Assembly (NCBI GenBank): GCA_020722345.1
Contig: DYKZ01000009.1
Span: forward strand, 1 to 35,417
Length of the DNA: 35,417 nt
Direction of reading: 5' to 3'
From: Anaerolinea thermophila
Lineage (GTDB): Bacteria; Chloroflexota; Anaerolineae; Anaerolineales; Villigracilaceae
Shown here: piece after piece, positions 1 through 35,417 of the stretch
Layout of the letters: each line of letters starts with the position of its first letter
Position numbering within the stretch: the first letter of the stretch is position 1
Notes under the pieces: generated by a model
Told to the model about the DNA's origin: nothing
Databases searched by the model: none
The model's input: only the letters and a program-made list of their open reading frames with translations
Translations under genes and position numbers: made by a program

Positions 1-12
1 TCTGGTAAGCAT
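1..12 (-). CDS. Start of a divergent gene running off the left edge
   Basis: Only four codons (M-L-T-R) are visible. The call rests on the promoter: the extended -10 hexamer TGGTAAAAT lies on the minus strand at 22-30 and is followed nine bases later by ATG at 12-10. The same near-leaderless layout precedes other genes in this window (28863 and 32845). The product cannot be guessed. Confidence 0.35.
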
Positions 13-21
13 GGTGAGATT

Positions 22-30
22 ATTTTACCA
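22..30 (-). promoter_or_regulatory. Extended -10 promoter of the divergent left-edge gene
   Basis: On the minus strand this reads TGGTAAAAT, an extended -10 element (TG-n-TAAAAT), and ATG follows after nine bases, so the transcript would be almost leaderless. No good -35 is visible. The remaining sequence to about 210 holds no gene; it contains near-inverted copies of TTTTGTCACA and TGTGACGAAAA about 50 bases apart (around 113-123 and 175-185), of unknown meaning. Confidence 0.4.
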
Positions 31-211
31 TTTGCCGGTCGTCCGCACATTTTCGATCTCCCTGCAATTCTACAATGATTTCCCCTTCCCGGCATAGCGA
101 CTTTTGTCACAGCGCGCCGGGGCAGACCGGTCAACGCGCGGCAGGCTCAGGGTCCGGGATGCGCCGGAAATATGTGACGAAAATAATACGAAATATGGGA
201 GACACGCCTGC

Positions 212-264
212 TTGTGGTGTGTTCCCTTTGTGGTAAAATTCACCTGTCATGCTATTGTATGACA
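212..264 (+). promoter_or_regulatory. nuoA promoter with candidate operator
   Basis: A -35-like TTGTGG (212-217) lies 16 bases before TAAAAT (234-239), which is extended by TGG. The start of transcription would fall near 246. An inverted repeat, TGTCAT at 245-250 and ATGACA at 259-264 with an 8-base spacer, covers the expected start site and could bind a dimeric regulator. The regulator is unknown. Confidence 0.5.
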
Positions 265-289
265 ATTTATCTTTATCCTTGGAGCACCT

Positions 290-646
290 ATGCACAACGA
301 ATGGCTCTACATCGGCCTGTTCCTGATTATCGGTATTATTGTCCCCATTGTTCCGTTATTGCTGGCAAGATTTATCTCTCCCCATAAACCCAATCAAATC
401 AAGCAAAGCACCTATGAATGCGGTATAGAAACGGTGGGGGAGTCGTGGGTGCAGTTCAAGGCGCAGTATTACATCTTCGCGCTCGTTTTCCTCGTTTTCG
501 ATGTCGAAACGGTGTTTCTCTTCCCGTGGGCGCTGTCGCTGAACCAGTTGCCTTTGTTCGTGGTTCTGGAGGGAATCCTGTTCATCGGAATCCTGGTGGC
601 AGGGCTGGTGTATGTCTGGCGCAAGGGGATGCTGGAATGGGTGTAA
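290..646 (+). CDS. nuoA: NADH-quinone oxidoreductase subunit A (NuoA)
   Basis: This is the small membrane subunit of complex I that lies next to NuoH and NuoJ and helps couple quinone reduction to proton pumping. The protein has 118 residues, normal for the family, with three hydrophobic helices. The conserved loop after helix 1 contains the YECG motif near residue 42, and helix 2 carries the F-D-V-E-T-V-F signature (around 69-75) with its acidic residues. The start follows TTGGAG nine bases upstream. In most genomes nuoB, nuoC and nuoD follow directly; here the next gene is nuoH, separated by a terminator-like hairpin. The identification is secure. Confidence 0.95.
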   Translation: MHNEWLYIGLFLIIGIIVPIVPLLLARFISPHKPNQIKQSTYECGIETVGESWVQFKAQYYIFALVFLVFDVETVFLFPWALSLNQLPLFVVLEGILFIGILVAGLVYVWRKGMLEWV

Positions 647-665
647 ACTAACAAATCTGACATAG

Positions 666-694
666 AAAGGCTGGAAGTCCACTTTCAGCCTTTT
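666..694 (+). terminator. Terminator-like hairpin between nuoA and nuoH
   Basis: A 13-bp stem with a 2-base loop (arms 666-678 and 681-693, one G-U pair) lies in the 71-base gap where nuoBCD would normally be. Four T residues end the second arm and further T-rich sequence follows. It could terminate part of the transcripts or stabilise an mRNA end. The short T run makes complete termination unlikely. Confidence 0.45.
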
Positions 695-717
695 CGCTGT
701 TTCAGGAGTAGGTATCC

Positions 718-1926
718 ATGAATTTTTGGAATGACCCGATTAATTTCATTGCCAACTGGCTGACCGGTCTTCTGACCGGCTGGGGGCTTGCGGCGGGGCT
801 GGCCACGGTTCTCGTTTACCTGGTCGGCATCACGGTGCTGATTGTCTTTGCCATGCTGCTGGACATCGGGCTGGTGTGGGTGGAGCGCAAGGTGGTGGCG
901 CGCTTCCAGGACCGCCTCGGTCCGAACCGCGTCGGACCGTTTGGCCTGATCCAGCCCTTCGCCGACATCATCAAACTGGTCATCAAGGAAGACATCACGC
1001 CCGCCAACGCCGACAAGGTCATCTATAACATTGCCCCGGTGCTGGCGGCCACCTCGGTCATCGCCCTGTGGGCCATCCTGCCGCTTTCGTCGCGCATCTT
1101 CGGCGTGGACCTGAACGTTGCCCTGCTCTACCTGGTGGCGACCGGGGCGCTCGGCACGCTGGCTATCATCATGGGTGGCTGGGCGAGCAACAACAAATAC
1201 GCCCTGCTGGGCGCTTTCCGCATGGTGGCAAACATGGTCTCGTACGAGATTCCCATGGTGGTCACGCTGCTCATCCCGACCATCCTGGCCGATTCGATGA
1301 GCGTCATCGGCATCACCGAAGCCCAGCGCGGACTCTGGTTTGCCGTCCTGTCGCCGCTCGGAGCGGTCATCTTCTTGATCAGCGCCATCGCCGAACTGGG
1401 GCGTTCGCCCTTCGACCTGACGGAGGCCGAGTCCGAACTCACTGCCGGCTTCAACGTGGAATACAGCGGCATGAAATTCGGCTGGTTCTATGCCAGCGAA
1501 CTCCTGCACGCCTTCACCTTTGGCGGTTTTGCCGCGGTCTTGTTCTTCGGCGGCTATGGCGGATTCTTCGGCCTCGAGAAGGCACTTCCCTGGCTGACCA
1601 ATCCCTTCATCGAGGCGGCAGTCTTCATTGCCAAGGCCATGCTGGGCTACTGGGTCATCATGTGGCTCAAATACTCGATGCCGCGCGTGCGCATTGACCA
1701 CATGCTGGCCTTCAACTGGAAATTCCTCGTCCCGCTCTCCCTGGTGCTGCTGGCCGTCACAGCCACCTTGCACAAAATCCTCATCGTTCTTCCCGGCTGG
1801 CAGTACGCCCTGGGCATGTTCTTCTCCAATGTAGTCATCGTTGCCGCCACGATTGAGGTCCTGCGCGACTACGGGCGCAAACAACGTAAAGCCGCGGAGG
1901 AACTCGCTCCGCAGGCGCAACTTTAG
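718..1926 (+). CDS. nuoH: NADH-quinone oxidoreductase subunit H (NuoH)
   Basis: NuoH forms the floor of the quinone cavity in complex I and links the peripheral arm to the membrane arm. The 402-residue protein is a little longer than usual. It has about eight transmembrane helices, the V-E-R-K-V-V-A-R-F-Q loop near 55-65 with the R-x-G-P-N-R-V-G sequence after it, and the acidic E-L-G-R-S-P-F-D-L-T-E-A-E-S-E-L loop that lines the quinone channel. AGGAG precedes the ATG at a good distance. The C-terminal tail is charged and probably cytoplasmic. The gene follows nuoA directly, without nuoB, C or D. Confidence 0.95.
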   Translation: MNFWNDPINFIANWLTGLLTGWGLAAGLATVLVYLVGITVLIVFAMLLDIGLVWVERKVVARFQDRLGPNRVGPFGLIQPFADIIKLVIKEDITPANADKVIYNIAPVLAATSVIALWAILPLSSRIFGVDLNVALLYLVATGALGTLAIIMGGWASNNKYALLGAFRMVANMVSYEIPMVVTLLIPTILADSMSVIGITEAQRGLWFAVLSPLGAVIFLISAIAELGRSPFDLTEAESELTAGFNVEYSGMKFGWFYASELLHAFTFGGFAAVLFFGGYGGFFGLEKALPWLTNPFIEAAVFIAKAMLGYWVIMWLKYSMPRVRIDHMLAFNWKFLVPLSLVLLAVTATLHKILIVLPGWQYALGMFFSNVVIVAATIEVLRDYGRKQRKAAEELAPQAQL

Positions 1927-1937
1927 GAGCAGGGTTC

Positions 1938-2453
1938 ATGACTGCTGAACAAATTATCTTTCTCCTGACCGGTGCGCTGATCTTAGTCTCAGCGCTGCTG
2001 GTGGTGACGGTGCGTAACCTCCTGCACGCCGCCCTATGGCTGGTCGTGGCGCTCTTTGGGGTAGCCGTTCTCTATGCCATCCTGCAGGCTAGTTTCCTGG
2101 CGGTGGTGCAGGTAGTGGTTTACATCGGCGCGATTGCCATCCTGTTCATCTTCGCCGTGATGCTGACCCGCCGCGAGATGCGCGATACGGGCCCGCAGAC
2201 GCGCCCGAACTGGTGGATCGCAGCCCTGCTCGGGGCGTTGGTGCTGACCGGGCTGATTGTCATCATGCTCGCCGTCCCGGGCGCGGACCGGACGCCTGCC
2301 GCGCTGCCCGAGGGTCTGGACACCGTCTGGGCGCTGGGCAACGCCCTCGTCTCGCCGGAGGCCTACGTCCTGCCGTTCGAGGTGGCGTCTGTCCTCCTGC
2401 TGGCGGCCCTGGTCGGCGCGGTCTATGTCGCCGGTGTGGGTAAAAAATCGTAG
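1938..2453 (+). CDS. nuoJ: NADH-quinone oxidoreductase subunit J (NuoJ)
   Basis: NuoJ is a membrane-arm subunit of complex I whose third helix contains a pi-bulge important for coupling. The 171-residue protein has five hydrophobic helices. The conserved Y-I-G-A-I-A-I-L-F-I-F-A-V-M-L segment is at about 62-76. The start is preceded by AGGAG eleven bases after the nuoH stop. nuoI, which usually lies between nuoH and nuoJ, is missing. The identification is secure. Confidence 0.93.
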   Translation: MTAEQIIFLLTGALILVSALLVVTVRNLLHAALWLVVALFGVAVLYAILQASFLAVVQVVVYIGAIAILFIFAVMLTRREMRDTGPQTRPNWWIAALLGALVLTGLIVIMLAVPGADRTPAALPEGLDTVWALGNALVSPEAYVLPFEVASVLLLAALVGAVYVAGVGKKS

Positions 2454-2492
2454 GAGTCCTCCAGTGGAATTCTTGACTTTTAAACAAGGCTT

Positions 2493-2570
2493 TTTTAACA
2501 CAAAGGACACGAAGAGACGCCAAGGAAACCATTTAACCCTTTGTGTATCTTTGTGTACTTCGTGTTTAAA
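2493..2570. repeat. Small inverted-repeat element between nuoJ and nuoK
   Basis: The nuoJ-nuoK gap holds an imperfect palindrome. The left arm begins TTTAACACAAAGGACACGAA and the right arm is its approximate reverse complement ending CTTCGTGTTTAAA. The same arm sequence occurs inside the longer elements at 17999, 19892, 22743 and 34726, so it looks like a short relative of that family. It would fold into a hairpin in the nuo transcript. Confidence 0.6.
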
Positions 2571-2591
2571 TTCTTTTTCGGGGAGGCTGCC

Positions 2592-2903
2592 ATGAGCATC
2601 CCGCTTTCCTGGTACCTGATCCTTTCCGCCGGCTTGTTCGGCGTTGGCCTGTACGGCGTACTGGCGCGCAAAAACGCCATTGCCATCCTGCTCAGCGTGG
2701 AACTGATGCTGAACGCCGTCAACATCAACCTGGTGGCTTTCTGGCGCTACCTCGACCCGGCGCAGATGGCCGGGCAGGCGTTTGCTATCATCGTCTTTGC
2801 TGTGGCTGCTGCTGAAGTGGCCGTCGGCCTGGCGCTGATCATTTCGGTTTACCGCCGCCGCAAGACGGTGGTGGCCGATGATATTGATTTGATGAAATGG
2901 TAG
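2592..2903 (+). CDS. nuoK: NADH-quinone oxidoreductase subunit K (NuoK)
   Basis: NuoK is a small membrane-arm subunit with two conserved membrane glutamates that belong to the E-channel for proton transfer. From the ATG at 2592 (after GGGGAGG) the protein has 103 residues, matching the family. A longer in-frame start exists at 2541, but those 17 extra residues come from the inverted-repeat element and are unlikely to be translated. Both glutamates are seen: one in the S-V-E-L-M-L-N-A-V-N segment (near 36) and one in the A-A-A-E-V-A-V-G-L segment (near 73). Confidence 0.94.
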   Translation: MSIPLSWYLILSAGLFGVGLYGVLARKNAIAILLSVELMLNAVNINLVAFWRYLDPAQMAGQAFAIIVFAVAAAEVAVGLALIISVYRRRKTVVADDIDLMKW

Positions 2904-2941
2904 AACGTGTGAACGCGCAAACGTGCCCACGTTTACACGTT
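2904..2941 (+). repeat. Hairpin between nuoK and nuoL
   Basis: AACGTGTGAACG (2904-2915) and CGTTTACACGTT (2930-2941) form an almost perfect 12-bp stem directly after the nuoK stop codon. The loop also contains an ACGTG unit, so the stretch is a small array of AACGTG/CACGTT units. It ends just before the nuoL ribosome binding site TTGGAGG. It may be a repeat element or an mRNA processing or stabilising structure. Confidence 0.55.
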
Positions 2942-2952
2942 TTGGAGGCTTC

Positions 2953-5088
2953 ATGACCTGGATTATCTGGCTGTTACCCCTTCCGCCCCTGTTGGCATTT
3001 TTCCTGATAGTTCTTTTTACGAACAAGAACAAGGCGCTTAGCCACAGCCTCGGCGTCGGCGCGGCAGGGCTTTCCTGGCTGGGCAGCATGGTTGTGTTTC
3101 TGAAGGCCATCGGCACAGAAGAGTTCGGCAAACACGTCTTTGAGTCGGTCTATAACTGGCTGCCAACCGGCGAGACTTGGCTCCAAATCGGCGTGCGCAT
3201 TGACCCCCTCGGCGCGGTGACGCTGTTCTTCGTGGCCTGGACGATCTTTATGATCTTCCTCTACAGCGTTGGCTACCAGAACTACGGCCAGCCGCAGGGC
3301 GACCACGACCGTCCCGGCCTGCCGCCGCACGGCGCGACCGTCACCGAGCATGGGCACCAGCACACGGTTCCCTCCGTCGAGCCGATGTACTCGCGCTTCT
3401 TTGCCTTCCTGGGCTTGTTCGCCTTCGGCATGTACACGCTGGTGGTCTCCAACAACCTGCTGACCATGTTCGTCGGCTGGGAGATCATGGGATTGTGCTC
3501 GTACCTGCTGATTGGATTCTGGTACGGCAAACCCTCTGCCCGCAACGCAGCCATCAAAGCCTTCATGACCACCCGCGTCGGCGACGTGTTCATGCTGCTC
3601 GGCATTGCCTTCCTCTACTCGGCGACCGGCACGCTGACCTTCTCCGAGATCTTCACCGAGGAGATGCTGCACCACCTGGCGGGCATCTCGACCCCCATCC
3701 TGGGTCTCTCCGGCGCGGGGCTGATCGGCCTGCTGCTGTTCATCGGCACGGTCGGCAAGTCGGCGCAGTGGCCGCTGCACGTTTGGCTGCCAGACGCGAT
3801 GGAAGGCCCGACCCCGGTCTCGGCCATGATCCATGCCGCCACGATGGTTTCGGCGGGCGTGTACGCCGTCATCCGCATGTTCCCGCTCCTCAGCCTCGAC
3901 CCGGCGACGATGTCCATCGTGGCCTTCATCGGCGCTTTCACGGCGCTCTTTGCAGCGACGATTGCCGTGGCGCAGAACGATATCAAGCGCGTCCTGGCCT
4001 ACTCGACCATCTCCCAACTCGGTTACATGATTGCCGCTCTCGGCATCGGCGCGTACGTGGCCGCGGCTTTCCACCTGATTACCCATGCCTTCTTCAAAGC
4101 GCTGCTGTTCCTTGGCTCTGGCTCGGTCATCCATGGCATGGAGCACGGCGTCCTGCACACCGGCAACCACTCGGTTGACCCGCAGAACATGTTTAACATG
4201 GGCGGCCTGCGCAAAAAGATGCCCATTACTTTCTGGACCTTCCTCATCGGCGGCCTGGCGCTCTCTGGCTTCCCGGTGCTGACGGCCGGCTTCTGGTCGA
4301 AGGACGAGATCCTGGCCGACGCCTTCGGTCACGGTCACTGGGCGGTGTTCGTCACCCTGGCGGTGGCGGCCTTCTTTACCGCCTTCTACACCATGCGCCA
4401 GATCACGCTGACCTTCCTCGGCAAAGCGCGCACGAAGGAAGCCGAACATGCCCAGGAAACACCCTGGACGATGACCCTTCCGCTGGTGGTACTGGCGGTC
4501 TTCGCCGTGACCTACGGCTGGGTTGGCATCCCGGAGCATTTTCCCGGTCTGGGCGGCCTCGCGCCCAACTGGTTCCATGAGTTCGTCGGCAGCACCCTGA
4601 CCGAGCATCCCGAAGCAGTCGAGTTCAGTTGGATTCCGCTGACGACCTCGCTGTTCGTCGCCCTCGGCGGGCTGCTCCTCGGCTGGCTGGTCTATCGCAA
4701 GGTCGAGTCGCCGAAGCAGGATTTCATGCAAATCCCGGTCCTGAAGAACAAGTGGTACTTCGACGAGGCCTACGATTTCCTGTTCGTCAAACCCGCTTAC
4801 TGGATTGCCGAAAAATTCACCTGCCTGTTCATGGACCGCACCGTTATTGACGGCTTCCTGCACGCCGTGGCGCGCTTCTCGCTCTTCCTTGGCCATGCCT
4901 TCCGCAACTACTTCGACAAGCCGGTAGTCAACCAATTGATTGGCGACGGCACGGGCAATCTGGTCAAGGCCTCCGGGCGCGGCCTGCGCAAGATCCAGAG
5001 CGGGCGCGTTCAGTATTACATGCTAGCCTCGATGGTGGTGCTGGTTATCTTTGCAGTATTGTACTTCTTCCTGATTGGAGGAATGTAG
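2953..5088 (+). CDS. nuoL: NADH-quinone oxidoreductase subunit L (NuoL)
   Basis: NuoL is the most distal antiporter-like proton-pumping subunit of complex I, with a long lateral helix. The ATG at 2953 follows TTGGAGG; an upstream in-frame GTG at 2923 lies in the hairpin and is rejected. The protein has 711 residues, roughly 100 more than the E. coli protein. The key membrane glutamate is in F-V-G-W-E-I-M-G (E177), and the conserved K-S-A-Q-W-P-L-H-V-W-L-P-D-A-M segment is present. A hydrophilic insert of about 30 residues (111-144) with five histidines (118, 126, 133, 135, 137) separates two early helices where most homologues have a short loop. The C-terminal part holds the amphipathic lateral helix. 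Confidence 0.95.
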   Translation: MTWIIWLLPLPPLLAFFLIVLFTNKNKALSHSLGVGAAGLSWLGSMVVFLKAIGTEEFGKHVFESVYNWLPTGETWLQIGVRIDPLGAVTLFFVAWTIFMIFLYSVGYQNYGQPQGDHDRPGLPPHGATVTEHGHQHTVPSVEPMYSRFFAFLGLFAFGMYTLVVSNNLLTMFVGWEIMGLCSYLLIGFWYGKPSARNAAIKAFMTTRVGDVFMLLGIAFLYSATGTLTFSEIFTEEMLHHLAGISTPILGLSGAGLIGLLLFIGTVGKSAQWPLHVWLPDAMEGPTPVSAMIHAATMVSAGVYAVIRMFPLLSLDPATMSIVAFIGAFTALFAATIAVAQNDIKRVLAYSTISQLGYMIAALGIGAYVAAAFHLITHAFFKALLFLGSGSVIHGMEHGVLHTGNHSVDPQNMFNMGGLRKKMPITFWTFLIGGLALSGFPVLTAGFWSKDEILADAFGHGHWAVFVTLAVAAFFTAFYTMRQITLTFLGKARTKEAEHAQETPWTMTLPLVVLAVFAVTYGWVGIPEHFPGLGGLAPNWFHEFVGSTLTEHPEAVEFSWIPLTTSLFVALGGLLLGWLVYRKVESPKQDFMQIPVLKNKWYFDEAYDFLFVKPAYWIAEKFTCLFMDRTVIDGFLHAVARFSLFLGHAFRNYFDKPVVNQLIGDGTGNLVKASGRGLRKIQSGRVQYYMLASMVVLVIFAVLYFFLIGGM

Positions 5089-5094
5089 CAGACG

Positions 5095-5139
5095 GACGCC
5101 GAAATCCCCGGATTTCGGCCCGGCGTCAGGAGACGCCGG
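5095..5139 (+). repeat. Double hairpin between nuoL and nuoM1
   Basis: The gap of 73 bases holds CCGAAATCC and GGATTTCGG (5099-5107 and 5110-5118), extended by outer GACGCC and GGCGTC arms. A second stem, CCGGCGTC with GACGCCGG (5120-5127 and 5132-5139), competes for the same GGCGTC. Neither has a T run, so simple termination is unlikely; mRNA processing or stability is more plausible. Confidence 0.55.
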
Positions 5140-5161
5140 ACTCCCTGCGATGGAGTAACCG

Positions 5162-6724
5162 ATGGAATTTATTCTCGATCACATCCTGACCCTCATCCTG
5201 TTCTTCCCCGTCCTGGCGGCGGTGGTCGTTCTGCTCCTGCCGAAGGACAACCTCAAGGCCATTCGCTGGACGGCGCTGGGGATGAGCATCGTGCCTTTCC
5301 TCTTGAGCATCTACCTGTGGACGCAGTTCCAGGCGGGACAGGCGGGCTTCCAGTTTGAGGAACAATACACCTGGTACGCGATGCTCAACTCCACCTTCCA
5401 CGTCGGCGTGGACGGCCTTTCGCTGACCATGGTGCTGCTGACGGCGCTCCTGACGCCGGTTGCCCTGCTGGCCTCCTTCAGCGTCGCCGACCGGGTCAAG
5501 GCTTACATGTTCCTCTTCCTCCTGCTGGAGACGGGCATGTTGGGCGTGTTCATGGCGCTCGACCTGCTCATTTTCTTTGTCTTCTGGGAAGTTGGCCTCG
5601 TTCCGATGTACTTCCTCATTAACCAGTGGGGCAGCGAGAAGGGCGAGCGCGAACTCTGGAAGGGCGTCAAGATACAGGCGCGCAACTACGCCTCGCTCAA
5701 GTTCATCATCTACACCATGGCCGGGTCGTTGGGCCTCCTGCTGGCAATCCAACTGCTCGGCGTGCTGTTCAAGACCTATGATTTGCCCACCCTAACCGCC
5801 CAGTGGACGGCGCTCACGGAAGGGACGATCCTGAATGTACCGGTCGCCACGGTCAAGGCGGTTGCCTTCTGGGCTTTTGTGGTGGCGTTTGCAGTCAAAG
5901 TCCCGGTCTGGCCATTCCATACCTGGCTGCCCGATGCCCATACCGAAGCCCCGACCGCCGGTTCGATGATCCTGGCGGGCGTATTGCTGAAACTGGGCGC
6001 GTATGGCTTCCTGCGTTTGGTCCTGCCGCTCTACCCGGCCGAGTCGGCGAAATACGCCGGGGCGCTGGCCTTCCTGGCGGTGATGGCAATCGTCTTCGGG
6101 GCGTTCGCCTCGTACGGGCAGAAGGACTTCAAGCGGCTGGTGGCCTATTCGTCGGTCAACCACATGGGGTTCGTCCTGCTGGGGATCGCCGCGGCAGCCA
6201 AAGCGTCCGGCACGCTCGACGCGACCATCGCCCTCAACGGCGCGGTGCTGCAAATGTTCAACCACGGCCTGTCGGCGGCCGGCATGTTCTTCCTCGTCGG
6301 CGTGCTCTACGAGCGGACGCATACCCGCAACCTGGATGACTTTGGCGGGCTGTTCCCGCTCGTGCCGGTCTATGGCGGCATCCTCATCTTCACCAGCATG
6401 GCCTCGCTCGGCCTGCCGGGCTTGAACGGCTTCGTCTCTGAGTTCCTGGTGGTGCGGGGGTCGTGGCCGATCCTGACGGTCTATACGGCTATTGCCATGA
6501 TCGGGCTGCTGTTCACCGGCGCATATATTCTGAAAGGTATCAAGCAGGTTTTGCACGGACCATTGAACGAGCATTGGGCAAAGGGCGAACACAAACTGAC
6601 CGAAATCAACCTGCGGGAGATCGTCGTGATGGCCCCGCTGATGGCGCTCATCCTGGTTATTGGCGTTTACCCGGCCTGGATCCTGGATGTCATCAACAAA
6701 GCCATGATGATGCTATTCCATTAA
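5162..6724 (+). CDS. nuoM: NADH-quinone oxidoreductase subunit M, first copy (NuoM1)
   Basis: This is an antiporter-like proton-pumping subunit of complex I. The 520-residue protein has about 14 transmembrane helices. All the usual pumping residues are visible: the helix 5 glutamate in F-F-V-F-W-E-V-G (E143), the helix 7 lysine in A-F-A-V-K-V-P (K246), the helix 8 lysine in V-L-L-K-L-G-A-Y-G (K277), and the helix 12 glutamate in G-F-V-S-E-F-L. TGGAG precedes the ATG. A second NuoM gene follows ten bases downstream. Of the two copies this is the more canonical. Confidence 0.95.
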   Translation: MEFILDHILTLILFFPVLAAVVVLLLPKDNLKAIRWTALGMSIVPFLLSIYLWTQFQAGQAGFQFEEQYTWYAMLNSTFHVGVDGLSLTMVLLTALLTPVALLASFSVADRVKAYMFLFLLLETGMLGVFMALDLLIFFVFWEVGLVPMYFLINQWGSEKGERELWKGVKIQARNYASLKFIIYTMAGSLGLLLAIQLLGVLFKTYDLPTLTAQWTALTEGTILNVPVATVKAVAFWAFVVAFAVKVPVWPFHTWLPDAHTEAPTAGSMILAGVLLKLGAYGFLRLVLPLYPAESAKYAGALAFLAVMAIVFGAFASYGQKDFKRLVAYSSVNHMGFVLLGIAAAAKASGTLDATIALNGAVLQMFNHGLSAAGMFFLVGVLYERTHTRNLDDFGGLFPLVPVYGGILIFTSMASLGLPGLNGFVSEFLVVRGSWPILTVYTAIAMIGLLFTGAYILKGIKQVLHGPLNEHWAKGEHKLTEINLREIVVMAPLMALILVIGVYPAWILDVINKAMMMLFH

Positions 6725-6733
6725 GAGGTAACC

Positions 6734-8209
6734 ATGCAATTTCCGTTCTTGAGTGTCATCGTCTTCACCCCGCTGGCAGCGGCGCTCATCATCCTGGTCT
6801 ACAAGCCGGAGTGGAAGAAGGCCATCCGCTGGACGGCGCTGGCTGCCGGTCTGTTTGCGCTGATGTTGTCGGCCTGGGTTTATATCTCCTACGATAAGAG
6901 CGCGGCGGGTTATCAGTTCGTCGAAAAATATGACTGGATGCCCATGCTGGGCATCAGCCTGCACTTCGGCGTGGACGGCATGTCTGCTCCGCTGGTGCTG
7001 CTGACCGGCGTGGTGATGGTCACGGGCGTGATGATCTCCTGGGGCGTCGAAGACCGTCCGCGCGAGTTCTTCGCCTTCCTGTTCATCCTGGCTTCGGGCG
7101 TCTTTGGCGTCTTTGCCTCGCTCGACCTGTTCATGCTGTTCTTCTTCTACGAGATCGCCGTCTTCCCGATGTACCTGCTTATCGCTATCTGGGGCTGGAT
7201 CAAGACCCGCGAGTACGCGGCGATGAAATTGACTCTCTACCTGTTCGTCGGCTCGGTCATCTCGCTGATTGGCGCGCTGGTCATGTATTTCACGAGCGGT
7301 CAGCACACTTTCAACATGCTGGCGCTCGAAACGGCCAAATTCACGCCGGAGTTCCAAAAAACCTGGTTCCTGCCGGTCTTCCTGGGCTTTGCCATCCTGG
7401 GCGGCATCTTCCCCTTCCATAACTGGTCGCCGGACGGCCACGTGGCCGCCCCCACCGCCGTCTCGATGTTCCATGCGGGCGTGCTGATGAAACTGGGCGC
7501 GTTCGCGGCCCTGCGTGTCGGCATCATGCTCCTGCCGGAGGGCGCCAAGTTCTGGGCGCCGCTCATCATGGGATTGGCGCTGGTCAACATCGTTTACGGG
7601 GCGTTCATCGCCAGCGTGCAGACCGACTTCAAATACGTCATCGGCTTCTCCTCGGTCTCGCACATGGGACTGGTGGCGATGGGCTTTGCCACCCTCAACG
7701 CCGATGGGATGATCGGCGCAGGGGTGCAGATGTTCTCGCACGGCGTGATGACGGCGCTCTTCTTTGCTGTCGTTGGCATGGTCTATGACCGAGCGCATAC
7801 CCGCGACATTCCCAAACTGGGCGGCATGATCAAACCTTTGCCGCTGGCGGGTATCGGCCTCATTGTCGGCAGCCTGGTCTCGATGGGCATGCCCGGCTTC
7901 TCCGGCTTCGTGGCCGAATTCCCCATCTTCCGCGGCATCTGGAGTACACACCTGTGGTGGATGGCCATTGTCGGCGCAATCTCGATTGTCGTCACCGCGG
8001 CCTACGTGTTGCGGGTTGTACTCAAGGTCTTCTTCGGAAAAATGCCGGAAGAGTTCGAACACCACATCCCGCCCATCAACTGGCTCGATAAGACGGCCCT
8101 CATCCTGCTGATGGCCTTCATGATTGGCATCGGCCTCTTCCCGGCGCTGATGGTCCCCTGGGTGGAGAGCGGCGTCCAACACATCCTGGCCCTGCTGGGA
8201 GGTGCATAA
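6734..8209 (+). CDS. nuoM: NADH-quinone oxidoreductase subunit M, second copy (NuoM2)
   Basis: A second antiporter-like subunit of 491 residues lies directly behind the first. It keeps the helix 5 glutamate (F-F-F-Y-E-I-A-V, E140), the helix 8 lysine (V-L-M-K-L-G-A, K253) and the helix 12 glutamate (F-V-A-E-F-P). The helix 7 lysine is lost: where NuoM1 has A-V-K-V-P-V-W-P-F-H, this protein has A-I-L-G-G-I-F-P-F-H, leaving Leu at 222. Complex I variants with two NuoM subunits (2M type) are known in several phyla and are thought to have an extra antiporter-like module. The ribosome site AAGAGG is well placed, and the stop codon overlaps the nuoN start. Confidence 0.93.
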   Translation: MQFPFLSVIVFTPLAAALIILVYKPEWKKAIRWTALAAGLFALMLSAWVYISYDKSAAGYQFVEKYDWMPMLGISLHFGVDGMSAPLVLLTGVVMVTGVMISWGVEDRPREFFAFLFILASGVFGVFASLDLFMLFFFYEIAVFPMYLLIAIWGWIKTREYAAMKLTLYLFVGSVISLIGALVMYFTSGQHTFNMLALETAKFTPEFQKTWFLPVFLGFAILGGIFPFHNWSPDGHVAAPTAVSMFHAGVLMKLGAFAALRVGIMLLPEGAKFWAPLIMGLALVNIVYGAFIASVQTDFKYVIGFSSVSHMGLVAMGFATLNADGMIGAGVQMFSHGVMTALFFAVVGMVYDRAHTRDIPKLGGMIKPLPLAGIGLIVGSLVSMGMPGFSGFVAEFPIFRGIWSTHLWWMAIVGAISIVVTAAYVLRVVLKVFFGKMPEEFEHHIPPINWLDKTALILLMAFMIGIGLFPALMVPWVESGVQHILALLGGA

Positions 8210-9648
8210 TGATTGTCCTCCTGCCCATTCTTCCCGAAATCCTTCTGCTGGCGCTCGGCGTTTTGATCCTGATCCTCGACCCGTTCCTGAAAAAGGATGA
8301 GGCGCGCCGCCCGTTCCTGGGCTGGTTCACTGCCGTCGGTCTGCTCGCCGCGTTGACCGTGAGCCTGCTCCTCGCCCGACCGGCTGACGACCCCGCCTTT
8401 GCCTTCGGCGGCATGGTGCGCTTCGACTGGCTTGGGTTCGTCTTCAAGATGTTCTTCCTCTTTGCCGCCGCCGTGACGGCGCTCTTCTTCATGGACGAGG
8501 AAAAACTCAACCGCCGCGCCGAAGCCTACCTGCTGCTGGTTGCTGCCGCCCTGGGCATGTGCCTGATGGCCTCCGCCGCCGACCTGGTGATGCTCTACCT
8601 CGCTATCGAGACTACTTCCATCCCGCTCTACATCTTGGCCGGCTTCCTGCGCCAAGACGACAAATCCACCGAGGCGGGCTTCAAATACCTGCTCTTCGGC
8701 GCGCTGACCTCCGCCGTGTTGCTCTACGGTTTCAGCCTCATCTATGGCCTGACCGGCAAGACGGGCCTGTATGAACTTGGCGTGTACTTCAACAACTTCA
8801 ACCTGATTGCGATGGGCATCACTTTCCTGGTGCTGGCGGGGCTGGCCTTCAAGGTGTCGCTGTTCCCGTTCCACTTCTGGGCGCCGGACGTGTACGAAGG
8901 CGCGCCCACGCCGGTGGCCGGCTTCCTCTCGACGGTTTCGAAGGCGGCCGGTTTTGCCGTCCTCGCCCGCTTGTTCGCCGTGGTTTTTGTGTGGGTCAGC
9001 GATGATTGGAGCCTCATCCTTGCCATCCTGGCTACGCTGACGATGACGGTCGGCAACTTGATCGCCCTGGCGCAGAAGAATATCAAACGCCTGCTGGCCT
9101 ACTCTTCGATTGCTCATGCGGGCTATGCCCTGGTTGGCGTGGTCGCTTTTTACGGGCTTGGGTTGCCGAGCGTTGTTTTCTACCTCATCGCCTACGTGCT
9201 GACCAACCTGCTGGCTTTTGGGATTGTCGCTGTCGTGGGCCGCGTCACCGGCTCGGACGAGTTCCCGGCCTACTACGGCCTCAGCCGCCGCAGCGCAGGC
9301 CTGGGGCTGGCCGCGCTGGTGGCCTTCCTGTCGCTTTCGGGCATGCCGCCCTTTGCCGGTTTCGTCGCCAAGGTCTTCGTGTTCGTGGCCGCCGTCGAGT
9401 CTGGCTGGGTCTGGCTGGCGATCGTCGGCGTGTTGAACTCCATCGTTGGGTTGTACTACTACTTGAACGTGCTGAAATACATGTACCTATATCGGATGGA
9501 GAATCAGGACGAGGATCAGCACCCCGTCCCGGTGTCCCGGCCCGTAGCGGTTGCGCTGATTGTCCTTGTGGCGGGCATCCTGCTGCTCGGCACGCTGTTC
9601 GGACCTTGGTTCGGCCTGGCCACGTACGCCGCGGCAGCCCTGTTCTAG
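8209..9648 (+). CDS. nuoN: NADH-quinone oxidoreductase subunit N (NuoN)
   Basis: NuoN is the antiporter-like subunit nearest the small membrane subunits of complex I. The 479-residue protein has the helix 5 glutamate in L-A-I-E-T-T-S-I-P-L-Y and the helix 7 lysine in L-A-F-K-V-S-L-F-P-F-H-F-W-A-P-D-V-Y-E-G, both typical of NuoN rather than NuoM. A second lysine is in T-V-S-K-A-A-G-F. The start codon overlaps the nuoM2 stop by one base (TAATG), so translation is coupled. It ends the complex I block. Confidence 0.95.
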   Translation: MIVLLPILPEILLLALGVLILILDPFLKKDEARRPFLGWFTAVGLLAALTVSLLLARPADDPAFAFGGMVRFDWLGFVFKMFFLFAAAVTALFFMDEEKLNRRAEAYLLLVAAALGMCLMASAADLVMLYLAIETTSIPLYILAGFLRQDDKSTEAGFKYLLFGALTSAVLLYGFSLIYGLTGKTGLYELGVYFNNFNLIAMGITFLVLAGLAFKVSLFPFHFWAPDVYEGAPTPVAGFLSTVSKAAGFAVLARLFAVVFVWVSDDWSLILAILATLTMTVGNLIALAQKNIKRLLAYSSIAHAGYALVGVVAFYGLGLPSVVFYLIAYVLTNLLAFGIVAVVGRVTGSDEFPAYYGLSRRSAGLGLAALVAFLSLSGMPPFAGFVAKVFVFVAAVESGWVWLAIVGVLNSIVGLYYYLNVLKYMYLYRMENQDEDQHPVPVSRPVAVALIVLVAGILLLGTLFGPWFGLATYAAAALF

Positions 9649-9668
9649 ACGCTACCAAAAGCCTCTGA

Positions 9669-9674
9669 TATAAT
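9669..9674 (+). promoter_or_regulatory. Possible -10 box of the atp genes
   Basis: TATAAT lies nine bases before the ATG at 9684, in the 35-base gap after nuoN. If used, the mRNA would be almost leaderless. No convincing -35 is seen, and read-through from the nuo genes is equally possible. Confidence 0.4.
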
Positions 9675-9683
9675 TCCGCCGCC

Positions 9684-9977
9684 ATGAACGAACCAGACAA
9701 AAAGGGACAAGACGAATTCCGCACCGCAGTCACCATGACGGTGGTATGGGTGGCGGGGTTGACCCTGGTCGTGATCTTCCTGGCGCTCTTTGCAGGGATT
9801 GCGCTCGATAATCTCCTGAACAGCAAGCCGCTTTTTACAATCTTACTGATGGTTGCCAGTATTCCACTTACGATCTACCTCACCTTTCGGGTCGTAAAAA
9901 AAGCAACCGGCCGCATCCAACCGGCAGCAAAAAAAGAGAATCCTGAGGAGGTATCCCATCGTGACGAAGACAACTGA
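9684..9977 (+). CDS. AtpI/AtpZ-like small membrane protein of the ATP synthase operon
   Basis: A 97-residue protein with two transmembrane helices (about 16-40 and 48-70) and a charged C-terminal tail. The segment G-I-A-L-D-N-L-L-N-S-K-P-L-F, followed by a hydrophobic helix and a basic end, fits the AtpZ/AtpI family. Members lie at the head of ATP synthase operons and are linked to c-ring assembly or to Mg/Ca transport. The position directly before subunit a supports this. The end of the gene overlaps the atpB start by 17 bases. The exact subfamily is uncertain. Confidence 0.7.
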   Translation: MNEPDKKGQDEFRTAVTMTVVWVAGLTLVVIFLALFAGIALDNLLNSKPLFTILLMVASIPLTIYLTFRVVKKATGRIQPAAKKENPEEVSHRDEDN

Positions 9978-11001
9978 TGTGACGCCGAAGAAGAAAGGAT
10001 GGCGCTGGGGCACGAACCGCTGGATCGTGCTGGGGCTGATCATTCTCGGCCTGTTCCTGTTGACCGATTTCTTTGGGGCCGGTCTGAACATCAAGCCAAT
10101 CCGCCCATTCGTGCAGTTGCCGGCCGAACATTGGAGCGAACATCCCTTGTTCTCGACCTCGTTCCTGGGTATCGGCGATTTCTACCTAACGAACACCCTG
10201 GTTGCCCTGTTCATCGTCATGGTGTTGGTGATTGGGCTGGCCTTCTGGTTCAACCGCGCCGTCCAGAACGCTTTCAAGAAGAATGACCTGGCTCTGAAGG
10301 GCATCCCCGGCGCGCTCGAAGCCCTGCTGGAAGGCCTCTTCAACATGACCCAGGCCACTGCTGGGAAGTGGGCCTGGACCATCTTCCCGTGGTTCGCAGC
10401 CATCACCTTGACGGTCCTGCTTGCCAACTGGATGGAACTCATCCCCGGTGTGGATAGCATCGGTGTGATCGAAGAAGCCCACGGGACCGGCTATGCTGTC
10501 CAGCCGTTGACAGCGGGAATCGCCACCATTGCTATGCCGGAGGTTGCCGAGCATGGTTCTCACCTGATCCCGTATGTGCGCGTGGTCTCCACCGATCTGA
10601 ACTTCACCGTGGCGCTGGCGATCATCGCGGTCGTTGCCGTGCAGGTGATCGGCGTCCAGGCGCAGGGCATCGGTTATTTCACAAAGTTCTGGAATGTCAA
10701 AACCTTCTTCAGCAAACCCATCTTCGGCGTGATTGACTGGGGCGTGGGTCTGCTCGAACTGGTCTCCGAATTCTCGAAGATCCTCTCGTTTGCATTCCGG
10801 TTGTTCGGAAATATCTTTGCCGGATCGGTCCTGCTGTTCGTGATGGGTTCGCTGCTCGGTTCGATTGTCATCATGCCGTCCATATTCTACATGCTTGAGT
10901 TTTTCGTTGGCGCGATCCAGGCCCTTGTCTTTGGCCTGCTGACGATGACCTTCATGGCGCAAGCCACGCAGGGTCACGGCGAGCACGAGGAAGCACACTA
11001 A
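9961..11001 (+). CDS. atpB: ATP synthase F0 subunit a (AtpB)
   Basis: Subunit a forms the two proton half-channels beside the c-ring. The GTG start at 9961 follows a strong AGGAGGT. The protein has 346 residues, longer than the usual 240-290, because of a basic N-terminal tail and extra helices before the core. The essential arginine is R280 in S-F-A-F-R-L-F-G-N-I-F-A-G, and the last helix has the conserved Q-A-L-V-F-G-L-L-T-M-T-F segment. The C-terminus is rich in His and Glu. The next genes encode c and b; F1 genes are absent. Confidence 0.93.
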   Translation: MTKTTDVTPKKKGWRWGTNRWIVLGLIILGLFLLTDFFGAGLNIKPIRPFVQLPAEHWSEHPLFSTSFLGIGDFYLTNTLVALFIVMVLVIGLAFWFNRAVQNAFKKNDLALKGIPGALEALLEGLFNMTQATAGKWAWTIFPWFAAITLTVLLANWMELIPGVDSIGVIEEAHGTGYAVQPLTAGIATIAMPEVAEHGSHLIPYVRVVSTDLNFTVALAIIAVVAVQVIGVQAQGIGYFTKFWNVKTFFSKPIFGVIDWGVGLLELVSEFSKILSFAFRLFGNIFAGSVLLFVMGSLLGSIVIMPSIFYMLEFFVGAIQALVFGLLTMTFMAQATQGHGEHEEAH

Positions 11002-11065
11002 TTTTCGGGCGAGGAAACAGCCCGGGTACGTACCATATCCTAGCGGCGGAACTTCCGCCCGAAAA
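11002..11065 (+). promoter_or_regulatory. Competing hairpins upstream of atpE
   Basis: The gap between atpB and atpE can form a long-range stem, TTTTCGGGCG (11002-11011) with CGCCCGAAAA (11056-11065), enclosing the whole spacer. Alternatively GGCGGAA and TTCCGCC (11045-11051 and 11053-11059) pair with a 1-base loop. The two structures share bases and exclude each other. They sit just before the atpE ribosome site and could tune c-subunit expression. Confidence 0.45.
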
Positions 11066-11087
11066 CAAACACGGAGGTAACATTCTC

Positions 11088-11327
11088 ATGGAAGGTAACA
11101 TCGTAATGGCTGCAAAATTGATCGGCGCCGGCTTGGCTATGATTGGTGCTATCGGCGCAGGAGCAGGCATCGGCATCGTAACCAGCGGCGCGGTTCAAGC
11201 GATGGGTCGCAACCCAGACGCCACCGGCACGATCCAGACCAACATGATTCTTGGTATCGCCTTTGCCGAAGCGGTGGCTATCTATTGTCTGGTGGTCGCC
11301 CTGCTCATCCTCTTTGTCGTTGGGTAG
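11088..11327 (+). CDS. atpE: ATP synthase F0 subunit c (AtpE)
   Basis: Subunit c forms the rotating ring. The 79-residue protein is a two-helix hairpin: a glycine-rich first helix (about 10-35), the polar loop with R-N-P-D at 41-44, and the ion-binding glutamate E61 in G-I-A-F-A-E-A-V-A-I-Y. The residues after the glutamate are Ala-Val rather than the Ser-Thr found in sodium-binding rings, so proton coupling is inferred. A strong GGAGG precedes the ATG. Confidence 0.95.
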   Translation: MEGNIVMAAKLIGAGLAMIGAIGAGAGIGIVTSGAVQAMGRNPDATGTIQTNMILGIAFAEAVAIYCLVVALLILFVVG

Positions 11328-11364
11328 GCCGGCAGGCTGCTGAACAAGAGTCAGGAGGTATCCC

Positions 11365-12102
11365 TTGGAACAACTGGGTCTCAACTTAGGCTATCTGCTT
11401 GTGCAGATTATTTGTTTCTTCATCATCTTTGTGGTTGTGCGCGCCTGGATCGTCAAGCCGCTGCGCACCATGCTGGAAAAACGCCGCGCCGCTATCAGCC
11501 AGAGCATGGAAGACGCCCGCATCAATGCTGAAGCGCGCGCCGCCGCCGAAAAAGAGGCGGCCAAGATCATTGCTGAAGCCCAGGCCAAAGCCGGGCAGGT
11601 TGTCCGCGAAGCGAGCGAGCGCGCCGAAACCGCTGCTAAGGACATCCGCGCTGCAGCGGAGGCGGAAGCCGCCAAAACCCGCGAATCGGCCCTGGCCGAA
11701 GCGGAAGGCGAGCGCAACCGCATGTTGGGTGACCTGCGCGGTCAGGTGGCCGCCCTGGCCATCGCTGCAGCGCAGAAACTGGTTGGAGAAGCGCTGGACG
11801 AGAAGCGCCAGCACGCTTTAATCAACGAGTTCTTCTCCGGCGTCAAGTCTGGCAAGGTGATTATCCTCGAAAGCGCGGACTTGGCGGGTACGGCTGCCGA
11901 AGTGACCTCGGCCCTGCCGCTGACCTCGGATGAGCAGGAAATCGTCAAGAAGGATGTTCTGGCAAAGATGGGCAAACAGGCCACGGTGGCCTTCCGCGTG
12001 GACCCATCCATTCTGGGCGGGCTGATCGTCAAAGTTGGCGACAAAGTGCTGGATGGTTCGGTTGTTGCCCAACTCGAAGGCCTGCGCCAGTCGTTGAAAT
12101 AA
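11365..12102 (+). CDS. ATP synthase subunit b fused to the C-terminal domain of delta
   Basis: The first part is a normal b subunit: one membrane helix (about 8-27), then a long Ala/Glu/Lys/Arg-rich coiled coil to about 150. The last 65 residues match the C-terminal domain of delta (OSCP): V-T-S-A-L-P-L at 180-186 and D-P-S-I-L-G-G-L-I-V-K-V-G-D-K-V at 213-228, then D-G-S-V. The N-terminal six-helix domain of delta, which holds the top of F1, is not present here. The start is TTG at 11365 after AGGAGGT. b-delta fusions are known (mycobacteria), but those keep a complete delta. This is the last gene before a terminator. Confidence 0.85.
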   Translation: MEQLGLNLGYLLVQIICFFIIFVVVRAWIVKPLRTMLEKRRAAISQSMEDARINAEARAAAEKEAAKIIAEAQAKAGQVVREASERAETAAKDIRAAAEAEAAKTRESALAEAEGERNRMLGDLRGQVAALAIAAAQKLVGEALDEKRQHALINEFFSGVKSGKVIILESADLAGTAAEVTSALPLTSDEQEIVKKDVLAKMGKQATVAFRVDPSILGGLIVKVGDKVLDGSVVAQLEGLRQSLK

Positions 12103-12119
12103 CTTACCCTATCCATTCT

Positions 12120-12163
12120 GAAGACCTGACTGGCTTTGCCGCTTGTCAGGTCTTCTTTAATTT
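12120..12163 (+). terminator. Strong intrinsic terminator after the F0 genes
   Basis: GAAGACCTGAC (12120-12130) and GTCAGGTCTTC (12145-12155) form a perfect 11-bp stem, followed by TTTAATTT. It closes the F0 gene group, so F1 genes are not part of this transcript. Confidence 0.9.
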
Positions 12164-12183
12164 CCACAAACTCTCTCTTTTTA

Positions 12184-12192
12184 TGGTAAAAC
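12184..12192 (+). promoter_or_regulatory. Candidate extended -10 promoter of murE
   Basis: TGGTAAAAC resembles the TGG-TAAAAT motif seen before nuoA and other genes in the window. It lies just after the F0 terminator and 44 bases before the murE ATG. No clear -35 is seen. Confidence 0.4.
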
Positions 12193-12235
12193 TATTCGGC
12201 TGTTGATGCCTTGAATTCCTTTGGGAACTCTCGAT

Positions 12236-13795
12236 ATGAAATCTCTCGCTGCCCTGTTTGCCGAATTTCCATTCTCGTTTTCTCCGCCAAACCTGACTGA
12301 AACGCCCATCACCGGCATCGCCATAGACAACCGCCGGGTGGAGGCGGGGAACCTTTTCATTGCCCGACGCGGCGGTTCGCTGGACGGGCACACCTTCATC
12401 CCCTCTGCCATCGAACGCGGCGCGGCAGCGGTGGTCGGGGAGCAGGAGATGACCGGCCTGGCCGTTCCCTATGTGCGCGTTGTCAACTCGGTCGAAGCGG
12501 TCACCTGGCTGGCAGCGGCGTTCTATGATTGGCCGGGCCGCCGCCTGACCGTCATCGGCGTCACCGGCACTGACGGCAAGACCACCACCTCGAATCTGCT
12601 CTACCAGATTCTCCTGGCGGCGGGCATCAAGGCCGGCCTCATCTCCACCGTCAACGCCGTCATCGGCGATGAAGTGCTGGATACCGGCTTCCACGTCACC
12701 ACGCCCGACGCGCCGGATGTGCAGTCCTACCTCGCCAAGATGGTCGCCGCCGGTCTGACGCATGTCGTTCTTGAGACTACCTCGCACGGCCTCGCCCAAC
12801 ACCGCGTGGACGCTTCGCAGTACGATATTGCCGTCGTTACCAACATCACCCATGAGCACCTCGACCAGCACGGCTCCTATGAAAACTACCGCGCCGCTAA
12901 AGGCCGCCTGTTCCAATTGCTCGAAACGACCGACGCCAAACCGCATGGCAACCCGCGCCTGGCGGTCCTCAACCGCGACGACGCCTCCTACAACTACCTG
13001 TCGTCTATTGTCCGGCCTCCATCGTCCGCAGTCTGCTATGGGCTTGACGCAAGCGCCGACATCCGCGCTGAGAACGTTGTGTATTCCCCGCAGGGAATCC
13101 ATTTCGAGGCAGCAGGCCCGGACTTCCGCGTCCCGGTGACCAGCCCGCTGGTGGGGGAGTACAACGTCTCCAACTGCCTGGCTGCCCTGACGGCTGCCGT
13201 GCGCGGCCTGGGCGTGGACCCGCAAACAGCCGCGCGCGGCCTCGCTGCTCTGACGGGCGTCCCTGGCCGCATGGAGCGCATTGATCTCGGCCAACCCTTC
13301 ACGGCCATCGTGGACTTCGCCCACACGCCGAATGCCCTGCGGGTTGCTCTTGAAACGGCCAGAAAGATGACCGATAAGCGGATAATCGCCATCTTTGGCT
13401 CGGCGGGACTGCGCGACAAGGAGAAGCGCCGCATGATGGCCGAGACCTCCGCCGAACTGGCCGACATTTCCATCCTGACTGCCGAAGATCCGCGCACCGA
13501 GTCGCTGGAGGGCATTCTCGAGGAAATGGCTGCCGGCGCCCGGTCGCGCGGCGGACGGGAGGGGCAGACCTTCTTCCGCGTCCCCGACCGGGGCGCGGCG
13601 ATCCGGTTCGGGGTCCGCGTGGCCGAGCCGGGCGATATCGTCCTCGCCTGCGGCAAGGGGCACGAACAGTCCATGTGCTTCGGCGAGACCGAATATCCCT
13701 GGGACGACCGCACGGCGATGCGCGCCGCCTTGGCCGAATTGCTGGGCGTGGAGGCCCCGGCAATGCCGTACCTGCCGACGCAGGAGAAAAAGTGA
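12236..13795 (+). CDS. murE: UDP-MurNAc tripeptide synthetase (MurE family)
   Basis: MurE adds the third amino acid to UDP-MurNAc-dipeptide in the cytoplasmic phase of peptidoglycan synthesis. From the ATG at 12236 the protein has 519 residues (a TTG at 12221 is a possible earlier start). The ATP loop is G-V-T-G-T-D-G-K-T-T-T, the central domain has N-I-T-H-E-H-L-D-Q-H-G, and the C-terminal ligase domain has the G-R-M-E and D-F-A-H-T-P motifs and C-G-K-G-H-E-Q. The substrate-recognition site that reads DNPR in diaminopimelate enzymes is EDPR here, so the amino acid added may not be meso-diaminopimelate. Its stop overlaps the next start (TGATG). Confidence 0.88.
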   Translation: MKSLAALFAEFPFSFSPPNLTETPITGIAIDNRRVEAGNLFIARRGGSLDGHTFIPSAIERGAAAVVGEQEMTGLAVPYVRVVNSVEAVTWLAAAFYDWPGRRLTVIGVTGTDGKTTTSNLLYQILLAAGIKAGLISTVNAVIGDEVLDTGFHVTTPDAPDVQSYLAKMVAAGLTHVVLETTSHGLAQHRVDASQYDIAVVTNITHEHLDQHGSYENYRAAKGRLFQLLETTDAKPHGNPRLAVLNRDDASYNYLSSIVRPPSSAVCYGLDASADIRAENVVYSPQGIHFEAAGPDFRVPVTSPLVGEYNVSNCLAALTAAVRGLGVDPQTAARGLAALTGVPGRMERIDLGQPFTAIVDFAHTPNALRVALETARKMTDKRIIAIFGSAGLRDKEKRRMMAETSAELADISILTAEDPRTESLEGILEEMAAGARSRGGREGQTFFRVPDRGAAIRFGVRVAEPGDIVLACGKGHEQSMCFGETEYPWDDRTAMRAALAELLGVEAPAMPYLPTQEKK

Positions 13796-13986
13796 TGGTA
13801 AAACTGGTTTTGCGCAAACAGGAGTTCGAAGCGCGTCCCGGCATGGCGCTGGTGGACGCGCTCAAGAAGGTGGACATTCTGCCCGAAGCGGTGATTGCCA
13901 TCCGCAACGGCGAAGTCATCACCGAAGATGAGATTCTCCACGATGGCGACGTGATTAAACTGGTGGCCGTGATTTCGGGCGGTTGA
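13795..13986 (+). CDS. ttuB: Ubiquitin-like sulfur carrier protein (ThiS/MoaD/TtuB type)
   Basis: A 63-residue protein with the beta-grasp pattern and a C-terminal Gly-Gly, the site of thiocarboxylation in sulfur carriers. The ATG overlaps the murE stop, and the stop lies one base before the next start. The partner gene downstream is a TtuA-like tRNA thiolase, which makes TtuB the best assignment; in Thermus, TtuB gives sulfur to TtuA for s2T54 in tRNA and can also be attached to proteins. ThiS or MoaD roles cannot be excluded from sequence alone. Confidence 0.82.
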   Translation: MVKLVLRKQEFEARPGMALVDALKKVDILPEAVIAIRNGEVITEDEILHDGDVIKLVAVISGG

Positions 13987-13987
13987 G

Positions 13988-14911
13988 ATGAAGTGCAAGA
14001 AGTGCGGACAGCGCGCCTCGGTCAACATGCCCCAGCACAACCTGGGGCTGTGCCGCGAGCATTTCCTGGAGTGGGTGCCGGAGCAGACCGAGCGCTTCAT
14101 CAAGAAGTATGCCATGTTCACCCACGAGGAAAAAATCCTCGTGGCGGTCTCCGGCGGCAAAGACTCGCTCTCGCTGTGGGACATCCTGCACCGCCTCGGC
14201 TACCGCGCCGACGGCCTCTACATTGCTCTGGGTATTGACGAGGGGGTGGACTACTCTGTCGAATCGCAACGCCTAGCCGAGAAATTCGCTGCCGAGCGCG
14301 GCCTGACCCTGCACGTGGTCAATGTGCAGGAACAGACCGGCAAAACCATCCCGGAGTGGGCCGAAACCAGCCTGCGCGGCAGACAGAAGCCGTGCGCCGT
14401 CTGCGGCCTGGTCAAACGCCACGAGATGAACCGCATCGCCCGCGACTTGGGCTACGATGTGCTGGCAACCGGCCACAACTTAGACGACGAGGCAGCGGTG
14501 CTGTTTGGGAATACGCTCTCCTGGTCGCGCGAATACCTGCTGCGGCAGGCTCCGGTGCTGCCCGGGACCCCGGGCCTGGCGCGCAAGGTCAAGCCGCTCT
14601 GCCGCTTCTACGAGCGCGAGATGGCGGCCTATGCCCTGCTGCGCGGCATCGAGTACATCTACGAAGAGTGCCCGTACTCGGCGGGCGCTTCCTCCATCCG
14701 GTACAAGGAATTGCTCAACCAACTGGAGCATGACCAGCCGGGGGCAAAACTGGCCTTCTACCTGAAGTTCCTCGACGCCCGCCAGCAGGGTCTTTTTTCC
14801 GCCCAGGAGGAGAAGCAGCTCGAGCTGCATCCCTGTCCCAACTGCGGGCAACCCACCTCCGCGCCGGGACTGTGTTCGTATTGCCGGATGGTTGGGGAGT
14901 TTGGCGGCTGA
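13988..14911 (+). CDS. ttuA: tRNA-5-methyluridine(54) 2-sulfurtransferase (TtuA-like)
   Basis: TtuA makes 2-thioribothymidine at position 54 of tRNA, which stabilises tRNA at high temperature. The 307-residue protein has an N-terminal zinc ribbon (C3, C6, C22, H25), the PP-loop S-G-G-K-D-S (55-60), three cysteines expected to hold the iron-sulfur cluster (C136, C139, C228), and a C-terminal zinc ribbon (C283, C286, C296, C299). This order is that of TtuA and separates it from TtcA. The adjacent carrier gene with a Gly-Gly end supports the call. The start codon follows the carrier stop by one base. Confidence 0.87.
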   Translation: MKCKKCGQRASVNMPQHNLGLCREHFLEWVPEQTERFIKKYAMFTHEEKILVAVSGGKDSLSLWDILHRLGYRADGLYIALGIDEGVDYSVESQRLAEKFAAERGLTLHVVNVQEQTGKTIPEWAETSLRGRQKPCAVCGLVKRHEMNRIARDLGYDVLATGHNLDDEAAVLFGNTLSWSREYLLRQAPVLPGTPGLARKVKPLCRFYEREMAAYALLRGIEYIYEECPYSAGASSIRYKELLNQLEHDQPGAKLAFYLKFLDARQQGLFSAQEEKQLELHPCPNCGQPTSAPGLCSYCRMVGEFGG

Positions 14912-14941
14912 GTAGTTCGGCGCTCAGGAATTTGTGCGCCC

Positions 14942-14969
14942 TTGATTGATCCTCATTTTCACCTATTCT
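14942..14969 (+). promoter_or_regulatory. Candidate promoter of the VUT/QPTR gene
   Basis: TTGATT (14942-14947) and TATTCT (14964-14969) are spaced by 16 bases, 19 bases before the ATG. A weak GGCGC/GCGCC stem lies just upstream (14919-14940) and may end the murE-ttuB-ttuA transcript. Confidence 0.5.
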
Positions 14970-14988
14970 CTTCGCTTGGATTTGTGAA

Positions 14989-15696
14989 ATGAAAACATAC
15001 CGCTATCTCGACCTGATTATGGCCGTTTTCATTACGGTGCTGATTGTCAGCAACATCGCCTCCTCGGCCAAGATCGTGGACTGGGGCTTTAGCCTGTTTG
15101 GCGTGCCGATGGCCTTCGACGCCGGGACACTTCTGTTCCCGGTTAGTTATATCTTTGGAGACATCCTGACCGAGGTCTATGGCTACAAAAATTCCCGGCG
15201 CGTCATCTGGGCCGGGTTCTTCTGCCTGGCGCTCGCGGCGGGCGTCTTTGCGCTGGTAGGTGTCCTGCCGGGCGAAGCCCAATGGCAGCAATATGCCGGC
15301 GAGGCGGCCTACCTCGCCATTCTGGGCGGCATGTCCAGCGGCGGGATTGTCTTTGCCAGTCTGGCCGGCTACTGGTCGGGCGAGTTCACCAATTCCTTCA
15401 CCCTGGCAAAGATGAAGATACTAACCCGCGGCCGCTGGCTTTGGACGCGCACGATTGGCAGCACCGTCGTCGGCGAACTGGTGGATACGATTGTTTTCGT
15501 TGTCGTCGCTTCCCTCTTTGGCATCTTCCCTTGGACGCTGTTCCTGACCCTCGTTTTGACGAACTATCTCTTCAAGGTTGGGGTGGAGGCGCTGATGACA
15601 CCGATCACCTACGCGGCGGTGCGGGCGCTGAAAAAAGCCGAAAACGAAGATTACTACGACCGGGAGACGAACTTCAATCCGTTTCGCCTGCGCTGA
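14989..15696 (+). CDS. Queuosine precursor transporter (VUT family, YhhQ-like)
   Basis: A 235-residue integral membrane protein with about six helices. The segment F-P-V-S-Y-I-F-G-D-I-L-T-E-V-Y-G-Y near 45-61 and the following R-R-V-I-W-A-G-F are typical of the VUT (formerly DUF165) family, which imports queuine or preQ bases used to modify tRNA wobble positions. The G-E-L-V-D-T segment near 158-163 is also conserved. No queuosine biosynthesis gene lies in the window. The 3' end overlaps a gene remnant on the other strand by 23 bases. Confidence 0.85.
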   Translation: MKTYRYLDLIMAVFITVLIVSNIASSAKIVDWGFSLFGVPMAFDAGTLLFPVSYIFGDILTEVYGYKNSRRVIWAGFFCLALAAGVFALVGVLPGEAQWQQYAGEAAYLAILGGMSSGGIVFASLAGYWSGEFTNSFTLAKMKILTRGRWLWTRTIGSTVVGELVDTIVFVVVASLFGIFPWTLFLTLVLTNYLFKVGVEALMTPITYAAVRALKKAENEDYYDRETNFNPFRLR

Positions 15697-15907
15697 CGGT
15701 TTGCTCCTCCAACTTGGCGGCTTGCGCTTCCCTTTGCTTGCCGCTGTTGATCAGGATAACTGAACCGATGATGATGACCGCCGCGAAGAGCACTTGGGCG
15801 GTCAATGGTTCATGCGCCAGCCAGTTGCCAAGCAGGATGGCTATCAGCGGGTTGACGTAGGCGTAAGTGGCAACCAGCGGCGGGTTTTCCCGGCCGCTGG
15901 CGCCTGA
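15674..15907 (-). pseudogene. C-terminal remnant of an EamA/DMT family transporter
   Basis: The minus strand is open for 77 codons here without a start codon. It encodes the last repeat of an EamA-type transporter: A-T-Y-A-Y-V-N-P-L-I-A-I-L-L-G, then a helix with the W-L-A-H-E-P-L motif and A-A-V-I-I-I-G-S-V-I-L-I-N, followed by a polar tail. In intact genes about 220 further residues precede this. The coding match stops near 15900, at a 7-base degenerate repeat next to the glnA stop. A deletion that joined the remnant to the end of glnA is the simplest reading. Confidence 0.75.
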
Positions 15908-15939
15908 CTACTGATTGCTAAACGCTGAATGCTAATGGC
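15905..15939. repeat. Degenerate 7-bp tandem repeat
   Basis: Five heptamers follow one another: TGACTAC, TGATTGC, TAAACGC, TGAATGC, TAATGGC, mostly fitting T-n-A-n-n-G-C. The tract fills the space between the transporter remnant and the glnA stop codon and may mark the recombination point. Confidence 0.55.
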
Positions 15940-15942
15940 TTG

Positions 15943-17280
15943 TTAGGCCACTTCGAGGTAGCGTTCCACTTCCCAGTCGGTGACGTGGACGCGGAATTCG
16001 TCCCATTCGGCGCGTTTGGCGCGCACGAAGGCCTCGTAGATGGTCTCTCCCAGCGCCTCTTGCAGGAGGCTGTCCTTTTCGAGTTCATCCAGCGCTTCGG
16101 CCAGTGAGCCGGGGAGTTCACCCACGCCCATTTTGCGGCGCTCCTCGGCGTCGAGGTGGTAGAGGTTGACGTTGTTGAGCGCTTTGGGCGGGGTCATCTT
16201 GTTGTCTATTCCGTCCAGGGCGGCGGCCAGCATGGCGCTGAAGGCCAGGTAGGGGTTCGAGGACGGGTCGGGGAAGCGCAGTTCGGCGCGCATGGCCTTG
16301 TCGCGGCCTTCGGTGTAACGCGGGATGCGGATGAGCGCCGAACGGTTAATCTGCGCCCAGCCGATGTAGACCGGGGCCTCGTAGCCGGGGACAAGGCGCT
16401 TGTAGGAGTTGACGGTGGGGGCCACAATGGCGGCCAGGGCGCGGGCGTGTTTCAACTGCCCGGCGATGAACCCGTAGGCCAGGGAGGAGAGATGGAATTC
16501 GTCCTTCTTGTCGTAGAAAAGGTTGTCGCCCTTGCTGTCGAAAATGGACTGGTGGCAGTGCATTCCGGAGCCGTTGATGCCGAAGATGGGTTTGGGCATG
16601 AAGGAGGCCACCAGGTTGTGTTTGGCGGCGATGGCCTTGACCGTGTATTTGAGCGTCAGGACGTTGTCGGCAGTGCGCAGGGCGTCGGCAAAGCGGAAGT
16701 CAATCTCGTGCTGGCCGAGAGCAACTTCGTGATGGCCGACTTCGATCTCCAGTCCCATGCCGGAGAGGGCGTCCATCAGTTCGGTGCGGACGCGCACGGC
16801 TTCGTCATCGGCGGAGAAGTCGAAGTAGCCGCCCACATCGTGCGGGACCGGGTGGATGGCCTCGCCGCCGTTGCGGCGGAAGAGGAAGAACTCGGGTTCG
16901 GGTCCCACGTTGAAGGTCCAGCCGCGTTCGGTCAGTTTGGCGAGCAGCCGTTTCAGGGCCCCGCGCGGATCGCCTTTGAAGGGTTCGCCGGCCGGGGTGT
17001 AGATGTCGCAGAAGATGCGCGCCCGGCGGCGTTCCTCCACAGTCCAGGGCAGAACAGAGTAAGTGGATGGGTCGAGACGCAGCATCATGTCGCTTTCCTG
17101 GATGCGGGCGAAGCCCTCCACCGACGAGCCGTCGAACCAGACGCCGTCTTCGAGCGCCTCGGGCAGGCGGTTGACCGGCATATCCACGCTTTTGACTGCG
17201 CCGGTAACGTCGGTGAACTGCAGTGAGACGAACTTGATGTTGTCTTCTTCCACGCGCTTGAGCAATTCTTTGTTGTTCAT
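15943..17280 (-). CDS. glnA: Glutamine synthetase type I (GlnA)
   Basis: GlnA makes glutamine from glutamate, ammonia and ATP. From the ATG at 17280 (after CGGAGA) the protein has 445 residues, the size of the GSI-alpha class. Seen are W-F-D-G-S-S-V-E-G-F, the H-C-H-Q-S motif of the active site, N-S-Y-K-R-L-V-P-G-Y-E-A-P and the basic R-I-P segment. The region where adenylylated enzymes carry the tyrosine reads N-L-Y-H-L-D-A-E-E, as in Bacillus-type enzymes not controlled by adenylylation. An in-frame upstream start lies in the terminator region and is rejected. A long leader and strong promoter precede the gene, suggesting control by transcript attenuation. Confidence 0.95.
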   Translation of the reverse strand: MNNKELLKRVEEDNIKFVSLQFTDVTGAVKSVDMPVNRLPEALEDGVWFDGSSVEGFARIQESDMMLRLDPSTYSVLPWTVEERRRARIFCDIYTPAGEPFKGDPRGALKRLLAKLTERGWTFNVGPEPEFFLFRRNGGEAIHPVPHDVGGYFDFSADDEAVRVRTELMDALSGMGLEIEVGHHEVALGQHEIDFRFADALRTADNVLTLKYTVKAIAAKHNLVASFMPKPIFGINGSGMHCHQSIFDSKGDNLFYDKKDEFHLSSLAYGFIAGQLKHARALAAIVAPTVNSYKRLVPGYEAPVYIGWAQINRSALIRIPRYTEGRDKAMRAELRFPDPSSNPYLAFSAMLAAALDGIDNKMTPPKALNNVNLYHLDAEERRKMGVGELPGSLAEALDELEKDSLLQEALGETIYEAFVRAKRAEWDEFRVHVTDWEVERYLEVA

Positions 17281-17713
17281 TTTATGTCTCCGATAGGATG
17301 AAATTGGCCGGCCGGGCTTGGGACGCCTGGCCGTGAGGGAAAACAAAAAAGCACGCGCGGGCGTGCCTCTCGTAATAGCAATATGCCATTAAATAAAGCA
17401 GCCCTTCCAAACGACAGACAGGCAGGATGGCACGCCTGGTCACTGCGCCGCCTTGTCCCATACGTCACCGTATGGTTTTCGGCGGGGGGCAACAGCGTTT
17501 TTTTAAACACCTGTTGCTCTGCGCTTTCTTTGGAAGGGAGAAGGGAGCCTGTGACCGGCTCCAGAGGCATCCGCTGATCTATCCGATTTTTTCCCGGAAA
17601 GCCGGGATTAGCGCCCCGTTCGCACGGGGGAACCTCCACCTCGTTATCCCGCCGGAGCGGGATTCAGCCGCTATTTCTCCAGATATTCGGTTGTTATTCG
17701 TCCAGACAACAAT
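17281..17713 (-). promoter_or_regulatory. Long structured 5' leader of glnA (attenuator or riboswitch-like; may be a separate RNA)
   Basis: About 430 bases lie between the predicted transcription start and glnA. Read on the minus strand they fold into a series of clear hairpins: ATCCCGC/GCGGGAT, CCCCGT/ACGGGG with a GCGA loop, CCCGG/CCGGG, GGAGCC/GGCTCC, AACAG/CTGTT, and a perfect CCATACG/CGTATGG with a GTGA loop (17458-17475) inside a CCGCC/GGCGG pair. The leader ends in an intrinsic terminator. I could not match it to the T-box, SAM, TPP, FMN, lysine, glycine, cobalamin or cyanobacterial glnA motifs from memory, nor to RNase P RNA or tmRNA. It could be an attenuation leader or an independent RNA of about 365 nt. 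Confidence 0.6.
17341..17366 (-). terminator. Intrinsic terminator within the glnA leader
   Basis: On the minus strand GCACGC and GCGTGC (17351-17366, CCGC loop) form a strong stem followed by TTTTTTG and further T residues. It lies about 60 bases before the glnA start codon, so full-length glnA mRNA requires read-through. The last 20 bases, CGCGTGCTTTTTTGTTTTCC, recur with one change upstream of the SWIM gene at 29191. Confidence 0.85.
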
Positions 17714-17719
17714 GGGCGG

Positions 17720-17747
17720 ATTATATAACAATCCTGCTATCTGTCAA
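17720..17747 (-). promoter_or_regulatory. Near-consensus sigma-70 promoter of glnA
   Basis: On the minus strand TTGACA (17747-17742) and TATAAT (17725-17720) are separated by 16 bases. Both hexamers are perfect. Transcription would start near 17713. Confidence 0.9.
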
Positions 17748-17767
17748 GGAATGCCGGCAGGCCGGTT

Positions 17768-17776
17768 TGGTATAAC
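17768..17776 (+). promoter_or_regulatory. Extended -10 promoter of the structured RNA
   Basis: TGGTATAAC is an extended -10 box lying 7-10 bases before the predicted RNA start near 17784. It is back to back with the glnA promoter. No good -35 is seen, as with the other TGG-type promoters here. Confidence 0.5.
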
Positions 17777-17783
17777 AATACCC

Positions 17784-17960
17784 CGCTCGTGCCGTGTGCT
17801 GCTGGGTTCTGAACCTGCTTTCGCAGGTCAGGGTCCTGCCCGGCAACTTTCGCCTTGGCCGAAGCCTATCGCGTCATTGTCGCGAGATCGGGCCCTTTTC
17901 AATGGGTGTTGGCTCAGAACGGAGGTGCAGCATCGCGTACACAGCAGGGCACTTGTTTTA
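17784..17960 (+). ncRNA. Structured small RNA of about 175 nt, possibly 6S-like
   Basis: The 5' and 3' ends pair: GTGCC (17789-17793) with GGCAC (17948-17952), GTGT with ACAC, TGCTGC (17797-17802) with GCAGCA (17927-17932), and GTTCTGA (17806-17812) with TCAGAAC (17914-17920). Inside are the hairpin ACCTGC/GCAGGT (17813-17828), AGGGTCC (17830-17836) with GGGCCCT (17890-17896), and TCGCG/CGCGA (17869-17885). TTGTTTTA follows the closing stem, so the stem can act as terminator. Size, end pairing and a promoter upstream are as in 6S RNA, but the branched interior is not clearly 6S. The SRP RNA signature (GGAAGCAG loop) is absent. No reading frame of note is present. Confidence 0.6.
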
Positions 17961-17998
17961 TACCATAGAGTCAAAAGCGAGGGTAGGGAAAAATTAAT

Positions 17999-18069
17999 GA
18001 GTCCACTGCAAACCTCTTTTTAAACACGACAGACACCTTCGTGTTTAAAAAGGTTTTTGCAGTGAACTC
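17999..18069. mobile_element. Short MITE-like palindrome (copy A, arms only)
   Basis: The left arm GAGTCCACTGCAAA continues into TTTTTAAACACGA, and the right arm is the reverse complement, ending GCAGTGAACTC. It looks like a full element reduced to its two outer arms. No clear target duplication is seen. It ends 15 bases before the stop of the next gene on the minus strand. Confidence 0.75.
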
Positions 18070-18084
18070 AATTGTCAATTCGTC

Positions 18085-18609
18085 CTACTTTTTCCAGAGC
18101 CAGCCGGTCAGGCCGTACAAAATCCCTGTAAGGATCAAACTGAATTTTATGGTTGCGAAAACGCCGATGATGGCGGCCAATTCGACGCGCCCGTTGAAGA
18201 GTTGGTGGAACTGTCCCAGGTTTTCCAAGCCATCCAAGATGGCAGCCAGGAATGCTCCCCACCCGGTCCATGCCCCGAGTTTCGCGAACCATCCGGGATG
18301 ACGGCCTGCGGCCAGCAGCGCGCCGAGTGCCAGCGTCAATCCGTAGACGGGCATGAAGAGGTAGTCGAAGCCCAGGCCGAAGGCCGCGAACAGGCGGGCG
18401 TTTTCATTCCACGAATCAAGCATGGACTGCGCGTTTTGCGGCGTCCAGGCGAGTTGCAGGGAGATGATGCCAGAGGGGGCGGCGGAGGTCATCAGCGGGC
18501 GGTTGAGCGGCTGGAAAAGGGCGAGCAGGATAAGGGTCCAGGCGAGGAATGCCCAGAAGAGCGGCTTGCGGACAGAAGGGGGGAGAAATTCGAGAGGGTG
18601 GCGCATCAT
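18085..18609 (-). CDS. Uncharacterised integral membrane protein
   Basis: A 174-residue protein with about five hydrophobic helices: near 15-32 (F-L-A-W-T-L-I-L-L-A-L), 75-100, 108-125, and two near the C-terminus ending in L-W-K-K. The middle has a short acidic stretch with I-L-D-G-L-E-N. I do not recognise the family. The start is taken as the ATG at 18609 (a second ATG follows immediately); a TTG at 18645 overlaps the previous gene. It lies 28 bases after the GNAT-like gene and is probably cotranscribed with it. Confidence 0.65.
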   Translation of the reverse strand: MMRHPLEFLPPSVRKPLFWAFLAWTLILLALFQPLNRPLMTSAAPSGIISLQLAWTPQNAQSMLDSWNENARLFAAFGLGFDYLFMPVYGLTLALGALLAAGRHPGWFAKLGAWTGWGAFLAAILDGLENLGQFHQLFNGRVELAAIIGVFATIKFSLILTGILYGLTGWLWKK

Positions 18610-18637
18610 ACCTGTCTGCTTTCTACCTGCCTCTTGT

Positions 18638-19771
18638 TTACCCAATAGCCTTCCGATACACGCGGTGATTCTTGTATTCCACGCCGTTCAGGTTCTTCAG
18701 GTCGGCGCGCATCTGTTTGGTGGTTTCGGCCACCTGGGTCATTTCCACGTGCTCGAACTGGTTGAAGCCGAAGACGGTCTTGCCCATTTCGTAGTAGAGC
18801 AGCGCGTTGCCGCCCGTGCCCTGGAATTCAGGCAGCACGCCCATGCCGTTGCCGGAGATGGTTTTGGTGCGCTTCATTTCGAGCAGGATGTCCACGATGC
18901 CGAAGGGGAAGAGGCGGCCTTTGGCGCGCTGGAGGGCGGCGGAGACATCCGGGAAAGCGAAGAGGAAACCGACGATGTCGTCGCCGTGCATGATGAGTTT
19001 TATGAGGCGGTGGTCGGCAACCATGAAGACGTTCTGCACGGCGTAATCAATGTCGCCCTGGGTGAAGGGGTAGTACTCCCAGTTGTGGATGAAGGTGCGG
19101 TTGTAGGTTTCGCCGATGCGCTGCGCCCAAGAGATGAGTTCCTTCTTGTTCTTGAACTGCTTGACCCATAGGTTGCCGCGTTTCATGGCCCACAGGGCAA
19201 TCTTTTCGACGCGCTCCGGGATCTTGAAGGCGTCGGCGGGCAGGTAACAGGAGACGAAATCTACTTCTTTTTCGAAGCCAAGCGCCTCCACCAGTTTTGG
19301 GTAATAATCGTAGTTGTAGGTCATCATGGTCATCATCTGGCGATGCTCGCTGCCTTCGACTTGGATGCCGTAGCCGTCGAACGGGGACAGGCCCTTCGGT
19401 CCGATGACCGTGTCGAGGCCGCGCTGGCGTGACCAGTCGAAGACGGCGTCGAAGAGCGCCTGGGCGGTGCCGAGGTCGTTTTCGGTGTCGAAGAAGTAAA
19501 ACTGGGCCTTCTTGGTTTTGTGGTATTGGTTGAAGGGCTTGTTTTCGCCGGCGAAGATGCGCCCCACCACCTGGCCATCGCGCAGGGCGAGGAAGAAGTC
19601 CCCCTCGGAATGCTCGAAGAAGGGATGCTTCTTTCGGTTGAGGGGCAGGTAGGCGTCCATGAACAGCGGCGGGACCCACTGTGGGCAGTCCTTGTAGAGG
19701 TCGTAGTAGAATTGGACGAAACGCTTGACCTGCTTTTTGTTGCCGGTATCCACCTTTTCGATTGTGACCAT
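18638..19771 (-). CDS. GNAT-like acyltransferase domain protein
   Basis: A 377-residue protein starting at the ATG at 19771 after a strong CCGGAGG. The N-terminal half has a GNAT-like strand pair (A-L-R-D-G-Q-V-V-G-R-I-F-A, 62-74) and G-P-K-G-L-S-P-F-D-G-Y-G near 124-135. The C-terminal half ends with M-G-V-L-P-E-F-Q-G-T-G-G-N-A-L-L-Y (310-326), which resembles an acetyl-CoA-binding motif. A double-GNAT arrangement is likely. The substrate is unknown. Promoter sequence upstream includes TATACT and the palindrome ATCCA-n5-TGGAT (19820-19834). Confidence 0.65.
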   Translation of the reverse strand: MVTIEKVDTGNKKQVKRFVQFYYDLYKDCPQWVPPLFMDAYLPLNRKKHPFFEHSEGDFFLALRDGQVVGRIFAGENKPFNQYHKTKKAQFYFFDTENDLGTAQALFDAVFDWSRQRGLDTVIGPKGLSPFDGYGIQVEGSEHRQMMTMMTYNYDYYPKLVEALGFEKEVDFVSCYLPADAFKIPERVEKIALWAMKRGNLWVKQFKNKKELISWAQRIGETYNRTFIHNWEYYPFTQGDIDYAVQNVFMVADHRLIKLIMHGDDIVGFLFAFPDVSAALQRAKGRLFPFGIVDILLEMKRTKTISGNGMGVLPEFQGTGGNALLYYEMGKTVFGFNQFEHVEMTQVAETTKQMRADLKNLNGVEYKNHRVYRKAIG

Positions 19772-19891
19772 ACAAAACCTCCGGAGGAAGATAAATACAA
19801 TGCAAAGTATATAACACAAATCCATTTTGTGGATACGAAACTGGCGGCAGTTTTCGACTATTTGGACATTGGCAGGTGAAGCAACATGATT

Positions 19892-20070
19892 GAGTCCACT
19901 GCAAAAACCTTTTTAAACACGAAGGACACAAAGGCAACGAAGGAAATTCAAGGATGCTTTGAAAATGTTGAACCACGACGCAGATTATCTTGAATAATGA
20001 TTTGTGATTTTGCATTTTCCTGGCAGTCTTCGCCTGCTGCGCGGTGCAACAACCTTTTTGCAGTAGAGTC
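19892..20070. mobile_element. MITE-like element (copy B, 179 bp)
   Basis: The ends are GAGTCCACTGCAAAAACC and, inverted, GACTCTACTGCAAAAAGG. The direct repeat ATGATT flanks it at 19886-19891 and 20071-20076, as expected for a target duplication. The interior has no reading frame of note. It is nearly identical to the copy at 22743. The element fills most of the space between the GNAT-like gene and the DUF4342 gene and ends directly at the latter's -35 box. Confidence 0.88.
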
Positions 20071-20074
20071 ATGA

Positions 20075-20103
20075 TTGACTTCCCTCTCATCGCGGCATAC
20101 AAT
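20075..20103 (+). promoter_or_regulatory. Promoter of the DUF4342 gene
   Basis: TTGACT (20075-20080) and TACAAT (20098-20103) are separated by 17 bases. The first two T residues of the -35 overlap the target duplication of the adjoining element, so the insertion happened exactly at the upstream edge of the promoter. Confidence 0.75.
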
Positions 20104-20138
20104 GCGGTGAGTTCCGATTTCTCTGAAAGGAATATCCC

Positions 20139-20384
20139 ATGCCAGAAGTCCGTACCGAAGAATTTCGCGTCAATGGCGAGGAACTGCTCGCCAAGATCAA
20201 ACAACTTGTCCATGAGGGCAACATCCGCCGGGTCATCATCAAGGACAAGGACGGCAAGGTGCTGATCGAATTCCCGCTGACTTTCGGCGTGGTCGGCCTC
20301 GTGCTGGCGCCCACGTTGGCGGCGGTGGGGGCAATCGCCGCCCTCGTCACCGAAGCGACGGTGGTGGTGGAAAAAGAAGCCTGA
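20139..20384 (+). CDS. DUF4342 family protein
   Basis: An 81-residue protein: a polar N-terminal helix with E-E-L-L-A-K-I-K-Q-L-V-H-E-G-N, the strand R-R-V-I-I-K-D-K-D-G-K (around 30-40), the conserved E-F-P-L-T segment, then a hydrophobic helix with L-A-P-T-L-A-A-V-G-A-I-A-A-L. This pattern is that of DUF4342, small membrane-anchored proteins of unknown role. AAGGAA precedes the ATG. The next gene starts seven bases after the stop. Confidence 0.8.
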   Translation: MPEVRTEEFRVNGEELLAKIKQLVHEGNIRRVIIKDKDGKVLIEFPLTFGVVGLVLAPTLAAVGAIAALVTEATVVVEKEA

Positions 20385-20390
20385 CGCGCT

Positions 20391-21575
20391 ATGCGACGCA
20401 TCCGCCTCGGCTGGCTGCTGTTCATCCTGGCTGTTGCCCTCCAGGCAGCCTGGTACACCGCGCTGATGGTTGCCTACGTGCAGACGCCCGGCAAACTGGA
20501 AGGGGCAGATTTCCTGACCTATTACTCGGTCGGGCGCGTGGCGGCGGAGCATGGTTTATCCCACGTTTACGACCTGGACCTGGCGGCAGTTGCCCAGGCT
20601 GAGACGGCAGGCGTTCTGCCTGGGACGCAGGAGGTACTGCCGCCCAATCACCCCCCGTTTCTCTATCCCTTCCTTGCTCTCCTGGCGCGGCTGCCCTACC
20701 GGGGGGCTTATTTGGTCTACGCCCTCTTGCTCTTCCTTCTCGCCGCCGCAAGTCTGCCTGCGCTAGGCCGGGCTCTGAAGCAAAGCGGCTGGCCGCCTAT
20801 GCAGGTCTGGGTGGCAGCCGCGGGCATCCTGCTCTTTGAGCCGTTCTTCATGAGCGCGCTGAAAGGTCAGGATTCCGCCCTGCTGCTGCTCGGCGGACTG
20901 CTGTGGTTCTCCGGTTTCCTGCGCGGCGATGACCGTCTCTCCGGCCTCGGCCTCTCGCTGACCCTCATCCGTCCGCAGATTGCCCTGCCGCTGGCGTTGC
21001 CGTTCCTGTTTCAGCGGCGCAGGGTGTTTGGCTGGTTCCTGCTGGGGGCTGCCCTTTTGGGGCTTTACAGTTTCCTGCAAGTCGGCCGGGACGGGGCGAT
21101 GGATTATCTCCACATTCTGACGCTTTCAGCGGGCGGCGAAGGCTACGGGATGGAAGAGGCGGCCATGTTCAACTTTGTCGGCCTCCTGCGCCGCCTCGCC
21201 CCGGGCCTGGACCCGCAGACTGTCCGCGCCATCGGGTGGGGGTTCTACGCTGCCGCGCTTTTCAGTCTGTGCGCGTGGTGGGGCTTCTCGAAGGAAATCC
21301 GGCTTCGGCATCCGGCGCTGGCCGTCTCCCTGACTCTGTTTGCCGTTCCCCATCTGCATTACCATGACCTGACGCTGCTGCTTGTTCCCCTCCTCAGCGC
21401 AGGAGTTGCCGGGGTAACGGCGGGCAGGCTGCGGGTCCCGCGCGCCGCGGCCCTGCCGATGGCAGCCTCGCTCCTCCTGTTGTTTGCCGAACTCTGGGAC
21501 CCGGCGCGATACACCGTTTCCTATCTTCTCATGGCATTCTTGCCTTTCCTGACCTGGCGTTATGAAACGCATTGA
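20391..21575 (+). CDS. GT87-like polyprenol-phosphate glycosyltransferase (membrane), first copy
   Basis: A 394-residue protein with about ten transmembrane helices. After helix 1 comes G-A-D-F-L-T-Y-Y-S-V-G with an acidic residue, as in the GT-C glycosyltransferases of the GT87/DUF2029 type. The motifs N-H-P-P-F, G-Q-D-S-A-L-L-L-L-G-G, R-P-Q-I-A-L-P-L-A-L-P-F and P-H-L-H-Y-H-D-L-T-L-L-L are shared with the next gene. Such enzymes transfer a mannosyl or similar residue from a lipid carrier on the outer face of the membrane. The substrate is unknown. The 3' end overlaps the next gene by 14 bases. Confidence 0.7.
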   Translation: MRRIRLGWLLFILAVALQAAWYTALMVAYVQTPGKLEGADFLTYYSVGRVAAEHGLSHVYDLDLAAVAQAETAGVLPGTQEVLPPNHPPFLYPFLALLARLPYRGAYLVYALLLFLLAAASLPALGRALKQSGWPPMQVWVAAAGILLFEPFFMSALKGQDSALLLLGGLLWFSGFLRGDDRLSGLGLSLTLIRPQIALPLALPFLFQRRRVFGWFLLGAALLGLYSFLQVGRDGAMDYLHILTLSAGGEGYGMEEAAMFNFVGLLRRLAPGLDPQTVRAIGWGFYAAALFSLCAWWGFSKEIRLRHPALAVSLTLFAVPHLHYHDLTLLLVPLLSAGVAGVTAGRLRVPRAAALPMAASLLLLFAELWDPARYTVSYLLMAFLPFLTWRYETH

Positions 21576-22767
21576 CTTCCGCCGCATCTTTGTGGTTGCC
21601 GGGCTGGCGTCGCTGGTCATTGTGTACGCAGTCCTGTGGGCGCGCATGATCACCGACTACGAGGAGCGCACCGGTTCGGACTTCATCTCGGCCTACGCGG
21701 GCGGGATGGTGGCGAAGGTGTGGGGCGGGGAGTACGTCTATGACCTGGCGCGGCAGCGGGCAGTGCAGGCCGAGGTGGTGGGCTACAACCTTGCAGCGGG
21801 GCAGGTGCTGATGTTTAATCACCCTCCTTATCTCGTGCCGCTGCTCCGGCTGCTCATGAACGGAAATTACACGGCTTCGCTGGCGCGCTATGCGCTGGTG
21901 ATGGCGGCGTTCTATGCTGGGATGTTGGCGGTTGGCCGGCGTCTCCTGCGCCGGGAGGGCTGGGGGCGCGGCGAGACAGTGGTGGCTCTCGCCGGCATGG
22001 CAACCTTCTACCCGCTGTTCGTCAGCCTGCTCAACACACAGGATACGGCGCTGATGGCGCTGGGCGGGTTTCTGTGGCTGCTGGGCTTTTTGACCGGGCG
22101 CGGCTGGCTGGCCGGGCTGGGCTTGGCTTTGACCACCGTCCGCCCGCACGTGACCGTGGTGCTGGCGCTGCCCTTTCTCTTTCGTCAGCGGGATGTTTTC
22201 GGCTGGTTCTGCATCTGGGCGGCCGCGCTTGGGCTGGTCAGTTTGCTGGCGGTGGGCGTGGAAGGCATAAAATCGTATATCGAAATCCTGCTGACGGCGG
22301 CGGGCGGTGAATTCTACGGGATGCAGGAAGTGGCCATGGTCAACCTGGTGGGCCTGCTCCGGCGGCTCCTTCCTGACCTGGGCGCGGAAACGATCCGCCT
22401 GATTGGCTGGGGCGCGTATGCTGTTTCCATCTTGGCTCTCTGCCTGCTCTGGGCGCGCAGCCGGAAGTTGGAGGAGCGCCATTTTGGGCTTGCGGTGATC
22501 TTGGCGCTTTTCTTCGTCCCGCACCTGCATTACCACGATCTGACGCTTCTGCTCCTCCCGCTCCTGGCGTTGGTGATGGTCACAGTGCGCTATGGTCTCT
22601 TGTCAGCCTCACAGGCGGCTCTTGTACCGCTGGCGGTTTCTCTGCTGTTGTTGTTTGGCAGTCTTGCTCCGGCTTTGAAATATAATCTCCCTTGCCTGTT
22701 GATGTTCGTGCTGGGCCTGGCAATTTGGTTGCCGCAGAAATTGAGTCCACTGCAAAAACCTTTTTAA
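21562..22767 (+). CDS. GT87-like membrane glycosyltransferase, second copy
   Basis: A 401-residue paralogue of the preceding gene with the same topology and motifs: S-D-F-I-S-A-Y-A-G, N-H-P-P-Y, N-T-Q-D-T-A-L-M-A-L-G-G, R-P-H-V-T-V-V-L-A-L-P-F and P-H-L-H-Y-H-D-L-T-L-L-L. The two overlap and probably arose by tandem duplication. The last eight residues (L-S-P-L-Q-K-P-F) and the stop codon are encoded by the MITE-like element inserted at 22743, so the native C-terminus has been replaced; the paralogue ends with only a few residues after its last helix, so function may be kept. Confidence 0.7.
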   Translation: MKRIDFRRIFVVAGLASLVIVYAVLWARMITDYEERTGSDFISAYAGGMVAKVWGGEYVYDLARQRAVQAEVVGYNLAAGQVLMFNHPPYLVPLLRLLMNGNYTASLARYALVMAAFYAGMLAVGRRLLRREGWGRGETVVALAGMATFYPLFVSLLNTQDTALMALGGFLWLLGFLTGRGWLAGLGLALTTVRPHVTVVLALPFLFRQRDVFGWFCIWAAALGLVSLLAVGVEGIKSYIEILLTAAGGEFYGMQEVAMVNLVGLLRRLLPDLGAETIRLIGWGAYAVSILALCLLWARSRKLEERHFGLAVILALFFVPHLHYHDLTLLLLPLLALVMVTVRYGLLSASQAALVPLAVSLLLLFGSLAPALKYNLPCLLMFVLGLAIWLPQKLSPLQKPF

Positions 22768-22921
22768 ACACGAAGGACGCAAAGGCAACAAAGGAAATTC
22801 AAGGACGCTTTGAAAATGTTGAACCACGGCGCAGATTATCTTGAATAATGATTTGTGATTTTGCATTTTCCTGACGGTCTTCGCGTGCTGCGCTGTGCAA
22901 TAGCCTTTTTGCGGTAGAGTC
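22743..22921. mobile_element. MITE-like element (copy C, 179 bp)
   Basis: This copy has the same length and ends as the one at 19892 and differs from it at only scattered positions. Flanks are GAAATT (22737-22742) and AAAATT (22922-22927), an imperfect target duplication. Its left end lies inside the second glycosyltransferase gene and provides the stop codon. Its right end is 26 bases before the yjbQ start, so the native promoter of that gene must lie within or beyond the element. Confidence 0.88.
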
Positions 22922-22946
22922 AAAATTCTGTTTTGGAGGCGGAAGA

Positions 22947-23366
22947 ATGAAATCTTATCGTAAGGAACTATGGTTCAACATCCCTTCCCGACGCGGTTTC
23001 GCCAACATCACGCCGGAGGTGGAAAAAGCCCTGGCCGAGAGCGGCATCCGCGAGGGGCTGTGCCTGGTGAACGCCATGCACATCACCGCCTCGGTCTTCA
23101 TCAACGACGATGAGTCCGGCCTGCATCACGACTACGAGGAGTGGCTGGAGGGGCTGGCCCCGCACGAGCCGGTGGGCAAATATTGGCACAACCGCACCGG
23201 CGAGGATAATGCCGACGCGCACCTGAAGCGGCAGGTGATGGGGCGCGAGGTGGTGGTCGCCGTGACAAACGGGCGGCTGGATTTCGGCCCCTGGGAGCAG
23301 ATCTTCTACGGCGAGTTCGACGGGCGGCGGCGCAAGCGGGTGCTGATCAAGATCATTGGAGAGTAA
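22947..23366 (+). CDS. yjbQ: YjbQ family protein (UPF0047)
   Basis: A 139-residue protein with the full family signature: [14 protein letters not shown] near 46-59, the L-A-P segment, [10 protein letters not shown] near 85-94, and [14 protein letters not shown] near 112-125. Conserved His, Glu and Asp residues suggest a metal site. Family members have weak thiamine-phosphate synthase activity; the physiological role is unclear. TTGGAGG precedes the start. The nearest upstream DNA is a mobile element. Confidence 0.9.
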
Positions 23367-23376
23367 TGGAGACCCT

Positions 23377-24864
23377 ATGAAAAAACTACGCTGGTACGAC
23401 TTCATCACCATCAACCTGTTCTGGCTGGCGCTCAATCTGCGCAACACTGCCGTTGGTTCGCTCTTCCAGCCTTACCTGGTAGATGCCTTCGTCCGCCCGG
23501 AGATCAAGAACACCGCTTTCGGTATCATGCGCACGGCGGGTCTGATCATTGCTCTGCTCGTCCAACCGGCAATGGGATTGTTGAGCGACCGGTCGCTCTC
23601 GCGTTTCGGGCGGCGGCGTCCCTTCCTGTTCATCGGCGTCCTGCTGGAGATGATCTGCTTCGCGGCCATCGCTTTCTCGTGGAACTACGCTTCGCTCCTG
23701 ATCGCCATCCTGCTCATCCAGTTTGCCGGGAACGTGTCGCACGGTGCGCTCCAGGGTCTCATCCCGGACCTCGTGCCTGAAGACCAGCGTGGACGCGCCT
23801 CTGCCCTCAAGGCCATTTTCGAGCTCCTGCCGCTGGTACTGGTAGGCTTCACCATTTCCCCCATTCTGGGCGCCGGCAATCTGAAACTGGCCGTGTTGGT
23901 GACTGCCGTCAGCGTGCTGGTGATTATGCTGGTGACCGTGTTCACGGTCAAGGAAGAGCCGCTGAAAGAGAAGCCCAATATCCCGTTCTGGCCGCCCATG
24001 TTGCGGGTGCTGGGTATGCTGGCGGGCATCCTGCTTGGGGCGCTGGCTGGGCTGGCCGGGGGCGGCCTCGTCGGCGGGCTGGCGGGATGGATCACATCGC
24101 TGGCAACGGGCAAACCTATTGTCTGGGCTACGTCGGCCTCGCTGACCCTCTCCCCTTCCACTGTCCCGGCAGTGGTGCTGATCGCGGTGGGCGGCGGGGT
24201 GGCGATGGTTGTTGCGGTGGTGGCCGGCGTCTGGTCCGGCACGCTTACCACGCTCGGCAGGTCTGATACTCTCAAGAATCCCGGCTTTGTCTGGTGGGTG
24301 GTCAACCGCCTCCTGTTCCTGGCGGCAGTCACCTCGGTCCAGGCTTACGCACCCTACTTCTTGATGTATGCTTTCAAGATTGACCGCAACGCAGCCGCCT
24401 CGATGACCGGCACACTGGTCATGTTTGTGGGTATCTTCACCTTGCTCTCGGCCTTCCCCTCCGGCTGGCTGGCCGACAAGATCGGGCGTAACCGCATCAT
24501 CGTCATCAGCGGCATTCTGGCGACGGTTGGGAATGCCCTGCTGATGAGCACCATCTGGCTGCCCAACATGGTGGTCATCTACGCCGCGGGCGGAATCATC
24601 GGGCTGGCAACCGGCCTGTTCATGACTGCTAACTGGGCGTTGGGCACCGACCTGGTCCCGCCGGAGGAAGCCGGGCGCTATATGGGCATTTCCAACCTGG
24701 CCGGGGCTGGGGCGGGCATCGTGGGGACGGGCATCGGCGGACCGATGGCCGACATGCTCAACGACTACCTGCCCGGGCTGGGCTACTTCGCCATTTTCGC
24801 CGCCTACACGCTCCTGTTCGCCCTGAGCGTGGTCAGCGTGAAATGGATCCAGAGACATCAATGA
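23377..24864 (+). CDS. MFS transporter (SLC45/GPH-like)
   Basis: A 495-residue carrier with 12 predicted transmembrane helices. The loop between helices 2 and 3 reads G-L-L-S-D-R-S-L-S-R-F-G-R-R-R-P-F, typical of sugar carriers related to the GPH and SLC45 groups, and a matching G-W-L-A-D-K-I-G-R-N motif occurs in the second half. A long glycine-rich insert with two extra hydrophobic segments lies in the middle (near 210-300). The ATG at 23377 follows TGGAGA, ten bases after yjbQ. The stop overlaps the next start (ATGA). Substrate unknown. Confidence 0.8.
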   Translation: MKKLRWYDFITINLFWLALNLRNTAVGSLFQPYLVDAFVRPEIKNTAFGIMRTAGLIIALLVQPAMGLLSDRSLSRFGRRRPFLFIGVLLEMICFAAIAFSWNYASLLIAILLIQFAGNVSHGALQGLIPDLVPEDQRGRASALKAIFELLPLVLVGFTISPILGAGNLKLAVLVTAVSVLVIMLVTVFTVKEEPLKEKPNIPFWPPMLRVLGMLAGILLGALAGLAGGGLVGGLAGWITSLATGKPIVWATSASLTLSPSTVPAVVLIAVGGGVAMVVAVVAGVWSGTLTTLGRSDTLKNPGFVWWVVNRLLFLAAVTSVQAYAPYFLMYAFKIDRNAAASMTGTLVMFVGIFTLLSAFPSGWLADKIGRNRIIVISGILATVGNALLMSTIWLPNMVVIYAAGGIIGLATGLFMTANWALGTDLVPPEEAGRYMGISNLAGAGAGIVGTGIGGPMADMLNDYLPGLGYFAIFAAYTLLFALSVVSVKWIQRHQ

Positions 24865-25721
24865 CTGTTTTGTTGTGGGGCTTGCTGGGCCTCTTGCTTT
24901 TTGTAATTGTGCTTGGCCTCGGCATGTCGTTCTATCTGACCCGCCGTTTTGGGCTGGAACTGGTCCACACCCCGGCGGAATATGGCCTGGAGTACGAGGA
25001 AGTGGCCTTCCCCGCCGCCGACGGCCTGACCCTGCGCGGAGTCTGGATTCCCGCCTCCGGCTCGCAGCGGGCAATCGTCATCCTGCACGGACATGGCGGC
25101 AGCCTGGACCCGGACATCCCGCGCACCCCGCACTTTCATCGCGCCGGCTTCAACGTGCTGCTGTTCGATTTCCGCGCTCACGGGCGCAGCGACGGGAAAC
25201 TGGCTACCTTCGGTTATCTGGAGCGGCAGGACGTGCTCGGCGCGGTCGAGTTTCTCAAGTCGCGCGGCATGAAACGCATTGGCCTGCTGGGTTTCTCCTA
25301 TGGCGGCATGGCCTCCATGCTGGCCGCCCCGCTCTGCCCCGACATCCACGCCCTGGTCAGCGACGGCGGCCCCGCCCGCCTGCGCTCGGCCATCGAGGGG
25401 CGGGCCGTGGAGTGGCGCCTGCCGCGTCCGCTGGGGCGCTTCCTCGGCTGGCTGACGGTGGCGCTTACCTCTGCCCGGCTGGGGGTGAACCATTTCCGCT
25501 TCGAGCCGGTGCGCTGGGTGGGCAAGATCGCCCCGCGCCCACTCCTCCTCATCCACGGCGAACTGGACAAGTACCTGCCCGACTTCGATGAATTATACGC
25601 TGCGGCGGGTGAACCCAAGCAGGCCTGGAGGCTGCCAGGCGTGGATCATACCGAAGCCAGCGAGGCGCAGCCCGAAGAATATTACCGGCGTGTGGTGGGG
25701 TTCTTCGAGCAAAATCTCTGA
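24861..25721 (+). CDS. Membrane-anchored alpha/beta hydrolase
   Basis: A 286-residue protein with an N-terminal membrane helix (about 3-25) and an alpha/beta hydrolase domain. The oxyanion strand has H-G-H-G-G, the nucleophile is in G-F-S-Y-G-G, the acid is likely in G-E-L-D-K-Y-L-P and the histidine in G-V-D-H-T-E-A. The start overlaps the stop of the MFS gene; an in-frame ATG at 24843 would lie inside that gene. The coupling with a carrier suggests action on the transported compound or its product, which is inference. Confidence 0.8.
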   Translation: MTVLLWGLLGLLLFVIVLGLGMSFYLTRRFGLELVHTPAEYGLEYEEVAFPAADGLTLRGVWIPASGSQRAIVILHGHGGSLDPDIPRTPHFHRAGFNVLLFDFRAHGRSDGKLATFGYLERQDVLGAVEFLKSRGMKRIGLLGFSYGGMASMLAAPLCPDIHALVSDGGPARLRSAIEGRAVEWRLPRPLGRFLGWLTVALTSARLGVNHFRFEPVRWVGKIAPRPLLLIHGELDKYLPDFDELYAAAGEPKQAWRLPGVDHTEASEAQPEEYYRRVVGFFEQNL

Positions 25722-25727
25722 AGCCTG

Positions 25728-25758
25728 CCCTCCCGCAGATTTCAAACTCGCGGGAGGG
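25728..25758 (+). terminator. GC-rich hairpin after the hydrolase gene
   Basis: CCCTCCCGC (25728-25736) and GCGGGAGGG (25750-25758) form a perfect 9-bp stem seven bases after the stop codon. No T run follows, so it may act with a termination factor or protect the 3' end. Confidence 0.5.
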
Positions 25759-25919
25759 TGACGTGGATGTTTATGCCCCTCAACCTGCGTTTCACCGCAG
25801 CCGACCGGGCGCACATCGGCCGATTATATCGAGCCGAGCCGGCGCGCCGGTGTGCAGGAATGCGGCGTTAAGGCAACCGGCAGGAAGAAGCCGGTGGTAC
25901 TTTCGGAGCAGGCGACATT

Positions 25920-25944
25920 TTTAACATTAAGGTATAATGTTAAA
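25920..25944 (+). promoter_or_regulatory. Promoter and palindromic operator of the response-regulator gene
   Basis: TATAAT (25933-25938) lies 13 bases before the start codon. It is overlapped by a perfect 10-bp inverted repeat, TTTAACATTA (25920-25929) and TAATGTTAAA (25935-25944), spaced by five bases. A protein bound here would cover the -10 box. Autoregulation by the adjacent DNA-binding protein is the obvious hypothesis. Confidence 0.65.
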
Positions 25945-25951
25945 GGATGCC

Positions 25952-26611
25952 ATGAACAAAGCCACGCTTTTGATCATAGAGGGAAAGCACGCCGATTATC
26001 CCGGCTTCGCTCCGGCGCTGCGCAAAAAGGGTTTCACTGTCGAACTGGTCTCCAGCGGCAGTGAGGCCATTAAGTGCCTTGCCGGTGACTTCTGCCCGGA
26101 TGCGGCCATCGTCAACGCGGCTACCCTGCGGACGAGCGGCAAGCGCATTTGTCAGTCTCTGCGCGAGAAGGGCAAAGATCTGCCCATCCTGCTCATCCTC
26201 GACCCCGACCGCCAGTTTGAGAACGGCGATGCAGATGTGGTACTGACGCTCCCTTTTACCGCCCAGAAATTGGTCAACCGCATCCATCACCTCCTGCCCG
26301 GGGAAAGCAACAACAGCCTGCACGCCGGGCCGATCCGCCTCGACGTGGAGAAGCGCGTGGTAACCTGCCAGGAGAAACGTGCCCGGCTCACCCCGCGCCT
26401 GGTGCGCCTGCTGACGGTCCTCATTGAGCGCCGCGGCGAGGTGGTGGAACGCAAGTCGCTGTTTTCACAGGTCTGGGAGACGGATTACACCGACGATACG
26501 CGCACGCTGGACGTGCACATTTCCTGGCTGCGCCAGGCGCTCGAAGATGACCCCAACCAGCCGAGGTACGTAAAAACTGTTCGAGGGGTAGGGTATCGCC
26601 TGGACGCCTAA
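25952..26611 (+). CDS. OmpR/PhoB-type regulator with degenerate receiver domain
   Basis: A 219-residue protein: a receiver-like domain (about 4-112) and a winged-helix DNA-binding domain (about 125-219) ending in the typical V-R-G-V-G-Y-R-L. The receiver has lost its chemistry. The phospho-acceptor aspartate position reads I-V-N-A-A (N55), the lysine position is leucine (T-L-P-F, L100), and only one acidic residue (E10) remains of the usual pair. No histidine kinase is nearby. It is therefore likely to act without phosphorylation. The start is the ATG at 25952, since the ATG at 25937 overlaps the -10 box. Confidence 0.83.
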   Translation: MNKATLLIIEGKHADYPGFAPALRKKGFTVELVSSGSEAIKCLAGDFCPDAAIVNAATLRTSGKRICQSLREKGKDLPILLILDPDRQFENGDADVVLTLPFTAQKLVNRIHHLLPGESNNSLHAGPIRLDVEKRVVTCQEKRARLTPRLVRLLTVLIERRGEVVERKSLFSQVWETDYTDDTRTLDVHISWLRQALEDDPNQPRYVKTVRGVGYRLDA

Positions 26612-27841
26612 TTATTCCCCCTCGAGCAATTGTCCTTCGACTGTTACTGCCCGGACGCGTAGATTGGCCGCCGCGACGGGCAGTTCGATTTCCAGCGGGA
26701 TCTCAGCCGAGCGGTTCGGACGCCGCGCCTGGGCTGCGCTGCGGAACGTCTTCCCGTCCCAGGCAGGATCAACCTCCCAGTAGTCGAGGGAGAGACCCGT
26801 TGCTTCCAGCCGAACCTTTTTCGAAGACGACCGATAAGCGAAGCGCAGGGGCACAGGCGAGGACGGCCAGCGCTGGGCTCCGGCGCACTGGATGGCAAAA
26901 GGCGCCTGCGCGGTCTCGATCAGCCGTCCGCGCGTGACGTGGATGGCGCGCCAGGTGGCATCGCAGGCCAAGAAACGCCGTCCATGCCGGGCGGCAACCA
27001 GCGGGAAGGTGCCCGAACCGCAAAAGAAATCTGCTGTCAGGCTGCCGGGGTTGGAGGAGGCCAGCAGGATACGTTCCAGCAGGGCCTCGGGTTTTTGGGT
27101 GGGATAACCGGTGCGCTCGTTGTGCAGGCGGGCGACGACCGGGAAATACCACCAGTCTTCGGGGACTTTGCCGCGCGCCAGGTCGGGGATTTTGCCAAAA
27201 CCGGCTTTCGGCGAGGAGGCGAAAGTCTTGACCGTACTGGGGTTGTAGGCTTCGCGCACGGCGTCTGTATTGAAGATGTAATTCCCACCTTTGGCATATA
27301 CGAGAATCGTATCGTGCTTGCGGTTGAAGGCGCGGCGGATGGGGGAGGGACCGTGATAAGCCCAGATGATTTCGTTGACCAGATTCTCGCGCCCAAAGAT
27401 CTCGTCGAGCAGCAGGCGGGCGTAAGCGTTGGCGTGCCAGTCGAGGTGCAGGTACAGGGTCCCGCGCGGGGCGAGCAGGCGGTGCATCAGCGCCAGGCGC
27501 GGGTAGAGGAAGTCGAGGTAGGCGTCGAGGTCGTCCCAGTGGTCGCGGTAGCCTTCAGCCAGTTGCCATTCGGCGGGGCGGCGCGAGTCCTCGCCGCGGC
27601 CGATGCGGGCAGGATAGTGTTTATTGGTGAAGAAGGGCGGGTCGGCGTAGATCAGGTCCAGCCGGCCTTCGTACTCCGGCAGGAGGGCGGCCATGATGCC
27701 GAGGTTATCTCCCAGGTAGAGGGCGCTCTCTGCCGGGGCGGCGGGGTAGCCGAGGCCGCGCGGGTGGATGACCGAGTCGAGGGTCAGCGCCGCAGGCCGC
27801 GGGTCCGGGAGCGCTTTGGCGGGCCAGGTGAGCAGGGGCAT
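26612..27841 (-). CDS. Orphan site-specific DNA methyltransferase (beta class)
   Basis: A 409-residue protein with the catalytic motif D-P-P-F at 67-70 before the AdoMet-binding F-C-G-S-G at 273-277, the order of beta-class N6-adenine or N4-cytosine methyltransferases. The T-G-Y-P-T-Q-K-P-E-A-L-L segment near 244-255 is also typical. The C-terminal 100 residues are an unusual extension rich in beta strands. No restriction enzyme is adjacent, so it is an orphan. The ATG overlaps the stop of the L,D-transpeptidase gene (TAATG), so the two are translationally coupled. Confidence 0.83.
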   Translation of the reverse strand: MPLLTWPAKALPDPRPAALTLDSVIHPRGLGYPAAPAESALYLGDNLGIMAALLPEYEGRLDLIYADPPFFTNKHYPARIGRGEDSRRPAEWQLAEGYRDHWDDLDAYLDFLYPRLALMHRLLAPRGTLYLHLDWHANAYARLLLDEIFGRENLVNEIIWAYHGPSPIRRAFNRKHDTILVYAKGGNYIFNTDAVREAYNPSTVKTFASSPKAGFGKIPDLARGKVPEDWWYFPVVARLHNERTGYPTQKPEALLERILLASSNPGSLTADFFCGSGTFPLVAARHGRRFLACDATWRAIHVTRGRLIETAQAPFAIQCAGAQRWPSSPVPLRFAYRSSSKKVRLEATGLSLDYWEVDPAWDGKTFRSAAQARRPNRSAEIPLEIELPVAAANLRVRAVTVEGQLLEGE

Positions 27842-28863
27842 TAGTAGTGGATCTCCACTGCCGTCCCGTAGCCTTTTTTGTCCAGCGTTAGTTTGTCAAT
27901 TTCGTCGAACCCCGCCGTGGGACGGCTCCAGCGGAAGAGCCATTTGGCGTCTTCGTTGGTCATGTTGACGCAGCCGTGGCTCATGGTGATGCCGAAATTT
28001 TCGTGCCAGTAGGTGCCGTGGAAGGCGTGGCCTTTGTCGGTGAAGAAACTGCACCATGGGACGCCCGCCAGCACGTTCTGGTCGTCGCTGGCGGCGCGGT
28101 CGGCGGCGCTCATGCGCCGGGAGGGGAGTTTGACCATGATGTTGAAGCGCCCGGCGGGGGTGTCGTAGAGATACTGGACGCCGCTGGATACTTTTGCGCT
28201 GCGCGCCGGACTGTTGTTCTCGTAGCAGGTGAGGCTCTGCTCGGTCAGGTTGACGTCAATCCATTTGTTTTCCACTTCGGGCGAGAGGGGGGCAATTTCC
28301 TCCGACGGCAGGAGGCGCATCTGCGCCGCGGGAACGTAGTAGATGCTCTCGTCGGATTCGTCCAGCAGGCGGTACCAGGCTTTCCGGTCTGGCCCCGCCT
28401 CGACGGCGGTGACCCAGTGGATGGTGCTGAAGTAGAGGCGGAAGGCGATGGGCGTCCAGCCGTCGCCGGAATTGTAGCGGTAGGGCTGGACGAACGGCAC
28501 GGTCACCTCGCCGAGCAATTTGGTTTCGGGGATGGTTTCGACCGGCACATTGTAGTGGAAGCGCACCCGCTGGAGGCGGGCGCGGTGCATGTAGCCGCCA
28601 AAGACCCGGTACCAGATGGGGTTGTAATCCGGCGTGCCGGAATTAACTGTCTCGTACACATTAACTAGGGCGTCGCGCGGCCAGGTGGCGACGATGACGC
28701 TCTGATCGTCGGGTTCCTTGTAAACGCTGACCGAGTGGGTGGCCACGCGCACCAGTTCGATATCATCGAAGGGGGCGGCTTCCGGCAGGAAGGCATTGAG
28801 GGCCAGGCTCGAAAGCGCCAGGCCGCCCAGTTTGAGAAAATCACGGCGCGAAATGGATTTCAT
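27841..28863 (-). CDS. L,D-transpeptidase (YkuD) with Tat signal
   Basis: A 340-residue exported protein. The N-terminus has a twin-arginine signal (S-R-R-D-F-L-K at 5-11, followed by a hydrophobic stretch to about 25). The middle part looks like SH3-type wall-binding modules. The C-terminal YkuD domain has H-G-T-Y-W-H (282-287) and the catalytic S-H-G-C-V-N (295-300, C298). It should make 3-3 peptidoglycan crosslinks or attach molecules to the wall. The ATG at 28863 is almost leaderless behind TGGTAAAAT. The downstream DNA methyltransferase overlaps by one base. Confidence 0.9.
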   Translation of the reverse strand: MKSISRRDFLKLGGLALSSLALNAFLPEAAPFDDIELVRVATHSVSVYKEPDDQSVIVATWPRDALVNVYETVNSGTPDYNPIWYRVFGGYMHRARLQRVRFHYNVPVETIPETKLLGEVTVPFVQPYRYNSGDGWTPIAFRLYFSTIHWVTAVEAGPDRKAWYRLLDESDESIYYVPAAQMRLLPSEEIAPLSPEVENKWIDVNLTEQSLTCYENNSPARSAKVSSGVQYLYDTPAGRFNIMVKLPSRRMSAADRAASDDQNVLAGVPWCSFFTDKGHAFHGTYWHENFGITMSHGCVNMTNEDAKWLFRWSRPTAGFDEIDKLTLDKKGYGTAVEIHY

Positions 28864-28871
28864 AGGCCTGA

Positions 28872-28880
28872 ATTTTACCA
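28872..28880 (-). promoter_or_regulatory. Extended -10 promoter of the L,D-transpeptidase operon
   Basis: On the minus strand TGGTAAAAT lies eight bases before the ATG, so the mRNA would be leaderless or nearly so. There is no good -35. Confidence 0.5.
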
Positions 28881-28900
28881 AATCTTTGCCCGGCGCCGCT

Positions 28901-28930
28901 TAAACAAAGACCTCCGGCATACGCCGGAGG
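28901..28930 (-). terminator. Terminator after the SWIM gene
   Basis: On the minus strand CCTCCGGC and GCCGGAGG (28930-28911, ATAC-type loop) form an 8-bp stem followed by TCTTTGTTTA. It lies 18 bases after the SWIM stop codon. Confidence 0.75.
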
Positions 28931-28948
28931 CCGGGGAAAGCAGCCGTC

Positions 28949-29191
28949 TTATTCCATGACCAGCCGCAACTTCTTTTCCTTAAAGAGTTCTTCGAGCGCC
29001 ATCGTGTGCGTACACACTTTTCGATTCTGGAAGAAATCGCAGTCACACTGCCATTGACCGTTGGAAAATTCCACCACATGGGAGTTGTTTTCGCCCTCGA
29101 CCCTCACTTTAAGCATCTCGAAGTGAAAGCGGTCTGGTTCCTGGGCATAACGCTTGGCTTTCTGAATTTTTCCGATCATTCCTGAATCCAT
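28949..29191 (-). CDS. Small SWIM zinc-finger protein
   Basis: An 80-residue protein. The centre carries C-D-C-D-F-F-Q-N-R-K-V-C-T-H, which is the C-x-C-x(8)-C-x-H pattern of the SWIM zinc finger, preceded by an amphipathic strand pair and followed by a charged C-terminal helix. SWIM domains bind DNA or proteins; a stand-alone form of this size has no assigned role. The ATG follows AAAGGAGAAG. A leader with promoter, short reading frame and terminator precedes it. Confidence 0.8.
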   Translation of the reverse strand: MDSGMIGKIQKAKRYAQEPDRFHFEMLKVRVEGENNSHVVEFSNGQWQCDCDFFQNRKVCTHTMALEELFKEKKLRLVME

Positions 29192-29210
29192 AGGCTTCTC
29201 CTTTTGGAAA

Positions 29211-29241
29211 ATAAAAAAGCACGCGACACCACAACGTGCTT
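29211..29241 (-). terminator. Attenuator hairpin before the SWIM gene
   Basis: On the minus strand AAGCACG (29241-29235) and CGTGCTT (29223-29217) form a stem followed by TTTTTATTTT. It lies between the promoter and the gene. The 3' half matches the glnA leader terminator over 19 of 20 bases. Confidence 0.8.
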
Positions 29242-29278
29242 ACCGAAAAACCCTGGCGTTGAAAATTAACACTCGCAT
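29240..29278 (-). CDS. Possible 12-residue leader peptide of the SWIM gene
   Basis: ATG at 29278 opens a frame M-R-V-L-I-F-N-A-R-V-F-R and stops with TAA at 29242-29240. The stop codon overlaps the first bases of the terminator stem, so a ribosome there would block the hairpin and favour read-through. GGAAGCAGG upstream could be a ribosome site, though the spacing is long. Chance cannot be excluded. Confidence 0.35.
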   Translation of the reverse strand: MRVLIFNARVFR

Positions 29279-29296
29279 AGGCAGATACCTGCTTCC

Positions 29297-29325
29297 AGTA
29301 TAGTGGAAAATAAAACGAAAGTCAA
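29297..29325 (-). promoter_or_regulatory. Promoter of the SWIM gene
   Basis: On the minus strand TTGACT (29325-29320) and TATACT (29302-29297) are separated by 17 bases. Transcription would start near 29290, giving a leader of about 100 bases. Confidence 0.8.
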
Positions 29326-29353
29326 TTCTTTTCCTGAAACTGTAGGGAAACCG

Positions 29354-30673
29354 TCAGGCGGGCGTCGCGGGACCGTCAGCCTGCGGCGCGTTTCCCGACA
29401 GGTACTCATCCCCGCGGTAATGCCACAGGATGGGCCATTTCCAGGCGATGAGCGCTGCCCCGATGAGGCAGCCGATCCCGCCGCTGATGATCGTGGCCGG
29501 CACCCCAAACAGGCTGGCGACGATGCCCGATTCCACTTCGCCCAGTTGCGGTCCGCCCTGGAAAAATATCTGGTTGACGGAAACCATCCGCCCGCGGATG
29601 TGGTCGGGCGTGTTCAACTGGCGGATGGTGTTGCGGATGATGGTGCTGACGGTATCCGCCGCGCCGGCGAGCGCCATAGCCAGGAAAGCCACCACGAAGG
29701 CCAGGGTGATGGGGAAACCCGGCAGGGAGAAAAGCAGCACGCCGGGTCCGATCTGGTAGGCAAAGCCAAACAGGACGGTTGCCAGCCCAAAGATGGCAAC
29801 CGCCGCCAGGAAAGTGCGTCCCTGTTTTTGGATGGTCTTGATTTGAGAAATGACTACGCCGGCCGTGACCGACCCGATGGATTCCGCCGAGGCAAGCCAG
29901 CCGTAGCCAATCTCATTGACCTTCAGGATGTCCTTTGCCACGATGGGCAGCATTGTCTTGGCCGAAGCAAAGAAGGTGGCCACGAAGTCCATCACCATCG
30001 TGGACAGGATGATCTTCTTCGAGAAGATGAACCGGAAGCCGTCGAGCGCGGCGGAGAAGTGGACGCCCGGCGCGTTGTGCGTGTCCTGTGAAACTGCGCC
30101 CATCAGGACGAGCGCCAGGATGACTGCCATAAAGGAGAGCGCATTGAACAGGTAGGTGTATTCCTGCCCCAGGGTGGCGATGATCACCCCTGCCAGTGCC
30201 GGGCCGACAATGGAACCGGTGTTCGCTGCAATGGAGGACATGCTGAAGGCGTTCGGCAGGTCTCTGACCGGAACGATGCTGGGGATCATGGCTTGCCGGG
30301 CCGGGCCGTCGAAGGCTTGGGCCGCGGCCTGGGTGGCCGTCAGCAGGTAGATGTACCAGATGGTGATGCGCCCGGTCAGGGTCAGGGCGGCGAGCGCCAG
30401 GGCGGTCAGCGCCATGGCCGTCTGGGTGATGAAAAGGATGCGGCGGCGGTTGAAGGTATCGGCCACCGGTCCGCCGAGGGAGGAGAAAACGATCACCGGC
30501 AGGATGCGCGCCAAGCCGATTCCGCCCAGCGCAAGTGGGTCTGGTTCGCCCGTCAGCGTGCGGATGTGCCAGTGGATGGCGGTCCATTGCATCTGCGAGC
30601 CAGAGAGGGAGATGAGCAGTCCAAGCCAGAGATACAGGTAGCGTTTGTGGCGAAGAGCAGGAGGAATTTGCAT
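29354..30673 (-). CDS. MFS exporter (EntS-like, MFS_3)
   Basis: A 439-residue protein with 12 predicted helices. The N-terminus L-R-H-K-R-Y-L-Y-L-W-L-G, the loop V-A-D-T-F-N-R-R-R-I-L (around 70-80) and the Q-A-F-D-G-P-A-R-Q-A-M-I-P segment are typical of MFS_3/EntS-type exporters. It follows nadE by 27 bases without a clear ribosome site and probably shares its transcript. The substrate is unknown; no siderophore gene is near. Confidence 0.8.
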   Translation of the reverse strand: MQIPPALRHKRYLYLWLGLLISLSGSQMQWTAIHWHIRTLTGEPDPLALGGIGLARILPVIVFSSLGGPVADTFNRRRILFITQTAMALTALALAALTLTGRITIWYIYLLTATQAAAQAFDGPARQAMIPSIVPVRDLPNAFSMSSIAANTGSIVGPALAGVIIATLGQEYTYLFNALSFMAVILALVLMGAVSQDTHNAPGVHFSAALDGFRFIFSKKIILSTMVMDFVATFFASAKTMLPIVAKDILKVNEIGYGWLASAESIGSVTAGVVISQIKTIQKQGRTFLAAVAIFGLATVLFGFAYQIGPGVLLFSLPGFPITLAFVVAFLAMALAGAADTVSTIIRNTIRQLNTPDHIRGRMVSVNQIFFQGGPQLGEVESGIVASLFGVPATIISGGIGCLIGAALIAWKWPILWHYRGDEYLSGNAPQADGPATPA

Positions 30674-30700
30674 GTTGAAACGGCGATGAATGGCAGCGGG

Positions 30701-31528
30701 TTATGTCCCCCAGTCGCGCAGGTAGAGAAAGTCGTAGCCGACCGTGCGGTTGGAGAGTTTGGCAATCGGCGGCAGGACGCGCTTGAACTGGTTTCGGCGC
30801 ACGCGCTCCAGCACGGCGCGGACGAATTTCTCCTCGAAACCGGCCTCCACGCACTCTTCGGGGCGGTAGCGCTGGTCCACCAGCAGGTAGAGCAGTTTGT
30901 CCACTTCGTCGTAGGTGAAGCCGAGTTCGCCCTCGTCGGTCTGACCGGTCCACAGGTCCGCGGACGGCGGCTTGGTGATGATTGCTTCCGGGACGCCAAT
31001 CTCACGCGCCAGTTGCCGGACCTGGGTCTTGTAGAGGTCGCCGATGGGATTCAGCGCGCAGGCCGAGTCGCCGTAGAGGGTGGTGTAGCCGAGCAGGATT
31101 TCGGTCTTGTTGCCCGTGCCAACTACCAGCCCCTTGAAGGCTTCCGATTGGTCGTAGGCAACGATCATCCGCAGGCGGGCCATGATGTTGCCCTTGCGGA
31201 CGGCAGACATTGCCGGCTCGAGGTCAATGAGTGGATCAGCCATATCGGTAATGGAAATAGTGCGCGCCTGGACGCCGGTCTGGTCAATGACCATCTGGGC
31301 GTGTTCAAGCGAGTCAAAGGAAGAAGTCTTGTAGGGCAGGCGCAGGGCAAGCACGTTCTGCGGGCCGAGCGCCTCGGCGGCGAGGAAGCACGAGACGGCC
31401 GAATCCAGCCCGCCGGAGAGGTTGACCACCGCGCGGCTGAAACCGGCGCGGGTGATTTCCGAGCGGATGAATTTGGTCAGGATTTGGCGGACGAAGTTTG
31501 GGTCGAGGGTAAGGTCAATTTCAATCAT
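30701..31528 (-). CDS. nadE: NAD synthetase, synthetase subunit (NadE)
   Basis: NadE converts nicotinate adenine dinucleotide to NAD through an adenylated intermediate. The 275-residue protein is the synthetase domain alone, with the PP-loop S-G-G-L-D-S-A-V (38-45), the G-T-G-N-K-T-E segment and the Y-G-D-S-A-C-A-L-N-P-I-G-D-L-Y-K-T-Q motif. Ammonia could come from the separate glutaminase-like protein encoded two genes upstream. The ATG lies eight bases inside the preceding chimeric gene, so the three genes form one coupled unit. Confidence 0.9.
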   Translation of the reverse strand: MIEIDLTLDPNFVRQILTKFIRSEITRAGFSRAVVNLSGGLDSAVSCFLAAEALGPQNVLALRLPYKTSSFDSLEHAQMVIDQTGVQARTISITDMADPLIDLEPAMSAVRKGNIMARLRMIVAYDQSEAFKGLVVGTGNKTEILLGYTTLYGDSACALNPIGDLYKTQVRQLAREIGVPEAIITKPPSADLWTGQTDEGELGFTYDEVDKLLYLLVDQRYRPEECVEAGFEEKFVRAVLERVRRNQFKRVLPPIAKLSNRTVGYDFLYLRDWGT

Positions 31529-31955
31529 GTAGCCCCAATTTCTGGCGCAAAACTACCCGGAACTGCCTGGCGATATGCACGGCTTTTCGTGCTTCTTCCT
31601 TTTCTGCCGAAACGCCGGGATAACGGTAGTGCACCGCATACCTGTCCAGGTGAATTAGGAGATCACGTTGCAAATCGAGCGAAGCATCCAGAGTCAGGCA
31701 TAATTCCAGCAGTTCGCGCGAGTTGTGAGTTTTGGGAAAATCCACACCGTTCTTGAAAAGGAATGCCTTGAGATATTTTTCCGCATCGCTTTCTGCGCGG
31801 GGCGAACCATAGGCATACGAACCGAACAGGATGATCTTTTGTGGCTGGAAAATCTCGATGATCTGCTGAACCACGTAATCAATCGCTTGTTGCGGGATAC
31901 GCTTCCGTCGCGTGATGGGGGGAACTTTTGTGGATGCGGCAGGCAGGGTGGTCAT
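31521..31955 (-). CDS. MNT nucleotidyltransferase/HEPN chimera
   Basis: A 144-residue protein. Residues 20-57 match the start of minimal nucleotidyltransferases (K-I-I-L-F-G-S-Y-A-Y-G-S-P, then E-S-D). Directly after S-D-A (56-58) it continues as a HEPN domain from its middle: E-K-Y-L-K-A-F-L-F, then F-P-K-T-H-N, L-L-E-L-C, and H-Y-R-Y-P-G. MNT and HEPN are normally separate neighbouring genes of a toxin-antitoxin pair. Here the end of MNT, including the second catalytic aspartate, and the start of HEPN are missing, with the frame kept. The start overlaps the glutaminase stop (ATGA) and the end overlaps nadE. Confidence 0.78.
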   Translation of the reverse strand: MTTLPAASTKVPPITRRKRIPQQAIDYVVQQIIEIFQPQKIILFGSYAYGSPRAESDAEKYLKAFLFKNGVDFPKTHNSRELLELCLTLDASLDLQRDLLIHLDRYAVHYRYPGVSAEKEEARKAVHIARQFRVVLRQKLGLHD

Positions 31956-32845
31956 TCTTTATCTTTCTCAGAATTATACCTTGCGGCATTCACTTTCTGT
32001 CTCTGTAAAATCCTCTCCAGTTCCCGTTGCAGCAAGTCCGGTCTCTCATCTCTCAGCAACGGCAGGCGGGCGCGGGTACGGTGCAACTGGTTCAGGTCGA
32101 GTTCGCGCAGGGTGAGCGTTTCCTCGAAATACGGAGCCTGAGCGAGCAGATTCCCGTCCGGGTCGAAGACGGTCGAGCCGCCCCAGAAGTTCAGCCCATC
32201 CTCGAAGCCGACGCGGTTGGCGTGGGCGGCGAAGATGGTGAACAGGCTGGCATAGGCGCGGTTGATGTGTTCCACCCAGGCTGAGGAGGCCAGTTTGGGG
32301 TCAGCGTTCAGGCCGCGCCCCGGCGAGGCGGAGGCGAACAGGAGCAGTTCGGCGCCGTCCTGCCACAGAAGGTAGGGCAGGGAGGCGTGCCAGAAATCTT
32401 CGCAGATGAGCATCCCGGCGCGCCCGAAACGGGTGTCAAAGGCGCGCACCGAGTCGCCGGGGGCAAAGAAGCGGCCCTCGTCGAATAGCCCGTAGGTGGG
32501 CAAATAGACTTTGTGATGCACATGGACGATCTCGCCGCGCGACAGGTAGGCCGAGGCGATGTAGAAACGGCGGCGCGGGTCTTCGTCCACGAAGCCGATT
32601 ACCATGTCCAGGTCGCGGCTGGCTTCGAGCAGGCGGCGGAAGACCGGGTTGTCGGCCTCGCTCAGGGAGGCGACTGCCGGCGCGAGGTCCTGGAGCACGT
32701 AGCCGGTCAGGGAGAGTTCGGGGAACAGGATCAGGCCCGCGCCGCCCTGCCGGGCGTCCCGCGCCAGGGCGAGGTGTTTTTCCAGGTTGGCGTCCACGTC
32801 TCCCAGTTTCGTGTTGATCTGGGCCAGGGCGAGGGTCAGTTTCAT
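31952..32845 (-). CDS. Nitrilase-superfamily glutaminase, likely NAD synthetase amidotransferase subunit
   Basis: A 297-residue carbon-nitrogen hydrolase with the Glu-Lys-Cys triad: E43 in F-P-E-L-S-L-T-G-Y, K112 in H-H-K-V-Y-L-P-T-Y-G-L-F-D-E, and C148 in M-L-I-C-E-D-F-W-H. These three sequence blocks are those of the glutaminase domain fused to the N-terminus of glutamine-dependent NAD synthetase. Here it is a separate gene in the same operon as a synthetase-only NadE, so it probably supplies ammonia. The ATG is almost leaderless behind TGGTAAGAT. Confidence 0.85.
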   Translation of the reverse strand: MKLTLALAQINTKLGDVDANLEKHLALARDARQGGAGLILFPELSLTGYVLQDLAPAVASLSEADNPVFRRLLEASRDLDMVIGFVDEDPRRRFYIASAYLSRGEIVHVHHKVYLPTYGLFDEGRFFAPGDSVRAFDTRFGRAGMLICEDFWHASLPYLLWQDGAELLLFASASPGRGLNADPKLASSAWVEHINRAYASLFTIFAAHANRVGFEDGLNFWGGSTVFDPDGNLLAQAPYFEETLTLRELDLNQLHRTRARLPLLRDERPDLLQRELERILQRQKVNAARYNSEKDKE

Positions 32846-32851
32846 GCGGCA

Positions 32852-32860
32852 ATCTTACCA
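32852..32860 (-). promoter_or_regulatory. Extended -10 promoter of the NAD synthetase operon
   Basis: On the minus strand TGGTAAGAT lies six bases before the ATG at 32845. No -35 is evident. The spacing implies a leaderless transcript. Confidence 0.5.
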
Positions 32861-32918
32861 TAAACGTTTCTGTGTCTGCTGAAAAAAACTCTTCAGGATT
32901 GAGTGGGGTGGAAACCCG

Positions 32919-33086
32919 TTTCACCACAGAGTACACAGAGAGCACGGAGATTTTACAGAGTACTGCGTAAATAAACGAACCCAAATCTGCATTCCTGCCT
33001 GCTTCTGGGCTGTTCCAGTTCAGGTATTTTTGCAGGAAGCAGTAAAGGTTTTTCTCTGTGGACTCCGTGATCTCAGTGGTGAAAAA
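32919..33086. repeat. Inverted-repeat element of a second family (about 168 bp)
   Basis: The left arm begins TTTCACCACAGAGTACACAG and the right arm, inverted, reads TTTTTCACCACTGAGATCAC and continues with similar CACGGAG/CACAGAG units. The interior has no gene. Its sequence differs from the GAGTCCACTGC family. It fills the space between the NAD synthetase operon promoter and the terminator of the PLP-enzyme gene. Confidence 0.6.
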
Positions 33087-33115
33087 GGGACGACCCCACC
33101 AAATACCAGAGAGCC

Positions 33116-33151
33116 AAAAACAAAAACGAGGCCGGAAAGTATCCAGCCTCG
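33116..33151 (-). terminator. Terminator of the PLP-enzyme gene
   Basis: On the minus strand CGAGGC and GCCTCG (33151-33127, 13-base loop) form a stem followed by TTTTTGTTTTT. It lies 35 bases after the stop codon. Confidence 0.85.
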
Positions 33152-33185
33152 GGCGAATTCAGGAAACGTCACGCTGCAAACGTGC

Positions 33186-34652
33186 CTATTGCAAACCGAC
33201 TTCCCTGTTGAACTCCACGATCAATTCGTCAATCTCATCCGCCTGCTTCTGGACGCCGGTGAAGTAATCGCGGTTGTTCCACATCTCCAGGATCTCGGCG
33301 TAGGTCTTACCCTGCTGCTCGACCCAGGTGAAGTACTTCAGGTTGTGGATCCGGCGGCGGTCAGCGTAGCGCAGTTCGAGCAGGTGGTCGGTGGATTGCC
33401 CGTGCAGGTAGCGGGCGAAGTCGGCGGCGGCGTCCTTCTCGCTGTACTCGCCGTACTCGGCGTGCATTTCTTTCAAGCGGCTCTGGTAGAGTTCCATCGA
33501 GTCGGTCAGCACCGTGACCATGATGTCGTCCTCGCCCATCTCGTAATATTTGGCGGCTTTGATGGCAGAGAGAACATTGGAAATGCCGGAAAAGCCCAGC
33601 AGGTCTAGTTGCGAGACGATTCCTTCGGGAACACCCTTTGACGTAAGATATTTCCGTCCGGCAGGTTCATTGAAAAGCCTGGCAAGATTGACCACTGCAT
33701 TGTCGTCAATGGCAACCACCATGTCGGTGTTCTTTGTGTTGTGGATCCACGGCACGTGCTTGTCGCCGATTCCTTCGATGCGGTGCGCGCCGAAACCGTT
33801 CTCCAGCAGGGTGGGGCATTGCAAGGCCTCGCTGGCAACGATGACGCTGCCCGGGAAGACCTGTTTCATGTAATCGCCGCTGGCGATTGTGCCGGCAGAG
33901 CCGGTGGCAGAGACCATGCCCCGATAGACGCCGCGCGGACCGGCAGCCTGCTTCACCACCTCTTCCATGGCGTGACCGGTGACCTCGTAGTGCCACAGGT
34001 AGTTGCCAAACTCGTCGAACTGGTTGAAGATCATCAGGTCCTGGCCGGAGTTGCGCAGTTCCCAGCACTTGTCGAAAATTTCCTTGACGTTGGATTCGGA
34101 GCCGGGCGTCTTGATCGTCTCCCCGGCGATATTCGCCAGCCATTCGAAGCGCTCTTTGCTCATTTCTTCCGGCAGAATGGCGATGGAGTCGCAGGCCAGC
34201 AGGGACGAGTCGTAGGCGCCGCCGCGGCAGTAGTTGCCCGTCGAGGGCCAGACGGCCTTCTGTGTCGTTGGGTCGAACTGACCGGTCACCAGCCGTGGGA
34301 CAAGGCAGCCGAAGGCCGCCCCCACCTTGTGCGCCCCGGTCGGGAACCACTTGCCGACCAGGACAATGATGCGTGCTGGGACGCCTGTCAGCGAGGAGGG
34401 CAGTTCCAGCCAGTTGACGCCGCCGAACCCACCGCCGCCGGCCTTTGGCTCGTTCTTCCAAGTGATGCGGAACAGGTTGCGCGGATGCACATCCCACAAA
34501 CCGATGCCCTTCAATTCTTCCTTGATTTTGGCCGGGATCTTGGCCGGGTCTTTCATCTGGGCGAAAGTGGGGATGATGATGTTGCGCTCGCGGGCGCGCT
34601 GAATGGCGCGGGCGCGGCGGTCCTTGTGGAGTGTGAGGTCAATTGTGGCCAT
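33186..34652 (-). CDS. Fold-type II pyridoxal-phosphate-dependent enzyme
   Basis: A 488-residue protein from the ATG at 34652 (AGGAG upstream). The PLP lysine is probably K109 in T-G-A-H-K-V-G-A-A-F-G, and the phosphate-binding glycine loop is S-A-T-G-S-A-G-T-I-A-S-G. This places it with the tryptophan synthase beta/cysteine synthase fold. It is longer than O-acetylserine sulfhydrylases, with an N-terminal extension of about 60 residues and a C-terminal extension. The exact reaction cannot be read from the sequence; a beta-replacement enzyme or an OrtB-like thiolase subunit are possibilities. A strong terminator follows the gene. Confidence 0.75.
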   Translation of the reverse strand: MATIDLTLHKDRRARAIQRARERNIIIPTFAQMKDPAKIPAKIKEELKGIGLWDVHPRNLFRITWKNEPKAGGGGFGGVNWLELPSSLTGVPARIIVLVGKWFPTGAHKVGAAFGCLVPRLVTGQFDPTTQKAVWPSTGNYCRGGAYDSSLLACDSIAILPEEMSKERFEWLANIAGETIKTPGSESNVKEIFDKCWELRNSGQDLMIFNQFDEFGNYLWHYEVTGHAMEEVVKQAAGPRGVYRGMVSATGSAGTIASGDYMKQVFPGSVIVASEALQCPTLLENGFGAHRIEGIGDKHVPWIHNTKNTDMVVAIDDNAVVNLARLFNEPAGRKYLTSKGVPEGIVSQLDLLGFSGISNVLSAIKAAKYYEMGEDDIMVTVLTDSMELYQSRLKEMHAEYGEYSEKDAAADFARYLHGQSTDHLLELRYADRRRIHNLKYFTWVEQQGKTYAEILEMWNNRDYFTGVQKQADEIDELIVEFNREVGLQ

Positions 34653-34686
34653 TTGGGGAAAAACTCCTGGGAGGATAAGGGGAAAG

Positions 34687-34707
34687 TTGTCTGACAACTG
34701 AATTATA
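34687..34707 (-). promoter_or_regulatory. -10 box and candidate operator of the PLP-enzyme gene
   Basis: On the minus strand TATAAT occupies 34707-34702. Immediately downstream, at the expected start site, GTTGTC and GACAAC (34687-34699) form a perfect 6-bp inverted repeat around one base. The -35 region falls in or beside the mobile element that starts at 34726. Confidence 0.55.
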
Positions 34708-34725
34708 TCGCGAAATCTATGGAAT

Positions 34726-34905
34726 GACTCTCCTGCAAAAAAGGCTATTGCACCGCGCAGCACGCGAAGACCGCCAGGAAAATGCAAAATCACAACTCAT
34801 TATTCAAGATAATCTGCGTCGTGGTTCAACATTTTCAAAGCGTCCTTAAATTTCCTTCGTTGCCTTTGTGTCCTTCGTGTTTAAAAAGGTTTTTGCAGTG
34901 GACTC
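34726..34905. mobile_element. MITE-like element (copy D, 180 bp, inverted)
   Basis: The element has the same sequence as the copies at 19892 and 22743 but lies in the opposite orientation. It is flanked by a perfect 7-bp target duplication ATGGAAT (34719-34725 and 34906-34912). It adjoins the promoter of the PLP-enzyme gene. Confidence 0.9.
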
Positions 34906-34922
34906 ATGGAATTGGCTTTATC

Positions 34923-35102
34923 TTACCCCCACTCCTCCACGTCAAACGTCTCGCCGAAGCGCCTATCGAATGCTTTGAGCGTCCCGGTAAGCGCCAGGGC
35001 GGCCAACCGCGCGTTGGGTTGACGCGGCTTGTCCACCCTGTCTCTACAAGCCTTTACGAAATTGGCACCTGGTTTTAATGCAATTCCCAGAAAGTCGTCG
35101 TA
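34923..35102 (-). pseudogene. 3' fragment of an unrecognised protein-coding gene
   Basis: The minus strand is open for 59 codons between a TGA at 35105-35103 and a TAA at 34925-34923, without an ATG. The translation is well balanced and ends N-A-R-L-A-A-L-A-L-T-G-T-L-K-A-F-D-R-R-F, then G-E-T-F-D-V-E-E-W-G. It looks like a genuine C-terminal domain with the 5' part lost. I do not recognise the family. A short gene from an internal GTG (37 codons) is an alternative. Confidence 0.4.
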
Positions 35103-35111
35103 TCATCAAAT

Positions 35112-35312
35112 CAGACCGCAGTTGGTCTGGAAAGGAGGCTTCAGTCAAGCAGATGATTGCAATACCTCAGGGAGGAAAGACCGGGTAAGCCTGCAACAGG
35201 CGCCAGGTCCTCCCGCCTGCGCCAAACGTCTCCACGACGAACGTGGTCTTCCTGTTCTTTCCTCCGCAAGCCGCAAGACTTGGCGGATGGGCGCCCCCCA
35301 TCCGCCTTTTTT
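35112..35312 (+). promoter_or_regulatory. Riboswitch-like structured leader with terminator
   Basis: After a small stem AGACC/GGTCT (35112-35127) comes a long-range 10-bp helix, GGAGGAAAGA (35171-35180) with TCTTTCCTCC (35256-35265), which encloses further hairpins such as GCCTG/CAGGC and CCACG/CGTGG. The base of this helix overlaps CCGCAAG (35264-35270), which can pair with CTTGGCGG (35279-35286); that in turn overlaps the 5' arm of the terminator. This is the layout of a transcriptional riboswitch or attenuator. I could not match it to a known class. Confidence 0.55.
35282..35312 (+). terminator. Intrinsic terminator of the right-end leader
   Basis: GGCGGATGG (35282-35290) and CCATCCGCC (35298-35306) form a perfect 9-bp stem followed by six T residues. 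A reading frame begins 21 bases later. Confidence 0.9.
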
Positions 35313-35333
35313 ATTCCTCCACAGGGCTTTCTC

Positions 35334-35417
35334 ATGGCAGCCGCGCTCTCGGCCCTCTTTGTATTCTTGACTCTACTGCAAAAAGGCTATTGCACCGCGC
35401 AGCACGCGAAGACCGCC
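35334..35417 (+). pseudogene. Gene start interrupted by a mobile element
   Basis: ATG at 35334, after an AGGG ribosome site, opens a frame M-A-A-A-L-S-A-L-F-V-F-L, a hydrophobic start typical of a membrane or exported protein. From codon 12 onward the sequence is the mobile element. The gene is therefore probably disrupted, unless it resumes outside the window. Its position directly after the terminator suggests it was the gene controlled by the leader. Confidence 0.35.
35369..35417. mobile_element. MITE-like element (copy E, cut by window edge)
   Basis: The first 49 bases match the copy at 34726 in the same orientation, starting GACTCTACTGCAAAAAGG. The rest lies beyond the window. Confidence 0.85.

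Follow-up and report, generated by a model that had tools for sequence, protein, structure and literature searches.

A conserved structured RNA folded around a micro-ORF with a probable non-canonical start codon in one family of Anaerolineales

The window, which is the whole 35,417-nucleotide stretch of DNA that we analysed (contig C20 of a 3.07-Mb assembly in 398 contigs), very likely carries a conserved, stand-alone structured RNA at 35112-35312. We consider it probable that this is a small RNA gene of about 200 bases, belonging to a previously undescribed family and tightly folded around a tiny reading frame. More tentatively, we favor a dual-function-like small RNA that is gated by initiation, in which translation of this micro-ORF under the control of IF3 would open the main helix, a long rod. 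The work adds an undescribed structured RNA family that is widespread in one family of wastewater and groundwater Chloroflexota. The features of the locus and its neighborhood are these:

33186-34652, minus strand: divergent upstream gene for a PLP-dependent enzyme of cysteine/threonine synthase fold, 488 aa (PF00291)
35073-35106, plus strand: dedicated promoter, TTTTAATGCA ... TATCAT (-10), a motif conserved in homologous loci
35112-35129, plus strand: 5' hairpin CAGACC-GCAGTT-GGTCTG, from folding and from covariation among close relatives
35131-35138, plus strand: Shine-Dalgarno sequence AAAGGAGG, with AGGAGG before the frame in nearly all homologs
35144-35146, plus strand: codon-1 position, GTC, 5 bases past the Shine-Dalgarno sequence; mostly ATA or ATC in homologs
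35153-35188, plus strand: micro-ORF from an in-frame ATG, MIAIPQGGKTG followed by a stop; the frame is kept in homologs and has been put to coding tests
35171-35188, plus strand: 5' strand of the rod, formed by the latter half of the micro-ORF, stop codon included; pairs with 35247-35265
35190-35226, plus strand: hairpin P4 within the rod, consensus CTGG...CCAG, from covariation
35227-35246, plus strand: probable H-type pseudoknot CGTC-T-CCAC-GACG-AAC-GTGG, from covariation of its stems S1 and S2 and an alignment-free test
35247-35265, plus strand: pyrimidine-rich 3' strand of the rod, TCTTCCTGTTCTTTCCTCC, from folding and covariation
35282-35312, plus strand: intrinsic terminator with T-run, 98-99% of cells paired in homologs
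35368-35417, plus strand: start only of a second repeat copy, outside the RNA, with the contig ending inside it; from repeat matches in the genome

The predicted folding energy of the region is -87 kcal/mol, compared to -66.7 ± 4.6 for 200 dinucleotide shuffles (z -4.43); 0/200 shuffles were as low. An earlier interpretation of the letters (the sequence-only reading) had described a 10-bp closing helix and a strong terminator. Both are indeed there: the helix forms between GGAGGAAAGA (about 35171-35180) and UCUUUCCUCC (35256-35265), and the terminator reads GGCGGATGGG-CGCCC-CCCATCCGCC-TTTTTT at 35282-35312. That interpretation had overlooked the dedicated promoter as well as the micro-ORF and its Shine-Dalgarno sequence. 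The architecture runs from the rod (a lower part of 10 bp, a mismatch, then upper pairs) through P4, a near-invariant block, the 3' strand of the rod and a variable spacer to the terminator.

The sequence-only reading had staked its paired regions on covariation, and all of the main helices do covary. Across 71 distinct aligned homologs, 40/45 pairs have changes on both sides, and the covariation score is 0.364, against 0.150 ± 0.005 for shuffled alignments and 0.03-0.08 for slid partners; because the structural alignments were fitted to their models, such figures favor the tested helices. In an alignment of 31 diverse members (A4), a structure that takes in the inner domain scores 0.377 (shuffled, 0.175; slid, 0.07-0.11). 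All 14 of 14 pairs of the rod helix (35171-35188 with 35247-35265) change on both sides in A4, as do 4/5 pairs of P4, where 86% of cells are paired. The 5' hairpin at 35112-35129 covaries in an alignment of close relatives (A2) and is absent from some genera. We argue that the covariation signal is real because both the slid and the alignment-free controls fall below it.

The near-invariant block after P4, CCAGA-CGTY-..CC..-RACG-A, is a probable H-type pseudoknot as judged from sequence: S1 (CGTY with RACG) and S2 (CCNN with NNGG) both covary in A4, and S2 occurs in homologs as CCAG/CTGG, CCAT/ATGG, CCCAT/ATGGG and ATCAC/GTGAT. In the alignment-free test, S2 scores 2.84, compared to 2.10 ± 0.14 with swapped partners (0/200 as high); it is mostly reduced in two large genera. 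Pairing of AGGAGGU with ACCNCCU, which would sequester the Shine-Dalgarno sequence in a hairpin, is not supported, given that downstream control windows pair equally well or better (5.4 vs 5.8-6.0 of 8).

How widely is the RNA distributed? A blastn search of 100 relatives yielded 14 further loci, and a covariance model built from 11 blastn-derived loci (R1) has matches in 101/152 genomes from the family that the window belongs to (Ca. Villigracilaceae-like, Anaerolineales); homologs do exist elsewhere, as the sequence-only reading had required. R1 usually matches once per genome, with tandem matches in a few. A second model, R2, built from 31 diverse members, has matches in 85/400 sampled genomes of the order, all within the family except for one genome, and over 396 genomes of the class it found no match outside the family. 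Weak class-level matches of R1 (E about 1e-6 to 1e-4) were taken as chance; they are absent with R2 and were probably driven by the terminator. Outside the family, a single strong homolog was found, L114; it lies in a genome from another family of the order (G336) with 9% estimated contamination, and may reflect transfer, contamination or deeper ancestry. A strict DNA pattern, run against species genomes of bacteria and archaea (about 85,000), matched 38 contigs, and the titles of all 38 name Anaerolineales, Anaerolineae, Anaerolinea, Chloroflexi or Ca. Villigracilaceae. The same pattern has no match in viral contigs, and we set aside a phage origin. As far as seen, the RNA family appears to be confined to one Anaerolineales family.

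The rod is almost a palindrome, and for this reason many blastn matches came out on the opposite strand. An RNA on the opposite strand was rejected: the Shine-Dalgarno sequence, the promoter and the T-run fix the orientation and make the family consistent. Tandem copies were observed at loci L066, L070, L074, L082 and L073, and one of them, L073b (L073 10104-10292), is without a Shine-Dalgarno sequence. In one genus, paired copies about 1 kb apart flank a gene for an SH3-domain lipoprotein, and genome G034 holds three copies within 5.4 kb.

The sequence-only reading could not recognise the class of the RNA, and neither can Rfam: none of the 4227 families of Rfam 15, including 6S, SRP, tmRNA and RNase P, matches at the locus. 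Nothing credible appeared there at gathering score or at E values up to 10, the best sub-threshold match being suhB with 17.8 bits against a cut-off of 41; nine homologous loci have no Rfam match either. The sole gathering match of the window is 6S RNA (RF00013, 59.4 bits) at 17776-17953 on the minus strand. We considered RNase P, given that GGAGGAAAGACCGGG resembles the conserved motif of bacterial P RNA. Here it is a strand of a covarying helix and also codes for part of the micro-ORF, and no P RNA is detected by Rfam, so we regard the likeness as coincidence. We found no description of the RNA in the literature on IF3 and leader peptides or on Chloroflexi noncoding RNA.

The locus had been interpreted as a riboswitch-like leader with the logic of a transcriptional ON or OFF switch, in which an antiterminator-type helix competes with the terminator. 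Clustering of the ORFs around about 60 homologous loci refutes the leader: the downstream gene is convergent almost everywhere, often ending 0-30 bases behind the terminator, and there is no conserved same-strand downstream gene at these loci. The convergent gene encodes a PatB-type C-S lyase in 39 loci, and methyltransferases and others elsewhere; the terminator is probably shared with it. Upstream, the gene is usually divergent, with the protein cluster of 33186-34652 present in 26-28 homologous loci. With a convergent gene on one side and a usually divergent one on the other, the RNA therefore stands alone as a gene, in a syntenic gap that is old. The switch logic fared no better. When the 5' arm of the terminator is paired with its own upstream RNA, the mean best stretch is 5.86, compared to 5.99 ± 0.07 with swapped partners (64 homologs); the window's own best stretch is 7 bp. 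No mutually exclusive pairing of terminator and antiterminator is conserved in these 64 homologs. We reject the leader reading because of both the convergent downstream genes and the missing conserved antiterminator.

In support of an independent transcript, TTTTAATG is present in 54/66 homologous loci, and in 51 of these a TATGAT-like -10 element follows 19-20 bases on. This promoter pattern is found exactly once in the window's genome, at the RNA locus. The RNA has, as read from the DNA, the promoter and terminator of its own that are expected of a dual-function small RNA.

Behind the terminator, the sequence-only reading had placed a gene with a hydrophobic N-terminus, cut by a MITE after 12 codons. 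Its landmarks are correct, in that an ATG does occur at 35334, 21 bases past the T-run, and the frame does run into a real repeat at about 35368, but the frame is chance sequence and not the N-terminus of a gene. The 12 codons have no counterpart in the closest relative (L055), which diverges about 11 bases past the T-run and has no ATG there. Nor is any gene broken; the contig ends inside the repeat, and the 'broken gene' is therefore a 12-codon frame before the contig end. The last 50 or so bases of the window have 40 further matches in the genome (41 including this one), many of them at contig ends, and the repeat is complete at 34724-34907, where it measures about 184 bp and has inverted termini. 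The termini read TGA(C/G)TC(T/C)(C/A)CTGCAAAAA. This MITE-like repeat probably fragments the assembly.

An unusual feature of the RNA is the codon that mostly follows AGGAGG at a distance of 5 bases. In 64 homologs, codon 1 is ATA in 34, ATC in 22, ACC in 4, GTC in 4 and ATG in 0; by group, it is AUA or AUC in most genera and GUC or ACC in the window's group. To our knowledge, ACC is not a start codon. An IF3-type start (AUU/AUC/AUA or similar, at proper spacing) is found in 56/64 homologs, and the window has GTC with a downstream ATG, in frame at codon 4, where its 14-base distance from the Shine-Dalgarno sequence exceeds the usual spacing. Of the homologs without ATA or ATC at codon 1, 8/8 have an ATG in frame a few codons downstream (one of them, L062, was reassigned by eye to its own ATG frame), vs 10/56 homologs with ATA or ATC (Fisher 1e-5); the homologs are phylogenetically dependent, so that this statistic, like the coding statistics below, overstates their independence. 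In L086 and L114, there are in-frame stops between the Shine-Dalgarno sequence and the ATG, and the ATG must therefore be the start there, if the frame is used.

Initiation at AUU, AUC or AUA characterises infC, which encodes IF3, the factor that represses such starts. Indeed, the infC genes of 30/30 family genomes (L138, L202-L230) start with ATC (16), ATA (8) or ATT (6); gene callers limited to ATG, GTG and TTG would mis-start infC in the window's family. Characterised genes with AUA, AUC or GUC starts are very few, and ORFs that use them are invisible to gene finders with the same restriction. A GTC start, like codon 1 of the window, is known from Streptomyces sigR and belongs to the non-canonical starts that IF3 represses (PMC5472188). 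By analogy, we infer that the micro-ORF could be controlled by IF3, a plausible reading that we do not hold firmly.

In the window, the frame reads GTC AAG CAG ATG ATT GCA ATA CCT CAG GGA GGA AAG ACC GGG TAA. Its length in homologs is 11-23 codons, mostly 12-19, and the stop lies in or just beyond the 5' strand of the rod; endings of the type GGKTG-stop or G(K/R)T are retained. Among 31 IETPPE-type ORFs, only frame 0 shows conservative substitutions, with a score of +1.46 against a null of 0.14 ± 0.43 (0/500); the other two frames are negative (-0.54 and -0.18). With codons 1, 4 and 5 left out, the signal remains significant, at 0.86 vs -0.11 ± 0.35 (2/500). Codon 17 is a stop in 23/31 of these ORFs and varies between TAA (12), TGA (9) and TAG (2). 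From these evolutionary signs, the micro-ORF is likely to be translated. A 1-base frame shift alters the C-terminal half in L092 and L101, and the peptide itself therefore may not matter. Members of two large genera (L076, L080, L093 and others) have a conserved Pro-Pro-(Glu/Asp/Lys) at codons 4-6, a typical motif for EF-P-dependent stalling.

The same observations could be read in other ways. If the RNA were a small mRNA with a peptide of 10-20 aa as its sole product, and the structure merely stabilised and ended the transcript with no regulation at the RNA level, then the coding signal, the interchange of stop codons and a single short ORF with a perfect Shine-Dalgarno sequence and a terminator would all be expected; conservation of structure beyond the ORF, in P4 and the pseudoknot, would not, and neither would a peptide that is highly variable and frameshifted in L092 and L101. 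We consider this explanation rather unlikely. Conversely, the RNA might be a plain non-coding, trans-acting small RNA, and its frame a side effect of an RNA motif like AAAGGAGGU-N4-AUM-GA. The surroundings of codon 1 can also be read as such a motif, and the C-terminal codons sit in a paired helix. What speaks against a by-product is that conservative substitutions are specific to frame 0 outside the helix, that three stop codons interchange, that an in-frame ATG is found wherever AT[AC] is missing, and that the ORF of L086 and L114 still runs from an ATG despite in-frame stops after the Shine-Dalgarno sequence; this makes a plain non-coding RNA unlikely.

The near-invariant AGGAGG at a fixed 5-base spacing from AT[AC], together with the fact that AUG never occupies codon 1, would also suit a regulatory RNA that binds ribosomes or 30S subunits, trapping 30S in slow or abortive initiation at a near-cognate codon as a sponge, with the peptide incidental. 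A pure trap has no need for codon-level conservation downstream of the start, however, and we find a sponge distinctly improbable. Least of all do we expect a riboswitch or attenuator leader in which P4 and the pseudoknot form a ligand-binding domain and the terminator is the expression platform of a gene that was lost or cut here. A pseudoknotted, covarying domain followed by a terminator is what such a leader looks like, but relatives have no same-strand gene downstream (the gene behind is convergent), a conserved antiterminator was not found, and Rfam has no match in the window's RNA or in nine homologous loci, all of which makes it very improbable. The RNA may still bind a ligand.

For the initiation-gated, dual-function-like small RNA that we favor, the sequence of events would be as follows. 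With a promoter and a terminator of its own, the RNA would be transcribed as a tiny mRNA with a perfect Shine-Dalgarno sequence at optimal distance from a non-canonical start codon, and IF3, we infer, would throttle the micro-ORF as it does infC. Upon successful initiation, a ribosome would run to the stop codon inside the rod and melt its lower part, freeing the pyrimidine-rich 3' strand (...CUUUCCUCC; UCUUCCUGUUCUUUCCUCC in the window); otherwise the rod would stay closed. The freed strand is complementary to Shine-Dalgarno-like sequences and could pair with the Shine-Dalgarno regions of other mRNAs, the pyrimidine-rich strand of the rod being the only feature that suggests pairing with mRNAs. 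The outcome might be such pairing, altered stability, or merely production of the peptide.

That the RNA acts in trans once gated by translation is a tentative proposal. Equally speculative is a dedicated RNA sensor of the fidelity of translation initiation, whose conformation, and hence trans-regulatory activity, would be set by IF3-limited initiation at AUA or AUC; in such a sensor, the micro-ORF would be one strand of the main helix and the pseudoknot would possibly bind a ligand or protein. If IF3 does control the RNA, the status of an initiation factor would be coupled to an RNA switch, an extra layer of regulation.

Compared with known systems, the RNA fails the tested defining features of riboswitch and attenuator leaders and of every Rfam family. 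Attenuator-derived trans-acting RNAs of the rnTrpL/peTrpL type are small RNAs with a leader-peptide ORF, alternative helices and a terminator. The RNA resembles them in these respects but lacks both a downstream operon and a conserved antiterminator. Like 6S RNA (RF00013), it is a rod-like, stand-alone RNA of about 200 nt; unlike 6S RNA, it contains an ORF and a pseudoknot, has no central bubble of 6S type and has no Rfam 6S match. By analogy, it would work most like the dual-function small RNAs (defined in PMC8672173), combined with a start of the infC/sigR type. With VcdRP and SgrS/SgrT, it shares a small, stand-alone, structured transcript, a terminator and a short ORF with a Shine-Dalgarno sequence. 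In contrast to these RNAs, the start is non-canonical, the ORF has only about 10-20 codons and overlaps the main helix, a pseudoknot lies inside, and the family belongs to a different phylum. The start after a strong Shine-Dalgarno sequence, AUC or AUA and in the window GUC, is like that of infC and Streptomyces sigR, but these are ordinary protein genes, and the frame opened in the RNA is a micro-ORF within a structured RNA gene.
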